A stretch of DNA of 64,000 bases. Origin: Burkholderia sp. WP9. Its GTDB lineage: Bacteria; Pseudomonadota; Gammaproteobacteria; Burkholderiales; Burkholderiaceae. Each line of letters starts with the position of its first letter. Within the stretch, counting starts at the first letter, position 1. Positions 1-64,000 of the stretch are shown piece by piece. The notes beneath the pieces are model-generated. The model saw only the letters and a program-made list of their open reading frames with translations, made no database searches and was not told the DNA's origin. A program made the translations under genes and the position numbers. The stretch lies in contig NZ_FNTG01000001.1 in assembly GCF_900104795.1 (NCBI RefSeq), positions 3,658,001 through 3,722,000 of the forward strand. The letters are read 5' to 3'.

Positions 1-106
1 ACACCAGCAGGCCCGCAATCACCAGCACCACCAGCATTTCCAGCAGCGTGAAACCCGCCGCGCGTTGCCGGCCGGCGCGCGCGCTCGCGTCACGTGAGCA
101 CGACAC
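1..106 (-). CDS. gspH: Type II secretion minor pseudopilin GspH, N-terminal part only
   Basis: This is the first part of a type IV pilin-like protein; the rest lies beyond the window edge. The minus strand reads a short basic leader followed by G/FTLLEMLVVLVI, the prepilin peptidase site plus the hydrophobic helix of a pseudopilin, with Glu at mature position 5. A GTG at 104-106 gives a leader of about 18 residues, a normal length, and I prefer it. In-frame GTG codons up to 208 are alternatives, and a TGA at 215-217 closes the frame upstream. It follows gspG by about 170 nt on the same strand, which fits gspH. Identity as GspH rather than GspI or GspJ comes from position only. Confidence 0.65.
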   Translation of the reverse strand, partial: MSCSRDASARAGRQRAAGFTLLEMLVVLVIAGLLV

Positions 107-274
107 GCGATGAAGGCGCGCGCGGGCACACGCCGCGCGCGGCAACGAAGCCGTACACGGAGTGTCCACGCAGGACTTGCAAGCGGACAATCGTATAGTG
201 CCGGCCACGAACGATCAGCTCACAATCAAACGACAACACATCGAAGAGCGCGTAAGAATCATCTCCTTAACTGC

Positions 275-739
275 CTACTGCCACGAGCCGACGTCGGCAT
301 CGTTGCCTTCGCCGCCCGCCTTGCCGTCCGCGCCATAGCTGAACACGTCGATCTCGCCGTGCACACCCGGATTCAGATATTGATAGGCATTGCCCCACGG
401 ATCGTTCGGCAGACGTTCGAGATAGCCGCCGTCCTTCCAGTTGTTCGGCACGGGGTCCGTGCTCGGCTTTTCGATCAGCGCGCGCAGACCTTGCTCCTGC
501 GTCGGATAACGGCCGTTGTCGAGACGATAGAGCTTGAGCGCCTGCATGACCGTTCCGATGTCCTGCTTGGCGGCCACACGCCGCGCCTCGTCGGGACGGC
601 TCATGATTTTTGGCACGATCAACGCGGCCAGAATGCCCAGAATCGCGATCACGACCATGATTTCGATCAGCGTAAAACCGCGCTGACGTCGGCTGCGCGG
701 ACCCGCGATTTCATGACGGCGAGTGGTCGACAGTTGCAT
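275..739 (-). CDS. gspG: Type II secretion major pseudopilin GspG
   Basis: GspG is the major subunit of the periplasmic pseudopilus that pushes folded proteins through the outer membrane secretin. The 154-residue protein has a basic leader ending RRQRG, then FTLIEIMVVIAILGI, the classic prepilin peptidase cleavage site with Glu5 and a membrane helix. The C-terminal half has the GspG pattern: DNGRYPTQEQGLRAL, NDPWGNAYQY and a DVFSYGADGKAGGEG stretch that forms the calcium site in the family. Length matches the family. It is followed on the same strand by gspH, and gspC lies upstream on the opposite strand. Confidence 0.95.
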   Translation of the reverse strand: MQLSTTRRHEIAGPRSRRQRGFTLIEIMVVIAILGILAALIVPKIMSRPDEARRVAAKQDIGTVMQALKLYRLDNGRYPTQEQGLRALIEKPSTDPVPNNWKDGGYLERLPNDPWGNAYQYLNPGVHGEIDVFSYGADGKAGGEGNDADVGSWQ

Positions 740-968
740 AGCTTGCTACCTCTTTTCAGGTGAAATTTTCGACTGGGCGGAATTTATCGTTCAGCGAACA
801 GGGTGCCATTGAACACGTCCGGCCGGTCATTTTAATGTCATGGAGTTGAAGGGTCGTAAGAAACCGCCGGGCCGCCACAAGTTTGCTCACGCGCTCGCGG
901 AGCCTCGTGCAAAGCGCCTGGTTAGAGGGCGCTTTCAACCCAACGCAATTTTCACAATAGTCCGTACA

Positions 969-1391
969 ATGATGCGCATGAACGCCATCCAAATCCGCCT
1001 TCTGTCGCTCGCGCTGTTCGCCGTGTTCTGCGCGACGCTGACCTATTGGGTCATCACGCTCAGCACGATGTCCGGTGCGCCGTTGCCCGCAGCGGCTGCG
1101 CATGCGCAGGTCTCGACCGACCAGGCCGCCACGCTGTTCGGCGGCCAGCTCACGCGCAGCGCCAACCAGGACGTGCGACTGTTCGGCATCCTCGCGTTGC
1201 GGGAAGGCGCCGCGGCTATCGTCAGCGTCGGCGGCGAACCGCCCCATGCGGTGTCGCTCGGCAGCGCGCTGATGCAAGGCGCCAAACTCTCCGAAGTCCG
1301 TGCCCGCTCGATCATCATCGACCGCAATGGCGCGCACTCCGAAGTGTTCCTGCCGGCCAACCCCGCAGGTCCGACGATCTACGTGCGCTAA
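969..1391 (+). CDS. gspC: Type II secretion inner-membrane protein GspC, short form
   Basis: GspC links the inner-membrane platform to the secretin in type II secretion. The protein begins near MMRMNAIQIRLLSLAL (ATG at 969; the ATG at 978 is an equally good start) with one membrane segment at about residues 8-30. A periplasmic HR-like domain follows with LFGGQL, VRLFGILALREG, AAIVSVGGEPPHAV and AILSG-type strands. At about 140 residues it stops after the HR domain. The PDZ or coiled-coil region of longer GspC proteins is absent. It is transcribed opposite to gspG and gspF between them. Identity rests on the HR-domain pattern and the location. Confidence 0.8.
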   Translation: MMRMNAIQIRLLSLALFAVFCATLTYWVITLSTMSGAPLPAAAAHAQVSTDQAATLFGGQLTRSANQDVRLFGILALREGAAAIVSVGGEPPHAVSLGSALMQGAKLSEVRARSIIIDRNGAHSEVFLPANPAGPTIYVR

Positions 1392-1486
1392 AGTCACGCA
1401 CCGAACAAACCGTCGCTGCACCGATTGCGCGGTCACCGCGCCGATAACCGGCACGCTCATCGCGCAATCCAGCCGCTCTCCCGGCC

Positions 1487-2704
1487 TTACTGCACCAGGT
1501 TGTTCAACTCGATGATCGGCAGCATCACCGCCAGCACGATCACCAGCACCACGCCACCCATCGCCAGAATCAGCAACGGCTCCAGCAGACTCGTCAGGAA
1601 CATCGTGCGGCGCTCGAGTTCGCGCGCTTCGCCATCAGCCGCGCGGTCGAGCATCGTGGTCACGTCGCCGGTCGCTTCGCCCGAGCGGATCAGGTGAACC
1701 AGCACGGGCGGAAAGGTCTTCGTATTGCCGAGCGCGCGCGATAACGACGTGCCCTCGCGAACGCGCACGATCGCATCGTCGATGTTCTCGCGCATGGCGT
1801 TGTTGCTGAGCGTTTCGGCTGCTGCTTGCAGCGCCCGCAGAATCGGCACGCCGGCCGCCGTGAGAATGCCGAGCGTGCTGGCAAAGCGCACAGTGTTGTA
1901 GCCGCGCACGAGTTTGCCGAGCAGCGGGGCGGTCAGCAGCCAGCGGTCGAAAGCGAGGCGCGGGCCGGGCTGCTTGAGAATGGAGCGCACCAGATACGAC
2001 AGCACGGCCACGCCGATCAGCATCGCCCACCACCAGTTCCGCACGAACCCGGACAGCGCCATCATCATGATGGTGAGGAAGGGCAGTTGCTGCTTGGTGC
2101 TGGCGAACACATTCACCACCTGCGGCACCACGTAACTCAACAGAAACGTGACGATGCCGAAAGCGATGATCGTGACGATGGTCGGGTACGTGAACGCGAG
2201 CACGATCTTCTGCTTCAGCGCGTTGCGCTGCTCGATGTAGTCCGCGAGGCGCGACAGCACGAGACCCAGTTTGCCGGTATGTTCGCCGGCCGCGACCAGC
2301 GCGCGGTAAATCTCGGGAAAGTCTTTCGGATGCTGCGTCAGCGCATTGGCGAGCGAATGGCCGCCGAGCACTTCCGCGCGGATCGACGCCATCAGTTCGC
2401 GAATGTAGTCGCGTTCCGATTGCTCGGTGAGCACGGCGAGCGCTTCGTCGAGCGGCAGGCCGGCAATCAGCAGACTGGCGAGCTGGCGCGTCAAGATTGC
2501 CTGCTCGCGTTGCGACAAACGCCGCCCCAGCGACAGCCGCTGACTGCGCTCGCCACGCGTGCGTGTGGCGGCCGGTTCGACGACGAGCGGCGTCAGTCCC
2601 TGCGAGCGCAGATTGGTCCGCGCGCCGCGCGCGCTGTCCGCGTCGAGCACGCCTTTTTGCGCCTTGCCCGCCGCATCGATCGCTTCGAAACGAAATGCCG
2701 GCAT
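1487..2704 (-). CDS. gspF: Type II secretion inner-membrane platform protein GspF
   Basis: GspF is the polytopic inner-membrane platform protein of type II secretion and docks the GspE ATPase. The 405-residue protein matches the family length. It opens with MPAFRFEAIDAAGKAQKG, typical of GspF/PilC. It has two repeated GspF domains (about residues 70-195 and 270-395), with LARQLASLL-type helices, a SLANAL/FP motif in the first and LIRSGEATGDVTTML in the second. Three membrane segments are visible near residues 170, 220 and 375. It starts 4 nt after the gspE stop, so it is probably translationally coupled to gspE. Confidence 0.95.
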   Translation of the reverse strand: MPAFRFEAIDAAGKAQKGVLDADSARGARTNLRSQGLTPLVVEPAATRTRGERSQRLSLGRRLSQREQAILTRQLASLLIAGLPLDEALAVLTEQSERDYIRELMASIRAEVLGGHSLANALTQHPKDFPEIYRALVAAGEHTGKLGLVLSRLADYIEQRNALKQKIVLAFTYPTIVTIIAFGIVTFLLSYVVPQVVNVFASTKQQLPFLTIMMMALSGFVRNWWWAMLIGVAVLSYLVRSILKQPGPRLAFDRWLLTAPLLGKLVRGYNTVRFASTLGILTAAGVPILRALQAAAETLSNNAMRENIDDAIVRVREGTSLSRALGNTKTFPPVLVHLIRSGEATGDVTTMLDRAADGEARELERRTMFLTSLLEPLLILAMGGVVLVIVLAVMLPIIELNNLVQ

Positions 2705-2708
2705 GCGC

Positions 2709-4265
2709 TTATGCTCCGCCCGTGACGCGGATCACTTCTTCGAGCGATGTCAGCCCGGAGGCGAGCCAGCGGTCCGCATCCTCGCGCAGCGTACGCATGC
2801 CTTGCTCGCGGCCGGCCGCGAGAATCTCGGCATCCGCCGCGTTGCGGTGAACCAGCGTACGAATGTTGTCGTCGATCAGCAGCAGTTCGTAGACGCCGCG
2901 ACGTCCCGCATAACCGGAGTGGCCGCACCGGTCGCAACCCACCGGATGCCAGCGCACGCTGCCGTCTTCTTCCACGCGCTCTTCGCGGCACACCGGGCAC
3001 AAGCGCCGCACGAGCCGCTGCGCCAGCACGCCGAGCAGCGACGACGCCAGCAGATACGGCTCGACGCCCATGTCGGTCAAACGTGTCACGGCGGAGGCCG
3101 CGTCGTTGGTGTGCAGCGTGGCGAGCACGAGGTGGCCCGTCAGCGACGCCTGCACCGCGATCTGCGCGGTCTCCAGGTCACGGATTTCACCGATCATGAT
3201 GACGTCCGGATCCTGCCGCAGAATCGAGCGCAGCGCCCGCGCGAAAGTCATTCCGATCCGCTCGTTGACCTGCGTCTGGCCGATGCCGGAGAGGTCGTAT
3301 TCGATCGGGTCTTCGACCGTCATGATGTTGGTGGTCGCCGTTTCGAGCCGCGACATCGCCGCATAGAGCGTGGTCGTTTTACCCGAGCCCGTCGGACCCG
3401 TAACCAGCACGATGCCGTGCGGTCTGCCGATCAGCTTGTCGAACTTGACGAGCGTGTCGGGCGCCATGCCGAGTGCTTCGAGATTCAGACGCGACGCGTC
3501 TTTTTCCAACAGACGCAGCACCGCGCGTTCGCCGTGGCCGGTCGGCAGCGTCGAGACGCGCACGTCGACCGGGCGGCCGCCTACGCGCAGCGTGATCCGG
3601 CCATCCTGCGGCAAGCGCTTTTCGGCAATGTCGAGCTGCGCCATGATCTTGATCCGCGAGATCAGCGCGCCGTGCAGCGCTTTCTTCGGGCGCACCACAT
3701 CGCGCAACGTGCCGTCGACACGAAAGCGCACCACGGAAGAAGTCTCGAACGGCTCGATATGAATATCCGAAGCCTGCTCGCGCGCCGCTTGCGTGAGCAG
3801 CGCGTTGATCATGCGGATGATCGGCGCGTCGTCTTCCGACTCCAGCAGATCTTCCACCTCGGGAATGTCCTGCATGAGGCGCGAGAGATCGACTTCGCCT
3901 TCCACTTCGCCGACCACCTGCGCAGCGCTGCCGTCCTGACGCGCATACGCCTGGTTGATCGCCTGCGCGAGTTCGTCGGCGGGAACGCGCACGATCGACA
4001 CTGCGCCGAAGTTACGCGCGACTTCGGAAAGCGCGGCGTCGCTCGTGCGTTCGCTGATCCAGACTTCGAGACTGTCCGCATGCTGATGCGCAACCAGAAT
4101 CTGACCGGCACGCGCAAACCCGTAGGGCACGAGCCGAGCGGCGATCGCGGACGGCGCCTCGCGCCCGGCATGCTCCGTCGCGCCCGCAGGCGGAAGCGCC
4201 GCTGCGCCGGCCCGCGTTGCTGCCGGCGTAGCGGCCGCTGACGGCGGCGTGGACGGCGTGCTCAC
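2709..4265 (-). CDS. gspE: Type II secretion ATPase GspE
   Basis: GspE is the cytoplasmic AAA-type ATPase that powers pseudopilus assembly. The 518-residue protein has an N-terminal GspE domain after a low-complexity alanine/proline head of about 40 residues. The ATPase core carries a Walker A motif GPTGSGKTT near residue 290, an Asp box with MTVEDPIEYDL, a Walker B with DPDVIMIGEIRD and a His box with TGHLVLATLHTNDA. A CPVC...CDRCG zinc-binding loop follows. The start is GTG, and its first bases overlap the gspD stop (GTGA), so translation is coupled. All key ATPase residues are present. Confidence 0.96.
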   Translation of the reverse strand: MSTPSTPPSAAATPAATRAGAAALPPAGATEHAGREAPSAIAARLVPYGFARAGQILVAHQHADSLEVWISERTSDAALSEVARNFGAVSIVRVPADELAQAINQAYARQDGSAAQVVGEVEGEVDLSRLMQDIPEVEDLLESEDDAPIIRMINALLTQAAREQASDIHIEPFETSSVVRFRVDGTLRDVVRPKKALHGALISRIKIMAQLDIAEKRLPQDGRITLRVGGRPVDVRVSTLPTGHGERAVLRLLEKDASRLNLEALGMAPDTLVKFDKLIGRPHGIVLVTGPTGSGKTTTLYAAMSRLETATTNIMTVEDPIEYDLSGIGQTQVNERIGMTFARALRSILRQDPDVIMIGEIRDLETAQIAVQASLTGHLVLATLHTNDAASAVTRLTDMGVEPYLLASSLLGVLAQRLVRRLCPVCREERVEEDGSVRWHPVGCDRCGHSGYAGRRGVYELLLIDDNIRTLVHRNAADAEILAAGREQGMRTLREDADRWLASGLTSLEEVIRVTGGA

Positions 4266-6715
4266 GGCCGCACTCCCGGCGACTCGGTAGAGGGCGTCAC
4301 GGTGACGGGACTGCTCTGCACGGCGGGCCCAACGGTGGCCGGACTGTTCTGCGCGGCGGCGCCATTCGTGGCCGCCGCGCCGTTGGTGACAGCGGCGCCA
4401 TTCGTAACAGCGCCTCCGTTGGCCGGCGGCGGCGTGAGCTTCTGCCGGCGCATCTTGTCGATATCGAACAGGTTCATCTCGGGCGAACCGCCCTGACTCG
4501 GACCGATCGGCATGGGCGGCACCACAGGATCGTCATTGTCCTTCATCAGGTTGTTGTCCTGCTTGTACGCGCCCTGAACGCCCTGAATGTAGTCGTAGCG
4601 ATTCGACGTCACGGCCTGAGCCGTCCCGCGATCGTTGATGATCACGGGACGCAGGAACACCATCAGGTTGGTCTTGTTGCGGGTTTTCTGCTCCGAACGG
4701 AACAGCTGGCCGATCCACGGAATATCGCCGAGCAGCGGCACCTTGCTGTTGCTGACCTGGTAGTTGTCCTGCATCAAGCCGCCCAGCACGATGATCTCGC
4801 CGTTATCCGCGAGCACCGTCGACTGGATCGAGCGCTTGGTGAATTCCGGGCCGGCCGGGTTGGTCGCGGCGTTGTTCGTGCCGGTCACGATCGCCGAGTC
4901 TTCCGTGTAGAGCTGCAGCCTGAGAATGCCGCCGTCGGTGATCTGCGGCTTGACGTGCAGCGTAAGACCAACGTCCACGCGATCGTAGGTATTGAACGCC
5001 GAAGTCGCCGTCGAACTCGTGAGGTTCGAATACGAACCCGTCTGGATCGGCACGTTGGTGCCGACCACGATCTTGGCTTCCTCGTTGTCGAGCGTGATGA
5101 GGTTAGGCGTGGACAGCACGTTCGCATCGGCGGTCTGCGAGAGCGCCTGCAGCAACGCACCGAGTCCCTGCACACCGAAAATGTTGTGTATCCAGCCGAC
5201 GTTCAGGCCTTGCTGGAGACTTTGGCCGGCGAGCGCCCCGGCTAGACCACCTGTGGCGCCGGTCGCCGCGGCCGCCGCCGTCAGATTGATGATGCTATTG
5301 CTGCTGCCGGTCTGCAGATTGGTGCCGGCAAAGATCGAATTGTTCGCGACCTGCCACTGAATGCCGAGATTGCCGCTCGTGTTCGAGTTCAACTCGACGA
5401 TCAACGCTTCAAGATAAACCTGAGCGCGCCGTGCGTCGAGCTGGTCGATCACCGCCCGCAAGTTGCGGTACACCGGCTCGGCTGCTGTGATGATCAGCGA
5501 GTTGGTCGCGGCGTCCGCCTGGATCATGCCGCCGGGCTGATTGTCGTCGCCCTTTTCCTTCTCGTTACCCAGCAGGCCGCCGGAATTGGAACCACCGCCC
5601 GCGCCATAGCCGCCGCCTCCGCTGCCGCCCATCGGCGAGGCCATCGAGCTGCTGCCGAGACCGCCCGAGGGCAGTGGCGGCGTACCCGACGTGCCCGTCG
5701 AATTGTTGCCGCCAAGCCCACCGCCGCCGTTCTGGTTGAACGAGTTCGCATCGTTCGAGTTCGCCGACGAGCCCGTGTCGCCGCCTTTGCCGAACATGCC
5801 GCGCAAGGTCTTGGCGAGCCTCGTCGCGTCCGCGTTGCGCAGCGGCACGACGTGAATGTTGCCGGGCATCGTGGTCGGCGTGTCGAGTTCCTTCGCCAGT
5901 TGCTTCGCTGCCGCGAGGCGCGCACCGTTCGACGCGCGGATCAGCAGCGAGTTGGTGCGCGGGTCGGCGGTGATCGAGACCTTCAGCGTCGCGTCAGTGC
6001 TGCCGATCGCGCCCGGGTCGAGCATCTTGGAGAGCTGCGTGGCAATGTCGATCGCATTGGCGTTCTTCAGTTGCACCACCGAAACCGACTGGCCCGCCGC
6101 CGTATCCACGCCCGCAATGATCTGGGCGATGCGCCGCACGTTGTCGGCGTAGTCGGTCACTACAATCGTGTTGTTGGCGGGGTAGGCCGCCACGGTATTG
6201 TTCGGCGAGATCAGCGGGCGCAGCACCGGCAGCAGATTGTTGGCCGATTCGTTCTTCAGCACGAACACCTGCGTGACCACTTGATCGCCGCGGGCAACAG
6301 GCGCGTTGCCCACATAGGTCGGCACGCCTTGCAGCTTGGCGTCCGCCTCGGGCACCACTTTCAGCACGCCGTGGTCTTGCACCAGCGCGAAGCCCTGCAT
6401 CCGCAACGCGGACTGCAAGGTCTTCAGTGCCTGATCCTCAGGCACCGCATTTTCCGACACAAGATTCAACTGACCCTTCACACGCGGGTCGACGATGATC
6501 GTTTTGCCGGTTGCCGCGCCGATCGCCTTGGCCACCTGGTCGATGTCGGCGTTGACGAAGTTGAGTGTCACCTGTGCCTGTGCTGTCTGCGCGGTGATCA
6601 AACCAGCCACCAGCAGCGCCGTTGCGACGCGACGCAAAGCCATACGATTTCTTCTCATGGAATAGGGTATTGATGCCGACGGCCGTAGCCGTTGACGGTC
6701 ATGCAGTGCGGACAT
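4262..6715 (-). CDS. gspD: Type II secretion outer-membrane secretin GspD
   Basis: GspD forms the outer-membrane channel of the type II secretion system. The frame encodes up to 817 residues. The real start is probably the ATG at 6658 or at 6643 (AGAAG seven bases upstream), just ahead of a signal peptide MALRRVATALLVAGLITAQ. N0-N3 domains follow, then the secretin core with VPLLGDIPWIGQLF and the C-terminal TNLMVFLRPVI strand. Two features are unusual. A glycine/serine-rich insertion of about 80 residues sits between N2/N3 segments. The C-terminal tail has a VTNGAA-type repeat. It is the first gene of the gspD-E-F run and overlaps gspE by four bases. Confidence 0.95.
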   Translation of the reverse strand: MSALHDRQRLRPSASIPYSMRRNRMALRRVATALLVAGLITAQTAQAQVTLNFVNADIDQVAKAIGAATGKTIIVDPRVKGQLNLVSENAVPEDQALKTLQSALRMQGFALVQDHGVLKVVPEADAKLQGVPTYVGNAPVARGDQVVTQVFVLKNESANNLLPVLRPLISPNNTVAAYPANNTIVVTDYADNVRRIAQIIAGVDTAAGQSVSVVQLKNANAIDIATQLSKMLDPGAIGSTDATLKVSITADPRTNSLLIRASNGARLAAAKQLAKELDTPTTMPGNIHVVPLRNADATRLAKTLRGMFGKGGDTGSSANSNDANSFNQNGGGGLGGNNSTGTSGTPPLPSGGLGSSSMASPMGGSGGGGYGAGGGSNSGGLLGNEKEKGDDNQPGGMIQADAATNSLIITAAEPVYRNLRAVIDQLDARRAQVYLEALIVELNSNTSGNLGIQWQVANNSIFAGTNLQTGSSNSIINLTAAAAATGATGGLAGALAGQSLQQGLNVGWIHNIFGVQGLGALLQALSQTADANVLSTPNLITLDNEEAKIVVGTNVPIQTGSYSNLTSSTATSAFNTYDRVDVGLTLHVKPQITDGGILRLQLYTEDSAIVTGTNNAATNPAGPEFTKRSIQSTVLADNGEIIVLGGLMQDNYQVSNSKVPLLGDIPWIGQLFRSEQKTRNKTNLMVFLRPVIINDRGTAQAVTSNRYDYIQGVQGAYKQDNNLMKDNDDPVVPPMPIGPSQGGSPEMNLFDIDKMRRQKLTPPPANGGAVTNGAAVTNGAAATNGAAAQNSPATVGPAVQSSPVTVTPSTESPGVRP

Positions 6716-7158
6716 GGGAGCAGGCCGCCGCCCTATCGATCTGCCGGCCGGCCTCGCGGGCGTTCATCGCCCTCTCAACCCGCCGCCCGATGTCCGAAAA
6801 AAATGAACAGTACCAGTTTTTCATGTCGGATTTGTCACAAAACAGACCGCGCTGTGCGATTCCTCTAAAGATTGCCCTATTTTGTCAAACAATTGAAAGC
6901 TAACAGGATGGTCTGTGATGAGCGCGAAAATGCTTCGTTTTCTGCGTGCTTATGTCGGTTAGCCAACTTGACGGAGGTCCGCCTGCCGGTATGATACGAG
7001 CCGTTCGAGTCCCTTGTTGCGTGTTGCTGGCGCGGGTTTTCCCCGATGTCCCGTGAATGCCCGGCTGGCGCGGCTCGGCTGCTGTCAGCGGCTGAAGTAT
7101 GGCCGACGCGATCCCTAACCCACCCTTACGCTTGCACTTTATTTAGTGGTCTTGACCG
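6716..7158. other. Intergenic region between gspD and the transglycosylase gene
   Basis: This 440-base stretch separates two divergent genes and should hold both promoters. On the minus strand there is a perfect TTGACA at 6883-6888, but no good -10 at the right distance, so I do not call a promoter. The stretch at 6790-6900 is AT-richer than its surroundings. No coding region is supported. Confidence 0.4.
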
Positions 7159-7605
7159 ATGAAACGCTCCCTCGTCACTGTCGCTGCAGGACTTGCCGTG
7201 CTGATAGCAGCAGGGTCGGCGCGCGCCGATTGCTTTGACGAAGCGGCCAGGTATCAAAAGGTCAATCCTCTGATTCTGCGCGCAATCGCGTGGCAAGAGT
7301 CACATAATAGGCCCGACGCACAGCATAAAAACGCCAATGGCTCGACCGATTACGGCGTCATGCAGATCAATTCGATTCATCTGCCCACACTCGCCCAGTA
7401 CGGTATCTCGCAAGGCACGTTGATGGAGCCTTGCAAGAACGTCTATATCGCGGCATGGCATCTGCGCCGCCAGATGAACAAGTACGGCAACACATGGCAG
7501 GCTGTCGGCGCATACCACTCGGAAACGCCGGCATTGCGGGACAAGTACTCGCAGCAGATCGTCGCGATCCTGCGCAAGTGGAATCTGATGCCGGCTACGC
7601 GCTGA
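7159..7605 (+). CDS. Small periplasmic lytic transglycosylase (SLT domain)
   Basis: The 148-residue protein has a signal peptide (MKRSLVTVAAGLAVLIAAGSARA) followed at once by a compact SLT domain. Motifs are IAWQESHNRP with the catalytic Glu, STDYGVMQINSIHLP, and the AWHLRR...NTWQAVGAYHS region. This size and pattern resemble the IagB/IpgF/VirB1 group, enzymes that open peptidoglycan locally to let secretion or pilus machinery through. It is divergent from gspD, so a role in making room for the secretin or pseudopilus is possible, but that is inference from location only. Two cysteines (in DCFDEA and EPCKN) could form a disulfide. Confidence 0.88.
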   Translation: MKRSLVTVAAGLAVLIAAGSARADCFDEAARYQKVNPLILRAIAWQESHNRPDAQHKNANGSTDYGVMQINSIHLPTLAQYGISQGTLMEPCKNVYIAAWHLRRQMNKYGNTWQAVGAYHSETPALRDKYSQQIVAILRKWNLMPATR

Positions 7606-7795
7606 GTCGGTCTCCTGAGCCGGCCCGCTGATCTGACTCCATCCGGCCTAATCCGGCCTATTACCCGGCCGTCGCCCGTTTTGATGCACAATGCGGCTTC
7701 GTGCTGCCGTCGAGGCTCGAACATCGTTCAGGTCGAGCCGTCATGCGACCCCGAGCCCGGCACGCCTTCCAATCCTCTAGCTTTTCCGTACTGCG

Positions 7796-9115
7796 ATGAA
7801 CCAGCCGCTATTGCCCGTCACCGTGCTCTCCGGTTTTCTGGGCGCCGGCAAGACCACGCTCCTGAATCACATTCTCGCGAATCGCGCCGGTTTGCGCGTG
7901 GCCGTGATCGTCAACGATCTGGCCGCCGTCAATATCGATGCGACGCTCGTGCGCGATGCCGCCGCGCTGTCTCACGTCGAGGAACAACTGGTCGAGTTGT
8001 CGAACGGCTGCATCTGCTGCACGCTGCGCGACGATCTGCGGGTCGAGATCAAGCGCCTCGCGGCCGAACAGCGTTTCGACGCGATCCTGATCGAATCGAC
8101 CGGCGTGGCCGAACCCATGCCGATCGCCGAAACGTTCACCTTCGTCGATGACGAAGGCGCGTCGCTCTCCGACGTCGCGCGGCTCGACACGATGGTAACC
8201 GTGGTCGATGCATTCAACTTCCTGCGCGACTACGGTTCGGCCGACGCGCTCGCCGAGCGTGGCATCGCTGCGAGCGAAGAGGACGACCGCACACTCGTCG
8301 AGCTGTTGATCGAGCAGATCGAATTCTGCGACGTGTTGGTGGTAAACAAGGCGGATCTGGTCAGCGCGGACGAACTCACGCGCCTGCAGCGCATTCTCGG
8401 CCGGATCAACCCGCGCGCGGTACAGGTCGTTGCCCGTTTCGGCGACGTGCCCCTCGCGCAAGTGCTGAACACCGGCCGCTTCGATTTCGACGAGGCGTCG
8501 AGCGCGCCGGGCTGGCTGACGTCGCTGAATCATGAGCATGAGCACGGCCATGCGCATCACGGTGAGGCAGACGAATTCGGCATCGGCAATTTCATTTACC
8601 GCGCGCGTCGGCCGTTTCACCCGGAACGACTGTGGGCGCTGCTGCATCAGGAGTGGAAGGGCGTTTTGCGCAGTAAAGGCTTCTTCTGGCTGGCTACGCG
8701 TAACGATATCGCCGGCTCGCTTTCGCAGGCGGGCGGCGCTTGCCGGCACGGTCCGGCGGGCATGTGGTGGGCCGCTCAGGATCGCAGCGAATGGCCTGAC
8801 GGCGACGACGAGCTGGCTGCCGAAATCGCCGCGGACTGGTATGGCGAACCGGACGATCTGAGCATTGGTGACCGTCGCCAGGAGCTGGTCATGATCGGCG
8901 TCGGCATCGATCCGGCTGTCTGGAAAGCGAAGTTCGACGCGTGTTTGCTGACCGACGAGGAATACGCGCAGGGACCGCAAGCATGGGAGAAGCTCGCCGA
9001 TCCGTTCCCGGCCTGGGACTTCGACGAAGACGATCACGATCACGAACATGGTCACGACCATCATGACCATGACCACGATCATGGTCACGGCGAAATCGTG
9101 CATCGCCACGACTGA
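7796..9115 (+). CDS. COG0523 (CobW/YjiA/ZigA type) GTPase, probable zinc chaperone
   Basis: The protein is a G3E-family GTPase that probably hands metal to client proteins. The N-terminal domain has Walker A GFLGAGKTTLLNH (residues about 12-24), the metal-binding motif CICCTL, ESTGVAEP and NKADLV. The C-terminal CobW domain starts near residue 270 with RRPFHPERLW. Two histidine-rich segments stand out: NHEHEHGHAHHGE near residue 245 and an Asp/His tail in the last 30 residues. This architecture fits ZigA-like zinc metallochaperones, but cobalt or nickel cannot be excluded. At 439 residues it is longer than YjiA because of these segments. I found no Zur-like operator upstream. Confidence 0.88.
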   Translation: MNQPLLPVTVLSGFLGAGKTTLLNHILANRAGLRVAVIVNDLAAVNIDATLVRDAAALSHVEEQLVELSNGCICCTLRDDLRVEIKRLAAEQRFDAILIESTGVAEPMPIAETFTFVDDEGASLSDVARLDTMVTVVDAFNFLRDYGSADALAERGIAASEEDDRTLVELLIEQIEFCDVLVVNKADLVSADELTRLQRILGRINPRAVQVVARFGDVPLAQVLNTGRFDFDEASSAPGWLTSLNHEHEHGHAHHGEADEFGIGNFIYRARRPFHPERLWALLHQEWKGVLRSKGFFWLATRNDIAGSLSQAGGACRHGPAGMWWAAQDRSEWPDGDDELAAEIAADWYGEPDDLSIGDRRQELVMIGVGIDPAVWKAKFDACLLTDEEYAQGPQAWEKLADPFPAWDFDEDDHDHEHGHDHHDHDHDHGHGEIVHRHD

Positions 9116-9198
9116 GCGCCCTTCGCGTCCCGGCGGGATAGCCGCGACGCTCGTCGCCGCTATCCCTTGCGCAGTGTGCGGACGAAAACGCGCAGGCG

Positions 9199-9222
9199 AA
9201 AAAAAACCCGCCATTGGCGGGT
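9199..9222 (-). terminator. Rho-independent terminator of hupB
   Basis: On the minus strand an ACCCGC/GCGGGT stem with a short loop (9206-9222) is followed by an unbroken run of eight T residues. It lies 25 bases beyond the HU stop codon. Confidence 0.85.
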
Positions 9223-9246
9223 GTCAACTGCCTGGCAGTAATCTGC

Positions 9247-9525
9247 TTAGCGCTTGTTGACTGCGTCCTTGAACGCCTTACCAGCCGTGAACTTGACGGT
9301 CTTGGCGGCCGGGATCTTGATAGTTTCGCCGGTCTTGGGGTTACGACCCGTACGTGCTGCGCGCTTGCCCGAACCGAAGCTGCCGAAGCCGATCAACTGG
9401 ACCGCATCGCCCTTCGACACAGACTTCTTGATCACTTCAAGCAACGTGTCCAGCGTTTCACCGGTTTGAGCCTTGCTGGCGCCCGTCTGTCCTGCGACGG
9501 CGTCGATCAGTTCCTGTTTGTTCAT
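9247..9525 (-). CDS. hupB: DNA-binding protein HU, beta type
   Basis: This is a small nucleoid-associated protein that bends DNA as a dimer. The 92-residue sequence is almost canonical: [11 protein letters not shown] at the start, the [18 protein letters not shown] beta-arm region with the intercalating NPKTG(E), and [15 protein letters not shown] at the end. A Shine-Dalgarno AAGGAA precedes the start, with a TATAAT box about 50 bases upstream and its own terminator, so it is a single-gene unit. HU also assists DnaA at replication origins, and origin-like DnaA box elements lie about 2.5 kb away. Confidence 0.97.
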
Positions 9526-10018
9526 TAAGGTTCCTTTCTGAGTTTAGGTTGACACGAACAGCGCGAACGCGCCGATTATACGTGCGCGGGCCGCGCCGTC
9601 GAGCAGCTCCGGCTCCGGATCCCCTCCGGACCAATAGCGCCGGACAGATGACTGTCCGTCGGCCGTGCTGCCGCTCCCTTCGCGGCGCTTGCTATGATAG
9701 CGCAGCGCAAACCCAATCAGGATAAGGGTTTCGAAGAATTGCACGGTTGCGGAGCGGATAAAGCAACGAAACTGCCATTTTTGCTCCCGGCGACCTTCAA
9801 CCGAGGGCTGAAACCCAATCCGGACGGGGCTTGGCGTTGGTATTTGCCAACGTTCAGCGCGTCTTTTTCGCCGTTCGGCGAGCTGTGCTCGGGCGGTAAC
9901 GTTCAACCCGCGTGTGAAAAAACGCTCGCCGGCTCAAGTTTTCTTATCCCCCACGGGGGCCTTGGCGCGAAGCGACAGGTTCTGGGGGCCTTTTTCCGAG
10001 CGTCATTTTCCGTCGCGC
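9526..10018. other. Intergenic region between hupB and mnmC
   Basis: This 490-base stretch holds the hupB promoter on the minus strand. On the plus strand there is a TGCTATGAT extended -10-like sequence at 9690-9698, which could serve mnmC. An open frame from 9914 continues into mnmC, but its first 35 codons look non-coding and are not part of the MnmC fold. Confidence 0.4.
9575..9580 (-). promoter_or_regulatory. -10 box of the hupB promoter
   Basis: The minus strand reads a perfect TATAAT here, leaving a leader of about 45 bases before the HU start codon. The -35 region is poor, so the call rests on the -10 match and position. Confidence 0.5.
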
Positions 10019-11989
10019 ATGACTGATCCGCTGATCCCCGCCGTCCTCGCTTTTCGCGACAACGGCACGCCTTTCTCGCCGCTTTACGACGATATCTATC
10101 ACAGCGCCGTGGGCGGTCTCGAACAGGCCCAATATGTTTTCCTGCGCGGGAACGCGCTACCCGAGCGGTGGCAGGGCCGCCGCGTCTTCACCGTGGTCGA
10201 AACCGGCTTCGGCATGGGCATCAACTTTCTGGTGACCTGGGCCGCCTGGCGTGCCGACTCGTCGCGCTGTGAGCGGCTGCATTTCGTGTCGACTGAGAAA
10301 CATCCGTTTACCGTCGACGATTTACGCAAAGTAGTAGCCGCGACCATTTCCGATCCGGAGATTGCGGGCCTCGCACAAGCCCTCGCGAACGCCTGGCCGA
10401 TGCTCGTTCCTGGCACGCATCGGCTCGAGTTCGAAGAAGGGCGCGTCGTGCTCACGCTCGTTTTCGCCGACGCGCAGGACAGCCTGCCGGCCTTGAGACT
10501 GCGTGCCGATGCTTTTTACCTCGACGGATTCGCGCCGGCCAAAAACCCCGAACTCTGGAATCCCGCGATCTTCAAGGCGCTCGCGCGCCTGGCGGGCGAG
10601 GGCGCCACCTTCGCCACTTACAGCAGCGCCGGCGAGATCAAACGTGCGTTGACGCAATGCGGCTTCGAATACCGCAAGGTGGACGGCTTCGGCTGGAAAC
10701 GCGCGATGCTGGTCGGCCACTTCGCCCCCCGCTGGCGCGTGCGGCGTTACGAGCCGCCCGCGCCGCTCGCGCTCGGCGAGCGCCATGCCGTGGTGATCGG
10801 CGCCGGGCTGGCCGGCTGCGCGGTGATCGAACGGCTCGCGGCGCGCGGCTGGCGCGTCACATCGCTCGAACGGCATGCTTCGGTGGCGCAGGACGCGTCG
10901 GGCAATCCGGCCGGCGTCTTTCATCCCATGATTTCGCGTGACGACAGCGTCGCCTCACGCGTCACGCGCGCGGGCTTTCTGTATTCGCTCAAGCGCTGGG
11001 CCGCCCTCGAACGGCTTGGTTACGGACCAACGCGCGGCGGCCAAGGCCTGTTGCAGATCGCAGCGGACGACGAAGAAGCCCGCTCGATCAGCAACGCGAT
11101 TGCCGCGTCAGGCTATCCATCCGACTACGTGAGGCCCGTCTCGCCGGATGAAGCTCAGCGGCTCGCCGGCATGCCGCTCGCCCGCGGCGGCTGGTTCTTT
11201 GCGCACGGCGGCTGGATCGACCCGGCGTCGCTCTGCGCAGCACAGTGCGCCGCGGCGGGTCAGTTGCTCGAACGACGCTTCGGTGTGGATGTCGCGCGAA
11301 TCGAGCGGTCGGGCGATGAGTGGATCGTGTTCAACTCCGCGGGCGAGGCGCTCGCGCAAGCGCCGGTGGTAATCGTCGCGAGCGCTCACGACGCCGCGCG
11401 CATCGCCGGTTTGCAGCACGCGCCGACTCGCAGCATTCGCGGCCAGCTCACATTGCTGCCGGCCGGCACGGTGCTGCCGCCGCTCGGCATGCCGGTGATC
11501 GGCGAAGGCTACGCTGTACCGCTCGCCGACGGCATGACGCTAACCGGCGCCACCTACGAACTCGACGACCCCGACACCACGCTGCGCGCGGCTGGCCATC
11601 TGGAAAACCTGCAGCGCGTCGCGCAGATGCTGCCGGCCTTCGCGGGCATCGCCGATCGCGCTAAGTCAGCGGCGTTGGCGGGGCGTGTCGCGTTCCGTTG
11701 CGTCACCAGCGATCGCATGCCGATGATCGGCCAGCTCGCCGACGAAGCGCTCGCAGCGCGCGACGCCCAGCGTCTGCGCGGCGCATGGCCACTCGATCTG
11801 CCACGTACGGACGGACTGTACGGCGCATTCGCCTATGGTTCGCGTGGGCTCGTGTGGGCAGCGCTCGGCGCAGAGCTGATCGCCTCGCAACTGGAAGGCG
11901 AACCGTGGCCACTTGAACGGGACCTGGCCGAAGACCTCGATCCCGCGCGCTTTCTGTTGCGCGCATTGCGTCAGGGAACGGTCCGTTAA
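10019..11989 (+). CDS. mnmC: Bifunctional tRNA mnm5s2U biosynthesis protein MnmC
   Basis: MnmC completes the mnm5(s2)U modification at wobble position 34 of certain tRNAs. The N-terminal half (about 1-235) is the SAM-dependent methyltransferase, with VVETGFGMGINFLVTW and DAFYLDGFAPAKNPELW. The C-terminal half is the FAD-dependent oxidase that removes the carboxymethyl group, with the dinucleotide fold VVIGAGLAGCAVIERLAARG at about residue 260. I start it at the ATG at 10019 (MTDPLIPAVLAFRDNGTPFS), giving 656 residues, close to the 668 of E. coli. The longer frame from 9914 lacks family support. MnmG, encoded at 43.4 kb, makes the substrate of the oxidase half, so two steps of one pathway are present. 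Confidence 0.95.
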   Translation: MTDPLIPAVLAFRDNGTPFSPLYDDIYHSAVGGLEQAQYVFLRGNALPERWQGRRVFTVVETGFGMGINFLVTWAAWRADSSRCERLHFVSTEKHPFTVDDLRKVVAATISDPEIAGLAQALANAWPMLVPGTHRLEFEEGRVVLTLVFADAQDSLPALRLRADAFYLDGFAPAKNPELWNPAIFKALARLAGEGATFATYSSAGEIKRALTQCGFEYRKVDGFGWKRAMLVGHFAPRWRVRRYEPPAPLALGERHAVVIGAGLAGCAVIERLAARGWRVTSLERHASVAQDASGNPAGVFHPMISRDDSVASRVTRAGFLYSLKRWAALERLGYGPTRGGQGLLQIAADDEEARSISNAIAASGYPSDYVRPVSPDEAQRLAGMPLARGGWFFAHGGWIDPASLCAAQCAAAGQLLERRFGVDVARIERSGDEWIVFNSAGEALAQAPVVIVASAHDAARIAGLQHAPTRSIRGQLTLLPAGTVLPPLGMPVIGEGYAVPLADGMTLTGATYELDDPDTTLRAAGHLENLQRVAQMLPAFAGIADRAKSAALAGRVAFRCVTSDRMPMIGQLADEALAARDAQRLRGAWPLDLPRTDGLYGAFAYGSRGLVWAALGAELIASQLEGEPWPLERDLAEDLDPARFLLRALRQGTVR

Positions 11990-12032
11990 CGGTGAGTTAA
12001 CCGCTGGCGTCCCCGCATGCTTACCCGATGAG

Positions 12033-12041
12033 TTATCCACT
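12033..12041 (+). promoter_or_regulatory. DnaA box (one mismatch)
   Basis: TTATCCACT matches the DnaA box TTATCCACA in eight of nine positions. It forms an inverted pair with the box at 12048-12056. Confidence 0.6.
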
Positions 12042-12047
12042 GAAACT

Positions 12048-12056
12048 TGTGGATAA
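12048..12056 (-). promoter_or_regulatory. DnaA box, perfect
   Basis: TGTGGATAA is the exact reverse complement of TTATCCACA. It lies seven bases beyond the box at 12033 and faces it. Confidence 0.75.
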
Positions 12057-12226
12057 CTGCGCCGTTTACCCGCGCAACTCATGTGGAGCCGTTGTGGACG
12101 TAAACGGGGTAACTTTGCCGCCGCCGAAAATCGCAAAAAGTTGCTCTTGTATACCCGCCGCTGCCGCACATGCTGTGCATCCGGTTATGCGGTCGGCAAA
12201 CCAATGATTCATTTCGGTAAACAGAA

Positions 12227-12284
12227 GTTATCCACAGAAAACGAGGCACCTTGTTAACTGTTACTACGTATACATACGGTAAAC
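12227..12284 (+). promoter_or_regulatory. Origin-like composite element A: DnaA box, 13-nt spacer, GTTAAC/TACTAC motif
   Basis: A perfect DnaA box (GTTATCCACAG, 12227-12237) is followed by a 13-nt spacer and then a 34-nt motif starting TTGTTAACT and containing TTACTACGT. The same layout, in inverted orientation, occurs at 15389-15446. The TACTAC triplets after a DnaA box resemble DnaA-trio sequences of bacterial unwinding elements. GTAAAC occurs at 12217, 12279 and 12287 around it. Function as an origin is inference. Confidence 0.5.
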
Positions 12285-12839
12285 CAGTAAACAGCAAGGC
12301 CGTGGCTGGAATGAAGCCTATCGACGTAGCTCCGTCCCATGACCCAAGACAAACTGCCTCGGCAGTGTCCCGAAAAACACATCTGCCGAATTCAAACTGG
12401 CCGCATCCGCGGCTGAGTTTGGACGTAAAAACGGTCGCTTTTTCCTCATGTCGGCGAGATAACGTACGTTTTTACCGTTTTGCCAGCATGTTCGTGTCTT
12501 TTCGGTCGAGGCTGAAAAAGCTATGGCACAATCGCCGTTCTTTTCCGCGTCGTGCCTTGCTTCTACAGCGGCACACGCAGCAAACGGAACGGTGCCGCTC
12601 AATCAGAATCTGATTCAAAGTCGACGGCGTTCTTTCACCGTGCCGGTTGCTACGGCCGCACCCCGAATGCGTCAGGCTCCCCGCGGCTGCGGCGCATTCA
12701 GATCATCCGATCGTTGAACACTCGCAACGCTGGCCATGCGAAGCGATCGCGACAGTGAGCGCTCCATGCGCCCACCCGCTCGCCGGCGTCTGCGCCGGTT
12801 CGTGTCGTCTGCCGTTGCTGCAAAGGAGAACCCATCACG

Positions 12840-14045
12840 ATGAATTCGGCGTTTTCATTTTTTCCAGCCTGGCCGCTTTCACCCGACGCCATTTTTTGGG
12901 CTGGTCTCGCATTGCTTGCCGCCGGTCTGTGCGGTGAGCTGTGCTATCGCGCGTGGCGTTTGCCGCGCATTTCCGGGTATGCGGTGATTGGTCTGATTGC
13001 CGGCGCCGCCGGTTCGGGCGTGATCGACGCGGATTCAGCGAGCGCCGCGCGGCCGTTGCTCGATGTCGCGCTAGGCTTGTTGTTGTTCGAACTCGGCAGC
13101 CGCCTCGATTTGCGCTGGATCCGTCGCAATCCGTGGCTGATTCTGTCGAGCGTCGCCGAAGCCACGCTGACTTTCGCGCTCGTGCTCCCGGTCTTGCTGT
13201 TTCTGAACGTGCCGCTCATGGTGGCCACCGTGCTCGCTGCGATTGCCATGGCAACTTCGCCGGCCATGGTGATCCAGCTGAAAACGGAATTGCGCGCGGA
13301 AGGCCAGGTCACCCAGCGTCTGCTGACCTTGACCGCGCTGAACAGCATGTATGCGGTGGTGATCGAGAAGCTCGTGTCCAGCTGGCTGCATCAGGAAATG
13401 TACGGCAACGTATTCGCGACCATCCTGCAACCGCTTTATCTGCTGGTCGGCTCGCTCGTGCTCGCGTATCTGCTCGCGCGCACCTGCACATTCTTTTATC
13501 GACGTTTGAACATGCAGGACGAACATTCGTTCGTCGCGCTGTTCGGCCTCGTGCTGCTGGCCATTGCGGTCGCGCATCTGTTCAAGCTGTCGACCATTCT
13601 TGCGTTGCTGGCCGCCGGCATCATCGTAAAGAATCATGAAGCGCGTCCGCAGTTGTGGCCGGAGCACTTCGGCACGGCCGGCTGGTTGTTGACCGTGATT
13701 CTGTTCGTGCTGACGCTGACTTCGTTCGAATGGAAAGACATTGCGCTCGGCGGCGTCGCGGCGCTGGGTCTGATTGTTGCGCGCCTCGTGGCGAAACTGG
13801 TCGGCGTGCTGGCGTTTGCCAAGCCGAGCGGTTTGAACTGGAAGCAGGGCATGGCGCTTGGTCTGTCGTTATCGCCAATGTCGGCGCTCGCCTATCTGCT
13901 GGTCGACGATACGTACAACCTGTATCCGAATTTCGATCCGCAACTGCGGGCGATCGTCATGTGTTCCATTTTCGTGCTGCAGATTCTCGGGCCGTGGCTC
14001 GTCTATCGCAGCCTCGCGCTGGTGAGCGAACGGCGCGAAGAGTAA
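12840..14045 (+). CDS. CPA2-family cation/proton antiporter, membrane domain only
   Basis: The 401-residue protein is a Kef/CPA2-type sodium (potassium)/proton exchanger domain with about 11-12 membrane segments. Visible family features are RLPRISGYAVIGLIAG near the first helices, a LLLFELGSRLDLRWIRR segment after the fourth and the ATSPAMVIQLKTELRAEGQVTQRLL region in the core. It lacks the RCK/TrkA-N nucleotide-binding domain of full KefB/KefC, so it is not a standard glutathione-gated efflux protein. A clear AAGGAG site 13 bases upstream supports the ATG at 12840. The cation it moves cannot be told from sequence. Confidence 0.82.
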   Translation: MNSAFSFFPAWPLSPDAIFWAGLALLAAGLCGELCYRAWRLPRISGYAVIGLIAGAAGSGVIDADSASAARPLLDVALGLLLFELGSRLDLRWIRRNPWLILSSVAEATLTFALVLPVLLFLNVPLMVATVLAAIAMATSPAMVIQLKTELRAEGQVTQRLLTLTALNSMYAVVIEKLVSSWLHQEMYGNVFATILQPLYLLVGSLVLAYLLARTCTFFYRRLNMQDEHSFVALFGLVLLAIAVAHLFKLSTILALLAAGIIVKNHEARPQLWPEHFGTAGWLLTVILFVLTLTSFEWKDIALGGVAALGLIVARLVAKLVGVLAFAKPSGLNWKQGMALGLSLSPMSALAYLLVDDTYNLYPNFDPQLRAIVMCSIFVLQILGPWLVYRSLALVSERREE

Positions 14046-14170
14046 GTGCGCCAGTGGGCGCACTTCGTTGCTCGAAGCTCGGTGCCTGCTACGCTCCATC
14101 CAGCTTATATTCGATTCAAAAACGGCCGGGCACGTGACCCACACCCGGCCGACCTGACTCAGGGGACGCC

Positions 14171-15286
14171 ATGTCACTCGAACCCTTCATCGACTCGAAA
14201 CCGTTCACCTTCGGTGTCGAACTCGAGATGCAGATCGTCAACACGCATGACTATGATCTGACCAAAGCCGGCTCGGATCTGCTGCGCCTAATCAAGGACG
14301 AAAAGATCCCCGGCAACATCACGCCGGAAATCACCGAAAGCATGATCGAGCTGTCCACCGGCATTTGCACGTCGCATGAGCAAGCCGTCGCCGACTTGCG
14401 CAAGATTCGCGACACGCTCGTTTCGGCGGCCGATCATCTGAACGTCGGCTTGTGCGGCGGCGGCACGCACGCGTTCCAGCAATGGAGTGAACGGCAGATC
14501 GTCGATACGCCGCGCTTCCAGTACCTGTCCGAGTTGTACGGCTATCTCGCCAAGCAGTTCACGGTGTTCGGCCAGCATGTGCATATCGGCTGCCCGGATC
14601 CGAACAGCGCGCTCTACCTGCTGCATTCCATGTCGCGCTTCATTCCGCACTTCATTGCCTTGTCCGCATCGTCGCCGTTCGTGCAGGGTGTCGATACCGG
14701 CTTTCATTCGGCACGACTGAATTCCGTGTTCGCGTTCCCGCTCTCGGGCCGGGCGCCGTTCGTGTTGACGTGGGACAGCTTCGAGGAATATTTCTCGAAG
14801 ATGGTCCACACGGGCGTCGTCAACAGCATGAAAGATTTTTACTGGGACATCCGGCCGAAGCCCGGTTTCGGCACGATCGAAGTGCGCGTGATGGACACGC
14901 CGTTGTCGGTGGATCGCGCGGCGGCGATTGCCTGCTACATCCAGACGCTCGCGCGGCATCTGCTGCTCGACAAACCGATCACGCCGAAGGAAGACGACTA
15001 CCTCGTCTACACCTTCAATCGTTTCGAAGCATGCCGGTTTGGTCTGGCCGGCACCTGTATCAATCCGCAAACGGGCGAACGCAAGACGATTTCCGAAGAC
15101 ATTCTCGAAACGCTGGATCGGATCGCTCCGCACGCCGAAGCGTTGGGTTCGGGTAATGCGCTGGCTGAAATCGGCTCGATCGCTCGCAGTCAGGTCAATG
15201 ATGCGACCTGGCTGCGTGGCGTCGTCGAACGGGAGAAGTCCCTGCACGAAGCCGTCAGGCAACAGTGTTTGCAGTGGCGCGCGTAG
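14171..15286 (+). CDS. YbdK-type carboxylate-amine ligase (glutamate-cysteine ligase 2 family)
   Basis: The protein belongs to the GCS2/YbdK family of ATP-dependent carboxylate-amine ligases, which make a peptide-like bond between a carboxylate and an amine. The sequence [13 protein letters not shown] is the family opening. [32 protein letters not shown], a [22 protein letters not shown] segment and [13 protein letters not shown] are the conserved core. The length of 371 residues is typical. E. coli YbdK has weak glutamate-cysteine ligase activity and its true substrate is unclear, so I give no specific reaction. A terminator follows 35 bases after the stop. Confidence 0.88.
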
Positions 15287-15320
15287 CCGGAGACTGAACG
15301 GCTCGCGGTAAATCGTAAGG

Positions 15321-15345
15321 AAACCCGCCTCGAGCGGGTTTTTTT
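15321..15345 (+). terminator. Rho-independent terminator after the YbdK-type gene
   Basis: An AACCCGC/GCGGGTT stem with a five-base loop is followed by a T run of about seven. Confidence 0.85.
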
Positions 15346-15388
15346 CAATAAATTAAATTTCCAGCTCGGCGTATCTTAGGTTTTATAG

Positions 15389-15446
15389 AGTTAACGTATA
15401 CAGACGTAGTAGTAGTTAACAAGCATTGCGCCGGCCTGTGGACAAC
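15389..15446 (-). promoter_or_regulatory. Origin-like composite element B: DnaA box, 13-nt spacer, GTTAAC/TACTACTAC motif
   Basis: Read on the minus strand, GTTGTCCACAG (15436-15446) is followed by a 13-nt spacer and then TTGTTAACTACTACTACGT. The 34-nt motif matches that of element A in 26 of 34 positions by hand alignment, and the box-to-motif spacing is identical. Three consecutive CTA triplets fit the DnaA-trio pattern. The AT-rich segment lies on the far side of the triplets, as expected of an unwinding region. Function is inference. Confidence 0.55.
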
Positions 15447-15604
15447 TGAATAATTCCCTGCAAAGTCAATGCGCTGCGTAAACCATAAGTGAGCTGATCG
15501 AGGCTGCATGGAGGCCGGTATACGAGGACAACTTCGGTGCGGCCAGGCAGGCCTCGCGGCTTATCAAGAATTGGCGCACAAGCTGTCCTTGCGTTTTCCC
15601 GTGG

Positions 15605-15613
15605 TTATCCACA
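15605..15613 (+). promoter_or_regulatory. DnaA box, perfect
   Basis: A perfect TTATCCACA. It is followed at nearly the same distance as in element A by TTAGCTGT, a weak relative of TTAACTGT, so this may be a decayed third copy. Confidence 0.65.
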
Positions 15614-15823
15614 GCTTGCGTTGGATAAGTTAGCTGTACGATTCGCCGCTCTCGCATAGAATGTCGTTTTCGCTGCCTTGCCTTGCAGGGCGGTAAATTT
15701 TTGAGATAGTAGAAAACCGTCTTGTCCGCAGTTGGGCGAGGCTACCCCACACAGGCTACGGGTGCGGTCGGCGAATGGTTCGCCAGCGGCGCGCGAAAGC
15801 TGTAAATAAACCAATCGAAGATT

Positions 15824-16462
15824 ATGAGCGAAGGCGTATACGGAGAACAGGCGACCGGGCGGGTGACCCACAGCCTATTGCGATTGAGCACGGCAATGCG
15901 GAGCCAGGCTTGGGAATGGGCGGAAGGTGCTGGCCTGACGCCGACTCAAGGCGAAATTCTGGTTTTGCTGATGCAGCGCAAAGGCCCGATGCGTCTCGGC
16001 GAAATTGCCCGTGAAACGGCCCTCACCGCCGCGACAACCAGCGATGCAGTCAGCACGCTCGAGACCAAAGGCCTGGTCGAAAAGCGCCGTGCCCTCGACG
16101 ACGGCCGCGCCCTCGCAGTTCGCCTGACGGCGCGTGGCCGCACGGCTGCGAAGCGCGCCGCGCAATGGCCGGACTTTCTGGCCAAGGCGGTCGGCACGCT
16201 GCGCGACGACGAGCAGGCTGTGTTCTATCGCACGCTGCTCAAGACCGTGCATCAGCTGGAAGCGCAAGGCACGATTCCGCCGCACCGCATGTGCCTGACC
16301 TGCACGCACTTCGAGCCGAGCAAGAATCCGAAGAAGACGCCGCATCATTGCGCGTTGCTCGATCTGAACATGTCGGATACGGATCTGCGCCTCGATTGCT
16401 CGGTGTATGAGATTGCCGACGTCGCCACCCAGAAGAAGACCTGGAAGATCTTCGCCCAATAA
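15824..16462 (+). CDS. MarR-family regulator with cysteine-rich C-terminal extension
   Basis: The first 145 residues form a MarR winged-helix DNA-binding protein: helix-turn-helix LGEIARETALTAATTSDAVS, then a wing with VEKRRALDDGRALAVRLTARG. The last 65 residues are an extension not found in classical MarR proteins, with CLTC, then HHC, then a distal DC, which could bind zinc or an iron-sulphur cluster and make the regulator metal- or redox-sensitive. At 212 residues it is longer than the usual 140-160. No operator was found, and its targets are unknown. The following amidotransferase starts about 125 bases later, so the two may be cotranscribed. Confidence 0.85.
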   Translation: MSEGVYGEQATGRVTHSLLRLSTAMRSQAWEWAEGAGLTPTQGEILVLLMQRKGPMRLGEIARETALTAATTSDAVSTLETKGLVEKRRALDDGRALAVRLTARGRTAAKRAAQWPDFLAKAVGTLRDDEQAVFYRTLLKTVHQLEAQGTIPPHRMCLTCTHFEPSKNPKKTPHHCALLDLNMSDTDLRLDCSVYEIADVATQKKTWKIFAQ

Positions 16463-16588
16463 GGCGGCTTCTTCCGGGACAATCCGCTACACTGCCAGCC
16501 GGCTTTGGCGGGCGGCGCATGCCGCCTGTCAGCCGTCCGGTGCCGCGTGGCGGCAAGTCTTTAGTCAACCTGAAGGTGGGGCAGGCCG

Positions 16589-17302
16589 ATGAATCACGAA
16601 GTTCTGGCCATTCGCCACGTGCACTTCGAGGATCTGGGCAGTCTTGAGCTGGTGCTCGGCGAGCGCGGGCGTCCGGTTCGCTATCTCGATGTCGGGGTGG
16701 CTCGCATCGAGGCGCCGAATCCCGTCTCCGCGTCATTGATGGTGGTGCTTGGCGGCCCGATCAGCGCAACCGACGACGCGCATTACCCGACGCTCGTGCC
16801 GCTGCTGTCCAAGATCGAGAAACGCATAGCGGCGGGTTTGCCGACACTCGGCATCTGCCTTGGCGCGCAACTGATTGCCCGCGCGCTCGGTGCTCGCGTC
16901 TATCCCGCGGGCCGCACCGAACTCGGTTGGACACCGCTTACGTTGACCGATGCCGGCCGCGCTTCGCCGGTGCGTCATCTGGATGGCGTGCAGACTTCCA
17001 TGCTGCATTGGCACGGCGACACCTTCGATTTGCCTGACAACGCGACACGTCTCGCGTCGACTCCTGCGTGCGAGAACCAGGCGTTCGCCTGGGGCAGCCA
17101 TGTGCTGGGTCTGCAGTGTCATCCGGAGATTCGGACCGATCGCTTCGAGCCCTGGCTGATTGGTAACGCCGGTGAGCTTGCGGGCCACGGTATCGACGCG
17201 CGCCAGTTGCGGGCCGAGACCGCGCAGTTCGGTCCCGCGCTCGAAGTCGCCGCGCGCCGGATGTTCAGCGAATGGCTCGATCAGGTCGAGGCGAAACCCT
17301 GA
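16589..17302 (+). CDS. Class I glutamine amidotransferase-like protein
   Basis: A 237-residue stand-alone GATase1 domain resembling the amidotransferase half of GMP synthase. The nucleophile elbow GICLGAQLIARALGA carries the catalytic Cys, and LGLQCHPEIR supplies the His and Glu of the triad. VVLGGPISATDD gives the oxyanion-loop region. Such proteins are usually annotated only as 'glutamine amidotransferase', and the acceptor partner is not encoded next to it. It may hydrolyse a gamma-glutamyl compound, as PuuD-like enzymes do, but nothing here shows that. Confidence 0.88.
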   Translation: MNHEVLAIRHVHFEDLGSLELVLGERGRPVRYLDVGVARIEAPNPVSASLMVVLGGPISATDDAHYPTLVPLLSKIEKRIAAGLPTLGICLGAQLIARALGARVYPAGRTELGWTPLTLTDAGRASPVRHLDGVQTSMLHWHGDTFDLPDNATRLASTPACENQAFAWGSHVLGLQCHPEIRTDRFEPWLIGNAGELAGHGIDARQLRAETAQFGPALEVAARRMFSEWLDQVEAKP

Positions 17303-17375
17303 TAGGTCCGTGCCAGCAGTAAATCCATCGCGGTGCTATGCTCGTTCGCTATTGGGTTTTTACTGGGCGTAATCC

Positions 17376-18488
17376 ATGAGCGCGCTTTTTTCTCCGCTCA
17401 CGCTGCGCAGCGTGACGCTTCCCAATCGTATCGTCGTGTCCCCGATGTGCCAGTATTCCGCCGAGCGTGGCGAGGCAACGGCGTGGCACATGATCCATCT
17501 CGGCAGCATGGCATTGTCGGGTGCCGGCATGCTGTGCATCGAGGCGACTTCAGTCGAGCCGGACGGACGCATCACACCGGGCGATCTCGGCTTGTGGGAC
17601 GACGTCACCGAAGCCGCGCTCGTTCCTGTGCTCGCCGCGATCCGCAAGCATTCGCACATCAAGGTCACGATGCAGTTGTCGCACGCCGGGCGCAAGGCGT
17701 CGAGCCACGCGCCTTGGGAAGGTGGCCAGCTGATTCCGGTGTCGCAAGGCGGATGGTTGCCGCACGCGCCGTCCGCGTTGCCACACAAGGCAGGTGAAGA
17801 GCCGCCACTGGCGCTCGACATACCTGCGTTGAACCGGATCCGCGAGGCATTCGCGGCCTCGGCGCGGCGCGCCGCGCGGCTCGGCATCGACGGACTGGAA
17901 GTGCATGCGGCACACGGCTATCTGCTGCATCAATTCCTCTCGCCGATCGCCAATCAACGCGACGACGAATACGGTGGCTCGCTTGAGAACCGTATGCGCT
18001 TTCCGCTTGAAATCTTCGATATCGTGCGCGCTGCATTTCCCGCCGACAAACCCGTTGGCGTACGCGTCTCGGCAACCGACTGGGTCGAAGGCGGCTGGAC
18101 GCTCGAGGATACGATTGCGTTCGCGCAGGAGCTGAAAAAGCGCGGCTGCGACTGGATCGACGTGTCGTCCGGCGGCGTCTCGCCGCTACAGAAGATTCCG
18201 CTTGAACCGGGTTATCAGATTCCCTTTGCCAAGGCCGTCAAGGAGGCCACGGGCCTCACCACCATCGGGGTGGGTTTGATCACCGACCCATTGCACGCCG
18301 AGCAACTGATCGAAGCCGGCGACGCCGATCTGATCGCGCTGGCTCGCGCATTGCTGTACAACCCGCGTTGGCCATGGCACGCCGCGGCGCAACTCGGCGC
18401 CACGGTCGAAGCGCCGCCGCAGTACTGGCGCTCGCAACCGCGCGAGCAAAAGGCGCTGTTCGGCGACATTTCGTTCGGACAACGGTGA
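17376..18488 (+). CDS. Old Yellow Enzyme family NADH:flavin oxidoreductase, YqjM type
   Basis: An FMN-dependent ene-reductase of the YqjM/thermophilic-like class of Old Yellow Enzymes, which reduce activated carbon-carbon double bonds with NAD(P)H. Key signs are PNRIVVSPMCQYSA, with the Cys that tunes FMN in YqjM, and MQLSHAGRKAS with the His that binds substrate. HGYLLHQFLSP followed by YGGSLENRMRFPLEI is the family signature. GLITDPLHAEQLIEAGDADLIALARALL is the phosphate-binding part. Its 370 residues match the family. It may respond to electrophilic stress, since the class often does, but its regulator is not evident. Confidence 0.92.
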   Translation: MSALFSPLTLRSVTLPNRIVVSPMCQYSAERGEATAWHMIHLGSMALSGAGMLCIEATSVEPDGRITPGDLGLWDDVTEAALVPVLAAIRKHSHIKVTMQLSHAGRKASSHAPWEGGQLIPVSQGGWLPHAPSALPHKAGEEPPLALDIPALNRIREAFAASARRAARLGIDGLEVHAAHGYLLHQFLSPIANQRDDEYGGSLENRMRFPLEIFDIVRAAFPADKPVGVRVSATDWVEGGWTLEDTIAFAQELKKRGCDWIDVSSGGVSPLQKIPLEPGYQIPFAKAVKEATGLTTIGVGLITDPLHAEQLIEAGDADLIALARALLYNPRWPWHAAAQLGATVEAPPQYWRSQPREQKALFGDISFGQR

Positions 18489-18706
18489 AATTGGCGGCAC
18501 GTCTTGCGCGCGCGTCTTTTTGACGGTTGAACGAAGCCATCGTGAGCGTGTACGATGCCGGTTGTGGCGCATGAGCGTCGCAGATCGACGCGGCGCTCGC
18601 AAGGCGCCGCGTTTGCTATGCGCGTCGGAAAAAAGCAGCGCATTAGACGCGGGCAATCCTGACGGCTGCCGATCTTCACCCCAAGTTCTTCACAAGGATT
18701 CATTCA

Positions 18707-19231
18707 ATGAGTTCACGCAGGATCGCCGTGCGCCGTTCGGGTGTGCACGGCAAAGGCGTGTTTGCCGTCGAACCGATTGCGGCCGGCGAGCGGCTGATCG
18801 AATACAAGGGCGAACGGATCTCCTGGAAAGAAGCGCTGCGCCGTCATCCGCACAATCCGGCGGAGCCGAATCACACGTTCTATTTCGCACTCGACAGCGG
18901 CAAGGTGATCGACGGCAAAGTGAATGGCAATAGCGCGCGCTGGATCAACCATTCCTGCGCGCCGAACTGCGAAGCCGAAGAAATCGACGGTCACGTGTAT
19001 GTGCACGCGTTGCGCGATATCGCCGAAGGCGAGGAAGTCTTTTACGACTATGGCCTCGTGATCGACGCGCGGCAGACCAAGAAGCTCAAGAAGGAATACG
19101 AATGCCGTTGCGGCGCGCGCAAGTGCCGCGGCACGATGCTGGCGCCGCCGGAGAAGGAGAAGGGCGCGGGCAAGGCCGAGAAGTCGGCCAAAAAGGCCAA
19201 GACGACTGCAAAGAAAGCGAAGAAGAAATGA
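18707..19231 (+). CDS. SET-domain protein lysine methyltransferase with lysine-rich tail
   Basis: The protein has a complete SET domain (about residues 5-125): VHGKGVFAVEPIAAGERLIEY, ARWINHSCAPNCEAEE (the SAM-binding NHSC pseudoknot) and EEVFYDYG with the catalytic Tyr. A post-SET CRCGARKCRGTM zinc motif follows. The last 30 residues are almost only Lys, Ala, Gly and Thr, like histone H1 or bacterial HC1/AlgP-type tails, and should bind DNA. It therefore probably methylates lysines of a protein near the nucleoid. The substrate is unknown; HU, encoded 9 kb away, is one candidate by inference only. Confidence 0.9.
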   Translation: MSSRRIAVRRSGVHGKGVFAVEPIAAGERLIEYKGERISWKEALRRHPHNPAEPNHTFYFALDSGKVIDGKVNGNSARWINHSCAPNCEAEEIDGHVYVHALRDIAEGEEVFYDYGLVIDARQTKKLKKEYECRCGARKCRGTMLAPPEKEKGAGKAEKSAKKAKTTAKKAKKK

Positions 19232-19239
19232 CATGCGCG

Positions 19240-19277
19240 CTGCCTGAGTCGTTCACATTGGTGAACGCGCCAGGCAG
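19240..19277. terminator. Hairpin between the SET gene and the sensor kinase gene
   Basis: A two-part hairpin (CTGCCTG/CAGGCAG outside, GTTCAC/GTGAAC inside) sits between convergent genes. It has no T run, so termination is only suggested. Confidence 0.35.
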
Positions 19278-19297
19278 TCCGTCGCACAGCTGATCCG

Positions 19298-20800
19298 TTA
19301 GCTATCCACCGGCGCCGAGTGCGCCGATTTTTTTGCCGGCCGCCTTGTATCGGGCGCGGCTTCAATGTGTACGCTGATCGGCACGAGCGGTATGCGCACA
19401 ATGAAACGTGCGCCGCCTTCCGGCGCGTCTTCGTAATGCACGCTGCCGTGATGCAGCACCATGATGTCGTGAACGATGGCGAGGCCGAGACCGGCGCCGC
19501 TGTCCACGCCGGCATCGCTCTGGCCGTCGCCGCGGAAAAACCGTTTGAAGAGATCGGCCTGCTGATTGCGCGGCACGCCCGGCCCGTTGTCTTCAACGGC
19601 AATCTCCGCCATGCGCAGGTCGTCGATCACCGTTTGCGACACCGTTACCGTAATGCGGCCGCCATCGAAGCGCGACGGTGGCATGTACTTCAGCGCGTTA
19701 TCCAGCAGATTGGCGATCACTTCGTGCAGCAGTACGGGATTGCCGCGCGCCATCAACGGATGGCCGTTGCTCGGGTCGTCCAGACGCTGGAAACCGAGGT
19801 CGACGTGGAACGTCAACGCACGCGGCACCCATTCCGCGCCGGTATCGAACGCGAGCGCGGCCATGTCGACGTTGACGAAGCGAGCCGCCTGTTCGCCCGG
19901 CTCGGCGCGCGCGAGCGAAAGCAGCTGATTCGACAGCCGCACCGCTCGGTCGGCTGCGGCGCGCAGCTCACGCACCGCGGCTAGCGTTTGCTGCGGGTCG
20001 CGCGCAACGGCCGCCTGCTCCGCATGCAGCTTGACCGCGGTCAGAGGCGTGCGCAGTTGATGCGCGGCGTCGGCGATAAACTTGCGCTGGCCGTCGAGCG
20101 CGGTTTTCAGGCGACCGAGCAACGCGTTCAGCGCACCGGTCAGCGGCCGGATTTCGACCGGCACATAGGTCTCGTCGACCGGTTCGAGCGACGTGTGGGT
20201 TTGCCGGTTCAGTGAATCCGCAAGATCGGTCAGCGGATTGAGCTGTTGATTGACCACGCGCCATACGATCACCCAGCCGGCCAGCAGCAGCAATAGCAGC
20301 GGCATCATGATCGCGACGAGAAACTCGGCGGCGATTCGAAACCGGTGGTGCACCGGTTGGCCGACCTCGACGACGATCGGATTGCCCGTTGGTTGATCGA
20401 CCCGCACCTGTGCCACGCGCACCGTCACGCCCTGATGCTGCGTTTCGAATACGTACGCGTAATGCATGCGCCGCACGCTCGTGCCTTGCAGCGGAAGATT
20501 ATGGTCGCCGGCGATTTCGGTTTCGCCAGTGCTGATCCGGTAGACGAGGTGTTCCACCGGGTCCGAGAACATGGCTTGGGCAAGAGGCGGCACGGTGACT
20601 TTGGCGTCCGGGCCGGCAATCTGGATCTGTTTGGAGATCGCGGTGGCGAGATCGGCGAGCGAACGGTCGACCACGTGCTGCGTGTACTGCCACGCCAGCC
20701 AGTATGCGATCAGGCCGCTCATGAGCGCGAGCAGCGAAAGGGGAGCAGCGAGGCGCCGAAGCAGCGTGCGGCGCAGACTATTGGCGGCCGGCTGGGGCAT
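19298..20800 (-). CDS. Sensor histidine kinase, QseC/TctE type
   Basis: The 500-residue membrane kinase pairs with the response regulator just upstream. I start it at the ATG at 20800 (MPQPAANSLRR); the frame extends to a TTG at 20872. Order: membrane segment near residue 20-42, a periplasmic domain of about 125 residues, second membrane segment near 170-190, HAMP, then HisKA with ADAAHQLRTPLTAVKLHAE (phospho-His). The ATPase domain has ANLLDNALKYMPP, VEDNGPGVP and GAGLGLAIV. The TctE-like architecture hints at sensing a small molecule in the periplasm, but no target gene is adjacent. Confidence 0.92.
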   Translation of the reverse strand: MPQPAANSLRRTLLRRLAAPLSLLALMSGLIAYWLAWQYTQHVVDRSLADLATAISKQIQIAGPDAKVTVPPLAQAMFSDPVEHLVYRISTGETEIAGDHNLPLQGTSVRRMHYAYVFETQHQGVTVRVAQVRVDQPTGNPIVVEVGQPVHHRFRIAAEFLVAIMMPLLLLLLAGWVIVWRVVNQQLNPLTDLADSLNRQTHTSLEPVDETYVPVEIRPLTGALNALLGRLKTALDGQRKFIADAAHQLRTPLTAVKLHAEQAAVARDPQQTLAAVRELRAAADRAVRLSNQLLSLARAEPGEQAARFVNVDMAALAFDTGAEWVPRALTFHVDLGFQRLDDPSNGHPLMARGNPVLLHEVIANLLDNALKYMPPSRFDGGRITVTVSQTVIDDLRMAEIAVEDNGPGVPRNQQADLFKRFFRGDGQSDAGVDSGAGLGLAIVHDIMVLHHGSVHYEDAPEGGARFIVRIPLVPISVHIEAAPDTRRPAKKSAHSAPVDS

Positions 20801-20880
20801 GATCGAACGCGCGGGAAAGAGGCAACGGCGCAAGCACCGCGAAATTTCGCCGACGGCCGGCGTGTTGCGCAACCAGTGCG

Positions 20881-20925
20881 CGGCGCCGGCCCGGCGCCGT
20901 CAGGCCGCAATGGGCATTGCGGCCT
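20881..20925. other. Two strong inverted repeats between response regulator and kinase genes
   Basis: CGGCGCCGG/CCGGCGCCG (20881-20899) and an 11-bp perfect stem AGGCCGCAATG/CATTGCGGCCT (20902-20925) lie in the 134-base gap of the two-gene operon. There is no T run. They could set the ratio of regulator to kinase by slowing transcription or protecting mRNA. Confidence 0.45.
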
Positions 20926-20934
20926 TCATGACGA

Positions 20935-21621
20935 TTATGCGGCCTGGCGGATTTCCTGCAACAGGTAACCGAAGCCACGCACCGTGACGATCTCGACACG
21001 GCAGCTTTCGAGCTTTTTACGGACCCGGTGCACGTAGACTTCGATCGCGGTGTCGCCGAGATCGCCGCCGAAATGCGTCAGATGGTCTTGCAGTTGCGCC
21101 TTGCTGACCACGCGGCCATGACGCAACAGCAGCATTTCGAGCACGGCGAATTCACGCGGCGAGAGCTCTAGCGGCTTGTCGTCGTTGAAAATGCGGCGGT
21201 CGACGCCCGACAGGCGTACACCACCCAGCGACACTTCCGGACGCGGCATGTCGCCGTGCGGACCGCTGCGGCGCATCACCGCGCGAATGCGCGCTTCGAG
21301 TTCGGTGGGTTCGAACGGCTTCAGCATGTAGTCGTCGGCGCCGGAATTCAGACCTTGCACGCGGTCGTTCAATTCGTCGCGCGCGGTGAGGATGATCACG
21401 GGCGTGTGACGATTGCTCTGACGGAAGCGCGAGAGCAGCGACATGCCGTCGATGCCGGGCAAGCCCAGATCGAGGATCACCAGTTCGTGGCGATTTTGCG
21501 TTAGGGCCTGTTCGGCGAAAATGCCGTCGTGAACCATGTCGACGGTGAAGCCGGCTTGTTCGAGACTGCTTTGGATGCCGCGTGCGATGGGGCGGTCATC
21601 TTCGATCAGAAGGAGTCGCAT
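20935..21621 (-). CDS. Response regulator, OmpR/TctD family
   Basis: A 228-residue two-domain regulator. The receiver domain (about 1-115) has the acidic pair in LLIEDDRPIARG, the phospho-Asp in LVILDLGLPGIDGM, the conserved Thr in PVIILTARDE and Lys in DYMLKPFEPTELEARI. The OmpR winged helix (about 130-225) ends in VYVHRVRKKLESCRVEIVTVRGFGYLL. It is the first gene of an operon with the histidine kinase. Confidence 0.94.
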   Translation of the reverse strand: MRLLLIEDDRPIARGIQSSLEQAGFTVDMVHDGIFAEQALTQNRHELVILDLGLPGIDGMSLLSRFRQSNRHTPVIILTARDELNDRVQGLNSGADDYMLKPFEPTELEARIRAVMRRSGPHGDMPRPEVSLGGVRLSGVDRRIFNDDKPLELSPREFAVLEMLLLRHGRVVSKAQLQDHLTHFGGDLGDTAIEVYVHRVRKKLESCRVEIVTVRGFGYLLQEIRQAA

Positions 21622-21862
21622 GGATTTCGCTCAAGTACAATGGGTTAGGCGTTTGGGCAAGCGGTTCGCCGGGGGCGCCTGCTGCACAGGCAGCGTGCGG
21701 CGTGGCTATACCGGACTGACACGAAGAAGCGGCCACGAAGCAGGCATCGAGCAGCCTCGAAGCACCTGTTCGGCGCCCCGGACCTGTCGCTTCGCGCGAG
21801 TCCCCCGAGGGGCAAGAAAACTTGGGACGGGCCGGCGTTTTCTTGAGAGCGATCACGAAGTC

Positions 21863-22087
21863 ATGTCCGAGATAAGCATTCACGAACTGGAAGCCGCGAT
21901 CAACTTCTGGCGCGCCCGCTCACCTTCGAGCGGCGACGAACTCGTTCTGTGCAAGGAGGCAAGCGCGCTCTCCAAGCCGTATGCGTTGATGATTGTACAG
22001 CGTCAGAACACGCTATCGCCGGATCGTTTGGACGCGACTGCGAGGCTTGCGTGGGATTCTTACGTGCACCTTAAGAATAGCCTGTAG
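21863..22087 (+). CDS. DUF3717 family small protein
   Basis: A 74-residue protein beginning MSEISIHELEAAINFWRAR and containing ELVLCKEASALSKPYALMIV. I recognise this as the DUF3717 pattern, common in Burkholderiaceae and of unknown function. It has no signal peptide or membrane segment. The start at 21863 is chosen because the family begins there; the open frame extends upstream without similarity. Confidence 0.75.
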   Translation: MSEISIHELEAAINFWRARSPSSGDELVLCKEASALSKPYALMIVQRQNTLSPDRLDATARLAWDSYVHLKNSL

Positions 22088-22192
22088 AACTGAAGGTTTG
22101 GACAAGGGATTACCTGCAATGCCCTTTCATTGCCGCCGAATAGTTCCGTATGCGGCGCGTAATCACGCCTGAAGCCGACCTGTTTGTTTGTA

Positions 22193-22483
22193 TTACGCCG
22201 TAATACTGTCGATAAACGCGGCCAATTCGATGTCGCGTTCGGTCAAGCCGTTGGCCTCGTGCGTCGAAAGCGTAATTTCCACCTTGTTGTACACGTTGAA
22301 CCATTCCGGATGGTGATCCATTTCCTGCGCCTTGATTGCGACGCGGGTCATGAAACCGAATGCTTCGTTGAAGTCGGCGAATGTGAACTGGCGCTGGATT
22401 GCGTCGCGGCCCGTCGCGGCTTGCCAGCCATTCAGCGCGGCGATCTGGGTGGCGCGTTCTTCTGAAGTGAGTTTGTGAACCAT
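22193..22483 (-). CDS. phhB: Pterin-4a-carbinolamine dehydratase
   Basis: PhhB dehydrates the 4a-carbinolamine made by phenylalanine hydroxylase so that the pterin cofactor can be recycled. The 96-residue sequence has the family features: LTSEER at the start, a ALNGWQ segment, [15 protein letters not shown] and [17 protein letters not shown], with the catalytic His pair, and [17 protein letters not shown] at the end. It lies about 100 bases after phhA on the same strand and is probably cotranscribed with it. Confidence 0.96.
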
Positions 22484-22587
22484 GGTGCTACCTCATTGAG
22501 TCTGGACAGACACGCCGGTGGGCGTGCGCATCCGCTATTTTTTCATGGATAAAGCCTGCCCGCTGCCGGCCTGCCCGGCGTTACCTG

Positions 22588-23478
22588 TCAGATATCGCCG
22601 TCTGCCAGCCAGCCCTCCCGTGAGCCGCGCGTGATGACGCGATCGTGTTCGAGCACGTCGCCGGCCGCGAACGCCGGTTGGGCGGCAAGCTTTGCCAGCA
22701 GCGGCGCGAAGTCGGTTTGCGTCACGTTGAACAACTGCGCGAAATCATCGATTACGAAGTAGGTCTTCTGGAACGTGTCGATGCGGTAGCGGGTGCGCAT
22801 CACGCGTTCGAGGTCGAAGCTGAGCCGGTTCGGCGCGGCACTTTGCTGGCTGTAGAGCGTCTCGCCCTTGCTCGACACAATTCCCGCGCCATAAATCTTC
22901 ACGCCGTTCGGACTTACCGCGTCGCGGATCAGGCCGAACTCCACGGTGTACCAGTAGAGGCGCGCGAGCAGCGGCAGGGCGCCGGCGTCATGGGCGGCAA
23001 GCGCGGCGCGGCCGTATGCGTGCATGTAGTCGGCGAATACCGGGTTGATCAACAGCGGCACGTGGCCGAAAAGATCATGAAAACAATCCGGTTCCTGCAG
23101 GTAATCGAGCTGGTCGGGCCGGCGCATCCACCAGGTCACGGGAAAACGGCGGTTCGCCAGATGCTCGAAGAACACCTGGTCCGGCACGAGGCCCGGCACG
23201 GCGACAATCTGCCAACCGGTGGCGGGCATGAGCTTCGCGTTGATCTCGTCGAAGGAGGGCACGCGGTCGGCCGGCATGCCGATGCGTTCGACGCCCGCCA
23301 GAAACTCGTCACATACGCGCCCTTTGAGCAGCGCTGTCTGGCGGGCGTAAAGTTGTTGCCATACTGCGTGGTCGACCGCGCCGTAGCTTTCGGTTGGTTG
23401 ATCGATGGTGAAATCGGCACGGGTTTCGAGCCCGGCGTCGAATTGCTCTTTCAGTTTGGCGGTATTGGCGGTGGACAT
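22588..23478 (-). CDS. phhA: Phenylalanine 4-monooxygenase
   Basis: PhhA hydroxylates phenylalanine to tyrosine using tetrahydropterin, Fe(II) and oxygen, the first step of phenylalanine breakdown. The 296-residue bacterial single-domain enzyme shows the iron-binding facial triad: two His in CFHDLFGHVPLL and Glu in YWYTVEFGLI. Other conserved parts are FPVTWWMRRPDQLDYLQEPD and GAGIVSSKGE. It lacks the regulatory ACT domain of animal enzymes. phhB follows. The divergent Lrp/AsnC gene upstream is the probable regulator, and it is broken by an insertion. Confidence 0.97.
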   Translation of the reverse strand: MSTANTAKLKEQFDAGLETRADFTIDQPTESYGAVDHAVWQQLYARQTALLKGRVCDEFLAGVERIGMPADRVPSFDEINAKLMPATGWQIVAVPGLVPDQVFFEHLANRRFPVTWWMRRPDQLDYLQEPDCFHDLFGHVPLLINPVFADYMHAYGRAALAAHDAGALPLLARLYWYTVEFGLIRDAVSPNGVKIYGAGIVSSKGETLYSQQSAAPNRLSFDLERVMRTRYRIDTFQKTYFVIDDFAQLFNVTQTDFAPLLAKLAAQPAFAAGDVLEHDRVITRGSREGWLADGDI

Positions 23479-23578
23479 GGTGCAACGCTCTGCGGTAACG
23501 GCAGTAAAAATCGGTGATGCAAGTGTAGAGCGGCAAGTATGCGGAAAGGGCGCAATGTTGGCGTTTTATAGATATGAT

Positions 23579-23595
23579 ATGCAATAATCATGCAT
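23579..23595. promoter_or_regulatory. Palindrome in the phhA/Lrp divergent promoter region
   Basis: ATGCA and TGCAT flank a seven-base AT-rich centre inside an AT-rich patch between the divergent phhA and Lrp-type genes. Lrp/AsnC proteins bind such sites, so this is a candidate operator for the phh genes. Confidence 0.35.
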
Positions 23596-23967
23596 GAAAT
23601 CACCATTTAATGCAGGAAGTCGCCATGTTAGAACTGGATCACTTCGATCTCGCGCTGCTGGAGGTGCTTCAGCGCTTCGGCCGGGCAACGCATCAGCAAC
23701 TGGCTGAGCAGGTGCCGCTGTCACCGTCACAGATTGGCCGGCGCTTGCAGCGTCTGGAGCAGGCGGGTGTAGTGGACGGCTATCGCGTCGTGCTGCGGCC
23801 GGAAAAACTCGGGCTCGGCGTCACCGCTTTTACGAGCTTGAAATTGAAGCACCACGGCGATTCGATCATCGAGCAATTCCAGCAACAGATCGACGTGCTG
23901 CCTGAAGTGCTGGAGTGCCATGCCGTGGTGGGCGACGCCGACTATCTGTTGCGCATTGTCGCGCCCG

Positions 23968-23976
23968 ATCTGAACT
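23968..23976. repeat. Target-site duplication, left copy
   Basis: ATCTGAACT directly precedes the left end of the element and is repeated exactly after its right end at 25441-25449. Nine bases is the usual duplication length of IS50/Tn5-type elements. Confidence 0.93.
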
Positions 23977-25440
23977 CATCTCTTTATACACAACTCGACA
24001 CTTGCGGCAAGGATGGTGGAGTAAAAAATTAGCCGCAAGGGGGTTGTTAACTGTGCGGATTTCGCGTTTACTCTCGGATTTTCAGCATGAAGATCCGAGA
24101 CGACGCAGGAGCATGGGTGGACGAGGAATTTGAGACGCTGGATCTGGGTGATCCACGGCGAGACCGGCGCGCGAAGGAGCTGGTCAAACGGTTCGCCAGC
24201 CGACCCACGGCTAGCATTCCGGGCGCGTGCGAAGGCTGGTCAGAGACGATCGCTGCATATCGCTTTTTGGGCAATGAGCACATCGACTGGCGCGACATGA
24301 TGCAGCCGCATTGGGACCGTACCACGGCACGCATGGGGCAGTTGCCGGTGGTGCTGTGCATTGCCGATACGACAGAGCTGAACTTTAACGGTCAGGATAT
24401 CGAAGGGGCTGGCCCGCTCTGTTATGAAGCACAGGTGGGCATGTATCTTCACGCGACCTATGCGGTGACACCGGATCGGGAGCCGCTGGGTGTGATGAAC
24501 GCATGGATGTGGGCGCGCGAACCACGCGATGCAAACGGCAAGCGTGGGGGCGTTAAGGAAAGTGCGCGGTGGATCGAAAGCTATGAGATCGTGGCCGAAC
24601 AGGCACGGGCCCTGCCTGACACGCGGCTGGTGTATGTGGCCGATCGTGAAGGCGACATCGCCGCGCTCATGCAGCGTGCGCAGGAACTGGGTGAACCGGC
24701 GGACTGGCTGATGCGCTCGCAACACAATCGCGCGCTCAAGGGCGAAGCAAGTTTGTGGGAGACGGTGCACGCCAGCAGGGTACTCGGCCACATCAGCTTC
24801 GTGCTGCCCGGGCGCAGCGGCCAGAAGGCGCGTGAAGTGAGGCAGGAACTGCGTAGCCAGCGCGTCACGCTGCCCGGGCGTGCCGGTGTCAAGCTCACCT
24901 GCGTCGAGGCGTATGAAGTGGATGCGCCAGCGGGTGTGAAGCCCGTTATCTGGCGTCTTGTGACCAACCGCGAAGCAGGTGATGCGCATGCCCTCATCGA
25001 ACTCGTTGACTGGTACCGCGCGAGGTGGGAAATAGAAATGTTCTTCAACGTCCTGAAGAACGCCTGCGGGGTCGAGGCACTGCAACTCTCACAGATGGAG
25101 CGGGTAGAAAAGGCGCTCGTGCTGTACATGGTCGTATCGTGGCGTATCGCGCGGCTCATGCGTGTGGGCAGGACCTGTCCGGAGTTGGACGCGTCGCTGT
25201 TCTTTGCGGCTGACGAGATACACGGCGCCCATGTGCTCTGTAAGAAAGCGCGTCCCAAAAAACCGCCGACGCTCAACCAGATGATACGGATGGTCGGCTC
25301 ACTGGGCGGATTTCTCGGGCGCAAGAACGACGGCGAACCAGGCGCGAAGACGCTATGGATTGGCATGCAGCGAGTTATGGATGCTGTGATCACCATACAG
25401 ATCTTGCGCGACGGCTATGACACTTCTGTATAACGAGATG
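23977..25440 (+). mobile_element. IS50-like insertion sequence of the IS4 family
   Basis: The element is 1464 bp long. Its left end CATCTCTTTATACACAACT and right end (complement) CATCTCGTTATACAGAAGT are imperfect 19-bp inverted repeats, close in sequence to the Tn5 outside end. Nine-base direct repeats flank it, and one IS4-family transposase gene fills it. Intact ends, gene and target duplication point to a recent insertion. It carries no passenger gene. Confidence 0.93.
24087..25433 (+). CDS. IS4-family (IS50 group) DDE transposase
   Basis: The 448-residue protein resembles the Tn5 transposase. The DDE residues are visible: the first Asp in CIADTTELNF, the second in VYVADREGDIAAL, and the Glu in YRARWEIEMFFNVLK. 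That last segment is a perfect YREK signature (Y-x2-R-x3-E-x6-K). The N-terminal WVDEEFETLDLGDPRRDRRAKELV is typical of the DNA-end-binding domain. The frame is intact, so the enzyme may still be active. Its stop lies seven bases before the right end of the element. Confidence 0.95.
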   Translation: MKIRDDAGAWVDEEFETLDLGDPRRDRRAKELVKRFASRPTASIPGACEGWSETIAAYRFLGNEHIDWRDMMQPHWDRTTARMGQLPVVLCIADTTELNFNGQDIEGAGPLCYEAQVGMYLHATYAVTPDREPLGVMNAWMWAREPRDANGKRGGVKESARWIESYEIVAEQARALPDTRLVYVADREGDIAALMQRAQELGEPADWLMRSQHNRALKGEASLWETVHASRVLGHISFVLPGRSGQKAREVRQELRSQRVTLPGRAGVKLTCVEAYEVDAPAGVKPVIWRLVTNREAGDAHALIELVDWYRARWEIEMFFNVLKNACGVEALQLSQMERVEKALVLYMVVSWRIARLMRVGRTCPELDASLFFAADEIHGAHVLCKKARPKKPPTLNQMIRMVGSLGGFLGRKNDGEPGAKTLWIGMQRVMDAVITIQILRDGYDTSV

Positions 25441-25449
25441 ATCTGAACT
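25441..25449. repeat. Target-site duplication, right copy
   Basis: ATCTGAACT follows the right end of the element and matches 23968-23976. Confidence 0.93.
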
Positions 25450-25655
25450 ACCTGTCGACGTTCGTGATGAAAAAGCTGATGCGTGTGCCGGGCGTCGATA
25501 GCGTACGTTCGAATATCGTGCTCACCACCTTCAAACGCAACGGGCCGTTGCCGCTCGGCCACCTGTCGCCGGGCGCAGCCGCCGCTTGAAGCGGCGGCGT
25601 TACGCATGCGGCGCCGGTCGCGCGGATTCAGGCCGCGGCCTGTAGCGCCCTGGTC

Positions 25656-26192
25656 TTACGCGGCTTGCTTTGGGGCGCTGTCCGGGCTCAGCAAATCGAC
25701 GTAGGCCACCGCCACCAGATCCGATTCCGGCACGCCGAGCGTGGCGAACATCGCGTGCGCTTCTGCATGGCCGCCTTCTTCGTCGTCGTCCTGGGCAAGC
25801 AGGACTTCGAGTTCGACGAAGTCGCCCAGACCGTCCACCCGGTCCAGATGGATACGTGTGCGCCCGGTCAGATACACATGCCGTTCCTTGGTGACGATGC
25901 CGCGTGTGGTCAGCGCGGTGGCGAGCAGCGCGTGCATGGCTTCCGGGTTGGTCACCGGGCTGCGCGTGTAATAAGACGCTTTCGGGCCGTCGCGGTCGTC
26001 GCGCTGGTAGAAGATCAGTTCGGCCGGCGTGCCGTCGTCGAACTGGCGCAGCTTCAGGCGGCCGCGCGGCACGTCGTAGAAAAAGTCCTGCTGGCGGAAG
26101 ATCAGCGGCGCGTCCGGCGCGAGCTGCGCCGCGCGTTCGCGGAGTTGCTCGAAATGCTGGGCGCGGGCTTTGATTTCAATGTTGCGTGCCAT
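25656..26192 (-). CDS. CYTH-domain protein, CyaB-like
   Basis: The 178-residue protein folds as a CYTH tunnel (class IV adenylate cyclase/thiamine triphosphatase superfamily), which binds triphosphates. MARNIEIKAR matches the opening of CyaB-like proteins, where the strict ExExK of the superfamily is reduced to NxExK. KLRQF, ELIFYQRDD, RHVYLTGRTRIHLDRVDGLGDFVELEV form the tunnel strands with alternating charged residues. I start it at 26192 because AGGAG lies eight bases upstream. Whether it makes cyclic AMP or hydrolyses a phosphate compound cannot be told from sequence. Confidence 0.85.
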   Translation of the reverse strand: MARNIEIKARAQHFEQLRERAAQLAPDAPLIFRQQDFFYDVPRGRLKLRQFDDGTPAELIFYQRDDRDGPKASYYTRSPVTNPEAMHALLATALTTRGIVTKERHVYLTGRTRIHLDRVDGLGDFVELEVLLAQDDDEEGGHAEAHAMFATLGVPESDLVAVAYVDLLSPDSAPKQAA

Positions 26193-26562
26193 GTCAGGCT
26201 CCTGTCGAAGGATGGAGTGGTCGGCGACTTCCGGTGTTGCCGGGGCGAAGCTGCCGGGAAGGACAAAGTCAGGCGGAACGGGAAACAATGCGGGGACAGC
26301 GCGTGAGCGCGAAGCCTCAATCTAACAAAAACTGCGTGACGGTGTGGTTTCAGATGTGGGGCGGATGGACGCGGCGGGTGATGGAACTCACCGGGCGATC
26401 ATCGCGGTGGTCCGCGGGAAGCGCCGCGCGAGAGGGTCGCCGTGAGGATCGCCGTGACGACTGCGCGGTACACGGACATCATGAGAGCGGCTCATATCGC
26501 TTGCCTCTCGCACTCTGGCTGACGGCCGATCATGCTTCACGCAATCGTCGTTCGCGTGCTCA
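26193..26562. other. Intergenic region between the CYTH and LysR genes
   Basis: About 370 bases with short overlapping frames on both strands and no recognisable protein, RNA or repeat. Confidence 0.4.
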
Positions 26563-27462
26563 TCACGTCGCCCATTGCTGCTCGATCAACTTCAGCGCTG
26601 CCGCAATGGCCGGCTCCTCCTTGCGCTGCGCGAGCGTGATGAAGCTGAGCTGAGTCGGCACGGTCGCACCTTCGACAATGGTCAGCGCGTGCGCATGCGC
26701 TTCGGCGATCGCGGTGGCGTCGCGTGCGAGCGTGAGGCCCACGCCTGATTTGACCAGGTCGAGCATGGACGGCTCCTGATCCACTTCCGCCACCTTGATG
26801 GGCTTCACGCCTGCCTCGTCGAAGCAGCGCGACAACAAGCGGTTATGCGCCGACGCGGGCGGCGTCCAGATCCACGGCAGCGCCGCAAGCGAGCGCCAGT
26901 CGCGCGCGCCTTTGACGCGGTCTTTCCAGCCGGCCGGCGCCAGCACACGGTACTGGAAGTGAGTCAGCGTGACGGCGTGAAAAGCGGGGCCGTCGCGCGG
27001 TTCCTCTTCGGACGGCAGGCCGATGTAGTAGCCGACATCGAGCTCACCTGCGCGAACCTGCTCCAGCACCCATCCCGACATGCCGTGGCGCAAGGCTGTC
27101 TCGATGCGCGGCCAGGTTTCCACGAGTTGCTTCAGGAAGCCGCCGAGGCGCAGAAACGCCGGGTCGAGGATCGTGCCGATCCGCAAGCGTCCGCGTACTT
27201 CGTGGCGCAGCGATTGCGCCGCCCGCTGCACGTCGTTCGCCGCGCCAAGCGCGCGTTCGGCGTGCGGCAGCAGCGCCTGGCCGTCGCGCGTCAGCGAAAG
27301 CCCGTGCGAAGTCCGCGTGAACAGCGTCACGCCGAGCGTCTCCTGCAAATGCTTGATTTGCAGGCTGACGGCGGGTTGGGTCAGGTGAAGCTGTACCGCG
27401 GCGCGCGTAAGGTTGCCCTCGCGTGCCACGGTGACGAAGGCCCGGAGCAGAGTCAGATCCAT
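26563..27462 (-). CDS. LysR-family transcriptional regulator
   Basis: A 299-residue LysR regulator. The N-terminal helix-turn-helix is LTRAAVQLHLTQPAVSLQIKHLQETLGVTLFTR, and the periplasmic-binding-like effector domain follows from about residue 90. It is divergent from mmsA with 143 bases between the starts, the usual arrangement for an activator of the neighbouring operon. Its ligand may be a metabolite of the mmsA pathway, which is inference. Confidence 0.92.
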   Translation of the reverse strand: MDLTLLRAFVTVAREGNLTRAAVQLHLTQPAVSLQIKHLQETLGVTLFTRTSHGLSLTRDGQALLPHAERALGAANDVQRAAQSLRHEVRGRLRIGTILDPAFLRLGGFLKQLVETWPRIETALRHGMSGWVLEQVRAGELDVGYYIGLPSEEEPRDGPAFHAVTLTHFQYRVLAPAGWKDRVKGARDWRSLAALPWIWTPPASAHNRLLSRCFDEAGVKPIKVAEVDQEPSMLDLVKSGVGLTLARDATAIAEAHAHALTIVEGATVPTQLSFITLAQRKEEPAIAAALKLIEQQWAT

Positions 27463-27605
27463 ATCCTGATATTAACCCGCCTTATAACGCAGTTGAGCAT
27501 TACTCATTGGATTTGCCGGCCCGAAGCGCCGTACGCTTCAGCTTCAGCACGCCTTGATCGAGCCGCAGGCGCCGGGGCGGAAGACTTCACAGGAAAGAGG
27601 ACACC

Positions 27606-29144
27606 ATGAGCGAGACATATCAGGACGAAGCCGTGCGCAGCGCGAAGAGCGCGAACGCGCTGACGCATTTCATCAATGGCAAAACCGTCGAAGGCACGAG
27701 CGGCCGCTTCGGCGACGTCTTCAATCCTGCTCAAGGCAGCGTCAGCGCACGCGTGCCGCTCGCGAGCGTCGCCGAAGTGGACGCGGCCGTCGCCGCCGCC
27801 AAAGACGCGTTCCCGGCATGGAGCGAAACCGCGCCGATCAAGCGGGCGCGTGTTCTGTTCAAGTTCAAGGAGCTGCTCGACCGTCATCACGACGAACTGG
27901 CGGAACTGATCACGCGTGAGCACGGCAAGGTGTTTTCGGACGCGAAGGGTGAAGTGATGCGCGGCATTGAAATCGTCGAGTTCGCCTGCGGCATTCCGAA
28001 TCTGCTGAAGTCCGACTTTACCGATCAGATCGGCGGCGGCATCGACAACTGGAACCTGCGTCAACCGCTCGGCGTGGTCGCCGGCATTACGCCGTTCAAT
28101 TTCCCAATGATGGTGCCGTGCTGGATGTTTCCCGTCGCGATTGCGTGCGGCAACACGTTCGTGTTGAAGCCGTCCGAGCGGGATCCTTCCTGTTCGAACC
28201 GGCTTGCCGAATTGTTGAGGGAGGCCGGCTTGCCGGATGGCGTTTTCAACGTCGTGCACGGCGACAAGGTGGCGGTCGACGCATTGCTCGTGCATCCGGA
28301 AGTCAGCGCGTTGTCGTTCGTCGGTTCGACGCCGATCGCCGAATACATCTACACGGAGGGCACGAAGCACGGCAAGCGTGTGCAGGCTTTGGGCGGAGCG
28401 AAGAATCATCTGGTAGTGATGCCGGACGCGGATCTCGACCAGGCAGTCGACGCCTTGATCGGCGCGGCGTACGGCTCGGCGGGCGAGCGATGCATGGCCA
28501 TTTCGGTGGCCGTCGCCGTCGGGCATATCGCCGATGAACTGGTCGAACGGCTCACGCCGCGCGTGAAGAGCCTGAAGATTCTCAACGGCATGGAGTCGGA
28601 TGCCGAGATGGGACCGTTGGTCACGGCGGTGCATCGCGAGAAAGTGGTGGGCTATATCGACTCTGGCGTCGCGGCGGGCGCGAAACTGGTTGTCGATGGG
28701 CGAGGCCATCAGGTCAGTGGACACGAGAAGGGATTCTTTCTTGGCGGCACCTTGTTCGACGATGTTTCGACCGACATGAAGATTTACCGGGAAGAGATTT
28801 TCGGACCCGTGCTTTGTGTGGTGCGCGTGCCGGATTTTGCGTCCGCGGTGGAACTCATCAACGCCAATGAGTTTGCCAACGGCGTGTCGCTGTTTACGTC
28901 CGATGGCGGTGTCGCTCGCGCGTTCTCGCGCCAGATCCAGATCGGCATGGTTGGCATCAACGTGCCGATTCCGGTGCCGATGGCGTGGCACTCGTTTGGT
29001 GGCTGGAAGAAGTCGCTCTTCGGCGACCATCACGCGTATGGTGAAGAAGGCGTGCGGTTTTACACCCGCTACAAGAGCATCATGCAGCGCTGGCCCGACA
29101 GCATCGCCAAAGGCGCTGAGTTTACGATGCCGGTGGCCAAGTAG
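27606..29144 (+). CDS. mmsA: CoA-acylating methylmalonate-semialdehyde dehydrogenase
   Basis: MmsA oxidises (methyl)malonate semialdehyde to propionyl- or acetyl-CoA with NAD+ and CoA, in valine, myo-inositol or beta-alanine breakdown. The 512 residues match. [30 protein letters not shown] for NAD binding and [17 protein letters not shown] with the catalytic Cys are clear. The absence of the usual ALDH general-base Glu before [13 protein letters not shown] agrees with the CoA-dependent subclass. It is followed by a GMC oxidoreductase and a LIV-type transporter, and a LysR gene diverges from it. Confidence 0.94.
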
Positions 29145-29308
29145 ATTGAGGCATTGGCCTTCGGCAGCGCTGCTCGTGGCGGCCGAAGGCAGTAGCGAAA
29201 CGGCCGCCGCACATGCAGAAGAAAAGCTGGAAACACAATTAGAGCCCAACGCCGCGGTCGCATGCCAATCATACGACCGGTCTGCAAAAAAGCTTAGGAG
29301 ACTGAACA

Positions 29309-31024
29309 ATGAGCGATTCCGACACCAGGCCCGAGACCCCGCGGCGGCTCGAAGGCGAGTTCGATTACATCATCGTGGGCGCGGGGACGGCGGGCTGTGT
29401 GCTGGCCAATCGCCTGAGCGAAGATCCAGACGTGCGGGTACTGCTGCTCGAAGCCGGCGGCAAAGACGACTACCACTGGATTCATGTGCCGGTCGGCTAC
29501 CTCTATTGCATCGGCAACCCGCGCACGGACTGGCTCTACAAAACACAATCTGAGCCGCGGCTGAATGGCCGCGCGCTTTCGTACCCGCGCGGACGCGTCC
29601 TGGGCGGAAGCTCCTCAATCAACGGCATGATCTACATGCGTGGGCAGCGCGAAGACTACGACGAATGGGCTCGCGTCACGAACGACTCGTCCTGGTCGTG
29701 GAACTCGGTGTTGCCCGTCTTCAGGCGCAGCGAAGATCACTATGCCGGCGCGACCGAGTCGCATGGCGCGGGCGGTCCTTGGCGCGTGGAGAAACAGCGG
29801 TTGAAATGGAAAATACTCGAAGAGTTTTCACGCGCTGCGCAGGAGACCGGCATCCCCGCCACGGACGACTTCAATCGCGGCGATAACACCGGTGTCGGCT
29901 ACTTCGACGTCAATCAGAAGCGCGGCATTCGCTGGAATGCGTCGAAGGCATTTCTGCGTCCCGCACTCAAGCGGCCGAATCTCATGGTCATTACCGGCGC
30001 GCACACGCAACGCGTCGTATTCGAAGGTCGCCGTTGCACAGGCGTCGAATATCGCGGCGACAACACGGACTATCTGGCCAAAGCACGCTGCGAAGTGATC
30101 CTCAGCTCTGGTGCTGTCAATTCGCCGCAATTGCTCGAACTCTCCGGTATCGGCAACGGTGCACGTCTGCAGAACCTGGGTATTGAAGTCGTCAACGATC
30201 TGCGCGGCGTGGGAGAAAATTTGCAGGACCATCTGCAATTGCGAATGGCCTATAAAGTCGATGGCGTGCGCACACTCAACACAGCGTCCGCGCATTGGTG
30301 GGGCAAGCTGATGATCGGCATGCAGTACGCGCTGTTTCAAAGCGGGCCGATGTCGATGTCGCCGTCGCAACTCGGCGCGTTTGCCAAATCAGACCCGAAT
30401 GATCGCTCGCTGACGCGGCCCGACCTCGAGTATCACGTCCAGCCGCTTTCGCTCGATCGCTTCGGCGAACCGCTGCACCGATTCAACGCGTTCACTGCGT
30501 CCGTGTGCCAGTTGCGGCCCACTTCGCGCGGCAGCATTCACATTGAATCAGCCGATGCGTCAGCGCCGCCGTTGATCGCCCCCAACTATCTCTCTACCGA
30601 TTACGACCGGCACGTTGCCGCCAATGCGCTGCGTCTCACGCGACGCATTGCCGCGGCGCCCGCGCTCTCGCGCTACCGGCCGCAAGAGATTTTGCCGGGC
30701 GTCCAGTACCAGACCGAGGAAGAGTTGCAGCAGGCTGCCGGCGCCGTCGGCACGACCATCTTCCATCCGGTCGGCACCTGCCGCATGGGCACGACCGACG
30801 ACCCCGGCGCGGTGGTCGACAACCGGTTACGAGTTATCGGTGTTGACGGATTGCGGGTGGTCGATGCATCTGTCATGCCGACCATCACCTCGGGCAACAC
30901 CAATTCGCCCACGCTGATGATCGCGGAGCGCGCCAGCGAGATGATCCGCGAGGATCGCCGTGCGCGCGTTGCCGGCAGTTCCGTGGTGCATACAAGCTCG
31001 ACGCCTTCCGTGTTCACCGTGTGA
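29309..31024 (+). CDS. GMC-family FAD-dependent alcohol dehydrogenase
   Basis: The 571-residue flavoprotein belongs to the glucose-methanol-choline family (choline dehydrogenase/AlkJ type), which oxidises alcohols to aldehydes. FDYIIVGAGTAGCVLANRLSEDP is the FAD-binding fold, and YPRGRVLGGSSSINGMIYMRG is GMC signature 1. SSGAVNSPQLLELSGIG is signature 2, and the catalytic His lies in the C-terminal FHPVGTCRMG and TITSGNTNSPTL regions. With mmsA 165 bases upstream it could feed an aldehyde into the pathway. The substrate is not visible; choline is unlikely, because betaine aldehyde dehydrogenase is absent. Confidence 0.92.
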   Translation: MSDSDTRPETPRRLEGEFDYIIVGAGTAGCVLANRLSEDPDVRVLLLEAGGKDDYHWIHVPVGYLYCIGNPRTDWLYKTQSEPRLNGRALSYPRGRVLGGSSSINGMIYMRGQREDYDEWARVTNDSSWSWNSVLPVFRRSEDHYAGATESHGAGGPWRVEKQRLKWKILEEFSRAAQETGIPATDDFNRGDNTGVGYFDVNQKRGIRWNASKAFLRPALKRPNLMVITGAHTQRVVFEGRRCTGVEYRGDNTDYLAKARCEVILSSGAVNSPQLLELSGIGNGARLQNLGIEVVNDLRGVGENLQDHLQLRMAYKVDGVRTLNTASAHWWGKLMIGMQYALFQSGPMSMSPSQLGAFAKSDPNDRSLTRPDLEYHVQPLSLDRFGEPLHRFNAFTASVCQLRPTSRGSIHIESADASAPPLIAPNYLSTDYDRHVAANALRLTRRIAAAPALSRYRPQEILPGVQYQTEEELQQAAGAVGTTIFHPVGTCRMGTTDDPGAVVDNRLRVIGVDGLRVVDASVMPTITSGNTNSPTLMIAERASEMIREDRRARVAGSSVVHTSSTPSVFTV

Positions 31025-31310
31025 CAAGTGTCATATGGCTCGCATGAGATGCCCGTCCGACGTGCACGGCGGGCGTGTCATGCTTAGGGTCATGTTGCAG
31101 ACCGGCATCATCCACTAAGTGCAAATCCCAATGAATGCGCTGCATCATTGGCGCGACAATGGCAGCCATGCTGCGTGTGGCACCATGGATTACCGTCCGG
31201 ATTGGTGCAGCACGCCAACGAGCGGCACGGGGTGCCGCCGTCATAAAAAGTCGCGCAGCGGTTCGCGCGGAAGATCGTAATGCTTCGCCTTACTCCGTAT
31301 GGAAGGGAAC

Positions 31311-32090
31311 ATGATTCTCGGCGATACGATTCTCGAAACGCGCGGCCTCACCCGTGAGTTCAAAGGCTTTATCGCCGTGAACGGTGTGAACCTGCGCGTG
31401 CGCCGTGGCTCGATCCATGCGCTGATCGGCCCGAATGGGGCAGGCAAGACCACCTGCTTCAATCTGCTCACCAAATTTCTCGAACCGACTGCGGGTCAAA
31501 TCGTTTTCAACGGTATCGACATTACGAGCGAACGCCCGGCGCAAATCGCACGGCGCGGCATTATCCGGTCATTCCAGATTTCTGCTGTATTTCCGCATCT
31601 GACAGCATTGCAGAATGTGCGCATTGGCTTGCAGCGTCAGCTCGGCACGGCATTTCATTTCTGGAAGAGCGAACGCACGCTTCGCCAACTCGATGATCGC
31701 GCAATGGATTTACTCACGCAGGTCGGATTGACCGATTTCGCCGACGTGTTGACGGTCGAACTTTCCTACGGCCGCAAACGCGCGCTGGAAATTGCCACCA
31801 CGCTCGCCATGGAGCCGGAGCTCATGCTGCTCGACGAGCCCACGCAAGGCATGGGCCACGAAGACGTCGATCGCGTGACGGCGCTAATCAAGAAGGTATC
31901 GAGCGGCCGCACCATCCTGATGGTCGAGCACAACATGAATGTGATCGCCGGCATTTCCGACACGATTACTGTGCTGCAACGTGGCGAAGTGCTCGCCGAA
32001 GGCAGCTACGCCGAAGTGTCGAAGAATCCGCTCGTGATGCAAGCCTATATGGGCAGCGCCGACGCGGCGCTTGCCGGAGCCCACGCATGA
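31311..32090 (+). CDS. LIV-type ABC transporter ATP-binding protein (LivG-like)
   Basis: The first ATPase of a branched-chain-amino-acid-type (HAAT) importer. Walker A is GPNGAGKTTCFNLL, the signature is LSYGRKRALEIA (modified, usual for LivG), and Walker B is LMLLDEPTQGM. The region between lacks the inserted domain of other transporters. I start at the ATG at 31311, since GGAAGGG lies just before it; the frame opens 12 bases earlier. Its stop overlaps the next gene by four bases, so the two ATPases are made together. Confidence 0.93.
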   Translation: MILGDTILETRGLTREFKGFIAVNGVNLRVRRGSIHALIGPNGAGKTTCFNLLTKFLEPTAGQIVFNGIDITSERPAQIARRGIIRSFQISAVFPHLTALQNVRIGLQRQLGTAFHFWKSERTLRQLDDRAMDLLTQVGLTDFADVLTVELSYGRKRALEIATTLAMEPELMLLDEPTQGMGHEDVDRVTALIKKVSSGRTILMVEHNMNVIAGISDTITVLQRGEVLAEGSYAEVSKNPLVMQAYMGSADAALAGAHA

Positions 32091-32845
32091 ATACGATTGC
32101 CGAGCGCGAAAGTCTCGACGTTAGCGGGACGGATAACGCCGTGCCCGCGCTGGACATCAAGGGTTTGCAGGCGTGGTACGGGGAATCCCACATTCTGCAT
32201 GGCGTCGATCTGACGGTGAACCGCGGCGAAGTCGTCACGCTTCTGGGCCGCAATGGCGCGGGACGGACCACGACGCTGCGCGCCATCATGGGCCTGACCG
32301 GTCGGCGCACCGGTTCGATCCGCATTGCCGGACGTGAGACGATCAATCTGCCCACGCATCGCATCGCGCATTGCGGCATTGGTTATTGCCCGGAAGAGCG
32401 CGGTATTTTTTCGAGCCTCTCCTGCGAGGAGAATCTGCTGCTGCCGCCGCCTGTCGGGGACAAGGCGCACATGATGTCGCTCGAAGAAATCTATTCGATG
32501 TTTCCGAATCTGCACGAACGCCGCATGAGCCAGGGCACGCGGCTCTCAGGCGGCGAACAGCAGATGCTCGCGGTAGCGCGCATTCTGCGCACCGGCGCGA
32601 GCTTGCTGCTGCTCGACGAAATCTCGGAAGGGCTTGCGCCTGTCATCGTTCAGGCGCTGGCACGCATGATCATGACGCTCAAGGCGCGCGGCTACACCGT
32701 GGTGATGGTCGAGCAGAATTTCCGCTTTGCCGCGCCGCTTGCCGATCGCTTCTACGTGATGGAGCACGGCGCGATTGTCGAGCACTTCGGGGCAAGTGAA
32801 CTCGAAACCAAGATGCCGATCCTGCACGATCTTTTGGGCGTTTAA
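32087..32845 (+). CDS. LIV-type ABC transporter ATP-binding protein (LivF-like) with Arg in Walker A
   Basis: The second ATPase of this importer, 252 residues. The signature LSGGEQQMLAVARIL and Walker B LLLLDEISEGLAP are normal. The P-loop reads GRNGAGRTTTL, with Arg where almost all ATPases have Lys; the codon is CGG and reads cleanly. Similar Arg-bearing LivF paralogues exist to my memory, so the protein may still work, perhaps with a catalytic site supplied by its partner. It overlaps the LivG-like gene by four bases. Confidence 0.92.
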   Translation: MNTIAERESLDVSGTDNAVPALDIKGLQAWYGESHILHGVDLTVNRGEVVTLLGRNGAGRTTTLRAIMGLTGRRTGSIRIAGRETINLPTHRIAHCGIGYCPEERGIFSSLSCEENLLLPPPVGDKAHMMSLEEIYSMFPNLHERRMSQGTRLSGGEQQMLAVARILRTGASLLLLDEISEGLAPVIVQALARMIMTLKARGYTVVMVEQNFRFAAPLADRFYVMEHGAIVEHFGASELETKMPILHDLLGV

Positions 32846-32899
32846 AAAACCGCCCGATTTGCCTCTGATAACCACAAGCGAAGAAACCAGGAGACAGGA

Positions 32900-34114
32900 A
32901 TGAAAAAGAACCCACTCGCGCGGCTAGCCTCCCTTTGTTTCGCGGTCGCCGCCGGCGCCGCTCTGACGATGGGCAGCGCGCAAGCGGCTGACGACGCGGT
33001 GAAGATCGGCTTCATCACCGACATGTCGGGTCTGTATGCGGATATCGACGGTCAGGGCGGCCTCGAAGCGATCCGCATGGCGGTGGCGGACTTCGGCGGC
33101 AAGGTCAACGGCAAGCCGATCACGGTGGTGTATGCGGACCACCAGAACAAGGCGGACATTGCGGCCTCACGCGCACGCGAATGGTTCGACCGCGACGGCG
33201 TCGACCTCCTGATCGGCGGCACGAACTCGGCAACGGGTTTGTCGATGAACACCGTGGCCGGTGAAAAGAAGAAGGTGTATATCAGCATCGGAGCGGGCGC
33301 CGACACGCTGACCAACGAGCAATGCACGCCGTACACGATCCACTATGCGTACGACACCACGGCGCTGGCCAAGGGCACGGGCTCGGCGGTGACGAAGCAG
33401 GGCGGCAAGACCTGGTACTTCCTCACGGCTGACTACGCGTTCGGCAAGGCGCTCGAGAAAAACACCTCCGACGTGGTGAAGGCTAATGGCGGCCAGGTGC
33501 TGGGCGCGGTGCGTCATCCGCTGTCGGCATCGGACTTCTCGTCGTTCCTGTTGCAGGCGCAGGCGTCGAAGGCACAGATTCTGGGCCTCGCCAACGCGGG
33601 CGGCGACACGATCAACTCGATCAAGGCGGCCAAGGAGTTCGGCATCACCAAAACGATGAAGCTCGCCGCGCTGCTGGTGTTCATCGACGATATCCACAGC
33701 CTGGGCCTCGAAACCACCCAAGGTCTCGTTCTGACGGACAGCTGGTACTGGAACAAGGACGCCACCACTCGCAAGTGGGCGGAGCGCTACTTCGACAAAA
33801 TGAAGAAGATGCCGTCGAGCCTGCAGGCCGCCGACTACTCGGCGACCATGACCTATCTGAACGCGGTGAAGGCGGTGGGCTCGACCGACTCCGACAAGGT
33901 GATGGCGCAACTGAAGAAGACCAAGATCAACGACTTCTACGCGAAGGGTTACATCCGTCAGGACGGCAGCATGATCCACGACATGTACCTGATGCAGGTG
34001 AAGACGCCGGCCGAGTCCAAGGAGCCGTGGGACTACTACAAGATCACGGCGACGATCCCCGGCGAGCAGGCGTTCACGACCAAGACGGAAACGCGCTGCG
34101 CGTTGTGGAAATAA
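32900..34114 (+). CDS. LIV-type ABC transporter substrate-binding protein
   Basis: A periplasmic binding protein of the LivK/HAAT type: signal peptide MKKNPLARLASLCFAVAAGA...AQAAD, then VKIGFITDMSGLYADIDGQG and a two-lobed fold ending in ETRCALWK. At 404 residues it is longer than E. coli LivK (about 370), typical of Burkholderiaceae homologues. A Shine-Dalgarno GGAGACAGG precedes the start. It lies between the ATPase and permease genes. The ligand cannot be told from sequence; the mmsA and GMC genes suggest a branched or alcohol-derived carbon source. Confidence 0.9.
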   Translation: MKKNPLARLASLCFAVAAGAALTMGSAQAADDAVKIGFITDMSGLYADIDGQGGLEAIRMAVADFGGKVNGKPITVVYADHQNKADIAASRAREWFDRDGVDLLIGGTNSATGLSMNTVAGEKKKVYISIGAGADTLTNEQCTPYTIHYAYDTTALAKGTGSAVTKQGGKTWYFLTADYAFGKALEKNTSDVVKANGGQVLGAVRHPLSASDFSSFLLQAQASKAQILGLANAGGDTINSIKAAKEFGITKTMKLAALLVFIDDIHSLGLETTQGLVLTDSWYWNKDATTRKWAERYFDKMKKMPSSLQAADYSATMTYLNAVKAVGSTDSDKVMAQLKKTKINDFYAKGYIRQDGSMIHDMYLMQVKTPAESKEPWDYYKITATIPGEQAFTTKTETRCALWK

Positions 34115-34309
34115 GCGTCGATTGGTAACCAGATAGCCGTCTGTCTGCTTGTACTGGCGGGCAATGCACAGTGCTGCGTTGGTACACAGGCTGACGGCGA
34201 ACCGTTTCACATGCCGCGCACGATCGGCGTCGCTGACGCTCACCGTGCGCCGGCTGGATCGTGCGTGACCGATCTCACCTTGGCGATGGCTTAAGGGGTT
34301 AAGGCTTCA

Positions 34310-35194
34310 ATGGAAATCTTTGGCGTTCCGCTACCGGCGATGCTGAGCCAGCTGCTGCTGGGGCTCGTGAACGGCTCGTTCTACGCAATTCTGAGTCTTG
34401 GGCTGGCGGTGATCTTCGGCCTGCTCAATGTGATCAACTTTGCGCACGGCGCGTTATTCATGCTCGGCGCGATGCTCGCGTGGATGGGCCTGTCGTATTT
34501 CGGCTTGCCTTACTGGGTGATGCTCGTACTGGCGCCGCTGCTCGTCGGGCTGTTTGGCATGGCGATCGAACGCTCGATGCTGCGCTGGCTCTACAAGCTC
34601 GACCATCTGTACGGCCTCTTGCTGACCTTCGGACTCACGCTGGTTGTGGAAGGCGTGTTCCGTTCCATCTACGGTTCGTCCGGTCAGCCGTACGACGTGC
34701 CGTCGGCGCTTTCCGGTGCGACCAATCTCGGCTTCATGTTCCTGCCGAACTATCGCGCGTGGGTCGTGGTGGCCTCGCTGGTGGTTTGCTTCGCGACGTG
34801 GTTCGTGATCGAGAAGACGCGCCTCGGCGCCTATCTGCGCGCGGGCACTGAAAATCCGAAACTGGTCGAAGCGTTCGGCATCAACGTGCCGTTGATGATC
34901 ACGTTGACCTATGGCTTCGGCGTCGCGCTGGCCGCATTTGCCGGCGTGCTCGCCGCACCGGTGATTCAGGTCTCGCCGCTGATGGGCCAGCCGATGATCA
35001 TCACCGTGTTCGCGGTGGTGGTGATCGGCGGCATGGGTTCGATCATGGGCTCGATTCTCACCGGCTTGCTGCTGGGCGTGATCGAAGGGCTCACACGCGT
35101 GTTCTACCCGGAAGCGTCGGCGACCGTCGTCTTCGTGATCATGGCGCTCGTGTTGCTGGTGCGCCCGGCGGGTCTCTTCGGCAAGGAAAAATGA
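34310..35194 (+). CDS. LIV-type ABC transporter permease (LivH-like)
   Basis: A 294-residue inner-membrane permease with eight predicted helices. FYAILSLGLAVIFGLLNVINFAHGALFMLGA is the LivH signature near residue 22. The sequence GTENPKLVEAFGINVPLMITLTYGFG is the coupling-loop region, and VVVIGGMGSIMGSILTGLLLGVIEG the last helices. It overlaps the LivM-like gene by four bases. Confidence 0.93.
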   Translation: MEIFGVPLPAMLSQLLLGLVNGSFYAILSLGLAVIFGLLNVINFAHGALFMLGAMLAWMGLSYFGLPYWVMLVLAPLLVGLFGMAIERSMLRWLYKLDHLYGLLLTFGLTLVVEGVFRSIYGSSGQPYDVPSALSGATNLGFMFLPNYRAWVVVASLVVCFATWFVIEKTRLGAYLRAGTENPKLVEAFGINVPLMITLTYGFGVALAAFAGVLAAPVIQVSPLMGQPMIITVFAVVVIGGMGSIMGSILTGLLLGVIEGLTRVFYPEASATVVFVIMALVLLVRPAGLFGKEK

Positions 35195-36165
35195 TGCAGA
35201 GAAAAGTACTCTACGGTCTGCTGCTGATCGTGCTTCTCGCGGTGCCCGTGCTTGGCATCTATCCGCTCTTCGTGATGAAAGTGCTGTGCTTCGCGCTGTT
35301 CGCGGCGGCGTTCAATCTGCTGATCGGCTACACCGGATTGCTGTCGTTCGGCCACGCCATGTTTCTCGCGTCGGCCGGCTACATTACCGGCTATGCGATG
35401 CAGACGCTCGGCTTCTCGCCGGAGCTGGGCGTGCTCGCCGGCACCGCGGCGGCGACCTTGCTCGGGTTGATCGTGGGCATCTTCGCGATTCGCCGCCAGG
35501 GCATCTACTTCGCGATGGTCACGCTGGCGCTCGCGCAGATGGTCTACTTCGTGTTCCTGCAGGCGCCGTTCACGCATGGTGAGGACGGTCTGCAAGGCGT
35601 GCCGCGCGGCAAGCTGTTCGGCGTGCTGGATCTCTCGTCCGATACGGCGTTGTATTTCGTCGTGCTCGCCGTGATGGTGCTCGCTTTCCTGCTGATTGTG
35701 CGGATCGTGCATTCGCCGTTTGGACAGGTGCTGGTGGCGATCAAGGAAAACGAGCCGCGCGCGGTGTCGCTCGGTTACGATACGGATCGCTTCAAACTGC
35801 TGGCGTTTATTCTGTCGGCGGGAATTGCCGGTCTCGCGGGTTCGCTCAAAGTGCTCGTGCAAGGCTTCGAGACATTGAGCGACGCGTATTGGACCATGTC
35901 GGGCCTCGTGATCCTGATGACGCTGGTCGGCGGCATGGGCACCTTGTTTGGACCGTTGCTCGGCGCCGCATTGATTGTCGCGCTCGAAGACCGGCTCGGC
36001 GATTTCGGCGGGGCGCTGGCGTCATCCACCGGCGTTGAGTGGTTCCGTTCGCTGGGCGAATCGGTAACCATTGTGACCGGCGTGATTTTCATCGCGTGCG
36101 TGCTGGCGTTCCGGCGTGGCATTGTCGGTGAGATCATCGCGCGGGTGCGGCCGCTGCGGGCCTGA
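35191..36165 (+). CDS. LIV-type ABC transporter permease (LivM-like)
   Basis: The second permease of the importer, 324 residues with about nine helices. LLIGYTGLLSFGHAMFLASAGYITGYAM is the LivM core. The segment GQVLVAIKENEPRAVSLGYDTDRFKLLAFILSAGIAGLAGSL carries the EAA-like coupling helix. It is the last gene of this operon; a terminator lies about 265 bases downstream. Confidence 0.93.
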   Translation: MMQRKVLYGLLLIVLLAVPVLGIYPLFVMKVLCFALFAAAFNLLIGYTGLLSFGHAMFLASAGYITGYAMQTLGFSPELGVLAGTAAATLLGLIVGIFAIRRQGIYFAMVTLALAQMVYFVFLQAPFTHGEDGLQGVPRGKLFGVLDLSSDTALYFVVLAVMVLAFLLIVRIVHSPFGQVLVAIKENEPRAVSLGYDTDRFKLLAFILSAGIAGLAGSLKVLVQGFETLSDAYWTMSGLVILMTLVGGMGTLFGPLLGAALIVALEDRLGDFGGALASSTGVEWFRSLGESVTIVTGVIFIACVLAFRRGIVGEIIARVRPLRA

Positions 36166-36405
36166 ACGCAGCGAAATTCGCCATTGTTTCGGTATCCGAT
36201 ATAGTTTGCCGCTCTTGATGTAATGAAGCGGGAGCGCGGGTTGCCAAGGCTCCCGGCGGGGTTGAACAGGTTCCGGCAAGCGTGCCCCAATTCAGTGCCG
36301 CAGTGCACCACTAGGGTAATTGCTAGTTGTAGTAGGGCGGGTGCTCCTTTAATCTTCATGCAGTTCTGATGCACCACGAAATTTGCAGGTGGAGAACGAG
36401 GAGAC

Positions 36406-36466
36406 AATGAGGCACTCAGTGCCCAGACGAAAGCGCTGTTGGATTGATATCCAACAGCGCTTTTTA
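36406..36466 (+). other. Shine-Dalgarno plus ATG running straight into a terminator
   Basis: GAGGAGACA followed by ATG at 36406 looks like a normal start, but the reading frame (MRHSVPRRKRCWIDIQQ...) enters the terminator stem after nine codons and ends at codon 36. It may be the leftover start region of a lost gene, or a leader peptide. A terminator at this point is listed separately. Confidence 0.35.
36429..36466 (+). terminator. Strong Rho-independent terminator of the first LIV operon
   Basis: A 12-bp stem GCGCTGTTGGAT/ATCCAACAGCGC (36433-36460) with a four-base loop is followed by TTTTTATTTG. Confidence 0.88.
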
Positions 36467-36681
36467 TTTGTGTTTTCGGCTATTCGCTATTCGAATTTCC
36501 CGCTAATTCGGTGACCCTTTTTATTCACCGAACCTGTCTCTGTTTCGCAGCGCACAACCCTGCAAAACGCTTGCCGCGCATGGCTTCCGTCCGCTAAACT
36601 CGCTATTCACCGACCGCTGGGTCGGGATTTAAATCCACGGATTTAGATTCGAATGAATAACGGGGTAGACAGAGGAGCGGG

Positions 36682-37848
36682 ATGAAGTCGGCATTGCGTT
36701 GGATCAGCGCGGCATTAGTCGCCACTGGAATCACTGCGGCATGGAGCGGCCATGCGTTCGCAGACGTGAAAATCGGCGTGACCGTGTCGGCAACGGGTCC
36801 TGCCGCGTCGCTCGGTATCCCGGAAAAGAACACGATTGCGCTCCTGCCTAAAGAAGTGGCGGGCCAGAAGATCGAATACATCGTGCTCGACGACGCCACT
36901 GATTCGACTCAGGCCGTCAAGAACACCCGCAAGCTCACCAGCGAAGATCACGTGGATGCGCTGATCGGCTCGACCGTCGTGCCGAACTCGCTGGCCATGA
37001 TCGACGTCGCTGCCGAAACCACTACGCCCATGATCTCCATGGCCGCCGCGGCAAGCATTGTCGAGCCGATGGATGCGAAGCGCGCGTGGGTCTTCAAAAC
37101 GCCGCAAAACGACATTCTGATGGCAACCGCGATCGCGCAGCACATGTCGAATCACGGCGTGAAGACGGTCGCGTTTATCGGCTTCTCGGACGCTTACGGC
37201 GAGAGCTGGTTCAAGGAATTCGGCAAGGCAGCGGATCTCGCGAAGATCAAGATCGTCGCGAACGAACGCTTCGCGCGCAATGATGCTTCGGTGACCGGCC
37301 AGGTGCTGAAGGTCATGTCGCAGAATCCCGATGCGGTGCTGATCGCAGGCGCGGGCACACCGGCTGCGCTGCCGCAGAAAACGCTCAAGGAGCGTGGCTA
37401 CAAGGGCAAGTACTATCAGACGCACGGCGTCGCCAACAACGACTTCCTGCGCGTGTGCGGCAAGGATTGCGAAGGTACGTATCTGCCCGCCGGCCCGTTG
37501 CTGGTCGCGGATCAATTGCCCGATTCAAATCCGGTGAAGAAGAGCGCGCTCGCCTATAAGCGCGCGTACGAAACCGCTTACGGCGCCGGCTCGGTGTCGA
37601 CTTTCGGCGGCCACGCATGGGACGCCGGCTTGCTGCTGCAACGCGCGATTCCGCTGGCGCTGAAGAAGGGGCAGCCGGGCACGCCTGCGTTCCGCGAGGC
37701 GTTGCGCGCAGCGCTGGAAAGCACCAAAGACATGCCCGCGTCGCACGGCATCTTCAACATGAGCGCGAATGACCACTCTGGCCTCGACCAGCGGGCGCGC
37801 GTGATGGTGGAGATTGTCGGCGGCAAGTGGAAGTTGTCCGGCGACTGA
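36682..37848 (+). CDS. LIV-type substrate-binding protein, first of a tandem pair
   Basis: A 388-residue periplasmic binding protein with signal peptide MKSALRWISAALVATGITAAWSG...FA and mature start DVKIGVTVSATGPAASLGIPEKN. It is closely similar (about three quarters identical by eye) to the next gene over its whole length, with shared AHVSG-like core segments such as KRAWVFKTPQND and YYQTHGVANNDFLRVCGKDCEG, whose two Cys probably form a disulfide. It is followed by its own terminator, so it can be expressed separately from the permease operon. The ligand is unknown. Confidence 0.92.
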   Translation: MKSALRWISAALVATGITAAWSGHAFADVKIGVTVSATGPAASLGIPEKNTIALLPKEVAGQKIEYIVLDDATDSTQAVKNTRKLTSEDHVDALIGSTVVPNSLAMIDVAAETTTPMISMAAAASIVEPMDAKRAWVFKTPQNDILMATAIAQHMSNHGVKTVAFIGFSDAYGESWFKEFGKAADLAKIKIVANERFARNDASVTGQVLKVMSQNPDAVLIAGAGTPAALPQKTLKERGYKGKYYQTHGVANNDFLRVCGKDCEGTYLPAGPLLVADQLPDSNPVKKSALAYKRAYETAYGAGSVSTFGGHAWDAGLLLQRAIPLALKKGQPGTPAFREALRAALESTKDMPASHGIFNMSANDHSGLDQRARVMVEIVGGKWKLSGD

Positions 37849-37880
37849 GCGAGGGCGAAGCGATACGGAACCTCATCGAA

Positions 37881-37913
37881 AAAGACGCGTGCAGTTGACG
37901 CGTCTTTTTTATT
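37881..37913 (+). terminator. Rho-independent terminator between the tandem binding-protein genes
   Basis: AAAGACGCGT/ACGCGTCTTT (37881-37907) with a seven-base loop, followed by a T run. Confidence 0.9.
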
Positions 37914-38010
37914 GTCCGCTTCACGTGAAAAAGTGTGGTTGCGCGGCTTCAGGACAAACCCGTATTTGGGTTGCGGTCTATTGACCGTCGTTCATGCAGA
38001 ACGCAATACT

Positions 38011-38024
38011 ACTAACATGTTAGT
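38011..38024. promoter_or_regulatory. Perfect 14-bp palindrome, possible operator
   Basis: ACTAACATGTTAGT lies about 195 bases upstream of the second binding-protein gene in a stretch that should hold its promoter. A TetR- or GntR-like repressor could bind it, but none is encoded next to it. Confidence 0.35.
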
Positions 38025-38216
38025 GTTTTGTTCGCAGGATTTCGCAGCAGTTTGCAGCCGTCGTACGTAGCAAAGGAGTGGCACCAAAGCGGCGAAGGCA
38101 TCCGCGCTGAGCAGGGAAAACCATGCTTGGCACGCCTCCACCCGATAACTAGATTCAGACACCCGGCCCGTGAGTCGGATTACAGATACGCGCTTCAAAG
38201 CGTTTGGAGACTTGCA

Positions 38217-39377
38217 ATGAAAAAGACAAAGCAATGGGTACGCACCGGCATCGCCATGGCGTTGATGTGTGGCGCGGGCGCGGCGTTTGCCCAAGTGAAG
38301 ATCGGCGTGACACTTTCCACGACGGGGCCGGCCGCATCGCTCGGGATTCCTGAAAAGAACACGATTGCGCTGCTGCCGAAAGAGATCGGCGGCAAGACCG
38401 TGCAGTACATCGTTCTCGACGACGCATCGGACACCGGCAAGGCCGTGCAGAACACGCGTAAGCTGATCGACGAAGACCACGTCGACGCGATCATCGGCTC
38501 GACCGTTACGCCGAATTCGCTGGCCATGCTCGACGCCGCTTCCGAAGGCAAGACGCCGGTGATCTCGCTGGCGGCATCGGCGGCAATCATTTCGCCGATG
38601 GACGCGAAGCGCGCATGGGCCTTCAAACCGCCGCAAAACGACAGCCTGATGGCTGACGCCATCGCCGACTATATGGAGCATCACGGCGTGAAAACCGTGG
38701 GCTTCATCGGCTTCGCGGATGCGTACGGCGACGGCTGGAATAACGTCTTTACCGCTGCGGCCGCCGCGCACAATCTGAAGATCGTTTCCAACGAGCGCTT
38801 CAACCGAACCGACGCATCGGTCACGGGCCAGGTGCTGAAGACGATTGGCGCGAACCCCGACGCGGTCCTGATCGCGGGTGCGGGCACGCCGTCGGCATTG
38901 CCGGCCAAGACGCTCAAGGAGCGCGGCTACAAGGGCAAGGTCTACCAGACGCACGGCGTTGCCAATAACGACTTCCTGCGCGTGTGCGGCAAGGATTGCG
39001 AAGGCGAATTCCTGCCGGCTGGCCCGATTCTCGTGGCGGATCAACTGCCTGACTCGAACCCGGTGAAGAAGTCGTCGCTGGCCTACAAAGCGGCGTACGA
39101 GAAAGCGTATGGCGCGGGCTCGGTGGCGACGTTTGGCGGTCACGCATGGGACGCCGGCCAGATGTTGCAAGCAGCGATTCCCGTCGCGCTGAAGACGGCG
39201 CAGCCGGGCACGGAAGCGTTCCGCGTGGCACTGCGCGGTGCACTTGAGAACATCAAGGAGCTGCCGGTTTCGCACGGCATCATGAACACCACCACGACCG
39301 ACCACAACGGCCTCGACAAGCGCGCACGCGTGATCGTGCAGATCGTCGACGGCAAGTGGAAGCTGCAGAACGACTAA
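38217..39377 (+). CDS. LIV-type substrate-binding protein, second of a tandem pair
   Basis: A 386-residue periplasmic binding protein paralogous to the preceding gene: signal peptide MKKTKQWVRTGIAMALMCGA...FA, mature QVKIGVTLSTTGPAASLGIPEKN, and the same Cys pair in FLRVCGKDCEGEF. I start it at 38217 because GGAGA lies 10 bases upstream; the frame extends 63 codons further without similarity. It precedes the permease and ATPase genes and so is probably the main partner of the downstream transporter. Confidence 0.92.
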   Translation: MKKTKQWVRTGIAMALMCGAGAAFAQVKIGVTLSTTGPAASLGIPEKNTIALLPKEIGGKTVQYIVLDDASDTGKAVQNTRKLIDEDHVDAIIGSTVTPNSLAMLDAASEGKTPVISLAASAAIISPMDAKRAWAFKPPQNDSLMADAIADYMEHHGVKTVGFIGFADAYGDGWNNVFTAAAAAHNLKIVSNERFNRTDASVTGQVLKTIGANPDAVLIAGAGTPSALPAKTLKERGYKGKVYQTHGVANNDFLRVCGKDCEGEFLPAGPILVADQLPDSNPVKKSSLAYKAAYEKAYGAGSVATFGGHAWDAGQMLQAAIPVALKTAQPGTEAFRVALRGALENIKELPVSHGIMNTTTTDHNGLDKRARVIVQIVDGKWKLQND

Positions 39378-39582
39378 GCATAAAAGCGGTACGCGCCTCT
39401 CGCGCAACGTGCGGCATGTGACGCCGCATTGCCATTCTGTTCGATGACAATGGCATCGACCGCCGCGCCGTGTTCCGGCGCGGCGGTCGCCTTTTCAGGC
39501 ATTGCGGGTCCGCGGACGGCCGCGAGTTCTGCCGCCACGACGGTTTCCCAGTTTCGATTACGACGCTTCAGGACGAGGAAGT

Positions 39583-40638
39583 ATGGATCTATCAATTGCG
39601 GCGATCCTCGCGCAGGACGGTATCACCACCGGCGCGATCTACGCGCTGCTCGCGCTCGCGCTGGTGTTGGTGTTCTCCGTGACGCGGGTGATCTTCATCC
39701 CGCAGGGGGAGTTTGTTTCGTACGGCGCGCTGACGCTCGCCGCGCTACAGACACAGAAATTTCCGGCCACCTGCTGGCTGCTGATGGCGATGGGCGCGGC
39801 CTGCTTCGTCGTCGAGGTAGCGGGGCTGGTACGCCATCCCGAGCGGCGCCGGCATGCGGCGCGCACGCTGGTCATGCTGGTCGGCAAATACCTGCTGTTT
39901 CCGATCGCGGTCTACGCGCTCACGCAGGGCGTTTTCATGCATACGCTGCCGATGATCGCGCAGATCGCGTTGACGCTGCTGATCGTGATTCCGATGGGAC
40001 CGTATGTTTACCGGCTTGCGTATGAGCCGATCGCGGAGGCGTCCACGCTGCTGCTGCTGATCGTGGCGGTGGCGGTGCACTTCGCGATGGTCGGCCTGGG
40101 TCTCGTGATGTTCGGTGCGGAGGGTTCGCGCACCACGGCGTTTTCCGACGCGACCTTCAACGTGGGCAGCCTGTCGATCTCCGGGCAGAGCTTGTGGGTC
40201 GTCGGCACGGCGGTCGTGTTGATCGGTGCGCTGTATCTGTACTTCGACCGCTCGATCTCCGGCAAGGCGTTGCGCGCAACGTCGGTGAACCGGCTCGGCG
40301 CACGGCTCGTCGGCATCGGCACGACGCAAGCGGGGCGTCTCGCCTTCACGCTGGCGGCGGGCCTCGGTGCGCTGTGCGGCATCCTCGTCGCACCCCTCAC
40401 CACCATCTACTACGACTCGGGCTTCCTGATCGGCTTGAAGGGCTTCGTGGGGGCGATTATCGGCGGCCTCGTCAGTTATCCGCTGGCGGCTGCGGGCTCG
40501 ATCCTGGTCGGTCTGCTGGAGTCGTATTCGTCGTTCTGGGCGAGTGCTTATAAAGAAGTGATCGTGTTCACGCTGATCATTCCGGTGCTGCTCTGGCGAA
40601 GTCTTGCCAGCCCGCACACCGAAGAGGACGAGGAGTGA
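39583..40638 (+). CDS. LIV-type ABC transporter permease (LivH-like)
   Basis: A 351-residue permease with the core TGAIYALLALALVLVFSVTRVIFIPQGEFVSYGALT and a second helix bundle ending in KGFVGAIIGGLVSYPLAAAGS and SFWASAYKEVIVF. It is longer than the LivH of the first cluster because of an insertion of about 60 residues after the first helix group (EVAGLVRHPERRRHAARTLV). GAGGAAGT precedes the start at 39583. Confidence 0.9.
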   Translation: MDLSIAAILAQDGITTGAIYALLALALVLVFSVTRVIFIPQGEFVSYGALTLAALQTQKFPATCWLLMAMGAACFVVEVAGLVRHPERRRHAARTLVMLVGKYLLFPIAVYALTQGVFMHTLPMIAQIALTLLIVIPMGPYVYRLAYEPIAEASTLLLLIVAVAVHFAMVGLGLVMFGAEGSRTTAFSDATFNVGSLSISGQSLWVVGTAVVLIGALYLYFDRSISGKALRATSVNRLGARLVGIGTTQAGRLAFTLAAGLGALCGILVAPLTTIYYDSGFLIGLKGFVGAIIGGLVSYPLAAAGSILVGLLESYSSFWASAYKEVIVFTLIIPVLLWRSLASPHTEEDEE

Positions 40639-40642
40639 CGCG

Positions 40643-42427
40643 ATGAAACGGATCATGCAAAACAAGTTCTTCTGGTTGTTCCTCGTGGTGCTGTTCGCGC
40701 TACCCGTATTGCCGAAACCGATTCACGTGCCGGAATATTGGGTGACGCTGCTCAACTACATCGGCCTGTATTCGATCGTGGCGATCGGCCTGGTGCTGCT
40801 GACCGGTATCGGCGGAATGACGAGCTTTGGCCAGGCCGCGTTTGTCGGCATCGGCGCCTACGCGACCGCGTATCTGACGACGCGATACGGCGTCTCGCCG
40901 TGGCTCGCGCTGATCGCGGGCGTGGTGGTGACGGCCCTGATCGCGTTGATGCTCGGGTTGGTGACGATGCGTCTGTCCGGGCACTTTTTGCCGCTCGGCA
41001 CGATCGCGTGGGGGCTCGCGCTGTTCTACCTGTTCGGCAATCTCGAAATGCTGGGCAAGTACGACGGCATCAACGGAATTCCTGTGCTGAATGTTTTCGG
41101 CATCAACCTGGAGTCCGGGCGCCATATCTATTACCTGATCTGGGTGGTCGTGCTGGGTGCGGTGATTTCCGTTCAGAATCTGCTTAATAGCCGGCCGGGA
41201 CGAGCAATCCGCGCGCTGCGCGGCGGCGGCATGATGGCCGAAGCAATGGGCGTGAACACCGGGTGGATGCGCGTGGTGATCTTTGTCTACGCGGCGGTGC
41301 TGGCTTCGGTGTCGGGCTTTCTCTACGCCCACCTGCAACGCGCGGTGAACCCGACGCCGTTTGGACTGAATCACGGTATCGAGTTCCTGTTCATGGCGGT
41401 GGTGGGCGGGGTGTCGCACGTCTGGGGCGCGGTGCTCGGTGCGGCGATCCTGACGGTGTTGCAGGATTATCTGCAGACGCTGCTGCCCAAGCTGCTGGGT
41501 GAGAACGGCAACTTCGAAGTGATCGTATTCGGCATCTTGATGGTGCTGCTGCTGCAGTACGCGCGCCAAGGCGTATGGCCGTTTGTCGCGCGGTTTTTCC
41601 CGAAGGGTCCGCGTGCCCATTTGGCCGACCATGCCGAACCATTGCCGCAGCGCAGCAAGCCGGCGGCTGGTGAAGATCTGCTGACCGTGAACAAGGCGCG
41701 CAAGCAATTCGGCGGTCTGGTCGCGGTGAACGATGTCAGCTTTGAGGTGAAAGCAGGGCAGATCATCGGCTTGATCGGGCCGAACGGCGCCGGCAAGTCG
41801 ACGACCTTTAATCTTGTCACCGGCGTGCTGCAAACGACCAGCGGCGAGATCAAGTTCCGTGGCGAGCGAATCGATTCGTTGAGTTCACGTGAAATCGTCA
41901 GGCGCGGGATTGGCCGCACCTTCCAGCACGTCAAGCTGCTACCGGGAATGACGGTGCTCGAGAACGTCGCGATCGGCGCACATCTGCGGGGGCAGGCGGG
42001 CGTATGGCGTAGCGTCGTGCGCCTGAACAGTGCGGAAGAAGCGCGCTTGATGGCCGAAGCCGCGCGTCAGATTCGCCGGGTCGGTCTGGAGCAGCACATG
42101 TACGATGAGGCGGGCAGTCTTGCCTTGGGACAGCAGCGGATTCTCGAAATCGCACGCGCATTGTGCTGCGACCCGACGCTGTTGTTGCTGGATGAGCCGG
42201 CCGCCGGTCTTCGTTATCAGGAAAAACTCCAGCTGGCCGATCTGCTGCGTCGCCTCAAGGCGGAAGGCATGAGCGTGCTGCTGGTTGAGCACGACATGGA
42301 TTTCGTGATGAATCTCACCGACCGGCTGGTGGTCATGGAGTTCGGGACCCGGATCGCGGAAGGTTTGCCGCAAGACGTACAACAGGATCCGGCTGTGCTG
42401 GAAGCGTATCTCGGTGGGGTGGAGTGA
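40643..42427 (+). CDS. LIV-type permease-ATPase fusion (LivM-LivG)
   Basis: One 594-residue protein joins both activities. Residues 1 to about 330 form a LivM permease, with ATGIGGMTSFGQAAFVGIGAYATAYL and NSRPGRAIRALRGGGMMAEAMGVNTGWMRV. Residues about 345-594 form a LivG ATPase with GPNGAGKSTTFNLV, SLALGQQRILEIARAL and LLLLDEPAAGL. The linker LADHAEPLPQRSKPAAGE is proline-rich. I start it at 40643 (MKRIMQNKFF), five bases after the LivH stop. Its stop overlaps the LivF start, and the whole cluster is one operon. Confidence 0.94.
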   Translation: MKRIMQNKFFWLFLVVLFALPVLPKPIHVPEYWVTLLNYIGLYSIVAIGLVLLTGIGGMTSFGQAAFVGIGAYATAYLTTRYGVSPWLALIAGVVVTALIALMLGLVTMRLSGHFLPLGTIAWGLALFYLFGNLEMLGKYDGINGIPVLNVFGINLESGRHIYYLIWVVVLGAVISVQNLLNSRPGRAIRALRGGGMMAEAMGVNTGWMRVVIFVYAAVLASVSGFLYAHLQRAVNPTPFGLNHGIEFLFMAVVGGVSHVWGAVLGAAILTVLQDYLQTLLPKLLGENGNFEVIVFGILMVLLLQYARQGVWPFVARFFPKGPRAHLADHAEPLPQRSKPAAGEDLLTVNKARKQFGGLVAVNDVSFEVKAGQIIGLIGPNGAGKSTTFNLVTGVLQTTSGEIKFRGERIDSLSSREIVRRGIGRTFQHVKLLPGMTVLENVAIGAHLRGQAGVWRSVVRLNSAEEARLMAEAARQIRRVGLEQHMYDEAGSLALGQQRILEIARALCCDPTLLLLDEPAAGLRYQEKLQLADLLRRLKAEGMSVLLVEHDMDFVMNLTDRLVVMEFGTRIAEGLPQDVQQDPAVLEAYLGGVE

Positions 42428-43191
42428 TGGAGAACACGATGAATGCTGCTGATCCCATTCTCGACGTAGACGGATTGTCGGTCCGCTATGGCAAGGTCGA
42501 GGCGCTGCACGGCGCGGCGATCAAGGTGCGGGCTGGGCAGATCGTCTCGGTGATCGGCCCGAATGGCGCGGGCAAGTCCACGCTGCTGAACGCGATCATG
42601 GGTGCGCTGCCGACCACGGGTCATGCGAAGGGCGCCGTGGTGTATCGAGGCGAAGATGTCAGCGCCGTGCCGGTCGAGAAACGTGTTGCGCGCGGCATGT
42701 GCCTTGTGCCGGAAAAGCGCGAGCTGTTTGCTTCGATGACGGTCGAGGACAACCTCGTGCTCGGCGCTTACCGTCGCAAGCGGGCAGGGGAGCGCAACTT
42801 TCTCGACCAACTTGAGCCGGTCTTCACGCTGTTTCCACGACTGAAGGAGCGCCGCAAGCAGGCGGCCGGCACCTTATCGGGTGGTGAACGGCAAATGCTT
42901 GCGGTGGGCCGAGCATTGATGGGCAAGCCCGATCTGCTCATGCTGGACGAGCCGAGTCTTGGCCTTGCGCCGCTGATCGTAAAAGAAATCTTCCACATCA
43001 TCAGCGCGCTGCGGCAGACCGGCGTAGCCACGCTGCTGATCGAGCAGAACGCCCGAGCCGCGTTGCAAATCTCCGACTACGGTTATGTGTTGGAGACGGG
43101 CGAACTGGCGCTGGAAGGGCCGGCGGCAGACCTGGCGCAGAATCCGCGCGTGATCGAAACGTACCTTGGGCTGGCCAAAAAAGTGGCGTAG
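42427..43191 (+). CDS. LIV-type ABC transporter ATP-binding protein (LivF-like)
   Basis: A 254-residue ATPase with normal motifs: GPNGAGKSTLLNAIMG, TLSGGERQMLAVGRAL and LLMLDEPSLGLAPLIVKEIF. Start candidates are ATG at 42427 and ATG at 42439, with GGAG seven bases upstream of the second; I use 42427. It closes the second LIV operon and is followed by a terminator that contains a parS site. Confidence 0.92.
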   Translation: MENTMNAADPILDVDGLSVRYGKVEALHGAAIKVRAGQIVSVIGPNGAGKSTLLNAIMGALPTTGHAKGAVVYRGEDVSAVPVEKRVARGMCLVPEKRELFASMTVEDNLVLGAYRRKRAGERNFLDQLEPVFTLFPRLKERRKQAAGTLSGGERQMLAVGRALMGKPDLLMLDEPSLGLAPLIVKEIFHIISALRQTGVATLLIEQNARAALQISDYGYVLETGELALEGPAADLAQNPRVIETYLGLAKKVA

Positions 43192-43223
43192 CGCTCCCGC
43201 TCTACGCTGATCGCCGACGATTA

Positions 43224-43260
43224 AAGCGGTGTGTTTCACGTGAAACACACCGCTTTTTTA
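43224..43260 (+). terminator. Rho-independent terminator of the second LIV operon, containing parS
   Basis: A long perfect stem AAAGCGGTGTGTTTCAC/GTGAAACACACCGCTTT with no real loop is followed by a T run. The centre of the stem is a parS site. Confidence 0.85.
43232..43247. other. parS: parS centromere site 1
   Basis: TGTTTCACGTGAAACA is a perfect match to the bacterial parS consensus, the ParB binding site. It lies 2.8 kb upstream of parA and is fused into the terminator stem of the LivF-like gene. Confidence 0.93.
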
Positions 43261-43304
43261 TGGGTTGGCCGTTCGGACGAAATTCGGGCCTAAACCGAAC
43301 CCGT

Positions 43305-43310
43305 TATAAT
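43305..43310 (+). promoter_or_regulatory. -10 box of the mnmG promoter
   Basis: A perfect TATAAT about 55 bases ahead of mnmG. The -35 region is weak. Confidence 0.5.
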
Positions 43311-43365
43311 TCGCCCATACATTTCCTTTGAAAGGCTCACGCGATGATCTGGCGTGAGATCCGCG

Positions 43366-45324
43366 ATGCTCTTTCCCACAGAATTTGACGTAATCGTCGT
43401 CGGCGGCGGTCATGCCGGCACGGAAGCCGCGTTGGCTTCGGCACGCATGGGCAATACGACGCTCCTGCTGACCCACAACATCGAAACGCTCGGCCAGATG
43501 AGCTGCAACCCGTCGATTGGCGGTATTGGCAAGGGCCATCTGGTCAAGGAAGTCGACGCGCTCGGCGGTGCAATGGCGGCCGCGACGGACGAGGGCGGCA
43601 TTCAATTCCGCATCCTGAATTCATCGAAGGGCCCGGCCGTTCGTGCGACGCGCGCTCAGGCAGACCGTTTGCTGTACAAGCAGGCTATCCGCCATCGGCT
43701 GGAAAATCAGCCGAACCTTTGGTTGTTCCAGCAGGCGGTCGACGATCTGATGGTGGAAGGTGACCGCGTGGTCGGCGCCGTCACGCAGGTGGGGATCCGT
43801 TTCCGTTCGCGCGCGGTGGTGCTGACGGCTGGGACCTTCCTCGACGGCAAGATTCACGTCGGTTTGAACAACTATACCGGCGGCCGTGCCGGTGATCCGG
43901 CGTCTGTGTCGTTGTCGGCGCGTCTCAAGGAATTGAAGCTGCCGCAAGGTCGGTTGAAGACCGGGACGCCGCCGCGTATCGACGGCCGCACCATCGACTT
44001 TTCCCAGCTCGAAGAGCAGCCGGGCGATCTGGATCCGGTGCCAGTGTTCTCGTTTCTGGGGCGTGTTGAGCAGCATCCGCGGCAGGTGCCGTGTTGGGTT
44101 ACGCACACCAACGAGCGGACGCACGACATCATTCGCGGCGGCCTCGATCGTTCGCCCATGTACACCGGCGTGATCGAAGGGGTGGGGCCGCGGTATTGCC
44201 CATCGATCGAAGACAAGATTCACCGATTCGCATCGAAGGAATCGCATCAGATCTTTCTTGAGCCGGAAGGGCTGACCACCAACGAGTTTTACCCGAATGG
44301 GATCTCCACGAGCCTGCCGTTCGACGTGCAGCTGGAGTTGGTGCGTTCGATGCGCGGCTTGGAGCATGCGCATATCCTCCGGCCGGGCTATGCGATCGAG
44401 TACGACTACTTCGATCCGCGTGGACTGAAGGCTTCGCTGGAAACGAAAGTCATTAACGGGTTGTTCTTCGCCGGTCAGATCAACGGCACGACTGGCTATG
44501 AAGAAGCCGCCGCGCAGGGTTTGCTGGCTGGGATCAACGCGGGTCTGTACGTGCAAGGTAAGGAAGCATGGCGCCCTCGGCGCGATCAGGCTTACCTTGG
44601 CGTGTTGGTCGACGATCTGGTTACGCGTGGCGTGTCGGAGCCGTATCGCATGTTTACGAGCCGTGCCGAATATCGCCTGAGCCTCCGTGAAGACAATGCG
44701 GATATGCGTCTGACTGAGATCGGCCGCGAGCTGGGCGTGGTGGATGACGTTCGGTGGGATGCCTTCAGCCGCAAACGCGACGCTGTTTCACGTGAAACAG
44801 AGCGCCTTCGCACCACGTGGGTCAATCCTAAGACGTTATCGGCTGACGAGGCGACGGCCTTGCTCGGCAAGCCAATCGATCACGAGTACAGCCTGGCGGA
44901 TCTGCTGCGCCGCCCGGGTGTGTCTTACGACGGTGTTTGCGGGTTGCGTGCCGGTGCTTGCGCTGCGCCTGAAACGTTGGCGGAAGACGACGTTCTGCTT
45001 GCCCAGATCAAGGAGCAGATCGAGATCGGGATCAAATATCAGGGCTACATTGACCGTCAGGCGGGAGAGATTGAGCGGAACGAGGCGCACGAAAGCACGC
45101 GTCTACCTGAAGGATTGGATTACGCGGAAGTCCGGGGCCTTTCCTTCGAGGCGCGCCAGAAGCTTACGCAGTTCCGCCCTGAAACCATTGGTCAGGCCTC
45201 GCGCATCTCCGGCATTACGCCGGCGGCCATCTCGCTGCTTATGGTCCATTTGAAGCGTGGTTTGGGTCGTCGTCCGGCGAAACCCACTGAGCCGGGCACC
45301 GACAGCACGCCGGTGACGCAATGA
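43366..45324 (+). CDS. mnmG: tRNA uridine 5-carboxymethylaminomethyl modification enzyme MnmG (GidA)
   Basis: MnmG, with MnmE, uses FAD and tetrahydrofolate to make cmnm5U at tRNA wobble U34. The 652-residue sequence is clear: [23 protein letters not shown] for FAD binding, [24 protein letters not shown], and [16 protein letters not shown]. The C-terminal helical domain has [13 protein letters not shown]. The ATG at 43366 is chosen over a GTG four codons earlier because the family begins MLFPTEFD. A parS site lies inside the gene at 44784-44799 without breaking the frame. It overlaps rsmG by four bases. Confidence 0.97.
44784..44799. other. parS: parS centromere site 2, inside mnmG
   Basis: A second perfect TGTTTCACGTGAAACA. 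In frame it encodes Val-Ser-Arg-Glu-Thr within mnmG, so the protein tolerates it. It lies 1.3 kb upstream of parA. Confidence 0.94.
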
Positions 45325-46004
45325 CGGTAGGCCAGAAGGGAAGCGGTAGGGAGGCGTTGGCGCCGCTGCTCACAGAGGGCGTGCGCGAGCTCGGCCTCGA
45401 TCTGAGCGACACGCAACTCGGCAAGCTGCTCGACTACGTCGCGTTGCTGTCGAAGTGGAACGCCGTCTATAACCTCACGGCGATCCGCGATCCGCGGCAG
45501 ATGCTGATTCAGCACATTCTGGACTCGCTTTCGATCGTGCCGCATCTGGTTCCGCTCGGGCCGTCCTCGGTACTCGATGTCGGCTCCGGCGGCGGTTTGC
45601 CGGGCATTGTGCTGGCGATTGTTTTGCCAGACTGGACGGTGACGGTGAACGACATCGTTCATAAGAAAACGGCGTTCCAGGCTCAGGCCAAGGCGGAGCT
45701 CGGCCTTGCGAATTTCTCGGTGGTGACCGGCCGAGTCGAGACTTTGCAGCCGGGCGCCGAAGTACCGGCAAAGTTCGACGTAATTGTCTCGCGCGCATTC
45801 GCAGAACTCGCGGATTTCGTTACACTGGCCCGTCATCTCGTTGCGGAGCAGGGTGCGATCTGGGCTATGAAGGGCGTACGCCCGGACGGCGAGATCGAAC
45901 GTTTGCCGGCTGGCGCCCACGTGGAACAGGTTATTCGGCTGAACGTGCCGTCGCTCGTCGCCGAGCGACACCTGATCAAGGTTTTGGTGGATGCCGGCAG
46001 CTAG
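45321..46004 (+). CDS. rsmG: 16S rRNA (guanine-N7) methyltransferase RsmG (GidB)
   Basis: RsmG methylates G527 of 16S rRNA with SAM. The 227-residue protein has the class I methyltransferase core: [27 protein letters not shown] is motif I with the SAM-binding loop, and [16 protein letters not shown] follows. [23 protein letters not shown] is the family-specific N-terminal segment. It overlaps mnmG by four bases and is followed by parA, as in many proteobacteria. Confidence 0.96.
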
Positions 46005-46090
46005 CGGCGCGCTCAGGCTTGTCATGCATCCGCACCCTGTATCACCGACGATTTTCACTTTATCCAAGCAGCAAAAGGGACACACCAACG

Positions 46091-46882
46091 ATGGCAAAAA
46101 TCTTCTGCGTTGCGAACCAGAAGGGCGGCGTCGGTAAAACGACGACCACAGTCAATCTGGCCGCGAGCTTGGCAGCGCAGGGACAGCGAGTCCTTCTCAT
46201 CGACCTGGACCCGCAAGGCAACGCCACGATGGGTAGCGGCATCGACAAAGCCGCGTGCGCGAACACGGTCTACGAAGTGCTGGTGGATGGCGTCGCGGTG
46301 GCCGATGCGCGAGTGCGGCCCGAAGCCGTTGGTTACGACGTGCTCCCGGCGAACCGTGAACTCGCCGGTGCCGAGGTCGAGTTGGTCAGCGTGCAGAATC
46401 GCGAACGTCAATTGAAGGTCGCGCTCGCGGCAGTCGAAAACGAATACGATTTTGTGCTGATCGACTGTCCGCCGGCTTTGTCGCTGCTCACGCTCAACGG
46501 CCTGTGCGCCGCACACGGCGTGGTGATTCCGATGCAGTGCGAGTACTTCGCTCTCGAAGGCTTGTCAGACCTGGTCAACACGATCAAGCAGGTGCACGCG
46601 AACCTCAACCGTGACCTGAAGGTGATCGGCCTGCTGCGCGTCATGTTCGATCCGCGTATCACGTTGCAACAGCAAGTCTCAGATCAGTTGAAAGAGCATT
46701 TTGGTGACAAGGTGTTCGACGCCGTGATCCCGCGCAACGTGCGTCTTGCCGAGGCGCCCAGCTATGGTTTGCCGGGCGTGGTGTTCGACAGGGCATCGCG
46801 CGGCGCGCAAGCGTACGTGCAGTTCGGCGCGGAAATGATTGAGCGGGTGCGCGCATTGAATGACGCGCCCCAGGCATCCTAA
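46091..46882 (+). CDS. parA: Chromosome partitioning ATPase ParA
   Basis: ParA (Soj) is the DNA-binding ATPase that, with ParB and parS, moves newly replicated origins apart. The 263-residue chromosomal type starts MAKIFCVANQKGGVGKTTTTVNLA (deviant Walker A), then DLDPQGNATMGSG and FVLIDCPPALSLLTLNGL. It has no extra N-terminal DNA-binding domain, as expected of chromosomal rather than plasmid ParA. parB follows 18 bases later. Confidence 0.97.
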   Translation: MAKIFCVANQKGGVGKTTTTVNLAASLAAQGQRVLLIDLDPQGNATMGSGIDKAACANTVYEVLVDGVAVADARVRPEAVGYDVLPANRELAGAEVELVSVQNRERQLKVALAAVENEYDFVLIDCPPALSLLTLNGLCAAHGVVIPMQCEYFALEGLSDLVNTIKQVHANLNRDLKVIGLLRVMFDPRITLQQQVSDQLKEHFGDKVFDAVIPRNVRLAEAPSYGLPGVVFDRASRGAQAYVQFGAEMIERVRALNDAPQAS

Positions 46883-46900
46883 GTGGATCGGGAAAGCACG

Positions 46901-47788
46901 ATGAACGCAGTAGCGAGAAAGAAGGGGTTGGGACGAGGCCTGGAAGCATTGCTTGGCGGCACTGCGGACATCACGGAGGCGGTGACGATAGAGGGTGCTC
47001 CGAACGTGCTGCCACTCAGCAAGTTGCAGGCGGGCAAATACCAGCCGCGTACGCGTATGGATGAAGGCGCATTGCAGGAGCTGGCGGCCAGCATCCGGGC
47101 GCAGGGCTTGATGCAGCCGATTCTCGTGCGGCCCGTCTCCGCGGACAAGTACGAGATCATTGCCGGCGAGCGGCGTTTCCGCGCGGCGCGTCTCGCAGGT
47201 CTCGACGAAGTACCGGTGCTGGTGAAGAACGTGCCGGACCAGGCCGCCGCCGCGATGGCGCTGATCGAGAATATTCAGCGCGAAGATCTGAATCCGTTGG
47301 AAGAAGCGCAGGGCATCCAGCGCTTGCTCGACGAGTTCAATTTCACGCACGAACAGGCGGCGGAGTCGGTCGGCCGATCGCGTAGTGCCGTGTCGAATCT
47401 GCTGCGCTTGCTCAATCTGGCGTCGCCCGTACAGACGATGCTGCTGGCCGGCGATCTCGACATGGGGCATGCCCGCGCGCTGTTGGCCGTCGACGCTGCA
47501 ACGCAGATTACGCTGGCCAACCAGGTTATCAACAAGCGCATGTCGGTGCGCGAAACCGAAAAGCTGGTAACGACGACGACCAAAGCCGCGCCAGCAGTGA
47601 AGGCGCGTGCGAATCCGGACGGTGGTCGCGATACGCGACGACTCGAAGAAGAGTTGTCGGATTTGCTGGCGGCGACGGTCAAGATCAAACTCGGCCGACG
47701 CGGGCGAGGGCAGGTACTCGTGGACTTCGGCGATCTGGACGCGCTGGAAGGCATCTTGGTGAGGTTGCGCGGCAACGCCACCGCCTGA
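46901..47788 (+). CDS. parB: Chromosome partitioning protein ParB
   Basis: ParB binds parS, loads CTP and spreads along DNA. The 295-residue protein has RKKGLGRGLEALLGG at the start, the CTP-binding GERRFRAARLAGL, AMALIENIQREDLNPLEEAQ and the helix-turn-helix EQAAESVGRSRSAVSNLLRLL. The C-terminal dimerisation helices follow. The ATG at 46901 is preferred over a GTG at 46883 because GGGAAAG lies just before it. Two parS sites lie upstream at 43.2 and 44.8 kb. Confidence 0.96.
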   Translation: MNAVARKKGLGRGLEALLGGTADITEAVTIEGAPNVLPLSKLQAGKYQPRTRMDEGALQELAASIRAQGLMQPILVRPVSADKYEIIAGERRFRAARLAGLDEVPVLVKNVPDQAAAAMALIENIQREDLNPLEEAQGIQRLLDEFNFTHEQAAESVGRSRSAVSNLLRLLNLASPVQTMLLAGDLDMGHARALLAVDAATQITLANQVINKRMSVRETEKLVTTTTKAAPAVKARANPDGGRDTRRLEEELSDLLAATVKIKLGRRGRGQVLVDFGDLDALEGILVRLRGNATA

Positions 47789-47924
47789 TCGGCGCGTTGA
47801 ACGTGAGTGGCAACGAAGGCTTGCGATCAGGCTCAATACAGATCGCAAGCTATTTGGTGCGCTGCGCGCCTTTGGCGCCGCAGCTTTCCTGGCGAGTCGC
47901 AAACACATAGAGATTGGGCCCGAC

Positions 47925-47938
47925 TTGATGCATGTCAA
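47925..47938. promoter_or_regulatory. FNR/ANR-like box
   Basis: TTGATGCATGTCAA matches the FNR consensus TTGAT-N4-ATCAA in nine of ten positions. A TATATTT lies 13 bases downstream. The nearest downstream gene is atpI, about 670 bases away. Confidence 0.45.
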
Positions 47939-48498
47939 ACGGCCTATATTTAATGGATTCCTAAATAAATGCGGCGATAAATAATCAGGATCGCTGATAT
48001 ATTGGTCTGATCGCGCCGTTGGGGCGATGCCGAGCGCCGATGCGTTTGCAATGCCGCCTGATTCGCGTCAAGCATCCCGAGAGCGGTCGCGTCACCAACT
48101 CCGCGCTGATGAATTCACGAAGTAGGGCGTGCCCGAAACGAAAGGCGAAAGCGCATGCCGTTCTCGGTCGCCCATTCATTCGGCGCGGCGGTGTGATTAC
48201 GGCGATCCCTCTTGTCATCGACACACACGAGTTTCCGAATACGCTCGCGCCGAGTCGCCGCCTAACTGGTGCCAACCCGTATGTCCACCTGCGGAGGCAA
48301 AAATCGGCGTTTGTTGCATTTTCGAGACGTCTGCTACTGCGTTTAAACGACCTGTCGGCGAGTGCAAAGTCGCTTGATCCAAACCGCATGATTTGACGCC
48401 CCCCGACAGCCTTACATTTGACGTGTTTCGTACCGCCAGGCAGCTGTTCCCGCATCGTGAGGAGGCTTTTCACGCCGGTTATTGAACGGCCTAAAGTC

Positions 48499-48527
48499 TT
48501 GAATTGCCTGCAACTATCGCTTACAAT
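48499..48527 (+). promoter_or_regulatory. Sigma70 promoter of the atp operon
   Basis: TTGAAT (48499-48504), a 17-base spacer, then TACAAT (48522-48527). This gives a 5' leader of about 70 bases before atpI. Confidence 0.75.
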
Positions 48528-48606
48528 CGCCCGGATTTAATTGCACGGCAACCCCGTAATGGCAGCGTAAGCTCGCGGGCTGGAACAAGACTTTCGGAAC
48601 ACTGCG

Positions 48607-49152
48607 ATGGCGGTCAAAACGTCGAATCAAGCGCCGAAGAATGGGCACGACGAACACCGCGCTGAACGCAAAGATTCCGTTGCGTCCACCGGTCAGCAAG
48701 CGACACCTGATGAAGCGTGGGATGTCGAGCAGCAAGATAACAATATCGTTCCGCTCACGCGGGCTGAAGCTGAAAAGCTGTTTGGTCCCAACGTGAGCCG
48801 TCCATCGCGCGTTACGCCTTTCAAGGTCGTGGCAGCGCAAATGGCTTTGTCCCTGGGTGCTACGCTGGTGTGGTGGCTGTTCTACAAGCCGCCGGGCGCT
48901 GCTGCGCTGTCCGCGTTCCTGGGAGGAGCGATCTGCTGGGTGCCGGGCGCGTTGTTCGCGGCACGGCTTAGAACGCTGAGCGGCGCCGAAACAGTCATGA
49001 GCTGGATGATCGGCGAAGCGCTCAAAATGGGGACAACGATCGCGATGTTCGTAGCCATCGCCTTCTGGTATCACGACGTACGCTGGGTTCCGCTGCTCGT
49101 GACCTACCTCATCGCGCTCAAGACGTACTGGATTGCCTTGGCCTGGCGCTAA
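48607..49152 (+). CDS. atpI: ATP synthase assembly protein AtpI
   Basis: AtpI is a small membrane protein at the head of atp operons that helps assemble the c-ring. The 181-residue protein has a charged N-terminal part of about 75 residues followed by four hydrophobic helices, including ALSLGATLVWWLFY and LIALKTYWIALAW. The N-terminal extension is longer than in E. coli (about 126 residues), as is common in beta-proteobacteria. It follows the promoter directly. Confidence 0.85.
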   Translation: MAVKTSNQAPKNGHDEHRAERKDSVASTGQQATPDEAWDVEQQDNNIVPLTRAEAEKLFGPNVSRPSRVTPFKVVAAQMALSLGATLVWWLFYKPPGAAALSAFLGGAICWVPGALFAARLRTLSGAETVMSWMIGEALKMGTTIAMFVAIAFWYHDVRWVPLLVTYLIALKTYWIALAWR

Positions 49153-49239
49153 GGTAGCAGCAACAAAAGTGGCAGCAAAAAAGTAGCAGCAAAAAATTCA
49201 GGCCGGCGCGCAGCGCCGGCAACAGGTGTGCGGATATGA

Positions 49240-50181
<942 letters not shown>

Positions 50182-50239
50182 CCTGCGCCGTCGACAAAAG
50201 ATTCATCGTTTTTTAAATCCCAGTTCCAACCAGTTCTAA

Positions 50240-50533
<294 letters not shown>

Positions 50534-50671
50534 GGTTCCTCGGAAGTTTGCGCCTGAGCTATAACTAGTGAGGGCGCAGGGCGGAACGGGCACTCGGGCG
50601 CTGATCGAACACAGAATCGATGAGCGCCTTGCCGTTTCACTTTCCGAACTAGCAACGTTTAAGGAAACACC

Positions 50672-51142
50672 GTGAATCTCAACGCAACCCTGTTTGCGCA
50701 AATGGTCGTGTTCCTGATCCTCGCGTGGTTCACGATGAAGTTCGTGTGGCCGCCGCTGATCAACGCCCTCGACGAGCGCTCGAAGAAGATTGCTGACGGT
50801 TTGTCGGCTGCTGAAAAGGGCAAGGCAGAACTCGAAGCCGCTCACAAGCGCGTCGACCAGGAACTCGCTCAGGCACGCAACGACGGTCAGCAACGTATTG
50901 CTGACGCGGAAAAGCGCGCTGTGGCAGTCGCTGACGAAATCAAGGCTCAAGCACAAGCTGAAGCCGCTCGCATCATCGCGCAAGCGAAGGCCGACGCGGA
51001 ACAGCAAGTCGTGAAAGCGCGCGAAACGCTGCGCGGCGAAGTTGCTGCACTCGCCGTGAAGGGCGCTGAACAGATCCTGAAGCGCGAAGTCGACCAGGCA
51101 GCTCACGCTGACCTGCTGAATCAACTGAAAGCCGAGCTCTGA
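50672..51142 (+). CDS. atpF: ATP synthase Fo subunit b
   Basis: Subunit b is the peripheral stalk. The 156-residue protein has one N-terminal helix ([23 protein letters not shown]) and a long charged coiled coil rich in Ala, Glu, Lys and Gln. The start codon is GTG with AAGGA upstream. It overlaps nothing and ends two bases before atpH. Confidence 0.96.
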
Positions 51143-51144
51143 TC

Positions 51145-51684
51145 ATGGCCGAACTTGCAACCATCGCCCGTCCGTACGCAGAAGCGCTGTTTGGCGTGGC
51201 CGAAGCTGGTGACATCGCCGCCTGGTCCACGCTCGTGCAGGAGCTGGCACAGGTTGCGCGTCTGCCCGAAGTGCTGTCGATCGCCTCGAGCCCGAAAGTA
51301 AGCCGCGCCCAGGTCAGCGAACTGCTGCTCACCGCGGTCAAGTCGCCGCTCAAGGACAACGCACAAGCGAAGAATCTGGTGCAAATGCTGGTGGACAACC
51401 ATCGCCTGCAATTGCTGCCGGAAATCGCCGTGCAGTTCGAAGAGTTGAAGAACGCCCGCGAAGGGGCGGCCGATGTGCTGATCGTCAGCGCATTCCCGCT
51501 CGAAGGCGCGCAGTTGAATGACCTCGTCGCAAGTCTCGAACGCAAGTTCAAACGCAAGCTGAAGCCGACGATCGAAGTCGACTCGTCGTTGATCGGCGGC
51601 GTGCGCGTGACGGTCGGCGACGAAGTGCTCGATACCTCGGTCCGCGCGCGGCTTGCCAGCATGCAGACGGCTCTGACGGCCTGA
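51145..51684 (+). CDS. atpH: ATP synthase F1 subunit delta
   Basis: Delta joins the stalk to the top of F1. The 179-residue protein begins with [16 protein letters not shown], the family opening, and contains [19 protein letters not shown] and the C-terminal [26 protein letters not shown]. Confidence 0.96.
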
Positions 51685-51742
51685 AGCGCCCAAGGCGCTG
51701 AAGCGGCTGGCACGCAACAGAATTGACTATCAGGAGCGAATA

Positions 51743-53284
51743 ATGCAACTCAATCCCTCTGAGATCAGCGAGCTGATCAAGAGCCGGATCCAGGGCCTTG
51801 AAGCGAGCGCAGACGTTCGCAACCAGGGCACTGTGATCTCCGTGACCGACGGTATCGTGCGCATCCACGGCCTGTCGGAAGTGATGCAGGGCGAAATGCT
51901 CGAATTCCCGGGCAACACCTTCGGTCTCGCACTGAACCTCGAGCGCGACTCGGTCGGCGCCGTGATTCTGGGTGAGTACGAACACATTTCGGAAGGCGAC
52001 GTCGTCAAGACGACGGGCCGTATTCTGGAAGTGCCGGTGGGTCCGGAACTGCTCGGCCGCGTGGTCGACGCGCTCGGCAACCCGATCGACGGCAAGGGCC
52101 CGATCAACGCGAAGAAGACCGACGCAATCGAAAAGATTGCTCCGGGCGTGATCTGGCGTAAGTCGGTTTCGGAACCGGTCCAAACCGGTCTGAAGTCGAT
52201 CGACGCGATGGTGCCGGTTGGCCGTGGCCAGCGTGAGCTGATCATCGGCGACCGCCAGTGCGGCAAGACCGCAGTCGCAGTCGACACGATCATCAACCAG
52301 AAGGGCAAGAACCTCTTCTGTATCTACGTCGCGATCGGCCAGAAGGCTTCGTCGATCATGAACGTGGTGCGCAAGCTGGAAGAAACCGGCGCGCTCGAAT
52401 ACACGATCGTCGTGGCCGCTTCGGCTTCGGAATCGGCTGCCATGCAGTACCTGGCACCGTACGCCGGCTGCACGATGGGCGAATACTTCCGCGACCGCGG
52501 TCAAGACGCACTGATCGTTTATGACGACTTGACCAAGCAAGCTTGGGCATACCGTCAGATCTCGCTGCTGCTGCGCCGTCCGCCGGGCCGTGAAGCTTAC
52601 CCGGGTGACGTGTTCTATCTGCACTCGCGTCTCCTGGAACGTGCGGCTCGCGTGTCGGAAGACTACGTCGAGAAGTTCACGAACGGTGAAGTGAAGGGCA
52701 AGAGCGGTTCGCTGACGGCACTGCCGGTCATTGAAACGCAAGCAGGCGACGTGACCGCATTCGTTCCGACGAACGTGATCTCGATTACCGACGGCCAGAT
52801 CTTCCTGGAAACCGACCTCTTCAACGCAGGTATCCGCCCGGCAATTAACGCCGGCGTGTCGGTGTCGCGCGTCGGTGGCGCGGCTCAAACGAAGGTCGTG
52901 AAGAAGCTGTCGGGCGGTATCCGTACCGACCTCGCGCAGTACCGTGAACTGGCCGCGTTCGCGCAGTTCGCGTCGGATCTCGACGAAGCAACCCGCAAGC
53001 AACTGGAACGCGGCCGCCGCGTGACGGAGCTGCTGAAGCAGCCGCAATATCAGCCGCTGCAAGTGTGGGAGCTGGCTGTCGCGCTGTTCGCAGCGAACAA
53101 CGGTTACCTCGACGATCTGGAAGTTTCGCAAGTGCTGCCGTTCGAAAAGGGCCTGCGCGACTACCTGAAGTCGAAGCACGCTGACCTGATCAAGCGCGTC
53201 GAAGACACCAAGGAACTCTCGAAGGACGACGAAGGCCTGCTGCACACGGCCCTCAAAGACTTCAAGAAGTCCGGCGCTTATTGA
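51743..53284 (+). CDS. atpA: ATP synthase F1 subunit alpha
   Basis: Alpha carries the non-catalytic nucleotide sites. The 513-residue sequence has the P-loop [38 protein letters not shown] and the catalytic-site Arg in [13 protein letters not shown]. It is highly conserved and the expected length. The atpH-atpA gap is about 60 bases and has an AGGAG site. Confidence 0.98.
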
Positions 53285-53364
53285 TCCGCGAGTGACCCGC
53301 AAGGCATAAACGGACCTTGAAGCGGCGCGGGCCGCAGGAAACTGAACCCGTGCTGCTTCGATCG

Positions 53365-53406
53365 CTTTGCATGGGACCCGAGTAACCGCTAAAGCGGCAA
53401 CTCGGG
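53365..53406 (+). ncRNA. Structured RNA element, copy 1, ahead of atpG
   Basis: The motif TTTGCATGGGACCCGAGTAA is followed by a hairpin: outer stem CCCGAGT/ACTCGGG and inner stem CCGC/GCGG around the loop TAAA. It ends 5 bases before the atpG Shine-Dalgarno AAGGAG. Two related copies precede atpC. The inner stem varies between copies while pairing is kept. Confidence 0.65.
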
Positions 53407-53423
53407 CCGACAAGGAGCAAGCA

Positions 53424-54308
53424 ATGGCTGGAATGAAGGAAATTCGCGGCAAGATCAAGAGCGTGCAAAACACGCGCAAGATCACGAAAGCGATGGAGAT
53501 GGTGGCCGCATCGAAGATGCGCCGCGCTCAAGAGCGTATGCGCGCTGCTCGCCCGTATGCTGACAAGGTCCGCGATATCGCTGCACACATGAGCCGTGCG
53601 AACCCGGAGTATCGTCACCCGTTCATGGTGTCGAACGAAGGCGCGAAGACGGCCGGCATCATCCTCGTCACGACCGATAAAGGTTTGTGCGGCGGCATGA
53701 ACACCAACGTGCTGCGCGCGTCGCTGCAGAAGTTCAAGGAACTGGAAGGCCAGGGCAAGACGATCGAAGCAACTGCGATCGGCACCAAGGGTCTGGGTTT
53801 CCTGAACCGTCTGCGCGCCAAGGTGGTGTCGAATGTCGTGCATCTGGGCGACACGCCGCATCTGGAAAAGCTGATCGGCGCGGTGAAGGTGCAACTCGAC
53901 CTGTACTCGGAAGGCAAGGTTTCGGCGGTGTACCTGGCGTACACGCGCTTCGTCAATACGATGAAGCAGGAGCCGGTGATCGAGCAACTGCTGCCGCTGT
54001 CGGCAGATCAGTTCGAGCGCAAGGAAGAAGACGGCACGACGCCGAGCACGCAGTGGGACTACATCTACGAGCCGGACGCGCAGGCAGTGGTGGACGAACT
54101 GCTGGTGCGTTATGTCGAAGCGCTGGTCTATCAGGCCGTCGCGGAAAACATGGCATCGGAACAGTCGGCACGGATGGTTGCGATGAAGGCCGCTTCGGAC
54201 AACGCGAAGACGGTCATCAACGAACTGCAGCTCGTGTACAACAAGAGCCGTCAGGCCGCGATCACGAAAGAACTGTCGGAAATCGTCGGTGGCGCGGCGG
54301 CAGTCTGA
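53424..54308 (+). CDS. atpG: ATP synthase F1 subunit gamma
   Basis: Gamma is the central rotor shaft. The 294-residue protein begins [36 protein letters not shown], the family signature. It ends in a long C-terminal helix with [36 protein letters not shown]. It is coupled to a structured RNA element just upstream. The ATG at 53424 follows AAGGAG. Confidence 0.97.
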
Positions 54309-54405
54309 CCTTAACGGTCAAACACGCCGCTTCGTGTGCGCCTTCGTGGCGCACCCACCTGGGCGGCCCCATCGAAATTGCGCCTTTGCGCGAGTGAAGA
54401 ATTGA

Positions 54406-55818
<1,413 letters not shown>

Positions 55819-55920
55819 AGGTCGGGTGTAACGAAGCGGGCGTCGGTTCTCGCGCGGAACGGATACTATTAAAGGTATCGGGATCGCAAAGCCGGCGCCT
55901 CTTAATACGCTCAACCCAGC

Positions 55921-55964
55921 CTTGCATGGGACGACAGTAAGCGTTAAAGCGCTCGCTCTCGTCG
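55921..55964 (+). ncRNA. Structured RNA element, copy 2, ahead of atpC
   Basis: CTTGCATGGGACGACAGTAA is followed by an inner stem GCGT/GCGC with the loop TAAA, and an outer stem GACGACAG/CTCTCGTC with one mismatch. The sequence before the stem and the loop are shared with copies 1 and 3. It is placed 66 bases before copy 3. Confidence 0.6.
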
Positions 55965-55967
55965 AGC

Positions 55968-56010
55968 TTTGCAGGGGACCCGAGTAAGCGCTAAAGCGCC
56001 AACTCTGGTC
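55968..56010 (+). ncRNA. Structured RNA element, copy 3, ahead of atpC
   Basis: TTTGCAGGGGACCCGAGTAA is followed by an inner stem GCGC/GCGC with loop TAAA and an outer stem GACCCGAGT/ACTCTGGTC with one mismatch. It ends five bases before the AGGAG site of atpC, the same position as copy 1 relative to atpG. Confidence 0.65.
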
Positions 56011-56029
56011 GTCACAGGAGTCGACACTT

Positions 56030-56455
56030 ATGGCAACAATCAAGGTAGACGTCGTCAGCGCGGAAGAGCAGATCTTCTCGGGTCAGGCGAAGTTCGTCGC
56101 GCTGCCGGGCGAAGCGGGTGAACTCGGCATTCTGCCGGGACACACGCCGCTCATCACGCGGATTCGTCCGGGTGCGGTGCGAATCGAAGCTGAAAATGGC
56201 GAGGAAGAGTTTGTTTTCGTCGCCGGCGGCATTCTCGAAATCCAGCCGGGCGCTGTGACGGTTCTCGCCGACACGGCGATCCGCGGCAAGGATCTCGACG
56301 AAGCCAAGGCTGAAGATGCACGCAAGCGTGCGGAAGAAGCGCTGCAGAACACGGGTTCGAACCTCGAATACGCGACCGCGCAAGCGGAACTGGCGTATGC
56401 GACGGCTCAGCTCGCTGCGATTCAGCGTCTGCGCAAGCTGCGCGGTCAGCACTAA
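56030..56455 (+). CDS. atpC: ATP synthase F1 subunit epsilon
   Basis: Epsilon is the rotor-foot subunit that couples and inhibits the enzyme. The 141-residue protein has the beta-sandwich start [39 protein letters not shown] and a C-terminal pair of helices with [12 protein letters not shown]. It is the last gene of the operon; a terminator follows at 56474. Confidence 0.96.
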
Positions 56456-56473
56456 GCAACACGTATCAGAGAG

Positions 56474-56501
56474 AAAGCAGCCTTCTTGGCTGCTTTTTTT
56501 T
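56474..56501 (+). terminator. Rho-independent terminator of the atp operon
   Basis: AAAGCAGCC/GGCTGCTTT with a five-base loop and a T run of eight. Confidence 0.9.
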
Positions 56502-56688
56502 GACCTTTAATTGACGTTTACGGAAAGGTCAGCAAAATTGTGGTCGAGCATTGATGGATGCCACGCTTTAATAGATGGTGATGCGCTGCGGGTAAGACTT
56601 GATGCCTGACGGACACATGCCGATGGCACAATCGATTTCAAATTCATTTCAATAAGCGAGCTTCCGCTCAGTTCACGGAGACAACACC

Positions 56689-58419
56689 ATGGCAACGCAC
56701 GTGTCAGGCGAAGGTGCACTCATCGAACCCAAAGACGGGTTGTCTTACGTCCGCGGTCCGACCGACATCCCGTTGAGCGACGCGACAGTTGGACAGTTTC
56801 TGCGCGATACGGCGGAGCGCTTTCCGGATCGTCCAGCCGTGGTGTTTCGCGAGCAGCGTATTCGCTGGACATGGAAGGAGTTCGCAGAAGAAGTCGACGT
56901 GTTGGCGGCCGGTTTGCTCGCGCTCGGCATCGTGAAAGGCGACCGGGTGGGCATCTGGTCGCCGAATCGGGTGGAATGGTTGCTTACCCAGTTTGCGACC
57001 GCGCGCATCGGCGCCGTGCTGGTCAATATCAATCCGGCATACCGGCTCGCGGAGCTCGAATACGCGCTGAACAAGGTCGGTTGCAAGGCGATCATTGCGG
57101 CCGAGCGTTTCAAGACCTCCATGTATCTGGAGATGTTGCAGGAACTCGCGCCCGAACTGGCCACGCAGGCGCCGGGAGAATTGCATGCGTCGAGATTGCC
57201 CGAACTGCGCTACGTGATTCGCATGTGCGATACCGAAACGCCGGGTATGTTGAGCTTTTCCGACGTGATCGAACAAGGTCGAGCGGCGCTGGATGTTCCA
57301 AAACTGGACGCCATCGGCGACACGCTTACGTGCCACGAGCCGATCAACATTCAGTTCACCAGCGGCACGACAGGCAATCCGAAGGGCGCGACGCTGACCC
57401 ATCGCAACGTGGTCAACAACGCGCGCTACATCGCGATGGCGATGCGGCTGACCGAACAAGATGGCTTGTGCATCCCGGTGCCGTTGTATCACTGCTTTGG
57501 CATGGTGCTGTCGGTGCTGGCGTGCGTATCGGTCGGCGCCAATATGGTGTTTCCCGGCGAGGGATTCGACCCGGCGGCAACGCTGGCCGCGGTCGCGGAA
57601 GAGCAGTGCACCGCGCTGCACGGCGTGCCGACCATGTTCATCGCAGAACTCGATCACCCTGACTTCGCCACCTACGACCTGTCGCGCCTGCGCACCGGCA
57701 TCATGGCGGGCTCGCCGTGCCCGATCGAGACCATGAAGAAGGTGGTCTCCAGGATGCATCTGGCGGAGATTACCATCGCCTACGGCATGACGGAAACCAG
57801 CCCGGTCTCGTTCCAGAGTTCGACCACCGACCCGCTGGACAAGCGCACGACCACGGTGGGCCGCATCCAGCCGCATCTGGAGGTGAAAATCGTCGATCCC
57901 CTTGGGAACATCGTGCCGGTGGGCGAAACCGGCGAGCTGTGCACTCGCGGCTATTCGGTGATGCAAGGCTACTGGGACGACGAGCCCAAGACACGCGAAA
58001 GCATTGTCGACGGCTGGATGCACACCGGCGATCTGGCGACGCTCGATGCTGAAGGCTACTGCAATATCGTCGGGCGCCTGAAGGACATGCTGATTCGCGG
58101 TGGCGAGAACATCTATCACCGCGAGATCGAGGAGTTTCTGTTCCGTCACCCGAAGGTCCAGAGCGTGCAGGTGTTCGGTGTGCCCGACTCGAAGTATGGC
58201 GAAGAGGTTTGCGCGTGGGTTGTCTTGCGCTCCGGTGAGCAGGCTACCGCGGAAGAGATCCAGCAGTTCTGCCAAGGTCAGATTGCGCACTACAAGGTGC
58301 CGAAGTACATCCGTTTCGTCGACGAACTGCCCATGACGGTGACCGGCAAGGTGCAGAAGTTCATCATGCGCGAACGGATGATTAGCGAATTGAAGCTGCG
58401 GGAAGACAAGACGGCGTGA
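56689..58419 (+). CDS. Acyl-CoA synthetase, AMP-forming (AMP-binding family)
   Basis: The 576-residue enzyme activates a carboxylic acid with ATP and couples it to CoA. The adenylation motif is [18 protein letters not shown] (residues about 224-241). [13 protein letters not shown] and [30 protein letters not shown] are the core and hinge, and the catalytic Lys lies in [11 protein letters not shown] near the C-terminus. The pattern suits medium- or long-chain fatty acids or related substrates (FadD/FCS-like), not acetate. It sits alone between the atp terminator and a gene-poor stretch, and its substrate cannot be given. Confidence 0.92.
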
Positions 58420-59298
58420 CGGTCAATGGCCGGTCCGCGCGCGACGTAATGGCGCGACGGACCAGTCATTGAAGAACAGAAAACCAACCGTTTGCCCGGC
58501 GCAAGAGTTGCAAAACAACCGCTAACGCACTCTAAAAAGCGCCTTACTGCACTGCGCAAACGTTTGGCTAGGCGAAAAAAAAGCGGGCCTGGAGCCCGCT
58601 AAAAACCACACGCTACGGGGTTAGCGCGAGGAGACCAAAGAAGGAACCGACTGAGACGACGACCCTGCGTCGACTACGGCCCCAGCAGGGATGCCCCTTC
58701 ACAGGGCTTCGGCATGCGCCGACCGGCAAGTGCATCGTATCCGCTCACACCACGCACCCAGCCACATCCGTGTTGAAACCGTTGAGGCCATTGTGGGCGA
58801 ATTACCCTATGAGCGCGGTAACAAAGTGTTTCAGGTTGTAACGCCCGCCAGATAAGGCGCTGCGGGACATATTGCCAAAGAGAATTGTTTGAAACGTAAT
58901 ATTTACCGATGACTCGCTCGCAATTTCATACGCATGATTAATGCTATTCGCGAGGCATATTGCGGCGTATTCCGTTCAGTCGATTCCGCATGAAATGGTT
59001 GCATGGTCATCTTTTGGGGCGAAAAATCGCCTGTGTTACAGGGTCTGCCACCACCGGAAAAATCTCAGCAGCGCGAACGACGTCGCTTTGTTGTGTCGCA
59101 GCATATCGTCGGATATGCGATTGGCGCGTAAAGGGCTGGTTCGTCTGCTGGCGAACCGGGGTAATTGTTCCGCTTTTACTTAACGTCAGCCCTTCACCGT
59201 TACATGATTCGACGCGTGAGCGAAATCGGTCAGCATTTTCCGACCGCCCCCGGTTCACTGTGGGAGCGAAACGCGGGCGGCCGAGGCAAAGCGCCTTG
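58420..59298. other. Gene-poor region between the acyl-CoA synthetase and PheC-like genes
   Basis: About 880 bases. It holds the candidate small RNA, an AT-rich patch at 58870-58960, and short overlapping frames (58941-59183, 58960-59358 and others) that resemble nothing. No gene is supported. Confidence 0.45.
58568..58740 (-). ncRNA. Candidate small RNA with Rho-independent terminator (minus strand)
   Basis: On the minus strand a stem AGCGGGC/GCCCGCT with a five-base loop (58582-58600) is followed by a T run of nine, a strong terminator. No protein gene ends near it; the next minus-strand gene stops 700 bases upstream. The 150 bases before it fold into several short stems, for example CGGC/GCCG, GCCC/GGGC and CCCTGC/GCAGGG. 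TACGAT at about 58735 could be a -10 box. The 5' end is a guess, and the RNA matches no family I can name. Confidence 0.45.
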
Positions 59299-60096
59299 CT
59301 ACTTCAGCCACTTGTCCGAAATGGCCTGATATTCGCCGGTTGCCCGCGCGAGGTGTAGCCATTGGTCGACATACTCCTGGAATGCCACATCACCACGCGG
59401 CAGCAACCAGGCCTTTTCTCCGTATTGGAAGGGCTTATCCGGATGCACTGAGCAAAGGCCCGGATTCAGCTTTTGCTGCAGCAGCGTTTCAGACGCGTCG
59501 GTCACCATGACATCGGCTTTGCCTGCGAGGATCTGCTTGAAGATCGTCACGTTGTCCGGATAGACGGTCAGGTTGGCGTGCGGGAAATACTGCTTCGCGA
59601 AGCGCTCGTTGGTGCCGCCCGGGTTGACGATCACGCGAGTGGCAGGCTGGTCGATCTGCGCGACCGTCTGATATTTGGCGACGTCATCGCACCGAACGAT
59701 CGGCGTTTTGCCGTCGATCATGTACGCCTGCGTAAAAAACGCGCGCTTCTGGCGCTCAAGTGTTGGCGATACCCCGCCTACGCCTACGTCGCATTTGGCG
59801 ACGAAGTCGTTCATCAGGTTCGACCACGACGTCTTGATGTATTCCGCCTTGACGCCGAGTGATTTGGCGAGCGACTCCGTCATGTCGATATCGATGCCTT
59901 CGAACTGGCTGTCTGCCTTGTAGAACGAGTAGGGTTTGTAGTCGCCAGTCGTACAGGCGCGCAGTGTGCCACGGGCGATGATTTCGTCGAGCCGCGAAGG
60001 GGCCGCGGCAGCGGCGGTGCTCTGAGCCTGAGCCGCGCCCGCGTGCATCAAAACCCCGGTTAGCGCGCCGAGCAGCGCGAGTGTCGCCTTGTTCAT
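59299..60096 (-). CDS. PheC-like cyclohexadienyl dehydratase (periplasmic, binding-protein fold)
   Basis: The 265-residue protein has a signal peptide (MNKATLALLGALTGVLMHAG...AQAQ) and an amino-acid-binding-protein fold. It resembles the periplasmic cyclohexadienyl dehydratase PheC: RLDEIIARGTLRACTTGDYKPYSF, VNPGGTNERFAKQYF, YPDNVTIFKQILAGKADVMVTDA, and a C-terminal GEKAWLLPRGDVAFQEYVDQWLHLA. The Glu of NPGGTNE sits where PheC has its catalytic Glu. PheC converts prephenate or arogenate to phenylpyruvate or phenylalanine outside the cytoplasm. A plain amino acid-binding protein is the alternative, but no transporter genes lie nearby. AGGAG precedes the start at 60096. Confidence 0.8.
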   Translation of the reverse strand: MNKATLALLGALTGVLMHAGAAQAQSTAAAAAPSRLDEIIARGTLRACTTGDYKPYSFYKADSQFEGIDIDMTESLAKSLGVKAEYIKTSWSNLMNDFVAKCDVGVGGVSPTLERQKRAFFTQAYMIDGKTPIVRCDDVAKYQTVAQIDQPATRVIVNPGGTNERFAKQYFPHANLTVYPDNVTIFKQILAGKADVMVTDASETLLQQKLNPGLCSVHPDKPFQYGEKAWLLPRGDVAFQEYVDQWLHLARATGEYQAISDKWLK

Positions 60097-60313
60097 CGAG
60101 TCTCCTTGCTTGTATGTAATTGCGTGGTAAGTCCGTTCGATCATAGCGCGGCAATTCGGGCTTGAACATTGGCCGTTCAGCCAGGTGCGGCGCTGCCGCC
60201 GCCCCCTGCAAAACCCGTCGCGGGCGGGGCGCGCAACAGTTATTGCCCGCATCAAACGAGATGCGGCGAGCCCGCTCCGGTAAAATGCCTTTTTGCCCTG
60301 AGTCGTACGCAAC

Positions 60314-61414
60314 GTGGCCCATAAACTCCTGAACGACACTTTCCTGCGCGCGCTGCTGCGCCAGCCGACCGACTACACGCCGATCTGGCTGATGCGGCAA
60401 GCCGGCCGCTATCTGCCGGAATACAACGCCACGCGAGGTCGCGCGGGCAGTTTCCTCGGTCTGGCGAAGAACCCGGCATTCGCGACGGAAGTCACACTGC
60501 AACCGCTCGAGCGCTATCCGCTCGACGCCGCGATCCTGTTCTCCGACATCCTGACCGTGCCCGACGCCATGGGGCTCGGCCTTGAGTTCGTGACGGGCGA
60601 GGGCCCTCAGTTTGCGCGCCCGGTGCGAACAGAAGACGATGTCGCGCGCCTCGCGGTGCCGGACATCGACGCCACGCTGCGCTACGTGACCGACGCGGTG
60701 CGCGAAATCCGCACCGCGCTCACAGACGCGCAGGGACGTCAGCGCGTGCCGCTAATCGGTTTTTCGGGCAGTCCGTGGACGCTCGCGTGCTACATGGTCG
60801 AAGGCGGCGGTTCGGCCGATTTCCGCACGGTCAAGTCGATGCTGTATGCGCGTCCGGACCTGATGCATCGCATTCTCGACGTCAACGCGCGCTCGGTCGC
60901 GGCTTACCTGAACGCGCAGATCGAAGCTGGCGCGCAAGCCGTGATGATTTTCGACACGTGGGGTGGGGCGCTGGCGGACGGCGTGTATCAGCGCTTTTCA
61001 TTGCACTACATCCAGCAGGTGGTCAGCCAGTTGAAGCGCGACCACGACGGCGAAAAGGTGCCGGTAATCACCTTCACGAAGGGCGGCGGCCTATGGCTCG
61101 ACGAGATCGCTGAGATCGGCGTGGATGCGGTCGGCCTGGACTGGACCGTGAATCTGAGCAAGGCCCGCGAACGCGTGGGCGGGAAGGTGGCGCTGCAAGG
61201 CAATATCGATCCCTCGGTGTTGTTTGCCCCGCCGGCTACGATCCGCATGGAAGCGCGCGCCGTGCTCGACAGCTTCGGCAACCATCCGGGCCACGTGTTC
61301 AATCTCGGCCACGGCATTTCGCAGTTCACGCCGCCGGAGAATGTCGCTGAACTGGTGGACGAGGTGCATCGCCATAGCCGGGCTATTCGCAGCGGCGCTC
61401 ATGCACCGGTATGA
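60314..61414 (+). CDS. hemE: Uroporphyrinogen decarboxylase
   Basis: HemE decarboxylates the four acetate side chains of uroporphyrinogen III in haem synthesis. The 366-residue protein opens with [74 protein letters not shown] and the active-site segment FDTWGGAL follow. The start codon is GTG. TAAAAT 28 bases upstream is a possible -10 box. The Shine-Dalgarno site is weak. Confidence 0.97.
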
Positions 61415-61815
61415 GGCCGTAATCGTTACCAATTTTGCTGCGGCGCAGCGAACTGGGCTCTCGGTCTAAGGGAAAATTTGCGGTTGGCGGGCCGTCAGAT
61501 GGCGGTCCTGCGAAAGTCAAGACTTGACTTATGCACATTCATCACGCTGCGGCGCGGTAGAAGCTTTAGTCGCATCGCAACCCTTGCACATTGCAGGCGC
61601 ATTTGATCTAAGCCTTGTCTGGCAAGGGTTTGACGGGGGCGATACAGAATGTGCGGAAGCCCACAGAAGGCCGCTGCGCCGTGCTTTCGGGGCGTTCCGG
61701 GCAAAGTTCTCAACAAAGTTATCCACAGGCACGCGGGCCGATTGCAATTGTTCAGCGGAATCCAAAACTTAGCGCCGAAATTGAAGTTTTACTTTAACTT
61801 CGGGGGGAGCGCCGT
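61415..61815. other. Intergenic region between hemE and priA
   Basis: About 400 bases with a perfect DnaA box and short frames that resemble nothing. It probably holds the priA promoter, which I cannot place. Confidence 0.4.
61719..61727 (+). promoter_or_regulatory. DnaA box upstream of priA
   Basis: A perfect TTATCCACA about 90 bases upstream of the priA start. PriA restarts replication forks, so control by DnaA is a reasonable thought, but a single box proves little. Confidence 0.5.
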
Positions 61816-64000
61816 ATGCTCGACGGGCACCACGATGCGGCGTCGTGTCGCGCCCGTGCTTCTGATTTCCGCCTACGCGTGAGTGACGTGTTCGTTCGCG
61901 TCGCGCTGGATCATCCGCTGCCGACCCTGTTCGACTACCGGTGCGACACGCCCGAGCCGGTCGCGCCGGGCATGCTGGTGAGCGTGCCGTTTGGCAAGCG
62001 CGATGTCGTGGGACTCGTCTGCGAAGTGACCACTCACAGTGAGGTCCCGCCCGACCGCCTGCGCGCAGTCAATGGCGTGTGCACGGCGTGCCCGCCCGTC
62101 TCGTCGGAATGGTTGAGGTTGGCCGCGTTTGCCGCGGACTACTACCAGCGCGGTCTTGGCGAAGTGGCGTTGCCGGCTTTGCCGCAGGCGTTGCGCGATG
62201 CCTCCCGGTGGTCGCGCCTGTTTGCGCCGCAGGAGCGCTACAGCCTCACGCCCGCTGGCCACGCGTCGCTACCTGACGCGCTGCCTGCGCGGGCGAGCGC
62301 GTTGCGCAAGCTCGCGCAGACATTGGCCGGGACCGACTTCCTGCTGGCTGCCGACGCTCGCGCGCTGCATCCCAAAGCGATCGCCGCGCTCGATGCCTGG
62401 CAGGCGCAAGGCTGGGTGGCGCTCGACATCATCGAAGCCGCCGCAGCGCTTGCTATTCCAGCGTCGTCCGACGCGCCCGCGCCCACGCTGCCGACGCTCA
62501 CCGACGAGCAGGCCGCCGCGGTCGAAGCGATTCGCGACGCCAACGGCTTCGCGCCGTTCCTGCTGCACGGCGTGACGGGGAGCGGCAAGACCGAGGTCTA
62601 TTTGCGCGCGTTGGCCGAGATCCTCGCGGCAAAGCCCGACGCTCAGGCGCTGGTTCTCGTGCCCGAAATCAATCTGACCCCACAATTCGAGGCGGCCTTC
62701 CGCGCCCGCTTCGCCGCGCTCGAGGGCACGTCGATCGTCACGCTGCACAGCGGTCTCGCGGAAGGCGAGCGTGCTCGCAACTGGTTCGCCGCTCACACGG
62801 GCCGCGCCCGCATCGTACTCGGCACCCGGTTGGCGGTGCTCGCCTCGCTGCCGAAGCTCGCGATCATCGTCGTCGATGAAGAGCACGACCCGGCATACAA
62901 GCAGCAGGAAGGCTTGCGCTATTCGGCCCGTGATCTGGCGGTCTATCGCGCCAAGCAACTCGGCTTGCCGGTCGTGCTCGGCTCGGCCACGCCGTCGCTG
63001 GAAAGCTGGTGGCAGGCCGATCAGGGGCGCTACAAGCGGCTCACGTTATCGCGCCGCGCGGTCGCCGAGGCCGTGCTGCCTACCGTGAAGCTGATCGATC
63101 TGGAAGAAGAGCGGCGGCGCGGGCGGGCTTTTGTGGAAGGGTTGTCGGGGCCATTGATTGCCGCGCTGAAAGCGCGGCTCGAACGCGGTGAGCAAAGCCT
63201 CGTGTTCCTGAACCGCCGCGGTTATGCGCCGCAACTGGCCTGCGATGCCTGCGGCTGGGTCGCCGGCTGCCCACGTTGCAGCGCGTATGTCGTGTTGCAT
63301 AAGCCCGAGCGCGCGCTACGCTGCCACCACTGCGGCTGGGAAGCGCGCATTCCGCGTTCGTGCCCCGAGTGCGGCAACGTCGACATCGCACCGATGGGCC
63401 GCGGCACGCAGCGCGTCGAAGAAACACTGGCGAGCGCGGTGCCCGGCGCCCGGGTGTTGCGGATCGATGCCGACAGCACGCGCCGCAAAGGCAGCGCACA
63501 GGCGCTGTTCTCCGACGTGCACGCGGGCGAAGTCGACATCCTCGTCGGCACGCAGATGATCGCCAAAGGGCATGACTTCCAGCGCGTGTCGCTGGTCGGC
63601 GTGCTGAACGCCGACACCGCGCTCTTTTCCCACGACTTCCGCGCGAGCGAGCGGCTTTTCGCACAACTGATGCAAGTAAGCGGCCGGGCGGGCCGCGCGG
63701 GTTTGCCCGGCGAAGTGCTCGTGCAAACGCGCTATCCGCGCCACGCGCTCTACCACGCGCTGGGCCGCCACGACTATGTCGGCTTTGCCAACTCCACGCT
63801 GGCCGAGCGGCGCGACGCGCACTTGCCGCCGTTCGTCTATCAGGCGTTGCTGCGGGCCGAAGGCCGCACGCTCGAGGCCGCGCTGGCCTTTCTGCAGCAG
63901 GCGGCGGCCGCACTGGGCGACATTCCCGCTGCAGAACGCGTGACCGTCTATGACGCGGTGCCGCTCACTATCGTCAAGGTGATGCACGTGCATCGCGCAC
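61816..64000 (+). CDS. priA: Primosomal replication restart helicase PriA, cut by the window end
   Basis: PriA reloads the replicative helicase at stalled forks. The window holds about 730 residues of an intact frame; the C-terminus is beyond the edge. FLLHGVTGSGKTEVYL is Walker A, IIVVDEEHDPAYKQQEGLRYSARD contains the DEEH box, and PVVLGSATPSLES is motif III. Eight cysteines (CDACGWVAGCPRC ... CHHCGWEARIPRSCPECG) form the zinc domain. The N-terminal RVALDHPLPTLFDY is the 3' DNA-end-binding domain. I start it at the ATG at 61816, preceded by GGGGGGAG; a GTG at 61879 in the same frame is an alternative. Confidence 0.94.
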   Translation, partial: MLDGHHDAASCRARASDFRLRVSDVFVRVALDHPLPTLFDYRCDTPEPVAPGMLVSVPFGKRDVVGLVCEVTTHSEVPPDRLRAVNGVCTACPPVSSEWLRLAAFAADYYQRGLGEVALPALPQALRDASRWSRLFAPQERYSLTPAGHASLPDALPARASALRKLAQTLAGTDFLLAADARALHPKAIAALDAWQAQGWVALDIIEAAAALAIPASSDAPAPTLPTLTDEQAAAVEAIRDANGFAPFLLHGVTGSGKTEVYLRALAEILAAKPDAQALVLVPEINLTPQFEAAFRARFAALEGTSIVTLHSGLAEGERARNWFAAHTGRARIVLGTRLAVLASLPKLAIIVVDEEHDPAYKQQEGLRYSARDLAVYRAKQLGLPVVLGSATPSLESWWQADQGRYKRLTLSRRAVAEAVLPTVKLIDLEEERRRGRAFVEGLSGPLIAALKARLERGEQSLVFLNRRGYAPQLACDACGWVAGCPRCSAYVVLHKPERALRCHHCGWEARIPRSCPECGNVDIAPMGRGTQRVEETLASAVPGARVLRIDADSTRRKGSAQALFSDVHAGEVDILVGTQMIAKGHDFQRVSLVGVLNADTALFSHDFRASERLFAQLMQVSGRAGRAGLPGEVLVQTRYPRHALYHALGRHDYVGFANSTLAERRDAHLPPFVYQALLRAEGRTLEAALAFLQQAAAALGDIPAAERVTVYDAVPLTIVKVMHVHRA

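Follow-up and report, generated by a model that had tools for sequence, protein, structure and literature searches.

We found two facing copies, A and B, of an origin-like unit of ~240 bp in a 64,000-nucleotide stretch of the Burkholderia sp. WP9 genome (hereafter the window, to which all coordinates refer), which very probably constitute oriC of chromosome 1, and two further copies, C and D, located outside the window, 163 kb to the left and 218 kb to the right. Searching the 9.02-Mb genome with a profile of the module yielded these four copies, each with E < 1e-12 and located on the same contig (150 of the 881 first-look candidates were scored); A was placed at window position 12228 and B at 15445. 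The next-best match, at window position 61717 (E = 1.03), was taken as chance or as a lone DnaA-box region. The pattern GTTRTCCACAG-N13-TTGTTAAC also occurred at four places in the genome, and a reversed control pattern at none. From sequence comparison, we assign a probability of about 0.55 to the joint reading that A and B form the chromosome 1 oriC and that C and D would be DnaA-binding regulatory satellites.

Unit A spans positions 12063–12302 on the plus strand (genome profile match E = 2.5e-14). Its core is a perfect DnaA box (12228–12236), a 13-nt spacer, and then TTGTTAACT-GT-TACTAC-GTATACATA, with several weaker DnaA-box-like elements upstream and in register. Unit B (15371–15610, minus strand, E = 7.2e-13) has the same architecture and faces A, with the DnaA box TTGTCCACA at 15437–15445 (minus strand) and three CTA triplets in its core. 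The units are spaced ~3.2 kb apart and separated by a Na+/H+ exchanger family antiporter gene (12840–14045, plus strand; PF00999, E = 7.4e-32) and a GCS2-type glutamate-cysteine ligase family gene (14171–15286, plus strand; PF04107, E = 6.8e-58), while a MarR gene lies immediately right of B. Two opposed DnaA boxes precede A (12033–12056), and a perfect box marks the outer end of B (15605–15613). The preliminary description of this DNA had reported perfect boxes (TTATCCACA) at 12048 (minus), 12228 (plus), and 15605 (plus), one-mismatch boxes at 12033 (plus) and 15437 (minus), and 26 identities between the 34-nt motifs of A and B, all of which we recovered; over the whole 58-nt modules, 37 positions were identical. 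The pairing of the modules that it described is real, but the pair is not self-contained, given the two further copies outside the window. A DnaA-box cluster is found in an intergenic region at A/B. The window contains eight occurrences of the motif TTWTNCACA, compared to an expectation of 1.48, and none of 100 shuffles had 8. The 50 bases beyond A are 44% AT. The AT-rich stretch beyond B (15322–15390; described earlier as 15340–15390) reaches 72% AT over 50 bases, matched by only 0.014% of window 50-mers, but this stretch includes the T-run of an apparent terminator hairpin at the end of the ligase gene (15322–15345, hairpin identified by eye), which partly accounts for the value. Two parS-like palindromes lie at 43233 and 44785 (43233–44800).

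Cumulative GC skew over 400 kb around the locus had its minimum at window position 14745, a switch that the preliminary description had left unplaced. Since the GC skew turns between A and B, these units are very probably the chromosome 1 oriC. The keto-skew minimum in the same stretch was 8 kb left of A, and fourfold-site skew had a negative sign to the left of A and a positive one to the right of B, while KOPS counts around A/B comprised too few sites to show a polarity switch. In three other genomes, the GC-skew minimum lay at most 9 kb from the A-locus unit, with one of the stretches ending 21 kb beyond the unit. The locus held at least one unit in 77 of 80 named relatives: both units in 44, only A in 30, only a B-side unit in 3 (Pandoraea), and none in 3, although a few of these loci were incomplete (e.g., L046). 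Together with the skew minimum and a distance of 64 kb to dnaA, this conservation gives good support to the earlier proposal of an origin not adjacent to dnaA; of the outcomes named as refuting it, those on skew and on conservation both fell in its favor. The proposal is incomplete in that A and B occur together in just over half of these relatives and the unit recurs at two distal sites.

An origin in this region has been proposed before. Du et al. suggested that a DnaA-box cluster close to nucleotide 1 and to the GC-skew minimum might mark the true origin of Burkholderia cenocepacia chromosome 1, leaving its exact position unclear (Du et al., 2016; PMC4948915). Given that BCAL0003 is a MarR-family gene (PMC7364216) and that a MarR gene lies beside B, that region likely corresponds to the A/B locus. 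The two also have in common a DnaA-box cluster near the GC-skew minimum (PMC4948915) and a non-adjacent dnaA, which is BCAL0423 in B. cenocepacia (PMC7364216). In contrast to A–D, no fixed-register unit or repeated copies are described in the passages of that article cited here (PMC4948915). What is new is the distal copies C and D, for which a literature search of titles, abstract openings, and passages retrieved no description.

The ~240-bp architecture of A and B recurs at C and D in the same register, triplet block included. Over the upstream 165 bp, identities were 81 (B–C), 85 (B–D), 89 (C–D), 65 (A–B), and 66 (A–C), with best-shift scores reached by 0 of 2000 shuffles; A and D shared 61 identities, and 13 of 2000 shuffles reached their best-shift score. 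The module pattern matched in 117 of 117 genomes of the genus (reversed control, 0). Across 150 genomes of the order, 11 matched at E ≤ 0.01: three in this family, WP9 included, and eight weak matches outside it, the best of which had E = 1.1e-6. At similar distances from A/B, both C and D occurred in Paraburkholderia, D in Caballeronia, and C in Burkholderia; the latter mostly lacked D and had C within about 60 kb. Copy number varied within genera among the genomes listed, and 11 of the 41 genus genomes listed had two units and no satellites, a count that for 8 of the 11 refers to units rather than positions. In the named B. cenocepacia genome, a distance of 49 kb separated the two units present, and either may be the alternative site of Ori-finder.

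Helicobacter pylori and Bacillus subtilis have bipartite origins with sub-regions separated by genes. A and B resemble these in having two origin sub-regions with genes between them, but differ in that an antiporter and a ligase gene rather than dnaA intervene, in that both halves hold a triplet block, and in that one half alone occurs in many relatives. In the basal unwinding system (BUS), a DnaA box is combined with DnaA-trios, a run of three or more correctly oriented NAN triplets. A and B each have such a run (3'-GAC-AAT-GAT-5' in A, 3'-GAT-GAT-GAT-5' in B), and share with the BUS a strong box, a fixed spacer, and three triplets with the conserved middle base (PMC8287927). However, while the box-to-trio spacer of the BUS peaks at 10–13 nt and was searched up to 16 nt (PMC8287927), the triplets of A and B start 21 nt past the box, and this interval contains an invariant GTTAAC. 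The motif GTWWAC belongs to an adenine methyltransferase whose conservation throughout the Burkholderiaceae has been reported (PMC7364216, PMC5390034). Ten GTWWAC sites lie in and beside A (11985–12310), the densest cluster within 400 kb, and five in and beside B (15370–15640). These sites were also dense at C, and D had only two within 250 bp. Three PF01555 genes in the WP9 genome are the candidates, if any, for the corresponding methyltransferase.

Under our preferred reading of an oriC with satellites, DnaA would bind the strong box and the weaker in-register boxes of a unit, extend over the triplets beside GTTAAC, and open the duplex, as in the Bacillus BUS model. C and D, paralogous units of the same design, would most plausibly serve as regulatory satellites: forks would duplicate them within a few minutes of initiation, and we propose that the resulting increase in DnaA-binding, origin-like units would damp re-initiation. 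This damping could perhaps be gated by whether GTWWAC sites are methylated, and C and D might act as a sink or as a nucleotide switch. In Escherichia coli, datA and DARS have a specific DnaA-box arrangement with IHF/Fis sites and change the nucleotide state of DnaA. Like datA, DARS1, and DARS2, which are non-essential and take up DnaA, C and D are chromosomal, putatively DnaA-binding loci away from oriC and dispensable, but the E. coli loci are not copies of oriC, while C and D copy the whole origin unit (PMC12371093). The dispensability and variability of the satellites would be compatible with a regulatory role. On the other hand, the conserved triplet block counts against a plain sink, which would not need one, and the missing satellites in some genomes of the genus, the sparse GTWWAC sites at D, and the 21-nt distance from box to triplets are points against the overall reading.

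C and D could instead be decaying relics of former origin positions or duplications with no present role. Turnover of units agrees with this: in a unit tree, the C-site unit of three genomes (G053, G020, and G001) was an A-type copy, with 78–83% identity over 250–275 bp and flanks without a match (3 of 93 units, two from Robbsia and G082_C with a non-matching upstream part, were omitted, and the three A-type units were kept under their position label). The variable copy number within genera points the same way. However, the box and the TTGTTAACT..TACTAC block of C or D were 88–100% invariant in four ortholog sets, compared to 15–46% for the spacer, and 94–100% invariant in a fifth, compared to 69%, in genomes that were themselves found via the motif. 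Gene neighborhoods within about 20 kb of C and D were kept between clades, though the directly neighboring genes differed, and the presence of an A-type unit in place of C at an unchanged position suggests that the niche is maintained. We therefore consider relics unlikely.

Alternatively, C and D could be genuine DnaA-dependent secondary origins that flank oriC at fixed distances and fire only in a minor fraction of cells or in certain growth conditions, re-seedable by copying of the oriC unit and giving up to three initiation zones. Besides the whole unit, triplet block included, raw GC skew would fit this: in the half-interval next to D it was near zero in all four D-bearing genomes examined (WP9, +0.0017; G092, +0.0034; G053, +0.0072; G254, +0.0023), recovering to +0.041 to +0.064 beyond D, while a Burkholderia genome without D had +0.0246 in the same sampling and +0.0328 over +110–220 kb. 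In WP9, the C-side half-interval had +0.0049 compared to −0.0201 and −0.0247 in its neighbors. However, orientation-balanced fourfold-site skew next to D was +0.0318 in WP9, +0.0328 in G092, and +0.0352 in G053, with all bootstrap ranges above zero, similar to +0.0337 in the genome without D; only G254 was compatible with zero (+0.0065, range −0.0151 to +0.0272). Given that fourfold-site skew keeps its normal sign there, the raw dip near D mostly reflects gene content, and most of the signal for D is removed. At C, bootstrap ranges included zero. Gene orientation was mixed, with a plus-strand fraction from C to the midpoint of 0.68 in WP9 and 0.24 in G092. Marker frequency of B. cenocepacia chromosome 1 indicates bidirectional replication from the predicted region (PMC4948915), but this genus mostly lacks D and has C within about 60 kb. 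Overall, secondary firing seems quite improbable.

An equally doubtful possibility is that C and/or D are checkpoint sites whose copying licenses the secondary chromosome, as for Vibrio cholerae crtS, which is likewise located on chromosome 1 with a fixed spacing from the origin. Accordingly, C and D lie on fixed sides of the origin, and Pandoraea, believed to have a single chromosome, had one unit in 29 of the 31 matching genomes listed. Nevertheless, crtS is bound by RctB rather than DnaA, and we know of no sequence relationship between crtS and the C and D units. A crtS-like role is further weakened because three two-contig genomes (G024, G034, and G116, taking contigs as replicons) and 3 of 3 named Trinickia genomes carry A/B only, so that satellites are not present whenever a secondary chromosome probably is. 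In its favor, Hi-C of B. cepacia showed ori2 contacting a large part of chromosome 1 (PMC13342612), and Du et al. called a link between the two chromosomes worth exploring (PMC4948915). Finally, DnaA- or methylation-controlled promoters of adjacent genes are highly improbable: GTWWAC marks in Ralstonia are commonest upstream of genes (PMC5390034), but unit orientation disfavors this role, as B, C, and D aim into the 3' ends of opposite-strand genes and only A faces a start codon, at a distance of about 560 bp, and genes adjoining C and D differ between clades.

A and B provide an exact candidate for the Burkholderia origin left open in published work, and link this candidate to a conserved methylation motif. 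The prevailing view is that each bacterial chromosome has a single DnaA-driven origin. Full, conserved origin-like copies within about 0.4 Mb are a natural case for asking what sets an origin apart from an almost identical non-origin, and whether the copies control the timing of initiation or fire on their own.

The DnaA boxes and paired modules of the preliminary description were all present in the window (C1 3658001-3722000), and the exact pattern GTTRTCCACAG-N13-TTGTTAAC occurred four times in this genome (9,023,533 bases on 7 contigs, with 4,761,244 bases on contig C1). R1, a profile derived from sequence alone (64 gapless modules, 54 columns), recovered the same number of units, all on C1: unit C at 3507229 (minus strand), A at 3670226 (plus), B at 3673396 (minus) and D at 3888535 (minus), with E-values of 1.0e-14 to 7.2e-13 and the next best at E=1.03. 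The search scored 150 of 881 first-look candidates, and at that depth no unit was found on the other six contigs. Units A and B form the inverted pair around the antiporter and GCS2-ligase genes, and dnaA (C1 3606061) is 64 kb to the left of A. Relative to A, C is 163 kb to the left and D 218 kb to the right. The sole other, insignificant R1 hit (E=1.03) fell at 61529-61744 of the window, where two further DnaA-box matches lie at 61529 and 61719. DnaA-domain matches of identical score at C1 4061334 and C3 82621 are probably an insertion-sequence ATPase in two copies.

Alignment of 93 units over positions -165 to +75 relative to the strong box placed their common motifs in register, with TGTG..TTGATAA or TGTGGACGTAAACGGGGTAAC near -130, AAAAGTT.TCC near -88 and GGTTAT near -44. 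After the strong box come a 13-nt spacer, TTGTTAACT, two bases that vary, TACTAC and, in most cases, GTATACATA. Upstream identity among the four units of this genome exceeded 2000 of 2000 mononucleotide shuffles (best of seven shifts) in 5 of 6 pairs, and for A and D was reached by 13 of 2000. Each unit has three DnaA-trio-type triplets beside the strong box, 21 nt away; given that this distance exceeds the limit of the published rule for the basal unwinding system (BUS; DnaA box plus DnaA-trios), we call the unit BUS-like rather than a BUS member. Across five orthologous C or D sets, 90–100% of box columns and 88–100% of triplet-block columns were invariant, against 15–69% in the 13-nt spacer, although picking genomes by motif biases these values towards motif columns, with the spacer comparison within the pattern least, but still somewhat, affected.

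Both GTWWAC and CACAG are reported as methylated in B. cenocepacia, whose origins are rich in both (PMC7364216), and conservation of the GTWWAC enzyme throughout Burkholderiaceae has been reported (PMC5390034). Within the unit, CACAG falls at the box, and the triplets are flanked on either side by GTTAAC and, in most cases, GTATAC. Among 91 GTWWAC matches in 400 kb, the densest 300-bp clusters were at A (9), B (5) and C (5), while D had only 2; 15 of the 25 matches in the window were at A and B. Three PF01555 methyltransferase genes were found in this genome, and the one on C2 (L251; 1663833-1664492, 331 aa) is a candidate GTWWAC enzyme. BCAM0992, the B. cenocepacia counterpart, presumably lies on the second chromosome, judging from its tag.

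The proposal that A/B marks the origin of chromosome 1 agreed with GC skew. Over 400 kb, the cumulative GC-skew minimum fell between the two modules, at C1 3672745 (window 14745), and the keto-skew minimum 8 kb left of A, at C1 3662213. In stretches of this genome, fourfold-site skew balanced for gene orientation was negative to the left of A and positive to the right of B. In three relatives, the GC-skew minimum was 6.3 kb (G092), 2.6 kb (G239) and 8.7 kb (G211, in a stretch ending 21 kb beyond the unit) from the A-locus unit. Expected conservation in relatives held for the unit and less so for the inverted pair: among 80 named ligase-gene loci scanned with R1, a few of them incomplete, a unit was upstream of the gene in 74, downstream in 47 and on both sides in 44, so that one unit is the rule and the A/B pair is not. 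Some second hits were weak (L060, L062, L083), three Pandoraea loci had the downstream unit alone, and the 3 loci without an R1 unit belonged to the most distant relatives (ligase identity 66–67%). In Robbsia andropogonis (L089:7367-7942), the inverted pair is replaced by two same-orientation units, separated by about 0.5 kb and both on a single side of the ligase gene.

With up to 2 mismatches the pattern occurred in 117 of 117 genus genomes, in none of which the reversed control matched, and with up to 3 in 120 of 200 family genomes and 12 of 24 genera. R1 matched 189 of 299 family genomes at E<=1e-4 and 35 of 38 named genomes at E<=0.05. Among the matching genomes listed, with 90 non-matching genomes outside these counts and genus names assigned from contig coordinates common to two genome sets, Paraburkholderia (g1; G054 = G447, L041; n=41) had two units in 11, three in 21 and four in 9; Burkholderia (g11; G219 = G461, L069; n=41) two in 38, three in 2 and four in 1; Pandoraea (g10; G244 = G472, L087; n=31) one in 29 and two in 2; Trinickia (g24; G229 = G450, L040; n=11) two each; and Caballeronia (g9; G144 = G457, L060; n=42) one to four. 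Outside this family but within the order, two weak matches (E about 1e-6) 390 bases apart, close to the end of a single-contig genome (G300:C1:5138125-5138564), are perhaps that genome's origin.

The distal units recur at similar positions. Measured between units on one contig, taken as circular where needed, C lies about 46–131 kb left in 11 other Paraburkholderia genomes (G016, G011, G052, G053, G092, G082, G020, G059, G113, G108, G106), and D 182–304 kb right in these and G044. D is 142–244 kb distant in nine Caballeronia genomes. In 18 of 23 listed Burkholderia genomes, a second unit lies 41–61 kb away from A, and its side and orientation are those of C. The remaining five have the A/B pair (two), units on different contigs (two) or four units (one). 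The orientation of D varies, being reversed in G053, G001, G020 and the Caballeronia genomes examined. Neighbor genes within about 15 kb of C are partly common to this genome, G053, G020, G092 and G052, and three recur at the C site of Burkholderia G239, shifted about 20 kb. D adjoins the same EamA-type gene here and in G092, G052 and G044, and the D sites of G053 and Caballeronia have one gene in common, found 19 kb from D in this genome. About 0.6 kb right of C is a reverse transcriptase gene (PF00078, E=1.4e-23; L011:7855-8904), with a recombinase-like frame, named by eye, about 5 kb beyond (L011:12534-14099); together they suggest a mobile region.

When 90 of the 93 units were placed in a tree, one branch (100/96) took in 27 of 30 A rows and a second, weakly supported branch 19 of 23 B rows; C and D rows were spread over several branches, each specific to a clade. 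In G053, G020 and G001, the unit at the C site fell inside the A branch (100/99) and resembled A over just 250–275 bp (78–83%), with flanks not matching. Such A-type units without A flanks indicate that block-wise copying, or conversion, of a unit is possible at this site.

A crtS-like role for C and D is weakened by G024, G034 and G116, with two contigs each, and three named Trinickia genomes, all of which carry only A/B. That C and D are additional origins seems improbable. Raw skew was almost zero between the midpoint and D and recovered beyond D in this genome, G092, G053 and G254, which have a common gene order, and one Burkholderia genome without D retained +0.0246 to +0.0328, a pattern that extra origins would leave. 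However, balanced fourfold-site skew next to D stayed positive here (+0.0318) and in G092 (+0.0328) and G053 (+0.0352), with bootstrap ranges above zero, as in a comparable stretch of the genome without D (+0.0337); the raw dip is therefore mostly gene content. G254, at +0.0065, was not among the three with ranges above zero. At C the balanced ranges crossed zero, gene orientation was mixed, and KOPS sites were too few for polarity.

An origin in a region such as A/B has already been proposed for B. cenocepacia (PMC4948915); the titles and abstracts searched gave no description of the full unit recurring at conserved distal sites, which is new as far as this literature goes. We favor the reading, drawn from sequence, that C and D would be DnaA-binding satellites, doubled early. 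Their conserved triplet block argues against a mere DnaA sink, while their dispensability as satellites argues for one, as does the precedent of datA and DARS, reported as DnaA-binding loci (PMC12371093).
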